Shown piece by piece: positions 1 through 64,000 of a DNA stretch of 64,000 nt. This DNA is from Gavia stellata (lineage: Eukaryota; Chordata; Aves; Gaviiformes; Gaviidae), in contig NC_082603.1 in assembly GCF_030936135.1 (NCBI RefSeq), forward strand, positions 14,910,880-14,974,879, read 5' to 3'. Both the position numbers and the translations under genes were made by a program. Every line of letters begins with the position of its first letter. The stretch's first letter is position 1. Below the pieces are notes generated by a model. It saw only the letters and a list, made by a program, of their open reading frames with translations. It had not been told where the DNA came from and did no database searches.

Positions 1-3000
1 AAAAAACTCTTTCTGGTAAATTAATTGGTTTAACATTCTTGGAAGGTGCCAAATTAATTATGTTTGTTTATTTCAATCCTCTGTGAATATTTGCTGCGAT
101 ATTCCATTGCAAATGACATGACAAATTCCCAACCCTGCCTCAGTATTTCCAGAGATACCCTAACCTAGTTGCAGTAATTCAGCTACAATGTGTCTTCCAG
201 GCTACCTGCTGAAGAAGGCAGGCTGGAGAACAGAGGGAAAGCTGAGGTTGAAAGACCATTTTCCTGCTTGCCCCAGTTTAGGATGCAAACCCCAAGCCTC
301 CTACTGCATTTGCAGATAAAGAGACAGCTTGTGGAAAGCCACACATCTTTCTTTTCATCTCCCGTTGAAACTCTTAATTTTGCTGGCTGTGGTAAAAGCT
401 TATATGCAAGTGACTCCAGTCTGTCTGCCCAAGCACCTCTTTCCTTTACAGCTGTGATATTGGTTGCAGCTTCCACAATTGCTCCCCACCTGCAAGACAC
501 CTTTCTGGGAGCAGCAGCCTTCCTTCCAGGGCCTGCTGCATGGGGGAAGGACAGAGGTTCCCCCTTGCTTCTCACTTGTGCATCACTCTTTTTTGCTTCT
601 CTTCTTTCTCTATTTTCTCTTTGAGTGTAAGCTTTGAGCAGTAATGCAGCTCTAAATGACAGTATTTCTATTATGAGCAAGAATGTCTAAAAGCAACTTG
701 CTCCAGCACAGGTGAGGTCTAAAGAAAAAAAGATAAGAACATTCATAACCAGTGGAACAAGCCAGAGAAAAGAGCTGAGCCTCCATGCATCTGCTCTGCT
801 GTCATCTGCAGCATTTGGATGAAGCGGGTGTTAGTTTGACCTTGTATGTTCCTTTTCCCTTTCTTTCTATTCTCGTCTAGTCTTGTGAAATAATAAATCA
901 TAAAGATGAAATCATAAAAAAAAATAAAGAAGGGACCACTATCTAACAGAGATGAGGTTTTACTGGGAAAGAATAGTTATGAGAAGGAGATTTTTGGAGC
1001 AACACAGGCCCCACAAAATATCAGGAATGCAGGAAGATTATTCCATATTCCTAAACATTCAACTCCATCCATGACTTTGATATTATTTTTATATAAATAA
1101 ATTCTTGAAGTAATAACGGGATGTGGGGGGATTTCCATTTCCTCTCTTTTGCAAGGGTATTTCCACAGCTTTAAAAACCTCAATAAGCAGCTGTCTGCTC
1201 TTAGTACATATGTACAAAATGTGTTCAGAGCTATTAAGATGTGATTGTTATAGTAAAAGTTTGTTATTTTTTTTTACACAAAGGCTATGAGCCTCTGAGT
1301 TCATTGGGTAATGCTCTACCAACTAAGTGGAGTATCTTCTAACATTTTTACACCTTCATTTACACTTATTTAATGATAGTAAGGGCTCCTTTAGCAAACT
1401 CCTAAGCATATATGAGACTTCAGTTACATAGTTAAATGGAGCTAATGCCTTCACTGATGTTTTATATATATATCAGTATTTTTGAGAACTAATAACCAAA
1501 AATACTTACCCGCGGAGTATAACATCTAAATATTTTTTTTTCAGTTTTGAGAGTCTGCAATGTGCTGAGAGCCTACACTGAACTTAGTGTGAAGAGTACT
1601 AAGAGAATTTTTTTAAATCCTCTTTTGTTTTGTTTCACAAATAAGAGGAATTTTTATCCATTTTTCCTTCTTTTTCTTTCTTTTTTATTATTCTGTAGAA
1701 GGTTTCAGTTTCAGTATCTCAGAAATTTTTTCAGGTTTCTATGTAGGTGGGGCATTTCCAACAAGATAACTGAAAGAAAGAATAGTAGGAAATCTTAATC
1801 AATTTAATTCTACTATTTTTGTACAAATGAACTAGTTGGAATGACAGAGCAGGAACTAGGTGGGAGAAGAACAATAGCATGTTTACACAATACTAGCTAG
1901 TAATATGGGGCTAGATTTGGGAAGGATTTGGAAGCAAGGAGTTTGAGAATTCAGCTAGTATTGGAAGTTATAAGAAATGTAAACAGGTTAAATCCCTGCA
2001 AATATTATGCTACAAAATATCTTTCAGTTCTGCTAGTTTTAGCTATCAGAGCAATTGCAGGCTACATTCAACAGCGGCTTGAACCACTAACGGCTTCTGA
2101 AAAAGTAGTCAGCTGAGTGATCTTGCTACTCTTTTCAGGTACAAGTGAGGAAATGTTTACAAAGGAGTAAGAGACATGGTCAGCATACTGCATAAGAGAT
2201 TAGCTGTAATGCAAAATGTTAGAAACTGACTTTTGGTAAGGCATATTGGAAAAGAAATGAGAACATTTAGCCTGTGATCTTGAGAGGACTGGAAAAAGAC
2301 AGAACAACAGTTACGGTGATAGAAAATGTGAGAACTGTCAGTGTAGAAGAGAAACTTTAAAGAACAGAACACCAGGTTTTTGAAGTTACCCTCTGCAGAG
2401 TTGAGAAAATAAATATTCAAAGGGAAACTGGATGTGCTGAAACTAGTTTATAAAGTTGCAGATGATTTCATAATTAAGAAGAAAGACAGTCAAACTGAAA
2501 CCCTGAAAATAAGATGATAAATTAATTACCAGCAAGAAGAGTTTCAAAATAACTCTTAACTTACTGATAACTGAAAGGAAATTGAAAGAGGAGAACCCAG
2601 GTAACTTAAAGAAACATTTCTTCAAGACAGGTTCAAAAGTTTCATATACCTGATGTGAATTTAAATGCTAGTACTTGCAACTTTTCTATCACAGGAGAAT
2701 AGCCAAGGTTTGGTATTGTACAGGTGCGTAAGGCTAAAATGACAGAGCAAGTTAGCATTGTCAGCAGATTGTCTTCATCATTCTGGGTTATTACTGTTTG
2801 CTTGGACAAAAGTGCCAAACAGTTACAGGGAACCAGAGGCTGCTAAGGCATGTAATAATCAAGAAGGAAGTATAGGGTTGTGATAGTGAAAAAGGAAGTA
2901 TTTTAAGTTCCTTTGGGTCTGAGAACAATTTTGTATACATGGAGAACTATATGCTTGTGAGAAGTAGATCTTCCGGGTACTTTTCGAACAGTAGTGTTGT

Positions 3001-6000
3001 AAAGTGTTTCAGTGCTTTGCGCAGTGAGGCTTCCCCAATCTTGAACTCACCCAAATAACTTGGGGCATTTACCAATGCAGTACTGCAAAATTTCTTGGCG
3101 GAGAGGCAGCTTTCTTTCCAAGGGTGAATTTCTCTTTGTAGCGATCTTTTCATAAGATACTGGTTCTTCACATGTTCGTGCTCGTTAGGTATTTATGCGA
3201 TGACTTCCCATTCCCCACTGCATGAGGCCATCAGCATACTTGGAAGGAGTTTCCACGACTTCTGACTATCCAAAAGGAAAAGAAGAAAGAATAAATTACT
3301 GTGAGAATGTGACCTGCAGCTGTCTGTATGTCTGAATAAGAAAAACTATGTACTTATTCACACAATGACAAAGAAGTCACTGGGGATCAGTCATTGGTAT
3401 TTGTATCAGGAAGGAGCTCTATTAATGTACATCAATCTGTCAACAAGTTGTTAGTAAATGTATTACTGTGGGCTGTTTTATTTTTTCTGGATGTAGTTAG
3501 AGCATTTAAGAAAAAAGGAAATTTAGAAAAGATTATGATGAGCTTCTGCACACTATTGACAAAGTATGCTATTCTGCAGAAAATTCTAGAAAGAGCAGCA
3601 TATTGTGTATGTTGTAAACACATTAAAAAGTAGACTATTATTTTTGCCATTGTGTAATGTAGGCTATTGTGCATGGGACATCTAGCTGGGAATGATTTGT
3701 ACCATTGCTAATTGAAGCATAAGAGTTTAACATGAACAAAGGTTTCCCTTGCAGCGTAGGACCATCTGCACTTGAAAATGGAGATTATAATAGTAATGTT
3801 CTGAAGCTTTTGAGACCTCCAGAGCATATACTTTTGTATGTTTGTTCTAAATAAATCTTTTTAAGTCTACAAGTAATATAAAGTTATCTGATACTAAACA
3901 AGCTCAATTCCACTCATTTTTTCCATTGTAGCTCTCTACTACAACTGTTACATCACAAAAATTCCCCCAATGTTAGGAGTCACTGATGAATCTAAATGCT
4001 GTGTGAGGCCTTTGTCTCCATAGTCCGAACGTTGTTCTTTGGTTGATGAGCTCTCTGGATAGATTCTTCATGCTCAACTTTAAGACTTTCTTGTAGGAGC
4101 CCAGAGGAGCCTGTGCCATGGAGGGGCTCGCAGCAGACAGCGCTGGCTGCTTGGGATCAGGTGCCTGGGTTCTCCACAAGTGCTGGACTGTCTTCTGTGA
4201 GTTGCTCCTCATCCAAGCTTCACTAATCTGATTTATCATTGTGTTTTATAAGACGGACTGTCACAGAGCAAGTTCTTTATCAGGCCCATTTCTAAAAAGG
4301 AAGTGTTTTCCTGGTGTAACTGAAGGACTCTGCCTGTGTCCTGCTCCAGGGACTAAAATCTCAATCTCTGCTCGGGGGTGTTTTATCCCTCCAGTTCTCT
4401 GGAATTTAGGTACACTTAGTACAGAAAAAACCGTGAACTTCTGGCAAGAGAAACTGCTGTGACGATCTGGGTCTTGCTTGGTGTTCTTTCTTTGCAGAAG
4501 TGGATATGTTTGTAGGAAATGGGACAAATGGGTGTCACTTCCCATATAAAAACTGTCTAGAAGCTGGATATAGCCTGAAGCTGTTTTTTCAGTTGCTCAG
4601 TTACGATGCCTTCTCATTTTTGTCTGTAATCTCAAAGCATTTCCTCATAATCATAAGGATATTATGGCAATTCCCATTAGTAACAGGATTTTAAAACTTT
4701 CCCTTCCTTTGCAGCTTATTCAGAGGAGAGTAGATTTACTGAATTGAACACATGTGTTTTTATTGTACCTACGCCCACACAGTTGATGTAGATTGCCAAA
4801 ACATGGAAGATAACTACCACTGATTAATTTATTGGTTTTTTGCACCCATTTCTCTGGAGCATCTCAACTCCATTACCTTTGAATGCCTAATTTGAGTACC
4901 TGATGAGTTTTCAGAGTAATAAGCATTCCTTACTACTTTAATGAGGCAAAAGATAGTTCTCACTAACTTTAATTGTGGCTAAATGAGGCAAAGTTCAGTT
5001 ACAAAAAGTCTCCCTTGTCCTCCAATTCTTCATTCGTTCCTACAGTCAATCTATCTTCTACAGTAAAGGAACTGAAGGTTTCCTGGCAAAAAAGTATGTA
5101 AGCATGTAAGTAAACTTTAATTTTCTTCTTTTGCATTTTATAGCATGTGAATTTGCACCCTTAATGGCATTTTTAAACATAATCTCTTATTGCAGAAATT
5201 CCATCATACTATGTCATACTGACAGAGACCATGTCATGGGAATACCTTAAATTTACAGCTCCACCAGATCACCTGTGCTGTTGAGCTATGATGTATGTGT
5301 ATTTAAGAATATCCTGAGTACATGCGAGCAAGAACTGAAACATGTTTATTTGCTCTGAAGGGATGGTATGTATATAGTCTGGTCATACACAATAGTTATG
5401 AGGGGATAATACCTCCTTTTGGAAATAGCTGAACTTTTTGGTCAAAAAATTAAAAAATATTGTTAAAATTTGCAGAGTTGTAAGTGTTTTAAGGAACATA
5501 TTAAAATAAGTAATGTGAGCAGTTATATATTTTTAGGTGCAGGGTGCTAAAAATTATATCGTAAGAGCAGCATATATACTGGGAAATCCACTGGAGGCTT
5601 TGCTATGACCAGTCTGTTTTATATGGAAGTTGCTAAAATACTGGTGATGTGTTTTAAACTCTAATATGGTTGAATAAGCAAGAATCTGAAAATGTGTTTT
5701 CTACTGTATTTGTAAAATATATGTGTACACAGGCATTCGTATGCATAGGGAATGACCGTGCCTCAAGGCTTAACAGATCAAAAAATTTTATAAAAGATCA
5801 AAAGTGATGTTGAGAATTTTGAGACTTTACCTAGGAAATTACTCTGTAGTGTTTTTTAAGGATGTTGGTAGTACAGAAAATTTACACAATCCATGTACTC
5901 ATGTACTGTAAGGACAATGAGTGGGGACTGGTGAGGCTTTGTATGTCCGGATCAAATTTAAATTTTACTTTTTCTTTTTTTTTTTTTTTTTTGAGGGGGG

Positions 6001-8680
6001 GGGTGTCATTAAAGTCTGAGAATCAGATTGGTGCAGTAAAGCAGTACAGGTCTAATCAGATTTCATCCTGTTGCAGCCTGTACTTTGAAAACCATTGCTT
6101 GAGATATCAGCAAAAAAAAATACATGGATCGAATTGAGAGATTCTAGAGCAATTTTCTTAAGCAGTATTCATACTTTACGAGAACAAATTTCTGAGATTG
6201 TTAAAAAGTATCTTAAGAGCTTAGACACAACTTGGGAAGGGCAGTACTTCCTAAATACTTCGGAAAATTGTCTACTCTCCAGGTTTCTTAAAAGCATGAT
6301 TCATTCTCCTTTTTATCAAAGAGAGAAAATGGACTAAAACAGGAGATATACTTTGGAAAGGACCCTGAGACAAATTTTGTTTTATCAAATGATGTCAATA
6401 CAGAATTTGACTAGGTAATTTTTTTTGTTTCTACATATAGCTGTTGATGTGGGAGTTTCTAAGAAAGTGTTTTGATCAATAGTCATCTTCACTAGAACAA
6501 GTTTGGAAGTACAAAGCACTTCCATTTTATTAACAGTATTTGATCCATGACTAATTGCTTTTATCCTGTGAAGCTGTGTTTCCGTAAATGTATCTTTATG
6601 GTTTTAATGAGCGTTTTTAAAGTCTAAAGCTAACCCTATAGCTGAATGAACAAACTCATCAAGAACTAGGAAGGGAGTTCAGTTCAATGGTTCAATTTTC
6701 TTTTTTGTGTGTTTTTAAAGCTTTTAATTATTGCTATAGCACCGCAGAAGTATGAGGTACCCCACAGTGAAAGTGAGAAGGCAGGTCCATAATTTGGGTA
6801 AATTCACATCAGGTCTGATCTGGCATGTACACAGTGGTGGGTTTTCACAGAATTCACAGCTGTATGAAAGCTTAATTTCAGTGATTGAGAAGACTTACAA
6901 ACAGGGCATAGGGGCTGTAATAAGATAAACTGCATTAAGGTGAATCTTTTAGCATTTAGCATCTGTAGCTGAGGTTTTGTGAAATGGGAAACTGTTTTAG
7001 GGTGGGGACTCCTAAAGCATCTACTGTTCTTTAACATAATTGTGTGAAATGCCTATGTTTCTGTAACCACTACGTGGGCATTTGGGGTTCTTTATTTTTC
7101 TTCTCTTTGCTTCCTCAATATTTTTAAGCTTCTGCTGATGTTATCAACTGCCTCTTACCATCTTTCAAATAGATGCCAAAATGAAACAAAAGCTTGGAAA
7201 TTACCTTTAGCAAAACATTTGGAAAAAAAAATCTGGCCATAGCAGAGGGAGGAATTTTGTCATGTTCCCATCACAGAGTTGATTCTCAGTACAGCCAGTA
7301 CAAAGCAAGACTGACTTAAGAAATAAATTAAAAAATGATTGATCCTAAAAGCTGTACTGAAAACCAAGATTAAAATTATTCTGCATCTGGGAACTGGCTG
7401 TATGTTAGCTTGATGTGTATCTGTACCCAGTGCAAAGTGATGCAAAACCAGCCTTATTGCAAAAGTAGCATCACAGCAGGTTGACTTGCCCCTGCATGTA
7501 ACAGTCTTCTCTCCTAACTAAAAAATTTTTAGAAACTGCACCATTCCACATGCCATGGCATAGCATGACATGTGCTGGAAGCTATATGGTCTTGCCACAT
7601 ATGTAAATGTTACCATCTGTTTTGTTAAAATGTGTCCTACCTGTTACCATGTACTATGTATTTTACCAAACCCATTTTTTCTGCTTTTACATCATATGGA
7701 AAAGCTCATCTGGAGTTGTCTAGAGCTCATCCAGGGGCATGGTACAAGCCATAGTGCACACACTTGCAGCTGCCCCAAATATTGCCCTCTAACAGAGGAA
7801 GAAGTCATTCTTAGCTACTGTTGCTCCAGCTGTGTTAGTACCGGAAGATTTTGATTCAGTTAGGGACACACAGCAGGGTTGATTTATAGTAACATAGTTT
7901 GTGAGTTAAGAGGACAGAGTGTAGCAGCCCAGTGCTACATAACAGTAGTTAGTTTCCAACTGTCCTAAGAATATTTATCCTTTAAAAATACATTGTAAAT
8001 TGTATTTAGTTGGGTTTTATTGCTTCAAATGAAAGGCCCTACCTCCTTTTGCTCCCCAAAAGGTTGCATATAAAACAATTTAGAGGGAAACTTCCAGTGA
8101 CCTATTGCATTGTTTTAACATTACTTTTCCTAGCAAAGACTGCTTGTCTTGGCAGTCATTCATAATTTTGAAGTCCTTCCAAAGGAAGACAAGGCTCCAT
8201 CCTCTTTGAATTGGTCTAAAAGAATCAAAATTCAATGGCTAGTGCTAGTTCTTGCCAATAACTTTCTGAAGCTATTGCAAATAAAGAACTTGCAATGCCT
8301 GATTAGTGGGAAGATTTACAGGGCCTGCATGAAGAAAATTTCATGAATGTTTATATGGCCAAGTAACTCCCGTCACATATTTCTCTGTAGAGAAGCAAGC
8401 AAAAAAATATTAGTGTCTCTAATTGCCTTAATTTTTTTCAAAATGAGTACTATATATATATTTATTATTAATAATAGTAATATTAATAACTCTGCTTTAC
8501 TACAGAACAATGGTGGATGGACATTTATAAAAATATGACTAGAATGTCAGCTCAAAATCTATAATAATATGATAAGGAATAGAATGTATTACACAGGGAA
8601 AAAAGTCAGTCAGGATATTAAAAGCAATAGTGTAGGTGCATCGGAGAGATGACTTCTGTGTTCTCCTGGCGAACGCACAT
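1..8680. other. gene-poor intergenic region, left part
   Basis: No coding exon with matching splice sites and a recognisable protein was found. Short open frames are scattered on both strands and none resembles a known family. The stretch is AT-rich single-copy-looking DNA with small low-complexity tracts, for example a T run followed by a G run at 5,975-6,003 and an AT/TTA tract near 8,450-8,495. It lies upstream of VCAM1; distal regulatory elements are possible but none is identifiable from sequence alone. Confidence 0.6.
5975..6003. repeat. T-run / G-run low-complexity tract
   Basis: About 18 consecutive T, then GA, then nine G. This is a plain homopolymer pair, prone to length error in sequencing, with no coding value. 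Confidence 0.85.
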
Positions 8681-8940
8681 CACAGAATCACAACGATTGG
8701 AAAAGACCTGTAAGATCATCAAGTCCAACCATCAACTAACACCACTATGCCCATTAAACCATGTCCCACAATGCCACATCCACACGTTCCTTGAATACCT
8801 CCAGGGAGGGTGACTCCACCACTTCCCTGGGCAGCCTGTTCCAGTGTTTCACCACTCTCTCAGTAAATAAATTTTTCCTAATAGCCAGTCTAAACCTCCC
8901 CTGGCACAACTTGAGGCCATTTCCTGTTGTCCTGAACTGT
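8681..8940 (-). mobile_element. CR1 LINE, 3' end fragment (antisense)
   Basis: Read on the minus strand, this matches the conserved 3' end of avian CR1: the segment meaning 'gaggccatttcctgttgtcct' in antisense, the 'cagcctgttccag' block, and the terminal AGAATCA-type repeat at the 8,681 side. Only the last roughly 250 bases are present, the usual 5'-truncated form. The reverse transcriptase region is missing, so the copy cannot move. It is diverged from the copies at 31 and 35 kb. Confidence 0.9.
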
Positions 8941-8950
8941 CCTGACAGTT

Positions 8951-11900
8951 ATGTCAAAATCAAAACAAGATATGGGTGAATTATTATTTTATAAGTGAAA
9001 ATGTTTTTCAACAATTTTAAGAAAGAACTAAAATTGAGATTGAGTTACCTATTTGCTTGTGTATGGACTTCACATGCCCTGTAGAGAATACAGTAATTCT
9101 GAAGATTGACATAATATAACATGTAGATACATTGGTTTAACATTTGAGCTGTCTAGAAGGATTCCAGTAGAACTTGGAATGTTGTATTATTTTCTCTTCT
9201 TTTAATACTGCAGTTAGGTCTCCAACTTCCCTGTGTAGTTCATTCACAGTATTTTCCATCCCAGCTTGAATAGCAGCACACATTTCCTCTGAGCTTGTTA
9301 GACAAAGTCAAATAGCAGTTTCCATCAGAAACGGTAGTCCATGGCCTCCATTTGTACACATACAAACAACTTAGCGATAATGGCATTCACCAGCAAAGTG
9401 AGAAAGATATTTATAAATGAACATAAATGTCAATAAATCTGAGATAATTTCAACCATAAATTCCTTGTCTTATGGAGAATGGGACTCATAAGTTGATTGT
9501 CGAAATGAGTTGAGTTTCTCTTTTTGGTATGGAGTTTCTTAATACTGAAAAAATAAATGCAGATATAGCACTCCTTGTGGCACTAGGAAACAAATTATTT
9601 GTACTTTATATAGCTTTACTAAAAAATAGCTTATAGGAGACATTTTCAGTAGTAATCTGCAGTATAGATATAAATCACTAAGTAAAAACTTATTCTAAAA
9701 GAAATGATAATATATGGAGAAACAGATGTGTATTTTCCCTTTTGCATATAATTAGTATATATGTCACGCAGACATTAATAACTTATCATATTGATATGTC
9801 TGCATATGTTTCACGTAACACAAACTTTTTTATAATATTGGTACAGGCCATAAAGTTTTGTGTTGTATGGAGTTTTAAACTGCAACTGGGAAAGAATATC
9901 CTTTCAAAGGGATGTAATGGGATGGGGTTAAACTGCAGATCTTTAGGTGTTTATATCTGCAGGATATGTGTAGGTGTCCATATGTCAACTTGCACAGTTA
10001 CTGAGATTCCATAAAACTGGTCTAAGTCCTACAGCTAGGTGGAATGTATTAAAAAAAAAAAAAAAAGTTTTTGCATGGCAATGGTCTTAACTTCTAGATC
10101 ATCATAAACCTTAAGTTCCTTTTTTTTTTTTTACATTTTTTTCTTCTGTCTTTCTATGACTTATTTTGGTTAAAGGTCAAGTATAAATCTCACAGTCTAA
10201 ATATAGGCAATTCCAATGATATCAATATCCCAGCATAGATGAAATTAGGAAGATTACTTTTCTTATCTGAAGAACAGCAAGCACTGTGCTTTCATAGGTG
10301 AGAATTCCTCTCATTTCCAGTCAAACGTTTCGCATTTCCTTGAATTAAGCAGGTTTTGATTTCCGGTAATGATACTGTCTGATTATATGAAACTTTTCAG
10401 TTGGGAAACTTTCAGGAAGTTTCTTGCTGTTTTCAGAGATAAAATGCTGGAATCTTATACAAATTTTTATGCTCCAGTATTTACCACTCTTTGTATGTAT
10501 TGTTCATTCTGCATGGGTTTTGACTTTTTTTAAAAATCATGTGGGTTTTTGCTGTTGAAGGGATAACATTTGCTGTAAAGTAACCCAAGCTAAAGAAGGA
10601 AGTCATACCTCAAGTCAGGGGACATAATATTCTGTGCAAATAAGGAAATTATTTAAAGCACTGCATGGTGAACTTAGCCTGTTATGTGCAGTCTTCATCT
10701 TCCGCTGAAGCACCCGCTGTTGGCAATAGCTGTAAGTTAGACAGTGGACCAACAGTAAATGCTGCTGATGTGGCAAATGATCTGTTCCTCAGGCAGATTT
10801 TGCCAGAGTACACTATAGTCTTGCACTTCTGGCCTGACAATGATGGGTCTCTTTGTCCAGGTAGCCAACTTTGTCAGGACAATAAATCGATGTTCTTTCT
10901 CCTCTGTCCCGGAGGAAGTGTGGAGGAGGGAAGATGGTCTTCCTTCCAAAGGATATTTGCCTTTGCCATAGTGATAGAAAAAGCTGATGAATAAATCAAC
11001 CAGAAAAACAAAACTGAAGGGTCAGAAAACTTATGGTAAAGGAAAAAACAATGAGAATATTGTATGTCAGGACTGTGGTTGCCATTTCATAAACAAACTT
11101 CTTCCTATTTTTGTATATTTTACTTGGATATCCTGTTTCTTTCTTTATCCCCTGTGCAACACTGGGATTTTGAAAAGGACTGAAGCCATAGAAAGGTTTC
11201 ATCTGTGGTGTATTTGGAGAAGGTGGAGATTTTTCTGCTAAAATTGAGAAACATTTAAAGAGTGATAACAGATGCTACTAAAATGTTAAATGTCAATTTT
11301 CTCCCAAGAGGAGAATGGAAAGAAACACATCAGAAAATAAAGTGATTTTGACTATATGCGTTAGAGAGTTACTATTTTGTATGTTTCCTTTGAAACCTCC
11401 TTGTATTTTGAAATCAGTTTTGACAGGTATTTTCAAGTTGTGTTGCAAAGCTAAATTTCACTCTTTAGATAAAGATGTTTATTCTTTGTGATAAAGTTTG
11501 CAAACTTCTGTAGTATAGCAAAGACAGCCTTCTGAACTACAGCCATGCTTTGTGCTTGAGCCCTGGGCTGAGTGGCCTGTCATAGCATGAGGTTGCATAT
11601 AAAGTATTTAAGAATCTTGTTCCTCATGACTTCAGTTATACAGATCCTTGGCAGCAAAGTAGCTCTTTAGTCTTTCAGCCATTCCAGTTTTTAGTGGTAG
11701 TAAATGTGATGCTTTTGATGTTAAGAAATCAACTACTAAGTCATTACATAGCTGGAGGGGACAATGCAAAGTCTAATAGTATCTCTAGAAGATTCTCTGT
11801 CTGAGTCCTTTGGGTTTCAGACTAGGCCAGAATGAAAACCTAAGTAAGAAGGTGCGATGATTATCTTGGGGAAAACTTACCTTTAGAGATGGGTGCCAAC

Positions 11901-14900
11901 AGGCAGCTTTGTAACAGCATGTAGTGCAAAGTCAGCGGATGGAGAAGCTGCTACACGGTAGAGGCAGCCAAAATGTGGTAACAGGACTTAAGATGGCCTA
12001 GGAGTAATGCACTAGAAGCAGTTGGCACACAGCAACAGCTATTTTGGTATGCAAAAGTTTGGCAGAGTCTCTGTGCAAAATTGGGATGCCCAGAAGAGAT
12101 AATTTGATAAAGTTCAGTGGTATTCTAGATTCAGGAATGACTGATTATTTTGCAGTTGCATGGAGAAAAAGAGATTTTGCAGTGGTAGTGCAGAGGAGAG
12201 CTCTATAAAGCAGCAGAGTTGGTTTTAGAGTGGCAGAACAGAGCCGGCGATTCCAGAGTTCTAAATGAACTAGTGTTAATTAGTACTATTAATTTATATT
12301 TCTCTATACTGCTTAGGATAAGATTTTTCAAAGGCTACAAGCTTTAGGAATACATGTCAGTAGACTTGTATTTCCAAATCTCTTAGACACTTGTCAAATT
12401 TGTTTCCATTTCCTCATAGGATTTTTCTTGTATTGAATTGTGCTCTCAAAAACACAGACTACATGCATAGAAACCATCTCTCTTTGAGTCCCTGTGTAAG
12501 CAACTGTATCACTTGTGCTTCCCCAATTCTCAAGCTTTTATCTTTTCATCTGCTTTTGGCCAGTGTCAGAGTTGGGATTCTGGCTCAATAAAATCCACAC
12601 TGCTGGTGTTTATATATTCTGATAAAAATCTAAGTTTGATAAACCAAAACCTCAGTGGTGTGTAGAAGTCCGGATAATGCCATATCTCTCTTCTTATAAA
12701 AACTACACTGATGAGCACATTCAAACAGAATTTGAATTCAGAAATATTGTAAATGGGGGAGGAGGAGTGAGATCTGGGGTACTAGCTATCCTCTGGCCTA
12801 CTTCCCATGATTCTTAGAAAGATTCAGAGGAATATTGAATTAACTGGGAAAACCCTCTTTCTCTTACAAAATTAGACCTTTATGTCAAAAGTTTTGGTGT
12901 GGAGTTGCATTTCTTTTAATATATTATGGAGAAGATCACAAGCAAATAGTTCTAAATGTAAAGAAGAAACAGCAGCAGCAGAATTTGTGGATGAAAAAGG
13001 TTCCTTTTGGTGTAAGAAGATTAAAAAGTGTAACCCCCAACCCAAAACATGGCATGTGTTTTATAATACATGAAAATAAGAATGAGAGAATAAGAATATT
13101 CTCTATAATATTTTATCTGAACTGTACGTGGTAGCACTGTTTGTCCTTTCATTTGAAGTACTTGAGAAGATAAAACATTTTCCCTAAAATGTGTGAGGTA
13201 CTGAAGACTTCAGACTATTTAACAATGTTTCTGGAAGAGCTTTTTCCTTAATATCCATTTCCTGTTTTCAATTTTTTCTCTCTTTTTTGTTCTTTTATCT
13301 ATTTGCATTATTTATTGCATTTTGTGGACCAACCATAAGTGATTCCTGAGCAGAAAGCTGGGGTTTGTCAGGAAAGATTTTTAAGTTTTAGTGTAAGAAG
13401 AACTTAAGGTGTTTCTAAGAATTTGTTCTACTACTCCTTTCAAATAGCCTCTCACTATGTGGGTCCTGGAAATTTTACGAAGTTCATGGTAGTATCTGGC
13501 ATTCATGCATATGTTGAGTAGTGAATTTCTCAGTTGAGCAGTAAATTTCTTGGAGAAAAGTCTGTGAAATTTATCTCTGTGGAAAGCGCTATTACGTTGG
13601 CAGGAATGGTAGATTTCATTCCTCTTTTAACAGCAAGATTTTAAAGCTGCCTTGGGCTCCTGGGCACTTACTCCATATTCATTTGGGAAGCACAAAGCTG
13701 CTGTCACTGTTGCTGAACACTTCTGTGTGTTATAAACCCAGATGTGACAATGCAGACTATACTCGCTTTCACTCCAGGCTCTTGACATTCCATGTACTTG
13801 AGAGACCTCTCTGAATAATGTAGACATTTCTCTTTTGAGAGACAGCAAGCAATTAAAGCCAAGATAAAACTGGAAGTTCTTTATCACGTATCAGGTTAGG
13901 CTTCCATAGCGTTTCACCTTCAATGACCTTAAAAAGTAGCTATGAAATTGTTACAACTGCTATAACTTGGTTGTTATGAGATTACCAAGAAATTACAGAT
14001 GACTTCTTGCTTGTTTTTATGTCCTATTTCTTCTAATTAGATCCTGCCAGGATTTCCAGTTATTCACAATGGTTTGCTTTATAGCTATGTGCCAGAAGAG
14101 TGCTGTTCCCAGTCAAGTCTGGTAGATAATTGTGTCTGTCAGTTGAAACACTGAACTTGGTTGCCTGAGTTTCGGTCATCTAAAAAAGGATCAGAAGGAT
14201 AAAGTGAATCTTAAATGGTATATTGTACAGTACAAATCCTGACAAAAATAGATGAATACCATAGTATGAAATGCATACATTAAAACCTTAAATTTTATAA
14301 AGAGTAAGAAATTAAAAGATCAAGGTAAGATTACAGATAATTCACAAAAATGAAACTAAATTCACAAAGATGCAAATTTGCCAATGCAAAATTGTCAACT
14401 CATCTCATTTACTCATCTTTATAATACTCTTCAGCTTTAGTCTAAATTAATGGTCTTTTTCAATTGTACTGTCCAATCCTTTTGACAACTTAGAAAGTAG
14501 TGTTGTTACTTGTATTAAAATAGTAATATGATCTAGTAGGCACTAGTAAATAGTGCAGATTAATTTGGTCATTTCTTTGCCATCGGGTTGTTATGGATTT
14601 TTAAACACGCTGCTTACTTTTCAACCTTGTGATTAAATTTCTGTTCATTCTTGTAATCATTCTGTACTATAGATGCCACATGAAAATTTGTCCTCCTTTA
14701 CATTAAGTGTGAAAACCTTCTAGTAATATTTTTAAATGTTTTTATTAATTTTCCAATTAATAAATTGCATATAAAAATAAACACTCTAATAAATCCAGTT
14801 TGCAGGATAAAGGGAAACAATTTTTTCTTAAATTGTCTGAGATCCTAAATTGTTAATAGAATATATTTGCTATGTACAAACACATATTCTGAAGCCATAA

Positions 14901-17900
14901 GCTACAGCAGGATCCATATGCTGACCATAGAGGTAGAACAAACGTCTCTTCATGCCACAAAATTCAATACAGTCATGGCACAAGACACCTGAAAGAGCAT
15001 GAAAAGCAAAGTCAGCAGCTGTATCTTGGCACCATAGCAGATGAATCAGTGTAATAAAATGTAATAATAAATCATGTAAAGGCTGATAGTTTTATATCGA
15101 ACATTTTAGATCAATAATACAGAATTATTAGAGAGTATTTATTTTTAGTATGAGATAATTGTGTTGTATTAATTCCAACAATCTAGGAAACAGATAATTT
15201 GCTCAAAATCTTAATGAATTCAGCCTTGAACAATCCCCTGGAAACTCCTGTGCCATGATCCTGATGGTCTTGCAGATACCAAGTCATCGTGCTACTTGAT
15301 GTCCTGAATACAGAAAGACATTACAGAGGTAAGACTAATCTCAAGCTCACGAGTCTACCAGAACTTAACTGGATTTGGTCCTTGATCCACAAAAGGATTC
15401 AACACCACATGTGCAACATTTACATGTCTTCCTTATCTTTTAGAAACTGTGGGCTGCACAGAAATGTTTTGTTTCTCATTAGGACATCCCAGCTTCCAAG
15501 TGAAAGCTCTAGCAGTAGCTGCATGGTCATCTGACCCAGTCAGACGTGATTTCATTCAGCAGGAAGAGAACCTCAGCCAGAAAACCATATAGGTAGAGCA
15601 TTTGTCTGAAGCTGCGCTGTTGGAAGACAGGTACTAATATCTGTTCCTCATGCTGTGGAGCTAATTATAGTCAGAAATGAAGTCAATAGAGGCAAAATTT
15701 ATCCAACCAAAGGGTCATTAAACCATCTGTTCCTTATGAGTTAGCATTCATGTGTAATTCTGGGAAATTTCAGGAGGGATCCTTGGCTAAGAAGGATGGG
15801 AATGTTTAAAGTCAGACATTTCTTAAGCTAATTCAGCACAAGCTAATTCAGCACAGACCTTTATCCTGCCTGACAGCAATTTCAAACACACATCACATTT
15901 CTCAAGTTGCGTCTCTTATCACTAGAGAGTAACATGGTCTATGATAGAGGGTGACACAGCTATGAAAGTCATTCTTGCTCAGTTGTCTATATCAGACAAC
16001 AAGGATTGTGGCTTTGATGCCTAGCCAAGTAATTGTCTTGAAAGGGGAAATAAATACCAGCAACCTGCATCTTTCTTACCCTTGCTTGTCTAGAAAAACT
16101 CAGCTGCATATGGTTTTTATCACTTAGCTACTCCTACATTAGCATATTCCTTCCATGAAAGTGTTAACAAAGCAAGTAGTTAAGATGATACTTAACTCTG
16201 TGGAGAAAAAATGAGAGAAATAGTCTAAGTAACAAAACAACATGTTAATTTTTGGGATAGAGCACATTCAAGAGATAAAGGAAAGGTGCCAGATCCTTAA
16301 CAGACTTGCAGCTGGCTTTAAGTGTCACTCAGTTTATTAGTATATGTACACACACACACAAACACATGTATTTTGCTACTGCAAAATCCTTTCTTTTGGA
16401 TACTTGTCATTTTTTGGCTTGACAGAAGTAAAAATCAGTTCATTCCTCCTTGTTTCTCTTTAAAGGGTCATTTCCTTTAGAACTTTCAGTCCATTTCCAG
16501 AGATGGAAAAGTTACAATATCTAGACAAAAGAAAGATTTCCTTACATGTCTTCTAAAAAAAATAATAAAAAAATTGAGTAATCCCTGTAAGACTTAAAAT
16601 CTTCCAGATCCCTGGTAGATTTACAAATTATGATTCTTCAATCATGCAATGTTAAGTCATTTAATTCCTTTCTGATATCTGTGTAATATTTCTACCTGTG
16701 GTAATCCCACAGCCAGTCTACTGTGGGACTATAAAGATAACATTTATATAATGCAGTGCAGCAAAAATAACATCTATACAGCTGAACATAGCTCTTCAGA
16801 ATATTGTAAGAGAGTAAAGAATATAGTCTAAGATAGACAAGTTGAAGGATAATCAATTAGTAGCAGTGCAGTTATCAGTAGCCCGTCTAGGAGAATCCAA
16901 GTTCTGCATTTGTTCCAGCTGGAAGGGTCTGTTACAGACGTTGCTCTCATCATTCCCCTTTGTCTTTCTGGGTCCATAGGGACATATATGTACCTCGTGA
17001 CTGAAGAGCAGGAAGGAGGTGGGAAATAGGGAAGCAACTGATCTCCATTTTCCCATAGTCGAGGACCCACAAGTGCTTGGAGAGCTGGTGAGTAAGAACA
17101 AATCTTGGTCAGTAAGTTCTCCATGCTTTTCTTGATTAACTTCATCTGACCATGTGAAAAGCTGGCCTTAATGAGGTACACAATGATATTTAGTGGTATT
17201 GGAATTTCATGTGGAGTGTTGGGAGAATTAAGTAACTTGGTCATATTCCTTGTTAAATGTTTTCAGCTGACTTTATCTTACCATATCCCAGGTCCTAGCC
17301 AGCATCTGCACTTTGACCCAAATCCCATTTTTGTTTTTCATTCTGACCATTTTGAATGAGTTTTGCCTGAAAAGCTATAACTCCAATGAGAACAAATGAC
17401 TTTGACATGTCTCAGTATATTTAGCTTAAAATAAAAGTAGATCTGAGCTCTCGCTTCAAAATTCCCAGAGATCTTGAATACTCCAAGGCTGCTATTTGAA
17501 TTTGAGTCTTGATATACACTGAAGAATATTTCAAAAGGAAAAATTTTTTTACATGTGTCACTATGAAGGCAATAGAAGCTCAACTACCCAAACTAATAAA
17601 GTTTGACTTAAGGTACAGTACTTGGCACTCTAAGAAGTATGTGGATTTAAAGACTCTTCAACAGTTTCACTTTTAGATCCAGCATCACTAAAATAATACT
17701 TTCTTTTTTTTTAGAAATAAGATTTGGAATTTCCAGTTTGTTTTTTGCCAGTAACAAAAGACTAAGATAAAAAGTAGGGACTTTTTTCTCTAGTGGCCTG
17801 TATTTATTTTTTTAGATGAACTTCTTGTTCCTTCTGTAAAGTAAAATAGACAATGCCTCTGAATAGAAGAAAATAAGAAATTTTAGCTATTTTGTAGTCT

Positions 17901-20900
17901 ATGCAAGTTATCATACCTCAGTATCATTTTATCTAGCATCTTTCGTGGATTCTGGATGCCTTCAGACTAACCAAACAGGAAGTGCCATAGCTGGGGAGCT
18001 GTGCCTGAGAAAGATAACGAAGGAAGTAGATGCATTTATTTTTACATACAATATTTCAGAAATTCCAGAAAAGGGAAGGACGCAGATGATAAAACTTTCT
18101 TAAGCGGTTTCTTTTTTCCCTTTTTTCAATAGATGACAAGTTAGATGTGGAGTAAAATTGTAAGGTGTGATGTGGGTTACAGGGTAATGCGTTGGTGTTC
18201 TTTCTCTAGCTAAGAACAAAGTTACAATTCCTGAAACAGACACAACCCTTTAAATAGATCTGCATGTAGATTTCATCCTTCCCATCTGGAGATGAAAATT
18301 ATAGGGAGTCAGTGATGCTCTCCTCCCCCTCTTTGGGGGCTATACAGAGGTAGTATTATTGTCAGGTGATGAGAAAGAAGGTGGAGGAAATTAGGGAAAG
18401 CAAAGGGTCAGGGAAGCTCTGGGACCCAAAAAGCCAGTAGGCACTGAGGAAGGAAAGACGGTATATAATCTATACAGCAGGCTATTGAGGTTGCTGAGAA
18501 CTGAAGATTTTGAGTCTGGCAGATCGTTATCTGCTGTATAAGCCATATAATCAGCAGTATTCATACATGCCCTCCAGGCTCATGTTTTTCCAGTTACTTG
18601 GTCAAGATATGACCATATTAAAAGTGTTACCTTGGATGTGGTGCCTGAAGGGCATTCCTTCTTGATGCAGATGTGTGTTCCCTGTGAGAATAGTTCTCAT
18701 TTGAGTTACAGCACATTCCTCTTGCTTTTATTCTTTAGGCATGATCATACTGTGGAGATATCAGACACCCTTTGCATAGGGTGAAAACTCTTCATCCCAG
18801 CTGCTTCCGTAAAGCATCAGAAACTCTCTAAGAGGCTTTCTTACACTCAGACGTCCAGTGTGCGTCCCAAGGAGGTCTTTCATGAGATGGGCAAGGGCTG
18901 CAGTTTGAATGGGGGACCTAACTAAGAACTTGCTGTAATACCTCTATGATCTGAGGCTGAAGAATTGTTGAATCAGACCTAGCTGCATCTTCTCCCCTGA
19001 AAGCTGTGCCTTCCACAGAAAGATTCTGCCCTCTCAAGCTGATGGGACACAAATATGCTTAGTAATAAACATGTTGCATATGTATCTGTGTTGGGGCCCT
19101 GAATATAAGTGATTACTCCGGCACTGGGTATTTTAACAGAAATCCCAAATGGTGGCTTTGGATGCAGATATTGGCGTGTAGTGCCATGAAGAATTTTACT
19201 GCTGACACAGGAAACAGAATGTCAAACTAGATGAGTTTCCTTCTACCTTTTTTTTTTTTTTTGAAATAAATCTCCTCTGCTGGAAGAGAAGGATTAGCCC
19301 TCTTCTTCATAGGTCCTTGGCCATAAATCACAAAACCAGTGGTGAAGGTTTTAAGAGACCAAATTCTGCATGAGGTTTAACCTTTCAGCTTTCCTCTAAT
19401 AGCCTCCATAAGACAGTGCAGTACACTAAAAATGCAGGAAGAGGGTTAGAAATGTTAGATAACTAACATGTTGCATAATGTGCATTTTTATCAAATAATT
19501 CATTAAGGTATCAAGAACTTGTTATCTCTTTTGTCTAGAGAAAATTGATTAAAGTTCATCATATAGGTATTTTACAGGGTTGTGGAAGTATGAGTTAAAG
19601 CAAATGTTTAGCACAGTTCTGAAATGCTTTTCTTTTCTTACATTCCAGAAAAGTCTGAAGTAAATTTCAGCTTCCTGAAGGACATTTGTATTTTCTGATG
19701 CCAGGCCAAAAATGATGTGTTCAGTGTTTCCAAACTCCTTTCTGAGACACACAATTGTTTTATCTTTGCTTCTCCATCAAAGCCTGAGAAAAGTGTCTTT
19801 TGATTATGCGATGTATTGGAAAACATATATTTACATCCTAGTGCTTAATTCTTTTAATCTCTTTTGCCTTTAGTAATATTTTTGTAATACTTGTTACCTT
19901 CCAGTCTTCATTACGCTCTGCATGTGTCAGAATTTCTTCCTGTTGATCCTATAATATTTGATCTCACTGAGAATCTAGATGCATCCTCTAATTTTATCCC
20001 CAGCATCCTCCTCTGTGCTGTTTGAATAAAAAGCTAGATTATCTGAGCTCTTGAGGCCAACCACTAAAACTTGTTAGCTGATCTCTGTTTTCAGACAGAA
20101 CAGCCAGTTCTGAAAATAATCAAATGTGACACTCATTGTCCTATTTGCAGGTTGATGCTGGGGATAGTAGGAGCAACAGTAAAGTACATGTTCTCTTTAA
20201 AATACATAGAAGGCTCACATTTGAGGTGGATAAAGAGCAAGTTTTAAGAAATTTTTTGATTTCTTGGCAGATCTGTACTTCCTTTAATAGTATTTGTTGG
20301 CTAACCCTGCTCTTACCTATACTGTCTGAGTTAAATTTGTCTGATCACTCAGTATAGTAGTCCCTCTGGTAAGGATCCAACTCCAGTAAAGTTAATGGCA
20401 GCTGTCCAGTTTAATTTACTGAGAGCTGGACCAGAGTTACTTCCTATTTCATGTTATCTGATGAAGGACTTGATTGCAATTTTTCCAGCATGCGGATATG
20501 GCCTCATATGTTTATATCTGTTTGTGTCTAGAAGCTGATTTCCCAGAAATAGGGGGTTTGCCTTTTCTCTTTCAGTTTAGCCTATGATTATTGGATGATG
20601 ACTGCTTAAAAGCAGTCAAAGCAGAAGAGTTTCATTTCTTGCTTCTCTCTGCCTATGATTAAAGAGTATTTATTTGTAACTTAGTTAAGAGAGTACACTT
20701 TTCTTCAACAAAACCATTTTCTGTGAAGTAAAATCACATTCTGTAGATGTTGTTCCCTACACTGGATAGATTTTGGGTTTCTGGATTTGATAACAGTACT
20801 TCCAGAACAGAACTCTGCTTGCATTTCCTGAGACTTACGCGATTATTTTTTTCTTCCTCCTCTAATAAAATCAATGATGATGATAATAAAAATAATGTAT

Positions 20901-22559
20901 TATGGGAGAATCCACTGTGGCAGATTCAGTGAATTTCAGCTTTAGTGACTTTTGGTTAGATATTGCTAGGTGCTTCAGATTTCCCTGGTTTATTGTCTTC
21001 TGGGTAGTTCTTTGGTTGTCTTGTCTTGTTTAGTTTTTCCATATTTCTGAATATTGTTGCTGTTATTTTTTATTATTATTATTTTGAAGACACACTTTCT
21101 GCCTGAGATCACAATTTTATCTTCCTATAATCATTATATTCCTTTTATATTTATGAGTTTATGGTAAGTGTATGAAAAAAGTGGTGGTTGCTTCTTATTT
21201 TACCTAGTGTAAGGTCTTTGATAGAGTAATAAATGTATTTATTACAATGTGCTTTGGTGTTTCTGTAGCAGCTTGTACTGTCCAGCTATCCTTTGAGGAA
21301 GCAAGTGTAGGGGCAGCTGCAGTCAGGGAAAAAGTGGAGGGGCGGGGTGGGGGAAAAACCAACAGTTCCCGAAGAAGACACACTGCCTGTAGGCCAGCAG
21401 GAGTCTTCTATCCTCTGGTAGTACTCTCACCTGAACATGGTATTTTGGAGCTAGCATTAGATTATTAATCGTAAAATCTGCTTGACTCAAAAAAGTATTA
21501 GGCTGATGTAGTGCCAGCTTTTCAGCAATCAAATTTCTTTAGCATTTACAGCATTGTTACTTCAGCCTTTATTTTTCCAAGTTTATTACTCATTCACTAG
21601 ATATTTGAATCTGTGCTGTTTATAAAATATACGATATGATGACAATATTTCATAGACAACAAATAACCAAACTATTACATACCAAACAATTCGCCAGAAA
21701 TGTTTTAAAAACATATATATTTTGTCTTTAATTTCTAGGTGCTTTTATTTAGTGATTCATAATAGACCAATATGAACTACTCAACTAGTTGAATATATAA
21801 ACAATTAAGATTTGGAAACCTTTATGCATTCTTTGCATTCATAACATTTCCCAACTGAGAATTTAACACTGAAAATGTTACTTTACTTTTTTCGTAACAT
21901 TGTCGCTATATTACCCAGTAATAGTTGTCCTCAGAAATATACCGAGTTGGATTTGTATACCCACTGGAAACCAAACATTGAAAATATTCCCAGTTATCAA
22001 CTGCCATACTTCAATTATACATAAAGAGGACATGAGAGATCTGAGAGGCATGTCAGTAATGTAATGCATACCAGTAGCATGTTGAAAGAGAGACATTTTG
22101 GAGGCATTTTTAAAGTGGAATTGGAAGAATTGTTTCACTCAATTCATCTGAACAGGATGAGGCTGATTCAGGATGATAAAGTCAGATCTCCAGACTGACT
22201 TATTTCTTCATTTTTAGGGATCGGAAATACTTAGGAACATGAGTAACATCATCACGTCTTAAACTGGTAGTACAGTTTTCAAAGGGAATACTGAGTTAGG
22301 TAAAGTTATTTACAGAATGGAGTATTGTTAGAAGTATTCTCAAGACACAGCCCTACAAAAATATTTGCACTGAAAGCAAACTTGAACAACTTTTCCATCT
22401 GAGATACAGTGCCATTCAGTTACTTGGAATTACCCACATTCTTTCATTTCATCAGTTGTTTGCAGGATCAGATCTTGACTTGGTCTTTCCAAGTCTAGTA
22501 GGCAGTGTATTACAAGTGTTAGTATTTATCGTTTTCCTGGGCTTCAAATTCTGCATGAA
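8951..22559. other. gene-poor intergenic region upstream of VCAM1
   Basis: About 13.6 kb with no recognisable gene. It contains a 16-base A run at 10,051-10,066, a short CA-type tract near 16,348-16,368, a 15-base tandem duplication at 15,826-15,855, and a GC-box-like G-rich stretch near 21,336-21,356. Open frames here are short and have no recognised similarity; the longest, minus strand 16,828-17,244, is discussed under findings. No GPR88-like single-exon receptor frame is present, although that gene neighbours VCAM1 in human. Confidence 0.6.
15826..15855. repeat. 15-bp tandem duplication
   Basis: The unit agctaattcagcaca occurs twice back to back with no mismatch. It looks like a simple recent slippage duplication in non-coding DNA. 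Confidence 0.9.
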
Positions 22560-22564
22560 CAAAG

Positions 22565-22580
22565 CAGCAGAGGGCGCTGA
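22565..22580 (+). promoter_or_regulatory. CTCF-like core motif
   Basis: The sequence CAGCAGAGGGCGCTGA closely fits the vertebrate CTCF core (CCASYAGRKGGCRS, extended consensus from memory). It lies about 44 bases upstream of the first NF-kB-like site of VCAM1. Binding is inferred from the motif only. Confidence 0.6.
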
Positions 22581-22623
22581 GCCCTCCGGCGCAGCCCGGG
22601 ACGGATCGCTTCCTCCCTGCCCT

Positions 22624-22633
22624 GGATTTCCCC
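22624..22633 (+). promoter_or_regulatory. NF-kB-like site 1 (VCAM1 promoter)
   Basis: GGATTTCCCC, preceded by T, differs by one base from the upstream kappaB site of the human VCAM1 promoter as I remember it. It is the distal member of a pair and lies roughly 80 bases before the expected transcription start. Confidence 0.65.
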
Positions 22634-22641
22634 GTCCGTCC

Positions 22642-22651
22642 GGGGCTTTCC
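22642..22651 (+). promoter_or_regulatory. NF-kB-like site 2 (VCAM1 promoter)
   Basis: GGGGCTTTCC fits the kappaB consensus GGGRNWYYCC. It starts 18 bases after site 1 and ends 21 bases before the TATA box. Human VCAM1 has the same arrangement of two adjacent kappaB sites just upstream of a TATA box, and these give cytokine induction. Confidence 0.75.
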
Positions 22652-22672
22652 CACCCACCTCGAGGAGAGCCC

Positions 22673-22679
22673 TTATAAA
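22673..22679 (+). promoter_or_regulatory. TATA box of VCAM1
   Basis: TTATAAA lies 122 bases upstream of the start codon. With the usual spacing, transcription would start near 22,703-22,708, leaving a 5' UTR of about 95 bases. A TATA box is typical of inducible genes such as this one. Confidence 0.75.
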
Positions 22680-22800
22680 GAGCGCGCTGGCTCTCTTCTA
22701 ATAAACTGTTGCAAGGCAGCAGGATCTCACTGCTTCTTCACCGAAAATAGGAAGCAAGGCTTTTGAATTTGCTTTTTTTACCTAGTAACAGCAATTACAA

Positions 22801-22864
22801 ATGTTAAAACAGATGGGAAGAACAAGCCAAGCTGTGCTAATAATTTTGTACGTGTTAATGACTG
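22801..22864 (+). CDS. VCAM1: VCAM1 exon 1: signal peptide
   Basis: Encodes residues 1-21 plus one base. A short basic start is followed by the hydrophobic core AVLIILYVLM. The donor is GTAAGT. The first ATG has a weak context (C at -3); the ATG four codons on has G at +4 and would still leave a usable signal peptide. Confidence 0.9.
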
Positions 22865-25342
22865 GTAAGTTGGGGAGGGGGTGTTTGCTTTATTTGTTTT
22901 TAATTTTGTTAAGTGTAAACTGGCCTACAATTTACTGTTTGATTTTTTTTTTTTTTAATATAATTTTTTTAATTTCTCTTTGTTTCAGTTGCTTTTACAT
23001 TTCGGTGAATACAACTGTCAATTAAGTAGTTCTGTCAAAATGTAAGGAAGCTTTTTTTTTGACATTTACTTCGAGCTTTTCTGTGCTCTGCAATGACACA
23101 GTCATTTTCTTACTGAGTTTGCTAAAAGACAGTCTGGGAGACAACTGCAGTATATCACTGCATGTTTGAATTTTTTTTTTTTTACACTGTCATCCCTGAC
23201 AGTATCAGTCAAGTTTAGTACTAAATGTCCTGTTAAAAGTGATTCTGCAGTTGTCCTTGCTATGCAACTTAGCACCCCTCCCCTCAAATATTACAAAGTT
23301 TTAGAACCAGATCCACCTGACAAAAAAGTTATATTGTGCCAATGCATTTATTTTCACTGACTGCATTGGGTTTATGCCATTTTATACACAAGAACTGTCT
23401 GTTAGAGTCATTTGAGTGTGTATTATCTTTGACAAAAATAGCAATATTTATGAGGTATTTTTGAGATGTAAACCACTGTATGAGCTTTATTAGTTTAACC
23501 TCCACACAACTGTAAAGTGAATTTGCAAAGCAATAACCTTGTGTCACAGTAGAAGAAATGGGGAAAATAAATGTTGAAAACGCTTCTGAATTTATGTATG
23601 TTCTCCCTATTGTAGTTAAAGCTTTTGAAATGGAGATTATACCTGCTAACAGAATTGTTGCACAGATTGGAGAAACACTTGTACTCACATGCAACACTAC
23701 TGGCTGTGCCTCACCAAGTTTTTCCTGGAGAACCCAGATGGACAACCCTCTTGGAGGAACAGTGAACAACCATAAAACATACTCTACCTTGACTATGAGT
23801 CCAGTTAGCGTTGTGAATTCTCATGATTATCTGTGTACTGTCTTCTGTGGTGTGAAAGAGAAAAAAGAGAAGAGTATCAAAGTTGAAATTTACTGTAAGT
23901 AAAAATGTAAAATTACCTTAACTATTACACGTTTGTAAAAATCAATAGTTGTTTTTAGATATTGTGGTTGGTAGTTAACTGATAATGCTAGGATAATGAG
24001 TCAGCTATAGCTTAACATCTATTTCCTTGTAAGAGTCCTTTATCTGTCTGTTCAGGACTCTTTCTCAGACCCTTTCTGCTTAGCTTTCTGCATTGAAGGT
24101 AGTACGTACTCATCTTATTTATTCTTATTCTGGGTAATACTTGAAAGACAAAGTATAGACTCCCCAAAACATTTGTGGAGCTGGGGAAAAAAAAAAACCA
24201 AACCAACCAGTGTGGTTGAGATAGATGTATTTGGGAAACCTGCAAGTGCAGAGCACCTAATGAAAGCCTTTGCAGTTTGCAGGGGAATGATTCAGATGTC
24301 TAAACCTACCAGCACAAAAAACAGGGTACCACCAGTGTATGGATTGCTCTGGATGCCTATATTCAGGGAGTTGTATCACCTAGGTGCCTTGCTGGATCTT
24401 ATTAGATCATTTGTGATCGTACTTCAACAATTGTACAAATATAATTCCTGTTAGCGTATGAACTGCTTATAAAAGACCTGTATGCCTTCATATCAAGATT
24501 TGTCTTGTAATAAAGTTATTATAATATCATGTTCTGAACGCCTCTAAACTCAACATGTTTGATGTTTGGGTCTTGCTCTTATGTTGACCCTAGAGCTCAT
24601 CTCTGGTAGACTAAAGGAATGGATTTTGATCTTTTAGCTTTCCCCAGTGATCCTGTCATTGAGATCAGCCCATCCTTAGTTGCTGGAGAACGAGTCACTG
24701 TCATCTGTAAAATTCCTGATGTATATCCTTCTGATCACCTGGAAGTACTCCTAAAGAAAGAGGAACATGTTCTTCATAAGGAACATTTTTATGAAGGTGA
24801 CAGCACAAATACAGAGACCAAAACTGTGACATATTCATTTACTCTCACGGCTGAAGATATTGGGAAAGAGATTACATGTGTGGCCTCATTAGCAATTGGT
24901 AACTTGGACCTTGAACCCAAAGAAAGAATAGCTTCTCAGAAACTGAATGCAAACTGTAAGTATTTTTCTTCTAGGGCTTTCACACCAAGTACTGCTTAAT
25001 GTTAAGTTTCATGGAATGGGTTTACAAAGTGTGTGCTATAAATAATTTATGATCTGCACTTCTTATCTATATTATTTTTGTAGATAAGCTGTTGTATTCA
25101 GTTGAATTCTGTTGTATTCAGTAACAGTCACTGAGTCATTAAATACCCACTGTTGTTCATGACAGAAGTTAGGCAATGCTTTAGTAACTCCTCTCTCACT
25201 CTCTTACCTTGGGCACTGGTGCTCAGTCAGAAAGTAAAGACCAGAACAAAAATGGCAGCATGCAGATAAACAATTGTTTTTAAAATTGCCATTGTATGCT
25301 TAGCAGCTCTAAGTTTATAGTCCTAAACAATAGGGAGACAGA

Positions 25343-25377
<35 letters not shown>

Positions 25378-28300
25378 GTACACATTTTTTCTAGCTTAGT
25401 TTTCAAAGCTGCAAGCTAAATGTCTTATCAAGTCTGGAAAAATTGTTCCACTGTGTTATTGGAATACACATTTTTAATTTTTTCTTGGTAGTGTGTGAAA
25501 TGTACCTCTAGTGAACCTAGTGTTAAAGATGTGCATGTCATTCTTCATTAACCTACTGACCTTATCTCTCTTTTGTTCTCTTCCAGTTGGTCCACAAAAT
25601 ACTATCATTACTGCATCTCCAGGCAACTTCCTAATGGAAGGAGACCCTCTAAATCTCACTTGTGTGACTGAGAGTAATCCACCACCACAAATAACGTGGA
25701 GAAAACATCTGGCTGATGAAAGCATTCAGCATCTGATAGAACACAATGTCCTTTCTATTCCCCATGCCCATTTCACTGATTCAGGACTGTACACCTGTGA
25801 AGTAATTAATCTGGTAACTAATAAAACAGAGAAAGCAACTGTGGACATTGTTATACAAGGTACAAGTCTACTTGACTTTAACTTGTATTATCCTGTACCC
25901 CATTGGCAGCTGCCTGTTGGGGTGGAGGATGCTGAAACACTGAAAATTAGGAAACTATAGGGTCCTATTATGTATTCAAGATTTAGTTTTCAATTTACTG
26001 CTGCTCTTCATGGGCTATGCTTTTCATTTCCATGCTTAATTTTCAGCTAGTTCTCTCTGTACTGCTGTTGTACATGTGTACCTGTATACATTTCCTGCAA
26101 TGCAACCGTCAAAGTGATAAAAGAATCTGAGAAAGTGATGGTGTGGCAGACACTGTTATTTCCTTGAAATGCTAATGTACATAGCAATTTCACAGGGACA
26201 TCACAGTCTCCTCCTTTAAACTAGTAGTTTTAGTCATTAGTAGTAAATTTAGTAGTCATTTAATAGTAAAACTATTGGGACACCATTATTATTATTATTA
26301 TTTATTATTATTATTGCTACTATTTCAATAGAGCCAAAAGTCTCAGATGGAGCCTGGGACCAAAACCAAAATGAACAGATCCTTGGGAGAGCAATTCCTG
26401 CTTTAAACCCTCTCTGTCTTTAGTACTTTTGCGTTAGTATAACAGCCTGTTCTTTTGTCATGCAGGTGCTCCAAACATTGTAGAACTCTCCATTGAGCCT
26501 TCTACAACAGTTCAAGAAGGAGAAAATGTTTCCATACAATGTTCTGCTGAGAGTTACCCTCCTCCCAAGATTATTTTAAGGAGAAAATCTGACAGTGCAG
26601 ACATGAGGCCTTACAGTGAGGGGACAATTCTCCTTCTTCCATCTGTAACATTCCTAAATGGAGGAGACTATGAATGCGTAGCAGAAAATAAGTTTGGGAA
26701 AAGTAAAAGTGAAACAACGCTTAATGTGGAATGTAAGTATGTGTAATGTTTTCCCAATAATTTAAAAATAATTAGTTAATTCTCCACTCACTTCAGTGAT
26801 AAATATAACCATCAAACTAAACAAAACCCTGTGCGTACAAAAAAACTCAACATAGTCCTCTGCTCTTCCCCAAAGGAAGAGCAGTGCTGATGAGCAAAAC
26901 AAAGACATGAAATCTTCAATGTAATGACAGTCTTAAGTCAGGATCTGAATGAGTGAGAAACTGATCTACCTTCTTAACATTCTTCATTAGAAGTACCTGG
27001 TTAGTACGTTTAGGCTATAGAGAGTTTGTATGGAAGCTCTGATACTGTGTGCTTTACTTATTCTGAGAATGAAAAAGAAATTAATTTTGGGAGGCCGACA
27101 ACCTGGCATCCAGTAGGACATGTTGGATCCATTTCTAAAAAATCCAGTGATGATTAGCTACATGATTCTTCCTTTCAGATGGACCGAAGAATACAATGAT
27201 CTCTGTTATCCCTGCTACTGCTGTTAAAGAAGGAGAAACTGTGACGATGAAATGTACTAGTTCTGGTAATCCGGCTCCAGTGATCTCTTGGAAGAAAAAG
27301 AAGGCCACCGGGGAGTCTGAGAAAATTTTTAAAGATGCAACTTTAACTATACAGAACATAAAAAGTCAAGATCTGGGGCTTTATGAATGTGAAGCTTATA
27401 ACCAATTTGGCAAAGAAGAAAAAGCTGTGAAATTACTTGTTCAAGGTTGGTAGAACAAGATGGAACACAAGTTTTTTGTTTTATGTATTTTAGGTCCAGA
27501 TCTCATTCTGTGAAGGATGGGGGACTTCTGTCTTTGATATCAACAGAGCTAAAAGGTGGCCCTAATGTCATTAAATCATGTAGGAAGCTTTAAACAATGG
27601 AGGGTGAAATCTGCCTTAGCACACATAGTTTATGCAAAGTTCTCATGTCAGTTGAGCTTCCATCACTCCTTCCAATTGGCAAATGTACGCATGAGGCAAA
27701 GCAGCCATGCAGTGCCTACATTTTATTCCAGATAGGTCTCAGTGGAGGATCCAGATACCTGCATACAAAAGATTCAAAGAGAAAGTACATGCTGAAACTT
27801 CTCTGTGGAGGGTCTGTATTACAGCCCCTTGGCTCTCCTTTAAGTTACGACTCTGTATCCTGTTCTCACAACCTGCATTTAAGCTATACCAAATGCTGAT
27901 TCCTCAACCTACATGCAATGATAGCAAAGTTTCATTTTCAGTAGTAAGCACACTTCTCTGCTTTAGCCCTGCTGCTTCTGTTTATTGCATGGCGACAATG
28001 TATTGCTTAGGGATCACTTCTGTCACTAATCCATCCCTCTTCCTTATTCATTACTACTTTTGTAGCTGCACCAAATAATACACTTTGAGTTTTCCCTTCA
28101 AGTGCAGTGATACAAGGAGAAAGTGTTACCATCTCTTGCACAACTGCGGATGTTACATCTGTTCAGAGTACTTTGTAAAAGAAAATAGGTGATGGGATCA
28201 CAACCCTTGAAACAGTAGATGGCAAATACACCATAGACAGGGCTCAGCTAAAGGACACAGGAACATATGAATGCATATCATTAATGAACTGGAAGAACTG

Positions 28301-30141
28301 TCTCAGCACATAGTACTTTGTCAAAGGTTAGTTAAAATAACTACTGTACAGAGTTAATATTAGGATTTGTTTTAGACAGATGGAATGATATCTTCACTTC
28401 AATTCCATTAAGAATGAATTGTCTTTAAAAAAACTGAGATGAGTTACACAGGTTCTTGTCATAAGTGGTAGGATCTTAGTGCTAATGAAAACTTCTGTCC
28501 AAAATGTCAAATGCACAGAATAATTGCTGCTTCAACATTTTTCATAGTTCTACTTCCACCTTTGAAAACAGGATGTAAAATTGTGAAACCTAGTGGGAAA
28601 AAATACAATTCTAGGACTTCTTCCTTTGCCTTTTCTATTTCTTTTCTGTTGAAAGAGGACATCAAGCTCTGGGTCTGTTGGTCTGTGCCCTTTCATGAAC
28701 TCAAATGAATAAACAGTGAATTTAAAATATGAAAAGAAGAAAAGTCTCTATATAGTGTAAAAGATATGCAACATACTCCATCAACTGATAAAATGTTCTT
28801 TCTGTCAGCTGCTGTTGACTGCAGGGTGTGAAGGATACCTAGTGACAGAGTAGTGTCTAAAGCTATGTGCTCAATTATAGTGAATCCATTAACTGGATTA
28901 GTACTTTGTGTGTACACGCTGCTAATACCTCATGAGTTTCTTGTTGTTTGTTGCTAAATGCTACCTTGCATTTCTTTTCTTTTCAGTTCCTCCCCAAAAT
29001 ATTACTGTGTTAGTATATCCATCAGAAAATGTTAAAGAAGGAGAAAATGTCACTATTACATGTAGCACATACAGTAACCCACCATCACAGATGGTCCTGA
29101 AAAAAGTCCATCAGGAAAAAGAAATTATTCTGCCATCAGTGAATGGAACCTTTATACTCTACAACGTCACCAAAAATGATACAGGCAGATATTTGCTTGA
29201 TGTTTTCAATGAGGTTGGAAACAGCATCAAAGTGATTGAGATAGCTGTTGTAGGTAGGTAGATCTATTGCCTTAAACTTATTTTGTTCATACTTTCTAAT
29301 GAATTTTGTGTCAAGGTGAGCACAACTAGTTCATGGCTGATCTTTGTGCAACAATACTGCAGTTAACCTAAAAAAAAAAATAAAATCCCAAAATCAGACC
29401 AAATAATAGAACAAGTGCTGAGAATAAGCTGTATTTAACCTCCTTTCAGTGTGGATGTTATTGTCTCTCTTACCTGAGTTGGTGCAGCAGCTTTAAGGAT
29501 AGGGCCAGAAAAAGGTGGATCCTGGCCACATTTCTGTCCAAATGCATGAACAGTGAGACTAATCTAGAGAAAGTTCTGTTTCACAAAAAGATCTAAAGAC
29601 TGGACTTTTAAAACACGGTCTTCTCCTGAAGCGTTATTTCCAGGAGGTAGAAATGTTCCCAGATGTTTCCTGGGTAAAATATGTGATGATATTCTTGTAT
29701 TCTTCATGAACTCTATGGTATTCTTCATTGTAGATGGTATCAGATGGGTATGAACTTACCACTTCAAGACCAAGATAGTAGCTAGGAATTAAAGTGTGTA
29801 ATATGGAGTTCCTAAAGAAAAAAGCACAGGGAAAATGTTTTGAAACATTCTTTGTGCATGAAAACAGAAATCGTGTTCTAAATGAAGGTCATTAATAACA
29901 CTGCTTTTACAGTAATATGCATGTGTCTGTTTCAATCCGTTTTTATACAACTTTTTTTCTCTTTTTGTTTCTATTTTCAGGAAGATTGGAAAAAACAGAT
30001 CAAATGATACCACTGATTATTGCATTCTCCTGTGTAACAGCAATAGCAGTACCTGTAGTTGCAATTTTGATCTACGTGTCAAGAAAAGCAAAGATAAATG
30101 GATCCTACAGTCTTGTAAAAGCACTCAGGCTGAAAGTGTGA
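22801..30141 (+). CDS. VCAM1: vascular cell adhesion molecule 1 (eight live coding exons)
   Basis: VCAM1 is a cytokine-induced endothelial surface glycoprotein that binds alpha4beta1 and alpha4beta7 integrins on leukocytes. Coding exons: 22801-22864, 23616-23894, 24638-24955, 25587-25859, 26466-26732, 27179-27445, 28987-29253, 29981-30141. All introns are phase 1 with GT/AG ends; joined length is 1,896 bases, or 631 residues. There is a signal peptide (about 1-24, cut expected after Ala24), six Ig domains, a transmembrane helix (about 588-611) and a 20-residue tail carrying GSYSLV as in human. Domain 1 has the four-cysteine pattern and MDNPL at 63-67; the Asp is residue 40 of the mature chain, matching the human integrin-contact Asp40. 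Unlike seven-domain human VCAM1, no second copy of the domain 1-3 block is present. A dead Ig exon lies at 28,066-28,326. A second in-frame ATG at 22,813 is an alternative start. Identity is very secure; exact start less so. Confidence 0.95.
23616..23894 (+). CDS. VCAM1: VCAM1 exon 2: Ig domain 1 (integrin-binding)
   Basis: Encodes residues 22-114. It shows LTCNTTGC near 45-52, SWRTQ then MDNPL at 63-67, and YLCTVFC, giving the two disulfides typical of VCAM1 domain 1. The C-D loop motif is IDSPL in human; Asp, Pro and Leu are kept here. Donor GTAAGT. Confidence 0.95.
24638..24955 (+). CDS. VCAM1: VCAM1 exon 3: Ig domain 2
   Basis: Encodes an intercellular-adhesion-type Ig domain with VTVICKIPDVYPSDHLEV, matching the human domain 2 pattern around VYPFDRLEI, and the distal cysteine in EITCVA. 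It is preceded by a pyrimidine-rich acceptor ending in TTTTAG and followed by GTAAGT. Confidence 0.95.
25352..25377. repeat. poly-A tract in VCAM1 intron
   Basis: A run of 26 A in the intron between the domain 2 and domain 3 exons. No retroposon body is recognised before it. Confidence 0.9.
25587..25859 (+). CDS. VCAM1: VCAM1 exon 4: Ig domain 3
   Basis: I-set type Ig domain: GPQNT start, NLTCVTESNPPPQITW around the first cysteine, and DSGLYTCEV around the second. It corresponds to human domain 3 (SPKNTVISV... DSGIYVCEG). Donor is GTACAA, slightly weaker than its neighbours. Confidence 0.93.
26286..26314. repeat. ATT-type microsatellite in VCAM1 intron
   Basis: Repeated ATT units with one TTTA interruption, in the intron before the domain 4 exon. 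Likely length-polymorphic. Confidence 0.85.
26466..26732 (+). CDS. VCAM1: VCAM1 exon 5: Ig domain 4
   Basis: Encodes 88 full codons between phase-1 junctions, with no internal ATG at the start, so a simple ORF scan from ATG misses it. VSIQCSAESYPPPKIILRRK and GGDYECVAENKFG carry the two cysteines. It is a C2/I-set domain without the domain-1 integrin motif, so it is not an equivalent of human domain 4. Confidence 0.93.
27179..27445 (+). CDS. VCAM1: VCAM1 exon 6: Ig domain 5
   Basis: I-set Ig domain: GPKNTMISV start, VTMKCTSSGNPAPVISWKKK, and LGLYECEAYNQFG. The pattern resembles domains 3 and 4 of the same protein, suggesting tandem duplication of one exon type. Donor GTTGGT. Confidence 0.93.
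28066..28326 (+). pseudogene. VCAM1: dead Ig-domain exon inside VCAM1
   Basis: Flanked by an intact acceptor (TTTTGTAG) and donor (GTTAGT), this 261-base block reads as an Ig domain in the phase expected for VCAM1: GESVTISCTT, then DGKYTIDRAQLKDTGTYEC. It is very like human domain 7 (DGAYTIRKAQLKDAGVYEC from memory). In frame it carries TGA at 28,086, TAA at 28,176 and TAG at 28,311. The text after the second cysteine fits the family better in another frame, so a one-base shift near 28,275-28,285 is likely and the third stop is probably its consequence. Because both flanking introns are phase 1, skipping it leaves the VCAM1 frame intact. Confidence 0.88.
28987..29253 (+). CDS. VCAM1: VCAM1 exon 7 (live): last Ig domain, lacks one cysteine
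   Basis: Encodes residues 490-578. PSENVKEGENVTITC resembles the start of human domain 7, and the frame is open throughout. The first cysteine is Cys515, but the DxGxYxC motif reads DTGRYLL: residue 560 is Leu (codon 29,196-29,198) where the disulfide partner should be. Donor GTAGGT. Confidence 0.92.
29981..30141 (+). CDS. VCAM1: VCAM1 exon 8 (live): transmembrane segment and tail
   Basis: A short linker is followed by a hydrophobic stretch of about 24 residues (588-611), then SRKAKINGSYSLVKA and a basic end LKV before TGA. Human VCAM1 has nearly the same tail (ARKANMKGSYSLVEA). The acceptor follows a long T-rich tract. Confidence 0.95.
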
Positions 30142-31551
30142 TCACATGAATATAAGTCCAAGTTCACAATAAGCAATGTTATTTATTGTTGTGACTGGCT
30201 CTACTCTTCTATAACATATGGTAACAAACAAGTGACTTAACACCACCATGTGATAGCAAATGGGGTTGTTTTTTCATGTTTTGATAAGTATTTCAGTATT
30301 TAATTTAAAGAGAAAGCTAGCATCCTGTCCTAGAAATTGGTAAATCACTTCTGTGTTGAAGCATGCTGAACAAAGAGTTCCTTGGAGAACTAGGTTTGTA
30401 CATAGTGTATAATTTGTGTTATAAATATGTTCAACTGAATATCAGTTTGTAAAATTGCAGTCTTACTGCAACTGTACAGAGAAATGTTGTTAATTCAAAG
30501 ATATAACTCAGTATTACTTGAGCTGATAAGATGATAATATTTTATTTTGTATTACTCCACAGAGTGAATAATTTTAATATAATTTGTCTGCTTGTGATAA
30601 TGTTTGGAAAATGTTCTCTTTCATTAATATTGCCATAAACTCTGTACCTTCAATGAAGTTACACGATCACTAGGCTATGCATTTCTAATTAATTTAAATT
30701 AATTTAAGATCTCAAGGCTCATTTGTGAAACATTTTCTTTTCAATATTATTCAGAGGGTGTCATGGATTATAGTCTAGTTAGTTAGGTATTTTTGTGGGG
30801 TTTAATCATTCTCAAATCAATGTCAGAATTCTGTTATTTCGTTATGAGCCAAATCAGACCCTTCATTTAGAATATAAGCAGCTGGCTGAATATGAGCCAG
30901 CAGTGTGCCCAGGTGGCCAAGAAGGCGAACAGCACCCTGGCTTGTATCAGAAACAGTGTGGCCAGCAGGACTAGGGAAGTGATTGTCCCTCTGTACTGGG
31001 CACTGGTGAGGCCACACCTTGAATACTGTCTTCGGTTTTGGGCCCCTCACTACAAGAAAGACATTGAGGCATTGGAGCGTGTCCAGAGAAGAGCAACGAA
31101 GCTGGTGAAGGGTCTAGAGCACAAGTCTTATGAGGAGCGGCTAAGAGAGCTGGGGTTGTTTAGCCTCAAGAAGAGGAGACCTCATTGCTCTCTACAGCTA
31201 CCTGAGAGGAGGTTGTAGAGAGGTGGGTGTTGGTCTCTTCTCCCAAGAGACAAGTGACAGGACAAGAGGAAATGGCCTCAAGTTGTACCAGGGGAGGTTT
31301 AGACCGGACATTAGGAAAAACTTCTTCACTGAAAGGGTTGTCAGACACTGGAACAGGCTGCCCAGGGAGGTGGTTGAGTCACCATCCCTGGAGGTATTTA
31401 AAAGACATGTGGATGAGGTGCTTAGGGACATGGTTTAGTGGTGGACTTAGCAGTGTTATGTTTACAGTTGGACTTGATGATCTTAAAGGTATTTTCCAAC
31501 CTAAATGATTCTATGATAAATACGCTTTCCAGATTTCCACTCCAAAATAAA
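30142..31551 (+). other. VCAM1: VCAM1 3' UTR region (end uncertain)
   Basis: AT-rich sequence after the stop with an ATTTA element inside TTATTTATTG near 30,180, a type of element that destabilises cytokine-induced mRNAs. I see no canonical AATAAA before 31,546-31,551, which lies just beyond the CR1 insertion; variant signals such as CATAAA near 30,635 could be used instead. If the canonical signal is used, the CR1 fragment is part of the UTR. Confidence 0.35.
30883..31517 (+). mobile_element. CR1 LINE fragment, copy A
   Basis: The 3' portion of an avian CR1 in sense orientation. The in-frame piece at 30,892-31,218 reads [20 protein letters not shown] and later [19 protein letters not shown], the C-terminal end of the CR1 ORF2 protein. 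It then runs through the conserved 3' end to CCTAAATGATTCTATGAT. It is 5'-truncated near 30,883. Against the CR1 consensus I recall, about ten bases are missing in 'AGAAGAGGAGACCT'. Not able to move. Confidence 0.95.
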
Positions 31552-32679
31552 ACAACCACTAGCTTTCTTTGACTAGATGCCCCTAGTGATTCTTGCTTAA
31601 GATTATGTCAGAATACATGATCCTGGGGAAGGAACCAGTGAATGCTGTTATCCTTAGCAACAGCAGATCTGAGTGTCATGGGAAGCCCCAGCTGTAAAGG
31701 CACAAGCAAGGCAGGCAGCGACATAAAGGCATAATCAAGGGGGAGAGGCAAAATCTATCCAGCCTCAGAAATGGTGGTTGAGTTGTTTCCCTTCCCAAGC
31801 TGCTCACTGTGGAAAACTAAACCACTTGTCTGACAACTTTCCTTTTAATAGACAACCGGTGCCTGTATGCTTCACCCTGGTTAGCACCTTTTTTTACCGC
31901 ACGCTCTCTCCCATGTTGGCAAAATGGCTTTCTGTGCAGAGGCAAAGATGAAGGGGAAGGATAGGTGGAGTTTGATGGCATTCTCCCTTACATCCCTTCT
32001 CCTGGCTAGCTGTGCTGCTTTGACTCATGTGGTTGGTGATGTTCAGCACTGAGGCAAGGTTGTGGGAGGTGCAGGCCCTGTGACTGAGACGTTGAAGGGC
32101 ATCTAGTCTCAGCAGCCCTGAGCCACTGTGTTAGGCACAGGAAGGTTGGCTTGGCTCCCCCAAACTTACACACAGAAGGTCAAGCAGAGATAGATGAAAA
32201 GAGTTTCTTTACATGATACAAATGGTAACAACTGCCCCCAACAGCAATACAAATGCACATGTCTCTTGGTAGCTAGCTGTGGGATGAGGCAGTGGTGCAG
32301 ATCTCCCATGTCGTCTTCATAGCATGTTCAGCAGTATTTTGTGCACAGTAAACTAGTGCATGCAGGGTCCTCTGCTTACCTACAGTTGGAAAGGGAGGCT
32401 TGGAAAATGGGGGTGTAGCAGAAAAATGGGAGAGCAGTGTGGACTTGGCTTGGAGGAATGTGAGCATGCAGTGGGAGGGTGAAGAAAAGATTGAAGACAG
32501 AGGAGGAGGAGAGCTTTGACAGGCCTGTGACATAAATTTCTTGGAGGTGGTGCCAGGCAGATTTATTCAGAATAATGTCAGGCCTGTCTCAGTGCTGTCT
32601 TGTGAACAAACCAGAAAGCATGATTTTTCCATTGTGCAAAACTTCGGTGCACACACATTTTTCCTACTGGGTATAGTTC
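31552..32679. other. unassigned intergenic DNA
   Basis: About 1.1 kb between the young and old CR1 fragments. It is slightly richer in GC than its surroundings, with purine-rich stretches. No gene or known repeat was recognised. Confidence 0.5.
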
Positions 32680-33250
32680 TGGTATCTGTATTGCAAGAAG
32701 GTTATTTAGAAAATATACAGAGAAGGAGGACTGGAAAACAGGAAAAATTAAAATGCCCAGAACTTTACAGTTTGGAGAGAGAATTCTGAAGGAGGCGGGG
32801 ATGTGACTGACGTTTTCCAAATTGTGAAGGCAGTTGATAGGAAACAACAGATACAGAAGTGCTTTTGGCTAAATCATGCAACGCCAGAACTGCAAGGCAT
32901 GTAAACTAAGGAGAGAGTGTTTTAACAAAAATAATAGAAAGTACTTCTTTACACAGTGAATGGTGAACTACTGGAAGCTTCTGCAGAAGGTTGTGGAGGA
33001 TAACAGTATCAATTGGCTTAAAAGGGAAATGGAAAAAATAATGGATGAAAGATCCATAAACAAATACCGAAGGGAATAGGCAGAAATGTACTATATAACA
33101 TCCCTAATCCAATGGCCATTGATCCTGAGCAATCCTCAGGGAATATACTGCAGAAAGTGGCCAGGTTTGCATGCTCTCCTGAAATAGTGTCTCCCACTGC
33201 TGGAGGCACACTGGGATACCTGGATCACTGGTGAGATCCAGTAAGGTATG
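32680..33250 (+). mobile_element. old CR1 LINE fragment (CR1-X/Y-like)
   Basis: Decayed sense-strand CR1 3' region of an older type. Recognisable blocks are AGAAAGTACTTCTTTACACAGTG, the 'ggttgtggaggataacagta' segment, 'ggatgaaagatccataaa', and an end resembling 'actgggatacctggatcactggtgagatccagtaaggta', which matches the 3' end 'actgggctagatggaccattggtctgacccagt' of this group. Many substitutions and indels show it is much older than copies A and B. Confidence 0.75.
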
Positions 33251-34495
33251 TCTCGCCTTCTTATGCCTTCACTGAGAGGTCTTGGGCCAGGCCTACTTGG
33301 AGAAGGGACTTAGCAGTTCATGTGCTGTTTTACCTTCTCCTGTAGTCCCTTAGAAGGAATAAAAAGAGGAAAGATGAGTGGGGGAGAAATAGGACTCATC
33401 TTGCAACAGCGCTTTCATTTTTGTGTAGTCCTTCCTGGAAATTCCTCCATGGGTTCCTGGTATCCTCTCTACTCTTGGTTTCACCAGTATTTGTGATACA
33501 AATACAGACCTTAATGTCCACATGTCTTGTCTGCCCTCTCAGGGTCTCCATTAAGTCATTTAAGTCAATAGGAGTTGGCCTGTGATTTCAACAGGGCCAG
33601 TTTTTCACCCAGAAACACTAAGTGAACAGACAGAGCTTGTAGTGCTCATTTTAGGAGAGGCTGCTCTTGTGTGGGCAGCAAGCTTCCTTTCAGGGAAATC
33701 ACAAAGAAAGACCTTCCCAGGGGATCTCCTCCCCAACCACCTGATTCTTGGTATTTTCCAGGACACTTAATGATTTGGACAGAAGCTTGACCATAACTTT
33801 TCTTTTTATTGAAAATTACAGAAGGAATATTGTTTCTCCTTGCACTATTTCTCATCAAGCAAAATGCAGAGCCTCTGCCCTGGCAAAAAGGCATGAACAG
33901 CAGCTCCAGCCCAGCAAGATCTCTCAGAAGGGGTTAGAGCCGCCCGGAGGTCTAGGTAAGAGTCCCTGCCATGGGGCCTGTCTTTATGACCAAGTGGTCT
34001 GTAGAGCAAAGGGCTGTGACAGGTCTGCTCAGGTTTTCTCTACAAAGTCTCCTCACAGGTTTTAGAGGCATCTTCCTCTGCCTGGGCCTGTGCTCAAGCA
34101 CACCAGTTGCCCTTATGTCCTCAGAGCAGGGGTTTATCCCAGCAATGCCATGGGGCAATGCTAAATGCTAATGCTAAAATGAGCCTGGATTTTAAAAGGT
34201 GATTGCAAAATCTCACTCCCCACAGCTAGTTCAGTTAAAATGTAAAGCTCAAACAGAAGAAGACACATTTTTTAAACTTCTCCAAGAATGTTTTCAAATT
34301 ATTTTGAAGGTATACTGAAGGGAACAGTTAATACATTCCATGATAGAGGTGCTGTAATCTGCTGGAGATAATACTGGAGGCCCTGTGTTTGCAGGGACAG
34401 GCTCCTCGCAGTTTCAGGGACTAGCAGGGCCTGATCATGATGTTTAAGGCCAAATGATGATCTGGTGTCTCTGGCTGTGGCAGGCCATTCAGCTT
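33251..34495. other. unassigned intergenic DNA
   Basis: About 1.2 kb of moderate GC with no recognised gene or repeat. Short frames occur on both strands and none shows a protein family pattern. Confidence 0.5.
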
Positions 34496-35291
34496 CATTG
34501 ATCTGGACAGGCTGGATCGATGGGTCAATTGTATGCGGTTCAACAAGGCCGGGTGCTGAGTCCTACACTTGAGTCACAACGCTACAGGCTTGGGGACGAT
34601 TGGCTGGAAAGCTGCCTGGCAGAAAAGGACCTGGGGGTGTTGATTGACAGATGGCTGAATATGAGCCAGCAGTGTACCCAGGTGGCCAAGAAGGCCAACA
34701 GCATCCTGGCCTGTATCAGAAATAGTGTGGCCAGCAGGAGTAGGGAGGTGATCGTGCCCCTGTACTCAGCACTGGTGAGGCCGCACCTCGAATACTGTGT
34801 TCAGTTTTGGGCCCCTCACTACAAGAAAGACATTGAGGCACTGGAGCATGTCCAGAGAAGGGCGACAAAGCTGGTGAGGGGTATGGAGCACAAGTCTTAT
34901 GAGGAGTGGCTGAGGGAACTGGGGTTGTTCAGTCTGGAGAAGAGGAGACCTTATCGCTCTCTACGGCTACCTGAGAGGAGGTTGTAGAGAGGTGGGTGTT
35001 GGTCTCTTCTCCCAAGCGACAAGTGATAGGACAGGAGGAAATGGCCTCAAGTTGTACCAGGGGAGGTTTAGACTGGACATTAGGAAAAACTTCTTCACTG
35101 AAAGGGTTGTCAGACACTGGAACAGGCTGCCCAGGGAGGTGGTTGAGTCACCATCCCTGGAGGTATTTAAAAGACATGTGGATGAGGTGCTTAGGGACAT
35201 GGTTTAGTGGTGGACTTAGCAGTGTTATGTTTACAGTTGGACTTGATGATCTTAAAGGTCTTTCCCAACCTAAATGATTCTATGATTCTGT
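34496..35291 (+). mobile_element. CR1 LINE fragment, copy B
   Basis: Sense-strand avian CR1 3' portion, longer at its 5' end than copy A. The frame at 34,520-34,987 covers the C-terminal part of the ORF2 protein: [19 protein letters not shown], then [15 protein letters not shown] and [16 protein letters not shown]. It ends with the ATTCTATGATTCTGTGA-type terminal repeat. It lacks the endonuclease and most of the reverse transcriptase, so it is inactive. From 34,660 on, it stays in exact register with copy A. Confidence 0.96.
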
Positions 35292-37359
35292 GACTTGCTG
35301 CTGTGCTGGACCAGGTAACTTCTCTGAGCAGAGCATGTCCCCTTGTAAGGAATCTGATTTTGACTGGAAATTCCTCACAAATGGAGAATATACCATTGTC
35401 CTTGGTTATTAGCTACTTCCTGGTCCAATTTGTCTGACCTTTTACACCTTTCTCCCCACAAGATAATTGCATACTGTAATCAAGCCACCTCTTATTTCTT
35501 TGACAAACTAAACGGATTGAGCTGTGGTAAGCCTACCTTTCTTTGTAAGACATTTTCTACAGTAGTAAATAATCCTTGTGGTCTTTTCTAAATCCCCTCC
35601 AGCACTTCAACATACACTTTAACATGTGGTGAAAGATTTGTATATAATCCTCCAGTGCTGTTTCTGCCAGTGCCAGAGGTGATTTTGCTTCTTTACTCCT
35701 CCTCTGTACAGCTCTGCTTCCATAAACAGTCTATTTTACATTTGCCATTTTTTTTTTGTCAGAGAATCACTGCAGGGAATAAAGAATAAGTCAATTCCTT
35801 ACTCCCATTAAGTTTTTTCAGTCCTTTGTAGGATACAGTCCCTCAGAGCTGTTGTTAGTACTTTTTTTGAAACTGAAAGCTATGTGAACAGACACTGCTA
35901 CCTGTTGAGCTACAGAGCCTCTTTGCTTTGGCAAGTCAAACCTAGTAGATTAAACCAGCTTTTTACATTCCCATGCACTTGGTGTGCATGGAAAAAAACA
36001 GCACTAGATCCTTTAGCACCCCTTCTAACATGTAGCTGAAGAGAGAACTTCAGAAAATGGGGTTGGGGTATTTATTGGCATTGTATATTGACCTCCAGCT
36101 AATGGGCTTAAGCAACAAAATCTTACCACAAATGGTGCATTCATTTGCTTGGTTCAATATCAGAAATACATACAAAATAGAGTTAAAACACGACTGCCTG
36201 CATTTTTTAAAATTACATGCAAAATGTATCTGCTATTGTTTCTATTGATTCCCTGTTCAACTAAAATTCAGGAACATTTTGTCCCTCCATGTATATCCAA
36301 GCATCATAACAGTAGAGTGAGGAAAGACAGTATGATTCTTCACCATTGAATAATTCATTCAGGCACTCTTATCTGAAAAGCATACAGAAATAAACATTTT
36401 AGGGAGATAATTTAGTTTTTGTAGATAAGCTCTGGGAAAAAGGAAAGAAAAATTCCTTCTCACAAACAAAATGCAATTCCAGCACCACATTGTTGTTGAG
36501 TCTTTTGTTCTAGTTCGTAGTCACAATGGCCTTGGTGCCAATAACAGAGCAGGGATGCAGCAGATAGCAAGATTTTGTTTGTATTGATTAAAGAACATCA
36601 TTTCTTTTGAGATATTGTGACAATGTTGGCAGAAACCACTCTTCCCAAGTTGTCTGAGTTGGAGTAAAAAGCAAGAACATGGCAGAATAGTGCTCTACTT
36701 GCTTTGTTTGCCAGCCAAAAAAGCGGTGTATCTGTAGAAGCAGCTAAAGAAATTTATAGGATACAGGAGAATTTATTTCCACAGCTAAAGGTAAATTCAA
36801 AGGCTGAAAATTCTGTGTTCAAAATATAAATGTACTGAACTATCCTGTTTATTATATCTGTAAACCTATTGACAGAACTTAATTCTTCTTTGTCTTGTTC
36901 CCTGTTTTGTAGCAAGTATCTGTAGTAGCAAGCAGTTGAAGAGCATACTTTACCAGTAGACTGCATGTATGATTATTCCTTTTTCTTTCCTGTGTCTAGC
37001 TCACTGTTAATTCAATAGAATGGGGCTGTATAAACCTCCAAGATCTGCACTTCTTTAGACATGAAAATTCACCTCCTGAAAGCTGTTGTGGTTTTTGTTA
37101 GCAAAGCCCTCTTGTTGCAGAGATGAGAGACAGGTGAGTAGGTATGAGTTATGATTGAAGCACCTGTTTAACTTTGGACTTGATTGAATAGGGAAGTGAA
37201 GGTAAATACTGGGTGAGATGAATGCTGATTCGTGCCAAGGTTTCTGCAGTCTTTTATGAGTGCACACACATAATTTTGGAACCAGACCCAGGTGAGGAGG
37301 CAACAAGATAGTTGTAGAAAGACCCAGTGAAAGGGAAATGAGGTTCACTGTGATGTGGA
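35292..37359. other. unassigned intergenic DNA
   Basis: About 2 kb, AT-rich, no recognised gene, RNA or repeat. No coding exon of CDC14A, which sits next to RTCA in human, was recognised. Confidence 0.55.
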
Positions 37360-37565
37360 GCATAAGAATGACCACACTAGGTCAGACCAAGATTTTTAAC
37401 CAGCAGCAGGTAAAAGTTAATGCCTAAAAAATGCTGTAAAAACAACAGGTATTGTAATACATTCTCCAAATGCACTCCCAGCCTCCAACAGTTTTGAAGC
37501 TCAGGATTTCCTGAGTCAGACTTCATTTCACTGCATGTAGTAACTTTCAATGGATTTGTCACTTG
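37360..37565 (-). mobile_element. old CR1 LINE fragment (CR1-X/Y-like, antisense)
   Basis: Begins with 'ataagaatgaccacactagg tcagacc', the antisense of the old CR1 3' end ('gaccattggtctgacccagt' type), and continues with 'cccagcctccaacagtttt' and 'ctcaggatttcctgagtcaga', blocks seen in antisense copies of this group. Strongly diverged. Confidence 0.7.
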
Positions 37566-39905
37566 AAATTATGTAAATTCACAGTATGCACAACATCCTT
37601 GTTTGCAAGGAATGAAGTACTGCTTTGCTGAGTTTGGTATCTTGTGGTGGTATGTCTGGGAGCTTTTGAAGTTTCTGGTTTATACTCTTTTGGTTTGTGT
37701 TCTTTTCAAAATGGAAGAAAATGGGAGAAAGTTTGAGCAATCTTTCAACACTGAGCCATTGAGATTTCTAGATAATGTCTGAGACACAAGAGAATGTAGT
37801 GTGAAAAACTCTGCACAGCATTGCCACAAGCTGTCAGCAGCAGGAGGGGAGGGATTTGGCAGTGATCCCACAAACTATAGCTGGAGGGCTGAATGTGCAA
37901 AATCTATTAAGGAGTAATTCTCCATACAATCTGTATTGCCAATTACTGTATTTAACACAGTACAAGTGAGTAATCAATTACTTTCACATTTGAAGAACTC
38001 TTACTTAGATATTTAACATTCAAATTATTATTTTTTAAAACAAATGTAAGCAGATTGGATAATTACTTTAAAAATTAGGTCAAGTGTTTTCTATAGAACT
38101 AGGATTGGAAGAAAACCTGATTTTTTTTATTTTTGAGGAGGGTAGTCATATTACTGATGTAATAGTATTTTTATTAAGAGCTTATATTTGAAACAGAGTA
38201 GAATGTTAAAAACTTTCAAAAAATCAGTGTTTTCCTGCTGTATCTCTTTGAAATAAAAACTGAGGTTATTTCATTGGAAGAGTGTTGCAATCACATTAAA
38301 TGAATGCTTATCTTTAAAACTCTAGCTTGGTCACGTTTTGGACTGGTTAGAATGTTATGTCAGTTCACAAAATTGCTTTTCACCTAGCAAAGTTAGAAAG
38401 ATTTCTTGTCCAGAAGGTGTGCAGTAATTCATAATATTGCTCCTTTGTGAGATCTGGGCCCTTCCAAGGAACTGAAATCAAGGTAAAGGAGGACAGTTTT
38501 GAGGTGGGGGAAGTTTTTTTCTTGACTCATTGAAGGACTGAAGAAGAGTTCCCTTGGGTTTGTTGCAGAGGGATTGTTTGACTTCTTTTTTTTCTGTCAC
38601 GCTGTGCTACCCTATTCCTTTTGTGGAGTATATAATGAAGGAAGGGAGGGCTGTGATGGTCAGGTTCAGGGCTGGCAGGAGCAAGACTTGCCACCACACC
38701 TCTTGTTCCTTGCAAACAAAATGAAATCCTTCACTATGCTTTTCACAACAACCCTGGGAAAAATTTTGATGTAGGTTATTCGGATTCTAAAAGAGTCTAA
38801 TGTTTTTGGTATGTAGAAATCTTGACCAGAGAGTGTTAAAGAAGAATGGCTGATACATTGTTAAATGTCCTAAACTGTAAGGTAAGTGTAATAATAAAAC
38901 AGGGTAGAGAGTAGTAATAAAACAGATAAGAGAGAAATATTTGGAACCTTACTGAATTGGTAGAACATTTTAAAAATATCATCGAATTTTATAGAAGATT
39001 GTTTACATAGGTATTGTTTCCACTGTTAATGACAAAAACTTAATTTCAAGGTAGCATTTTGTATGATTTATCAAAATGAATATGTGAAACAATAGACCAA
39101 CAGCATGAAGCATAGATGAAACAAGAGCTTCTTTTGTTGGAGCCTGTGAAGAGTGTGTAATCAGAGCTCAAGTCTATGACACTTGAAAAGAAAAACTGTC
39201 AGTTCTGAACCACAAGATTAACATCCCTGCCTGTACTTAAAAGATGAATACCTCTTTTTAGTTGTATCTTTCCTGCAGTTGAACTGTCAAGCACAGGCAT
39301 CTTGAAAGAAATTTTTTTTTTAGTGTCTTAGAAGATTCATCCTCAGGCTCCTGTTTTTTTATGGAAAGAGACAGAAGTCTGCAGTCTAGATAAAGGAATG
39401 TAGTACAGTGCATCTTCTAGGTCACCCTGCGATTATGGCCCATACACAAGTTGTACAAAGAAGCACCTTATATTTCATATAATGTGTTTGATCAATTTAA
39501 TTCTTGATAATTTGATTTCCTAACTTTAAAGAAGTCACAATTAGATTGAATTAATAGCATAGATGTTTTGAAAAATATACTGATGGCAGGTTTAAAAGCC
39601 AAAGTATGAGAAAATTGTGGCTAATGTAGGCCTACTTTTCTATCCCATTTAATCTGTTTTGCAATTTGAAGTTTGTAATCTGCAGATATGTCTAAATACT
39701 GTTGCCAGATAAAATATGCATCTTAGAAGGGCAAAGTGTATTTCTGGACTGATTGTAGTCTTTCAGTATCCCTCCACTTAGCAGGGATTAGAGAGAACAC
39801 AGAGCCAGTCTCTTCTTAGAGGTGTACAATAAAAAGACGATGGGATATGGTCAAAAGATGTGACAAGGGAAGTTCCAATTGTATGTGAGCAACAGATTCA
39901 TGGTG
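37566..39905. other. unassigned intergenic DNA
   Basis: AT-rich stretch of about 2.3 kb without recognised genes or repeats. Confidence 0.55.
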
Positions 39906-40091
39906 AGGGTGGGTCAGCACTCAAAACAAGTTGCTCAGCAGCTGTAGAACCTCTGTCCTTGAGGATTTTTGCAATTCAGCTGGAAAAGATCCTGATCAAC
40001 CTAATCTAACTGTAAAGTTAGTCTTGCTTTGAGTGGGACGTTGGACTTGATGATCTCCTGTGGCCATCCCTGCCTAAATTTTTCTGTAACT
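39906..40091 (+). mobile_element. diverged CR1 LINE 3' fragment
   Basis: Sense-strand CR1 end: 'ggtcagcactcaaaacaagttgctcagcag', then 'gatcctgatcaacctaatctaactgtaaagttagtcttgctttgag' and 'gttggacttgatgatctc', each a recognisable block of the avian CR1 3' region with many changes. Confidence 0.85.
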
Positions 40092-40806
40092 ATACATGAC
40101 AAAGGCTTCCATGACATACTGTTTCTTGTTTTGTAAGGAGCAATGTAATTCCCGTACAAGATCCAATGAAAAATATTCAAACAGTTCAGTACACTGGTCT
40201 TTGGCAATAAGCAGCAACCAAAGTTTCACAGGAGGATGTAAGAAACACTCCTGAAGACAGATTTAGGAATAGCTGCTTCTACAGTATTGAGCTTTTTTTT
40301 GATATCTGATAGAGACTGCTTAAATGTAAGTCTGCAGACTTAGTCTTTTTTCCAAATCAGTGGCATTAGTCGTAAGTCTAAATGTCCAGTCATTTCATGA
40401 CTCCTTTTAAAGTGTTCCCAAAATCCTTCCTGTGAAAGAATTGCACAGCTTAATGAGACACTTTGTAGAAAGCATTTCCTTTGATTTGTTTAAAATACTT
40501 CTCCTTTTTGTGCCCTGGTTTTTGAATTATGATGCAGGAAGACTAAAAGTTTGTCATCTATCATTTTTCTACTAATCATTAATGTTTGCAATTCTGTCTT
40601 ACTCATATCTTTTCTAAATGAAAAAAAAACCCAAACCAAAATATCACTCCTTTAAGTGTTTCTATTTAGAAATGCTTTTCACATGTCAATAATCTCTGTC
40701 ACCCTCTCCAAAACTTCTAGTACAACGTCACCTTTCATAGGCAGCGATCAGTCTGGTACTTTCTATTCCAAATGAAGCTCCATCATTTAGTTACCTTAAG
40801 GGAATT

Positions 40807-40848
40807 ATATTCTTGTATTATTCTTGTTATATTCTTGTATTATTCTGC
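40807..40848. repeat. imperfect tandem duplication, unit about 22 bp
   Basis: The unit ttatattcttgtattattct g occurs twice in a row with nearly no change. Simple local duplication in non-coding DNA. Confidence 0.85.
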
Positions 40849-41003
40849 ATCTCATTCCTTGCAGATCCTAGTATTTTGAGATATTGCTGTCTTAAGCTGA
40901 CTGAGTCTGGCTGATACCAAAACAAGATATTTCATAATTTCCAATCCCAATAGCCCATAGTAGGCCAAAAGGACAGTCTACTCCTTACTGAAAACTGATT
41001 TCT

Positions 41004-41021
41004 CACCCACCCACCCACCCT
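41004..41021. repeat. (CCCA)n microsatellite
   Basis: Four CCCA-type units followed by CCC and then a T run. Short and ordinary. Confidence 0.85.
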
Positions 41022-44000
41022 TTTTTTTCTCCTGGGTTATTTTTTGACTGAATCAGGTCCTGAATCTAAATTGCTGTAGGGTCTTACTTATATCTAGGCT
41101 AGTGCAACCAAGCTAATGGTGGTGATCATCAGCATGATGACAGAGCCATCTCTCCCACACTTGCATCAATTGAAATTATCTGTGAAACCAGTTACTCCTG
41201 GGAGCTGACCTTTTTTTAACCATAGATGGACATTCAGCAGAGACCTTTACTGAGCTTAGAACAGTGATTGTTAATTGCCTACTTAGTAACATGCACACTA
41301 AACTTATAGTAGATTTAATAACTTCATCTAAATGGTCATTGTTCAGCATGTCACAAAGCAAAAATTTCCTGTAGGAAGTCGAAAGTGGTTAGCTTCTCTC
41401 TGGAGGCCTTTGACATTTATAAAGCCTGACCGGGATTTTCCAAGTACAATGACTGAAAAATATTTTCCATTTCCCTGAACATTTGAAGTGTATTTGATAA
41501 CCATATTTAGGACTTCCTTTAGAGTATCCTTGATTGAAAAGTGTATTCAAGTAAATCTTTATTCCCAGAAAGAGTCTAAGATTGTCTTAATGTTCTTTTA
41601 AATGCAAAGACCTGTACTGTAGAAATAAATGAGACTTGTCAGAGTTACACAGGATACAGGATTCAGCCCTTACAAAAGAAGATGTGATGATGGGCTATAT
41701 CTCTCCTACCATGGCCCTGCAGTGCTTTGCAGCCATATCCCTTTCCTTTTCAGAATATTGCAAATGGCATTTAGGATCAGCCATCCATAGATCACCAATA
41801 TAATCAGAAGCCAATTGAAATATATATTTGCTCACTGTGGAAACTTATAAGAACTTTTGATGTGGGGGAAGGTCAACATATTCTGTTTTTAATGAATAAG
41901 CATTGAGTAAAAGAGAGGTTTTCACTTCTCATTAGTATTAGTTATGGAAGACACCTCTTCTGCTCCTCTCTTTTTTCAAAGTTCTTACTTGTACATCTGT
42001 TCTGGATTGCCTGTTTTATGACCACATCAGCCACATCCTAGGTGCAGCCATGAACTCCAGTATGTGCTTCCCTGTGTTACTGAGATAACACCTCTTCAGT
42101 GTCTTCTACCTCAGCGATGGTATTAACCAAGAGTCACGCTGGGTGGAATGGCAGGACACCTGGTGCACAGGACAAACCCAGGGCTGTGAGCTGCATCAGG
42201 ATGGTTCAATGTTCACTGCCCCTGGAGAAAGCCTGCAGTCTGGAGCCAGGCACTTTCCCTAAAGAACCCAGTGAGCAGATCTGAAGGTGTAAATGAATGT
42301 GCGCTCTGAGCTACTTTCAGCAGTTTTGCCATACAAGTGATACATATTGGTATGTCAGCAGCTTCCCAGCTTTCTTTTGAAACAGCAAGTTGGTTAAGAA
42401 CACATGCTGTTCCTGTCATCTTGTATTATAACCTGCTTGCTCAACAGCAACAAAAAAACCCCAAAAGAACCGCAGAACTTTATATCAAAATCCATGAGTC
42501 AAGAACATAAATCTACAAATTGCTGCTGTTTTTCTTCCTGCTGTCTTCTCATAAAGAAATTGCTTAGGAAATAATTTTTTCCGTGATAATATAGAGTCAG
42601 CTGATTTAGACACATATTTCCGTAACATCAAAATTCATGTCAACCAACAGCTGGGCCTTTTTAAAGAAGCATAACTATAGTGTGAACTGACAGCCATCCT
42701 CGCAGTTAGTTAATCCCCTGACCTAAATTTGTGTGTTTGTCACCACCGCCAACACTACTACTATTTGCTTCTAAGGTTAAAGGGGGAAATAATGTCTCTG
42801 TCTGCATGCAGTTGTAAAGCTGTGCCAGAGTAGGTTTTACTCTGTTAATTACTAAAATCCATAAACTGTTTAAGTGAAAGCTGGCGCTGTTTATGATGGC
42901 TTTTTTGGATAGTAGAAGACATTATTTTTAATATTACTAATAGCTGCTATTTAATTTGATGGACCTTTAATTTAACTTTGTTAATAAATTTGTCTCCAAT
43001 CTGTAGTAACAAAACACAATGCTTTTTAAATGTGTAAGTAAATTCAGCGCACTTCACCAAGGCTTCAGTAAGTCTTTTCAGGACTGTGACCCAACCCTAT
43101 GCCACATGCAAGACGCGTGACGCTGTGGGGTTGTAATTGCAGAAATGCTGTAGAGAGGAGACAGTGTAGCACAGTGACTTAGGTTCTCAAAAAGCTTTCC
43201 AGGTGCAGGAATTTCCCTGCAAAGGTTTTCCTCTTGGTTTTGTGCATAAAATCCTAAAAATTGCCACAAAATTGCACTTAATTCTAAACTGAGACTCCCT
43301 CCCAGACTCATGAATGAAAGTTGTTTCTAAGTTACTCTCATCCTGTTTTCATGCTGCATTCTTATTTGTAAAGAGGCATTAAATATAAAACATGTGCTTG
43401 GGAATGTTAATGCTCTACTGGAACAGCTGTGGTACAGCACACAAGCTGTTTTGTTCCAGAGAAGAAAATTGTGCTAAATTTGAACAATGTATGAGGCACT
43501 TTTGGACTTTTGAGAGATCTGTTAGTGTGAAAATAAAAAGATAGGTTTTTAGCCCTATACTAGAGAGATTTAAAGTATCATTACTGTCAGTGATGTGCAG
43601 AAATCTTCAAAATAATTACAAATTTCAGAGTCATTACAAAATAGTAAGAGCAGTCAGGCAGTGCAACTAGGCACTGAGAACTGGGGATCCTGAAACCTAC
43701 TTTTTGACTCAGTCTTTTCTAACATGCCTTTTAGCAACTGATTTCACTTGTCTGTCTGTCCTGTATCTTGCCTTGTTACACTGTTTTTTCTTACAGGCAC
43801 ATAATGAAGCTTAGTTCAAGTAAATCACTTTGTAACTACTAGGAGAAAGACGCTGGGGCAGAATAGTACTCTTCCTCATATGGTGGTAGTTTGAATGTGG
43901 GGTAGATAAAGCATATGTAGGAGTAAAATGCTGGGAAAGAGACTTCTCTAAAATTTGATCAAGTTTTCTTTACTCTGTTTTGGTTTTGGCTTTTTGTGGA

Positions 44001-47000
44001 TTTTGCATATCTTGGTTGGTCAGTCATATCTTGGAAGGTCAGTCTTACGTTCATGTGAGAAAAGCCAGCCTTGTTCTTTTCCTGGATGAAGTTGGGAAAC
44101 CTCAGGAATCTCATGCAAGTCGTTTTGTGAAATTTCCATCACAGGTTCCCAGCAGTTTGGATGCAGTCTTAGGCATACTCTGAACAATACTCTGTCACCT
44201 AAACAAGGAGAACCAAAAGAAAAACATCCTTCTTTCGAAGATGTCTGTTGTCTATGGGCCAATAACTGTTACTTTGTTAAGGACTGGGAGGTAGTTGCAA
44301 GACTTCACAAACCTCCATGCAGACAATGGCGATCCATTTTTGCTAGAATTGTATTTGACTACATGTTCATCTAGACTTTATTTTTTAGCTTGCTTGAGCC
44401 GGAACTCCCAGATAGATAATCCATGCTGCCTACACATTGAATCTCACTTTGTCTAAGTTGGTTGAACCAAGGGCTCTCCAGGAGGAGTGACTCAGACACA
44501 GGGATAGCCAGGTTCACGTGAAAGTCCTATCCCTCTAGACTCTGTGGGCACAGCTGGCTCCAGGAACTTGAGCATACACTCAAGTACAGCTACAGCATTA
44601 TATATGTGAGCTTAATTTGCTTCAGTTTCATGTGCATTAAAGAACAAATTGTTTGATGCAAAAAACCCCAACAAAACTCTGTAGGAGGATGTGTCTCTCC
44701 TCTATTCATGCAGAAATAAGGTGAATCCCATATTCCAGTATTCCTTCTATTTCATAAGATATCATGAACAACTATTTACTGTAGCTGTCTCTGCAGGCAG
44801 AGGCTAGTGCTGCATTCATGGGAACTGAGCCTCTGTCCGGTTAAACCGCAGGAGGTACTTGCAGAGATGTCCTTGAATGCTTTCTGCATCTCCGATTGTT
44901 GTAGCTTGCAGGAAGTAAAATGGTTTTGCAAGGACCAAGGTTAGCTGGAGCCAGACTGTACTTTTAATTCCGCAGTTTAACAATACTGTGATATTGTAAT
45001 GCTTTTGTAAGCAGATGTGAATGTGAGAAGAGGGAGGAGAAGGGAAATAAATGTAAATTTGGAGGGAAGGTGAGGAAACACACATAAAGCAGGAAAGACA
45101 TTAACTTGAAAGCAGAGCATAGCAACTAAAAATAGAAGCAGAAAATTAAGTAAAAAACCAACAAGAAGTAAAAAAGACAATTTTTTTTTTTTTTATATTT
45201 GATCCTATTTGTCATAAATACTTGGTTCCACTGCAACTGAGTCTGCAAGCAGGAGATGCTGACAGTCTACAGTGCAGAAAATGGGCATTGGATTGCTCAC
45301 TTCTTCACAGATTCACATGTTACAGGCCATGATACAAAGAAAGTGAATAGTGACTAGGGAGAGAGAATGACAAAGAAGGCAAAAGAAAGGCTTAGATCAA
45401 TAGGGTGAGACTGTGTAATTTAAACCTGCTAAGTATCAGAGATTTTGTAATATGTCATGAGATCATATGGAAAATTGTACAGTTTTTGCTGAGATTTCCT
45501 TATTTTCTTCTGCTGAATTTTGACTTTATTTATCTTACCCATACTACTGACGTGTCCAGGGGAGTAGCGGCTCCTGGAAACAGCCTGCCTATGATTTACT
45601 GGAAACTTGAATTTCATGCAGTCATGTGGTGGGAGAAGCAGCTTTAACAAAAAAGGTTAGATTGTGGTTACTGGCTCTGAGACTCAAATTCCTGCACAGT
45701 GGGAGCCTGGGTTTGCCCCTCAGGCTCACTGTGCAGCCCGTGAGGAGTGGAGCAGTGAACCATCCAAATGCTTGGTGATTGCTGCTGAGACCTAAGCAGT
45801 ACGTGGGTATGTTTGAAACCCAGTTCTTCCTGCAGGGACATCTTTCCATCCGTTTGTGATCTTGTAGTGTGAGAGACCAGCAACTTTTTCATCAGAAATA
45901 CAGCAGGAGTCATTTAACAATCTGGACAAGAGGTGGTAGGGTTTCCTTCTTTTCACAATGTGTGAGTTAAAGCATCATCCAGGAAGTAAGAGATCCAGGT
46001 TTAACTACTTCTTCTTCTGCCAGAAAGGATTTAAATAGTTTTCCCTCCAAATTGCAGCAATCACTAGCTATCCAATTTACCGTGGGAGAGAGGCTCTCCT
46101 CTTTTCCTGCATGATAACCAGAGTGACTGGGGTGTTCATAAGGAAGAAGGTTTCATTGGTTCTGTTTCAGGATCATTAAATAATCATTGGCTAAAACATG
46201 TATCTAAATTCTGTCTAAATGTGGGCTTGGGCTTGACTCTTGATTGAGTGGCAAAGCATTTGTATTGTGCTTGTTTTACAGAGCACCTATTAAATAATAA
46301 ACAGGATACAGGAATCTGGCTTGCAGCCAGAGGACATAAATCTTGTGGTCCTGGAGGTCACCATCTTCTAAGCGGAAGCAAACAAATCTATCTAAAAGCA
46401 CAGTTTCAAAATTATTTGTGCTGACTGACCAAAATATGTTAAAAGCAAATTAGTTCAACATCACATTGACCTTTTCTCTCTGACAGTGGTTATCATTGAT
46501 TCAGTTACTTTAATTTCTTTCTGCAAGTATGGAGGGTTAATATATAAAGTATTTTTATTTAGTATATGGCTTTTTGGGCTATATTAACCCATTCTAAGTA
46601 TTCTATTTCATTATTACTAATCAAATCTGTCCTCAGCTGTGCAGGTTTTACAACTGATTAAAAAAAAAAAAAAGCAAAGAAACTTAACTATGTCCTCAGC
46701 TTCAGAGGAGCTGAGCACACTGCAACAATTGTAAACTTCAGTGGGAGCACAAGTAGACACTTCTGGAAATAAGACTTCGTACAGGTATGTAAGTATTCTT
46801 TACCTGGGAGCAGGACCTGCCCTATGGAAAGATATAAACTTCTAAATCAGTTAGTTACTTTTAAAGTTTTGCTCCAGCAGTCCATCAAGTTTGAAAATTT
46901 TGTTCCAGTTGTAATTAATAAGGTGAAGGAAATCAGTACATTTGAATGTTTTCAGCAATTAGCTGCATAGGTCTTTTCTTAGCCCTCCAGCAAAAGCAGC

Positions 47001-49459
47001 AGCTTAGACTGATTTTTTTGTTTTTTTTTAAATTGTTCCTTTTTTAGCACTGAAAAACATAGAATTAAGAGTTATTTTCCAAGGTTTTTGAGACCAGAGG
47101 CTTTTACATTTTGGAATGGAAAGAGAAAGAAACAATTAGTAGTACTATAAAGAATGTTTCAGCTGAGAAGTCAATTGTGTGTAGCAAAATCACTGGTAAA
47201 GCTGAGGACCTGAAGTTTAAAGTCTAGAGCTATGAGTGGGGGTAATAAAAAGAAGAAAGGTTTGAATGGATAGAAGGCCCAAGATTTGCTGGGCTTTATG
47301 GAATGTAATTAATTTTTAAGTCCTATTTTGAGCTCATACAGTTCAGCTTAACTTGCAGAGTCTTCCTTTACAGTTTTATATCTGATAATTTGATTATGAA
47401 AATGAACTCTCCCACACAGAAAAGAATGCTAGCAATCTTGTTCTGATAAGAGATATTTATACAGCACCACCAAATCACTTAAACATAAGGGGGCCATGTG
47501 CTTATCCTCATTTCTGATGATGAGCCCACTGTAGCTATCTAAGATTTGTCAGCATGTGTTGATATTCCCTGTTCAGTTGGGGCCAGTGCTTTCCAGTGCT
47601 ACTTCAGAGTAACTTCTTTGACTTATTTGGATATTCTGTGAATTTAATTGCTATAAATTGAGAATCTTTCTTTACACTCACATCTTAAAATGGCACGGAT
47701 AGAGGACCTAACTTTTAACCTATCCTTGATCGGGGAGAAAGGAAAAATCTAAGGAATCTTGGGAAAGGGGCCTGGGGAAGAGAGGACTAACCTTCATAAA
47801 AAGCAATATAATCGATAAATTTGCATAGCTGAAAGGTAAGTGAGTGAACATAATTCATTTGCTGTGGAGTACCCACTAGCAAGCCATTACAGCAAAGTAT
47901 AATTCAAAATCAGAGTAGTCTGTGACTAAATTGGGGGGGATGATAGTAGAATAAAAGTGATGGAAATGCTGTTTAGACTCACTGCTTACTCTCCCCTCCT
48001 TTCTTGGCTAAATGCTGTAATCTGATAATCTTTTTCACTTATGCCTATAGCCCAAATTCCATCTTCAGTTATACAAATGTAAATTCCCTTAGTCATGGTT
48101 TCATCATATTATAAGCAAAGGTTTGCTGTTGTATTATAACAGCAAAGTCTTGACCGCTGTTTCTAAAATACAGTGTACTGGAATTTGTCGTAGTCTGCAC
48201 AGCCTTTTCGTATAAGACCCCATTCTGATAAAAAGTGAATGCTTTATTTGTCACTTTTTTTTTTTTTAATAATGGAATGTAATACCAGTATAGGAAAGAA
48301 GTCTGGGATTAAAACAAGCCTGACTTTGTCCAGATGCTACAAGCATTAATGGCTGAGAAAACATACAATCCACTAGCACATTCCTGGATTACAAGAGTTG
48401 CATAAACTTCAGGTCAGCTGGAGTTGTATAAACTAGAACACTGCAGTGCGTGCAAAATTCTCTGTTCCTAGAGAAGTTTCCATGTGGAAAAATCATTAAA
48501 CCCTTTCACAAATTGTCTTTTTACACAGGAATCATTCATCTGGTAATGGAATTCTTAAGTGGCTAGACAAATATAATTGGAAGGAGAGAAAGAGAAATAC
48601 TTCTAGATGTTTTCTGAACTAATAGATTTGTTCTTTTTATGGATCTTTGAAAATTTGCATAGTGTGGCAGAAAATTTGTCTAAAATTTCATCCTAAAATA
48701 CTTGTATGTGAAGAAAAAGATTCAGTTATTATTTGAAAGTGGGATATTCAAATCAGAGTTCCGTGTTCTAGGAGATATCCTATCATTACGGATTTGGAAA
48801 GTATTGGGCAGAAAGCCTCTTGGGCAGAGGAGAGACTGAAACATGTAAGAGGCAGCTGGGTGGTACAAAATCTCACCATCACACAGCTTGTAGTGTGAGC
48901 TTCTCCATATGCGTACTCCGTAAGAGCTTTTAGCTTTTAAGTGGACTTATCAGTAGGTTTCCTATACTTTGAACTTTGGTCTTCAAAGTATATTTGGGAT
49001 TACTAAATTCTAGTAAATCTGGGATTAAAGGAAAAATTCTGGTTCTGCCTAAATTTACACAGGACTCTGTTCCCACTTGTTTTACCTCAGTCTTTACGGA
49101 CTTTTCCTGCAGTCGAATATTAGGGAAGCCCTTTCCAGTTGACATATCTTACTTGATTTTTAGATACTGATATTATTTCCTATTCTCTCCAATCACCAAC
49201 AGATTGAATCTCTGTGCATTCACTTGTTTTTAATTCAAGAAGATATAGCTCTAATTCTGAAAAAAACCTTCTCCATTGTTTCCATTGTAAGGAATTTAAT
49301 TTGGCATTTTTTTCCCTATATGCACCTTTATTTGGTATAGTGTTTTATTTAGCCTATGGCTCATTTTAACAATTATGCCAGTTACAAATATCCTGTGCTG
49401 GAGTATTTTAGAGAATTCTTCTGCACTATGTTTGGATAATCATTAGTTGCCAGATAGGG

Positions 49460-49860
49460 CATTCAGGTTCATAGGATAATTGAAGTGGGAAGGGACCGCA
49501 GGAGGGCTCTGGTCCAAATTCCTGCTCAGTGCGGGGTCAGCCATGAGCTCAGACTGTGTTCATCAGGGATTTGTCCAGCCTGAGCATCTCTTGTCTCAGT
49601 TTACCACCGCTGCCTCTCCCCCTCCTGCCATGCACCAGCGTGAAGGGCCTGGCTCTGTCTCCTCCATAACCTCCTCGCAGGCACTGGCAGTTGCTGGTAG
49701 GTGCCCGAAGCCACCCACTCCCCAGGCTGAGCAAGCCCTCTGCCCTCAGCCTCTCCTCACAGGACTCCAGCCCCAGACCAACTTGACCACTGGTGTCTTT
49801 CTTGTATGGAGGGGCCCAAAACTGGATGCAGTATTCTCAACATGGTCTAGAAAATATAAG
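49460..49860 (-). mobile_element. diverged CR1 LINE fragment (antisense)
   Basis: Antisense copy of the CR1 3' half. Recognisable in order: 'aggataattgaagtgggaagggacc', 'aaattcctgctcagtg', 'ggatttgtccagcctgagcat', 'gggcctggctctgtctcctcc', 'ccaggctgagcaagccctctgccctcagcctctcctcaca' and 'tgtctttcttgtatggaggggcccaaaactggatgcagtattct'. The open frames crossing it on both strands are by-products of the repeat. Confidence 0.88.
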
Positions 49861-52800
49861 TGTTTTACTAATATTTTAGTGACCGGAATGAGATGCATAG
49901 GCTCAGAAGAGGAACAGTTACCAGCTGAAGTAGATTTAAGGGCATGAGAGGAGAAAAGGTTCAAAGGTACTCTTTTTGAGAGTAACAGAGTTCAGTCAGA
50001 ACCAGAGTGCAGTATTTCCTGGGGAACTTTTTGTATCTGGCTGCATATAATGCCCTTATTATTTGTCTTGAGAAATTCAGTCCCTGCATATCTCAGTGCA
50101 GTGTCTTTCTCTGATCATCGCATTCATCCAAACACGATTCTCTCCCCTGGAAGTACACTAGGGACACACGGTTTGAGAGGATTAATGCCATTTCCTTGTT
50201 ATATAGAACTTGTGAGTCATTGCCACTACTTGTTTGAGCAGTATTAAATGTAAGCATCTTAGTTGCAGCTATACACCCACACTGAAGTTTTTATATAAGA
50301 TTCAAATGTGCCTGATTAACATAAGAAAACCCAGTACATATTTGCAAAGCAGGTGCAAGCGATGTCTCATCTCTTCCTGAACAAAAGGTTAATACATTCC
50401 CACAAGTGACTTAATCCAACCTTATCGCTAAAAATGATATGATTGTAAATGGATATAAATGAAAGTTAAAAAGCTTCAAATAACGCACTGTAATTATTAG
50501 TTAATATTCGAAAAGGGCAGGAAGTTTAAAAAAAAAAAGTTACACCACTAACTACCAACAACTAATTTGCATATACTGCATTAATTTTAAGAATTAATTA
50601 TGCTGTAAAATTTAAGCTTAAGTACATACAGCACATGTGATGTAGGAGTGTGATGTAACAAGATCTGCAGCTCATGTTTTGACTTGTAGATTTAAAATCT
50701 AAGTGAATTGAAAGTAAATGTAAACCTGGAGGATTTAAGTTTTATCATGCAGAACCCCATTGAAAAGGGAAAATAGCAACTTGGTACAATATGAATGATA
50801 CTAATAGTCCCAAATTAATTTTATTACCTCAGTTAAAATTTGTTCAAGTATATATGTAATGAAGAGTAGTTAATTATTGTATATATAAAAAGAACAGGAA
50901 TCGTAATAAACATTTCCATGACGTGACAGGATGTGAACTGGGCCTGGTTAATAAAATTCTGTGTGTGCATGTATAGCAGGGAGTCAAAATTGGTTTGGGA
51001 ATTTAATCCTATTGAAGAGTAAAATCTGTTGTGAATATCTCCCATCTAGAGATTTTCTAACACCCGAGGAGAAAAAGGTTGCATGTAAAGCCTGATCAAA
51101 TCAGCACGAGCTTTCTTCAATGCAGGAAGCACTGCAGGGATGGTGTAAGGGCACAGCCATTACAACGACAAAGGTGAGCAAAGATGGGCCAGCACACCAG
51201 CTTCCTCATCCACCCAGTGGTGGCCCCAGTGGTCGTGTCACAAGAGGGGGCTGGACACTTGAACGGGCCTGCAAGGAAACTACCAAGGACTGCCAGTTAT
51301 TAATGACCAGCTGCTCTTTTTAACAGGCTTATGGAGAGCAGGGAGGTGCAGTAGTAGTTGTCAGTATTGTTGAGCTGCTATTTATTGTGCGTTTACTAAG
51401 AGGAGGGTTTTTTTCTGGTAACCTGGGTTTTGTTAATCTTTGTTAAATATGTTCATTGAGCATTTATATGCTTCTGCGTGTCTGTTTGAAAGACAGGAAT
51501 TGCATTTCAGTTTTTCAATGGCAAATTTTTGTTCAACTGAATTTTGTTTCGTTTTGTTGATTTTTTTAAATTTTCCTTAGAAACAAAACCTGTGCATTTT
51601 AAAATTCTTTCCAAAAGATATTTTTAGTTAGATAGACCTGATTTCAGGAAGTGTTGGATAGAGCTAGAAATTTTAATGTGAGAGTTCTCTCAAGGTTTCG
51701 CTAGCTCTTCTTTTTTGCTGCAATTGTTCCAAGACAGTCTTGGGCGTTTGTGAATGCGGGAAAAACTTTTGTAGCACTGCAGACAACATCTCAGGTGTGC
51801 AAACTGGCATAGTTTTTCAGAAGCAAAGAAAAGCTATGAAAAAGCTATGAAAAAGTACTCCAGTCAGCCTTTGAGACTGGATATAAACTCATGCTCAAGC
51901 TTATCCTACTTTTCATCCATAATGCAGTATGTATATGTGCACACATATATAAAAGTTTGCCTAAATTTAAAAGATTTAATTTAGCTGTGCTTTTATTCAT
52001 AAGGTTTTCTTAACATGACAGGAGCTAGTTATGCTCATTTATTTGGTCTTTAAACCATCTAGGCATTAACATCCAAGTATGTTCACAGTCCACAAAGAAT
52101 CTATTAGGCGAGAAAGCTGGTCATTCTTATTTGATTGCTGAAGTGAAGCAGTGATTACAGGACAAGAAGTCCAAGTGTGTAAGGCACTCGCTAAAGATTT
52201 TAAAACCTAAAGGGAAGGTGTTAGTTCTGGACTGGAATTTATAAAGATGTACACAATGTTGGCTTACTTTGAATAACGGTACAAAGAATGTAAATTTTAT
52301 TTTCTCTCAAGGAGCATAATTTCTACAAATGTTGGAATTGCATAATAAAAAATAAAGGTAATTGACTGTACTCTGTGAAAGTTGCTTGATTGGATATTGG
52401 TAAAAAGATATTAAATTACAGAGAATCCGATGACTGAACTTCAAAGGTAACAAAAAGGAGTACTTTAACTACGTAGGTTACAAACTGTATTCAATATGCT
52501 TTTCTGTATTAATTTTCAGCATGGATATATAACTCTGTAATAAATTTTTGGTTTTATCATCTTGGTTCTAGGGCTTACTGAAGCTTCCTTGTTCTCAGCT
52601 GCCAGAGCAACCTGAGTATTTCCCACATACCAGAAATCTTCTGAGTAAGGTAGGACTGATGATATAATTTGCTTCTGCCGTGTTTTCTTCTGAAGAAACA
52701 GTGAAGAACTCGTATATTGCTAAGCTCACCTTCCCAATGTTTCCTGCAGCAAGAAGTAACTTCCATTTAAGAAGCAGTCCCTCAGCTTAAGAAACAAGCA

Positions 52801-52890
52801 AACAAAAAAAACCCCACAAAAACTAAACAAACAAAAAGCCTAACCCTTTTGCCTGCTCACATTAAATACCAGTTCTGGGCGTGGTTAAGC
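49861..52890. other. unassigned intergenic DNA
   Basis: About 3 kb, mostly very AT-rich, no recognised gene. It includes the candidate regulatory block at 50,440-50,720 and a direct repeat of aaaagctatga near 51,830-51,853. Confidence 0.55.
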
Positions 52891-52892
52891 TC

Positions 52893-53043
52893 TGTTAACA
52901 AGTTGTCCAGAAAAATTGTAGAACATCCATCTTTGAAAATTTTCAAAACCTGACTGGACAAGGCTCTAATCAACCTGATATAACTTCTAAGTTAGTGGTG
53001 CTTTGATCAGGAGGCTGCATTAAATTACACCCAGCCATCCCTT
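52893..53043 (+). mobile_element. diverged CR1 LINE 3' fragment
   Basis: Sense-strand CR1 end: 'catctttgaaaattttcaaaacctgactggacaaggctctaatcaacctgatataactt' and 'agttagtggtgctttgatcaggagg'. It resembles the fragment at 39.9 kb and is of similar or greater age. Confidence 0.85.
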
Positions 53044-54297
53044 CAGCAGGAAACTCTCCATTAGAAGTTAAATTAGTCAAGTATACTAATTTTTTGTATT
53101 GTAGAAACAGGTAAGGTCCATTCGAATGTCATTTAGAAGAGCTTGTTTTCTTAAGCACAGACAAGAACTCTTTCGGGGCTTTCTTTCAAGTTTTTTTGAA
53201 AAATACATTCAGAGTTCTTCCAAAAGGAAGCACTGAAAATCATTAGCAGCACAGACTAATAATTCGGAGAGGTGCTCTTCAACGGCAGTCGAGGATCAGT
53301 GTTACAAACATTCTTCAGCCGGTGTCTGCTGCCTCCCAGTGTTCGAGAAAAAGAATTACTATTTAGTCAGAAGTTAATAGCATCCCTTTCTTTTGCACTA
53401 GTTTTCAGGTGGGGAGAGGGGAAGGACCCTAAGAAGAAAGATATTCTTAAGAATATAGTTGGTGAATGTTTTTGTATATCAGCAAAGGATTTTTTTCGTG
53501 TTAGAAATGCACAGTAATGCAATTATCTTAATGAGTAAGACAAATGATACTTCAAGTTACATCTTCAGCTGTCAGGTTCAATAGTCACAAATGAGGAAAA
53601 AAAGATCTTAGCGCAAAGGCTGCAGACTGGGCTGTGGAAAACCTGGAAATCAATTCAAGCTTCCAGAGTGCATTTATATAGTCTTGGTTAAGTGATTCCA
53701 ACTCTGTGATTCAGTTCATATGCAAAACAAATTATGCCCTGTCTCTTATCTTCCTTTTACTTCAGAAAAAGCTTTTGTAGCACAATCAAGGCCAGATTAG
53801 CAGAAGGTCTTCCTTACTTAATCCACAGATGGGGGATAACGCAACTGGATTTTATGTGCCTAAATACAACTGTGTGTATAGGTAGTGCTCAGTGTACATA
53901 CATGTACGTATCCCTGTGTATCTATGTATGTTCAACAGCTCCCTAATCTCAGCTGAAATTAAGTACTCCCTTTAAAAAGAACAAACAACAACAGCTTGGT
54001 GAAAATGTAGACCTAGTTAGTACGCTAATAAGGACAACTGTAGACGGGAAATCCAATCATAGCATTTTGCGTTTGGGATGTAATGTCGTACATTGTTTTA
54101 GCTTGCCTGACAAGGATTTTTAAAATAGATGAAAAGAAAATATTTAAAAGAAGATCATTTTATGCATTGAGTGTTCTTTCCACAGAGAGAGAGAGAAATT
54201 TTGCTTCTGAAAAGTTACTTTGTATCCATCTCCCACTAACACAACCTGCTGAGGTAACAGCAAATATAAATACGAGGCTTTCATATAGTGATGCTGC
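53044..54297. other. unassigned intergenic DNA downstream of RTCA
   Basis: About 1.25 kb between the last CR1 fragment and the presumed RTCA poly-A site. Nothing recognised. Confidence 0.5.
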
Positions 54298-54303
54298 TTT
54301 ATT
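54298..54303 (-). terminator. RTCA: candidate RTCA poly-A signal
   Basis: TTTATT on the + strand is AATAAA on the RTCA strand, about 505 bases after the stop codon. It is the first canonical signal I find downstream of the stop, implying a 3' UTR of about 0.5 kb. Confidence 0.5.
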
Positions 54304-54807
54304 ATTACCTCACGAACAATTTAAGCAAAATGGTTAAGGAAGAACAGCGATACAGATTTGATGGTGCACTTCATTCCATATACCTCATAACATAAAGGTT
54401 CCCAAAGAATAAAACTTGCATTTTTTTAAAGGAGAAAGAATGTAACAGTATTTTTTCAGGACTGAAATAGTTACTTTCTACTTTGGTGAATCCAAATTTT
54501 CAAAGCTTCTAATTGAAGCTCTCAAATACATACAAAGTATTCTGTTTGCTGTCCTGTCTGTACTCATTTTGCTGCTAAGAGTGAAAAAAAAAAAAAATAA
54601 TTAAAGTTTTCCTTTTTCACACCACAGATTCCCAGCACACCAAGGAAAAAGTCGACATAATCCTTGACGTTAAATCACTCAGATGTGACAGAGGGCTCCT
54701 CCTGTTCACATGCATATTATTATACATCATTCAAACGTAGTGCAATACATCGTTGAGGTATGTTGAGTTTTGCTTTTGTCAACTTGCTGCTTTTTTTTTA
54801 AAAAACC

Positions 54808-62935
<8,128 letters not shown>

Positions 62936-63980
62936 GACTGGCGGTGAGCGGAGCTGTCTCTCGCAGAGGCCCCTGCCGCGCCGATGGGATCCCAGCGGAG
63001 CCCTGCAGACGGCGAGCCCCCGGCGAAGCAGGTCCCCGCGGCCGCAAACGTTTGGCGACGGAAGCGCGCCCAAGATGCGCTCCGGTGGCGGCGGTGCCCC
63101 GACCTGCCGGTGCCTGGGCCGGGCGGCGGCGCTGGAGCAGGCGCAGAGCGGAGCCACCTCCCCGCCCACCCGCCGTGGGTCGGCAGAGGCGGCTCCGCTG
63201 CGTGAGGAGCAGCCACCGGGTCCCAGCGCCCGGGCAGCCGCGTAGCGGGCGGGGAGAGCTTCCTTCCCGCGTTAACGACCACGTCCCGGCACCGGGCAGA
63301 GCTGCGGCGGCTTGGTGTCCCGGAGGAAGCATCGCCTTTCCCCTGTCCCGAGGCTACAGCCAAGGGCCGCGCTAGGCCGGAGCGGTGACAAATGCGGCAC
63401 CCCGCAGGCTGCGGCTAAGCGGCGGCTGGGACGGCAGCCCCGCGGGCACAGCTCTGCCCTGCGGCGCCCTGTGCCGCCGCCGAAGGCCGGAGGAGAGCGG
63501 CCGGACTCCTGCCGTCACGGTCACAAGCGAATAGTTTTCCCCAGAAGCGAGATCGCTAAAAGAAGCACGGAGAGACATGCGCGTGTTGGTCTGGCAGTCA
63601 CACTCGGAACTTTATTACGGGCGTATCGGGAACGGCCGGGCCCTTCGCGCCGCTTCGGCCAAGCGAAGGCACACTCCCTCTACCACCGCCAGCAGTTTTG
63701 TTACGCGAACCCCCGTGATGCGCTCGGGACAGGTGACGCCCTCCCGTTACTTCCCGTGGGCGTGTGACGGCGCCGAGGCGCCGCCTGCGCTCCCCGGGCA
63801 GCGGCCGGGACCGGCCGGCTACCCCCGCCGCCGCCCCGCGCTCCCGGCCCCCGCCGCCCTCTCTGGCCCGTGCCCAGGGTGGCCGCCCGCCGCCTGGTTG
63901 GCTGCGGTTAGCGTGGCTGCCCTGCGGTTGGCTGGTCGGTGGGAGGTGTGCGGGGCGTGGGGGCTGCTTCTTCCCGGAGT

Positions 63981-63993
63981 AAGATGGCGGCCG
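63981..63993 (+). promoter_or_regulatory. YY1-type motif over the start codon
   Basis: AAGATGGCGGCCG matches the YY1 consensus AANATGGCGGC and contains the start codon. This arrangement is common in housekeeping and mitochondrial-protein genes and supports a real transcription start just upstream. Confidence 0.7.
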
Positions 63994-64000
63994 TGACCGC
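63984..64000 (+). CDS. DBT: start of a protein gene, probably DBT exon 1 (partial)
   Basis: Only 17 coding bases are visible: MAAVT and part of a sixth codon. Human DBT begins MAAV and lies head to head with RTCA, so position and the first four residues agree. DBT is the E2 dihydrolipoyl transacylase of the mitochondrial branched-chain ketoacid dehydrogenase. MAA starts are common, so the sequence alone cannot prove it; the call rests mainly on neighbourhood. CDC14A also begins MAA but continues ES in human and lies on the other side of RTCA there. Confidence 0.5.

Follow-up and report, generated by a model that had tools for sequence, protein, structure and literature searches.

The VCAM1 gene of this bird (Gavia stellata) carries a decayed immunoglobulin (Ig) exon, at 28066-28326, inside a coding frame that is otherwise open. 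The block is homologous to the VCAM1 Ig exons, shares their phase and contains in-frame stops, and the gene reads open when it is skipped. Ordinary exon death with frame-neutral skipping is probably the correct explanation, the block being the bird counterpart of the exon for domain 7 (D7) of human VCAM1. A D7-type exon would have lost constraint and then decayed through nonsense mutations and short deletions, leaving a relic that persists within the intron separating live Ig exons 5 and 6. The gene would now work by splicing 27445 to 28987, presumably as its normal path, and the product would be a membrane-anchored VCAM1 of 631 aa with six Ig domains, the last of which would come from an older neighbouring exon. 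The features lie as follows in the window (the whole 64,000-nucleotide stretch of DNA that was analysed); the human domains D1 to D7 are those of a human VCAM1 sequence for which the comparison with a database copy covered D1-D2 only.

22801..22864, + strand: VCAM1 signal-peptide exon, coding part, with the ATG at 22801; belongs to the 631-aa open reading.
23616..23894, + strand: Ig1 exon; 53/89 (59.6%) identity to human D1.
24638..24955, + strand: Ig2 exon; 44/106 (41.5%) identity to human D2; inside the 1vca match.
25587..25859, + strand: Ig3 exon; top human matches D3 (score 168) and D6 (155).
26466..26732, + strand: Ig4 exon (bird numbering); top human matches D6 (142) and D3 (140).
27179..27445, + strand: Ig5 exon (bird numbering), the final live exon upstream of the remnant; top human matches D3 (214) and D6 (194).
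28026..28065, + strand: acceptor region of the decayed exon, with a branch-point-like CTAAT (28026-28030), a pyrimidine-rich stretch and AG; consensus matches only.
28066..28326, + strand: decayed Ig exon, top match human domain 7; identified by profile match, stops, putative deletions and tree.
28327..28332, + strand: donor of the decayed exon, AAG/GTTAGT; score 7.04.
28987..29253, + strand: the final live Ig exon, with an open frame; Pfam Ig_3 37.1 bits (cut-off 30), pLDDT 88.1.
29981..30141, + strand: transmembrane and cytoplasmic exon, coding part including the stop; open end of the 631-aa reading.

When the live coding exons are joined on the + strand and the remnant is skipped, they encode 631 aa with a sole stop at the terminus. 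A preliminary description of this DNA had called the gene otherwise intact, and this is borne out: one frame runs open through all the other exons (1896 coding nt), from the signal peptide to the sole membrane anchor. Among 244 PDB sequences, the three best matches of the joined D1-D2 region were 1vca_A, 1vsc_A and 1ij9_A, with a best E of 1e-56 to human VCAM1 (1vca). The cytoplasmic tail (29981..30141) is, by eye, similar to the human VCAM1 tail. The VCAM1 Ig exons here are all of phase 1-1, and skipping one of them thus preserves the frame. No second VCAM1 gene was seen: a query of bird D5 plus the last domain gave 34 matches with the VCAM1 exons at the top (the best 150 of 220 candidates were scored), and beyond these exons it matched other Ig genes at E of at least 1.3e-9 and approximately 24 to 42% identity. 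The D1-D2 query found no relative in a collection of genome contigs or in one of viral contigs, each scanned once. Within the gene, Ig5 is the exon that matches human D3 best, with a score (214) exceeding that of Ig3 (168), hinting that human D3 may have descended from the counterpart of bird Ig5.

The surroundings of the gene were also inspected. Two related stretches occur at 30871-31508 and 34502-35277, with open frames that resemble the reverse-transcriptase end of CR1 elements. On the - strand, 58721-58999 matches the RNA 3'-terminal phosphate cyclase family (PF01137, 27.7 bits, cut-off 27) and is an exon of such a gene, facing VCAM1; the order and orientation of these two genes are different in human. 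Globin exons match PDB globins of birds and point to an avian source; in one of these searches, the six highest rows by summed score were engineered human two-copy chains. The region 62001-64000, with a GC content of up to 0.68, is CpG-island- or promoter-like.

The remnant itself has the borders of a VCAM1 Ig exon. Its 261 nt are of phase 1-1 like its neighbours, with AG before and GT after. The stops described previously, TGA (28086), TAA (28176) and TAG (28311), all fall in the expected frame. Its Ig character is equally clear: a profile of nine other VCAM1 Ig domains (bird plus human, with the remnant left out) matched it at E 1.6e-14 in a scan of all six frames of the window, and a profile of the human domains alone matched at E 1.8e-15. 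The Pfam model 'ig' matched its first 71 residues with 32.2 bits (cut-off 21.8), and Ig_3 scored 28.4 bits, under its cut-off of 30. No other decayed Ig exon was seen in the window, where the next profile matches were weak (E 0.047 with a profile that took in the remnant, and 0.44 and 0.022 with two profiles without it); these profiles are nearly blind to D2-type domains, so a decayed D2-type exon in the window would escape them.

The reading frame towards the end of the remnant is more disturbed than was first described. A one-base shift had been placed near 28,280; a shift at approximately 28281 is indeed favoured, but more shifts are needed, and at least three one-base deletions fit best. 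A single shift near 28280 is insufficient: the exon remains divisible by three in length, and a lone one-base change would break the phase match of its ends. To locate the lesions, the 19-codon tail that starts at the second cysteine and closes the exon was fitted to a profile of six sister tails with both ends anchored. Without shifts the tail scored -16.3, a value reached by 326 of 2000 shuffled tails. The one-shift model was rejected on both grounds, namely the length and an unshifted tail that scores like shuffled DNA. The best fit places one-base deletions at 28281-28282, 28289-28290 and 28318-28319 (net minus 3), identically at every shift penalty tried (-3, -4, -6 and -8); the shifted score was reached by 4, 2 and 9 of 2000 shuffled tails at penalties of -3, -4 and -6, respectively. 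These three deletions bring back the N-x-x-G pattern of the family with the correct spacing to the exon end, and the TAG at 28311 is therefore best read as a by-product of the shifts. Evidence against the shifts comes from local alignment to human D7 alone, in which they brought no gain at a penalty of -8 or stiffer; at -6 a shift appeared at 28281, together with two doubtful ones at 28140 and 28151. The remnant is 6 bases shorter than the Ig4, Ig5 and last Ig exons (267 each). Three of these bases would be accounted for by the deletions and the other three by a residue that is absent next to the first stop; the first stop (28086) and the adjacent residue loss may have been a single event.

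The lesions are several, look independent and are confined to the remnant, with none in the other eight exons. This distribution bears on whether the stops stem from errors of assembly or base calling, or are private to this individual, a reading to which we give hardly any credence: it would have to place three in-frame stops and three putative deletions within 261 nt and leave the other 1896 coding nt open. Moreover, a single copy of the remnant was found in the 1.32-Gb assembly, with no alternative contig among the best candidates scored.

Which human domain the remnant corresponds to was addressed by scores, searches and a tree. It had been proposed that human D7 resembles the remnant more closely than it does the live last domain, and the identities agree (37/82, 45.1%, versus 26/88, with human D7). 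Used as a query against the window, human D7 placed the remnant first (E 4.7e-16), followed by bird D5 (7.8e-14) and then by the live last domain (4.8e-12). Among the human domains, the remnant scored 162 with D7 and 82 with the next best, D3, and the live last domain likewise matched D7 best (138), then D6 (120). In a ten-domain tree, the remnant and human D7 formed a group (ultrafast bootstrap 93), with the live last domain next to it but outside (86), although an AU test rejected none of three constrained trees (p 0.721, 0.239 and 0.426, the second joining the remnant with the live last domain and the third joining human D7 with the live last domain). We infer that the remnant is the ortholog of the human D7 exon.

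One could instead regard the remnant as a failed duplicate of the live last Ig exon, made in the bird lineage and never used as a domain 7. The two exons are adjacent and related (28/82 identities), and the AU p value of 0.239 leaves room for their grouping; nevertheless, the remnant scores 162 with human D7 versus 94 with the live last domain, and the tree places it with human D7 (93), which makes such a duplication highly improbable. Since the remnant pairs with human D7 and the live last domain lies outside the pair, both exons are suggested to predate the loss. On the simplest reading of the sequences, a D7-type exon and the last exon both pre-existed, and this bird then lost the D7-type exon; mammals, in turn, would have lost the counterpart of the last live exon. 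Thus, of the earlier proposal that this bird lost the membrane-proximal domain of the human type and uses a neighbouring Ig exon, the first half holds, as the bird is without a working D7-type domain (D7 being the best match of the remnant), but the neighbour is not obviously newly recruited (93/86 in the tree). It looks like an old neighbour rather than a recent substitute.

The last live Ig domain (28987-29253) has a peculiarity of its own. It is without the second, F-strand cysteine: a leucine occupies this position in GRYLLDV, where Ig3, Ig4 and Ig5 have C. An AlphaFold2 model computed from an alignment of four window domains has an Ig-like strand order for this domain, with a mean pLDDT of 88.1 and a pTM of 0.75. 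A Foldseek search with the model returned Ig domains (342 matches at E <= 0.001, of which the best 50 were examined), the best being perlecan IG3 (1gl4_B, E 2.3e-6, TM 0.72 by query). The domain is therefore predicted to keep the Ig fold despite the missing second cysteine.

The lesions also offer a rough clock. In a neutral simulation starting from the live sister exons, two stops with three to four indels were commonest at about 0.10 to 0.25 substitutions per site; with the indel share assumed to be 0.05, 0.10 or 0.15, the optimum lay at 0.25 to 0.30, 0.15 and 0.10, respectively. The avian substitution rate is near 2e-9 per site per year. With this rate and the assumed indel rates, the lesions would translate into about 50 to 125 million years, a rough figure on which we do not rely. 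The identity of the remnant to D7 (45.1%) resembles that of live pairs such as Ig2-D2 (41.5%) and Ig5-D3 (47.7%); as this is as high as in some live pairs, it argues against very long neutral decay and for the younger end of the range. The age from the D7 identity is probably lower than the lesion-based one.

The splice signals of the remnant, scored by consensus only, are within the range of live exons, and it may therefore still be recognized as an exon. Its donor (7.04; live donors 3.65 to 10.68) ranks in the top 2.4% of the 3614 GTs in the window and outscores every other GT within its intron. Its acceptor (5.62; live acceptors 5.54 to 10.86) scores about as high as the live D2 acceptor (5.54); most live exons have a stronger one, and five other AGs in the intron equal or exceed it. 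The branch-like CTAAT lies 37 nt upstream, and the tract is 77% pyrimidine, compared with 45 to 91% in live exons. If the exon were included, translation would end after 496 aa, at a stop lying 238 nt upstream of the remnant donor and 505 nt upstream of the last junction. The usual limit for nonsense-mediated decay (NMD) is 50 nt; NMD would thus be expected under the general rule, and an included transcript that escaped it could possibly give a soluble Ig1 to Ig5 form without a membrane anchor.

These features raise the alternative that the remnant has been retained as a poison exon, which on regulated inclusion would bring in the stop at 28086 and lead to NMD or to the soluble Ig1-5 form. Both an in-frame stop and usable-looking splice sites (by consensus only) are present in the sequence. 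However, the splice signals do not show use, because neutral decay can spare short splice motifs by chance, and five rival AGs weaken the case for the acceptor. A poison exon needs one stop, and the extra stops and frameshifts add nothing; known poison exons are often highly conserved (PMC11357089). We therefore regard regulated retention as unlikely. Its more specific version, in which inflamed endothelium includes the relic exon and VCAM1 output is cut by NMD, or a soluble Ig1-Ig5 decoy is released without proteolytic shedding, is very unlikely. Under exon death with frame-neutral skipping, the preferred reading, the remnant would retain no function.

A single gene thus documents the loss of a domain from an adhesion receptor, in which a frame-neutral exon dies in place and the remainder keeps its open frame. 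A further indication is that VCAM1 arrived at similar lengths in birds and mammals through different domain histories; owing to these histories, domain numbers should not be transferred between the two, for instance in the mapping of integrin sites, antibodies or splice forms. Should splicing still include the exon, this would provide a natural example in which exon decay has produced a switch for a leukocyte-adhesion molecule.

Among the matches listed in a literature search, none dealt with a decayed exon of VCAM1 or with the structure of VCAM1 in chicken or other birds. In common with human VCAM1 (P19320), the bird gene has a signal peptide, a D1-D2 unit, later Ig exons that are all of phase 1-1 and one transmembrane exon. 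The human protein has seven Ig domains, of which D1-D3 resemble D4-D6 through a proposed duplication, and D1 and D4 bind VLA-4 (PMC11678699). In contrast, the bird has one D1-type and one D2-type exon, and the D1-D3/D4-D6 duplication described for human (PMC11678699) is not seen. The bird gene further differs in having six live Ig exons, a dead D7 counterpart and a last live domain without the second cysteine.

The exon skipped in the six-domain form of human VCAM1 is that of D4. It is an intact exon that is optionally skipped, whereas in the bird the exon is broken and a full-length product requires its skipping. Human transcripts with six and with seven domains exist (PMC2033655), and the likeness to the bird lies in a six-Ig membrane form obtained by omitting one frame-neutral Ig exon. 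With poison exons, the remnant shares a stop and usable-looking splice sites inside a working gene, but it differs in having arisen by the decay of a coding exon. The closest likeness is to decayed exons in live genes, with which it shares nonsense changes and small deletions limited to one frame-neutral exon; the bird remnant looks like one more case of a pseudogenized exon in a live gene, with nothing essential that is different.
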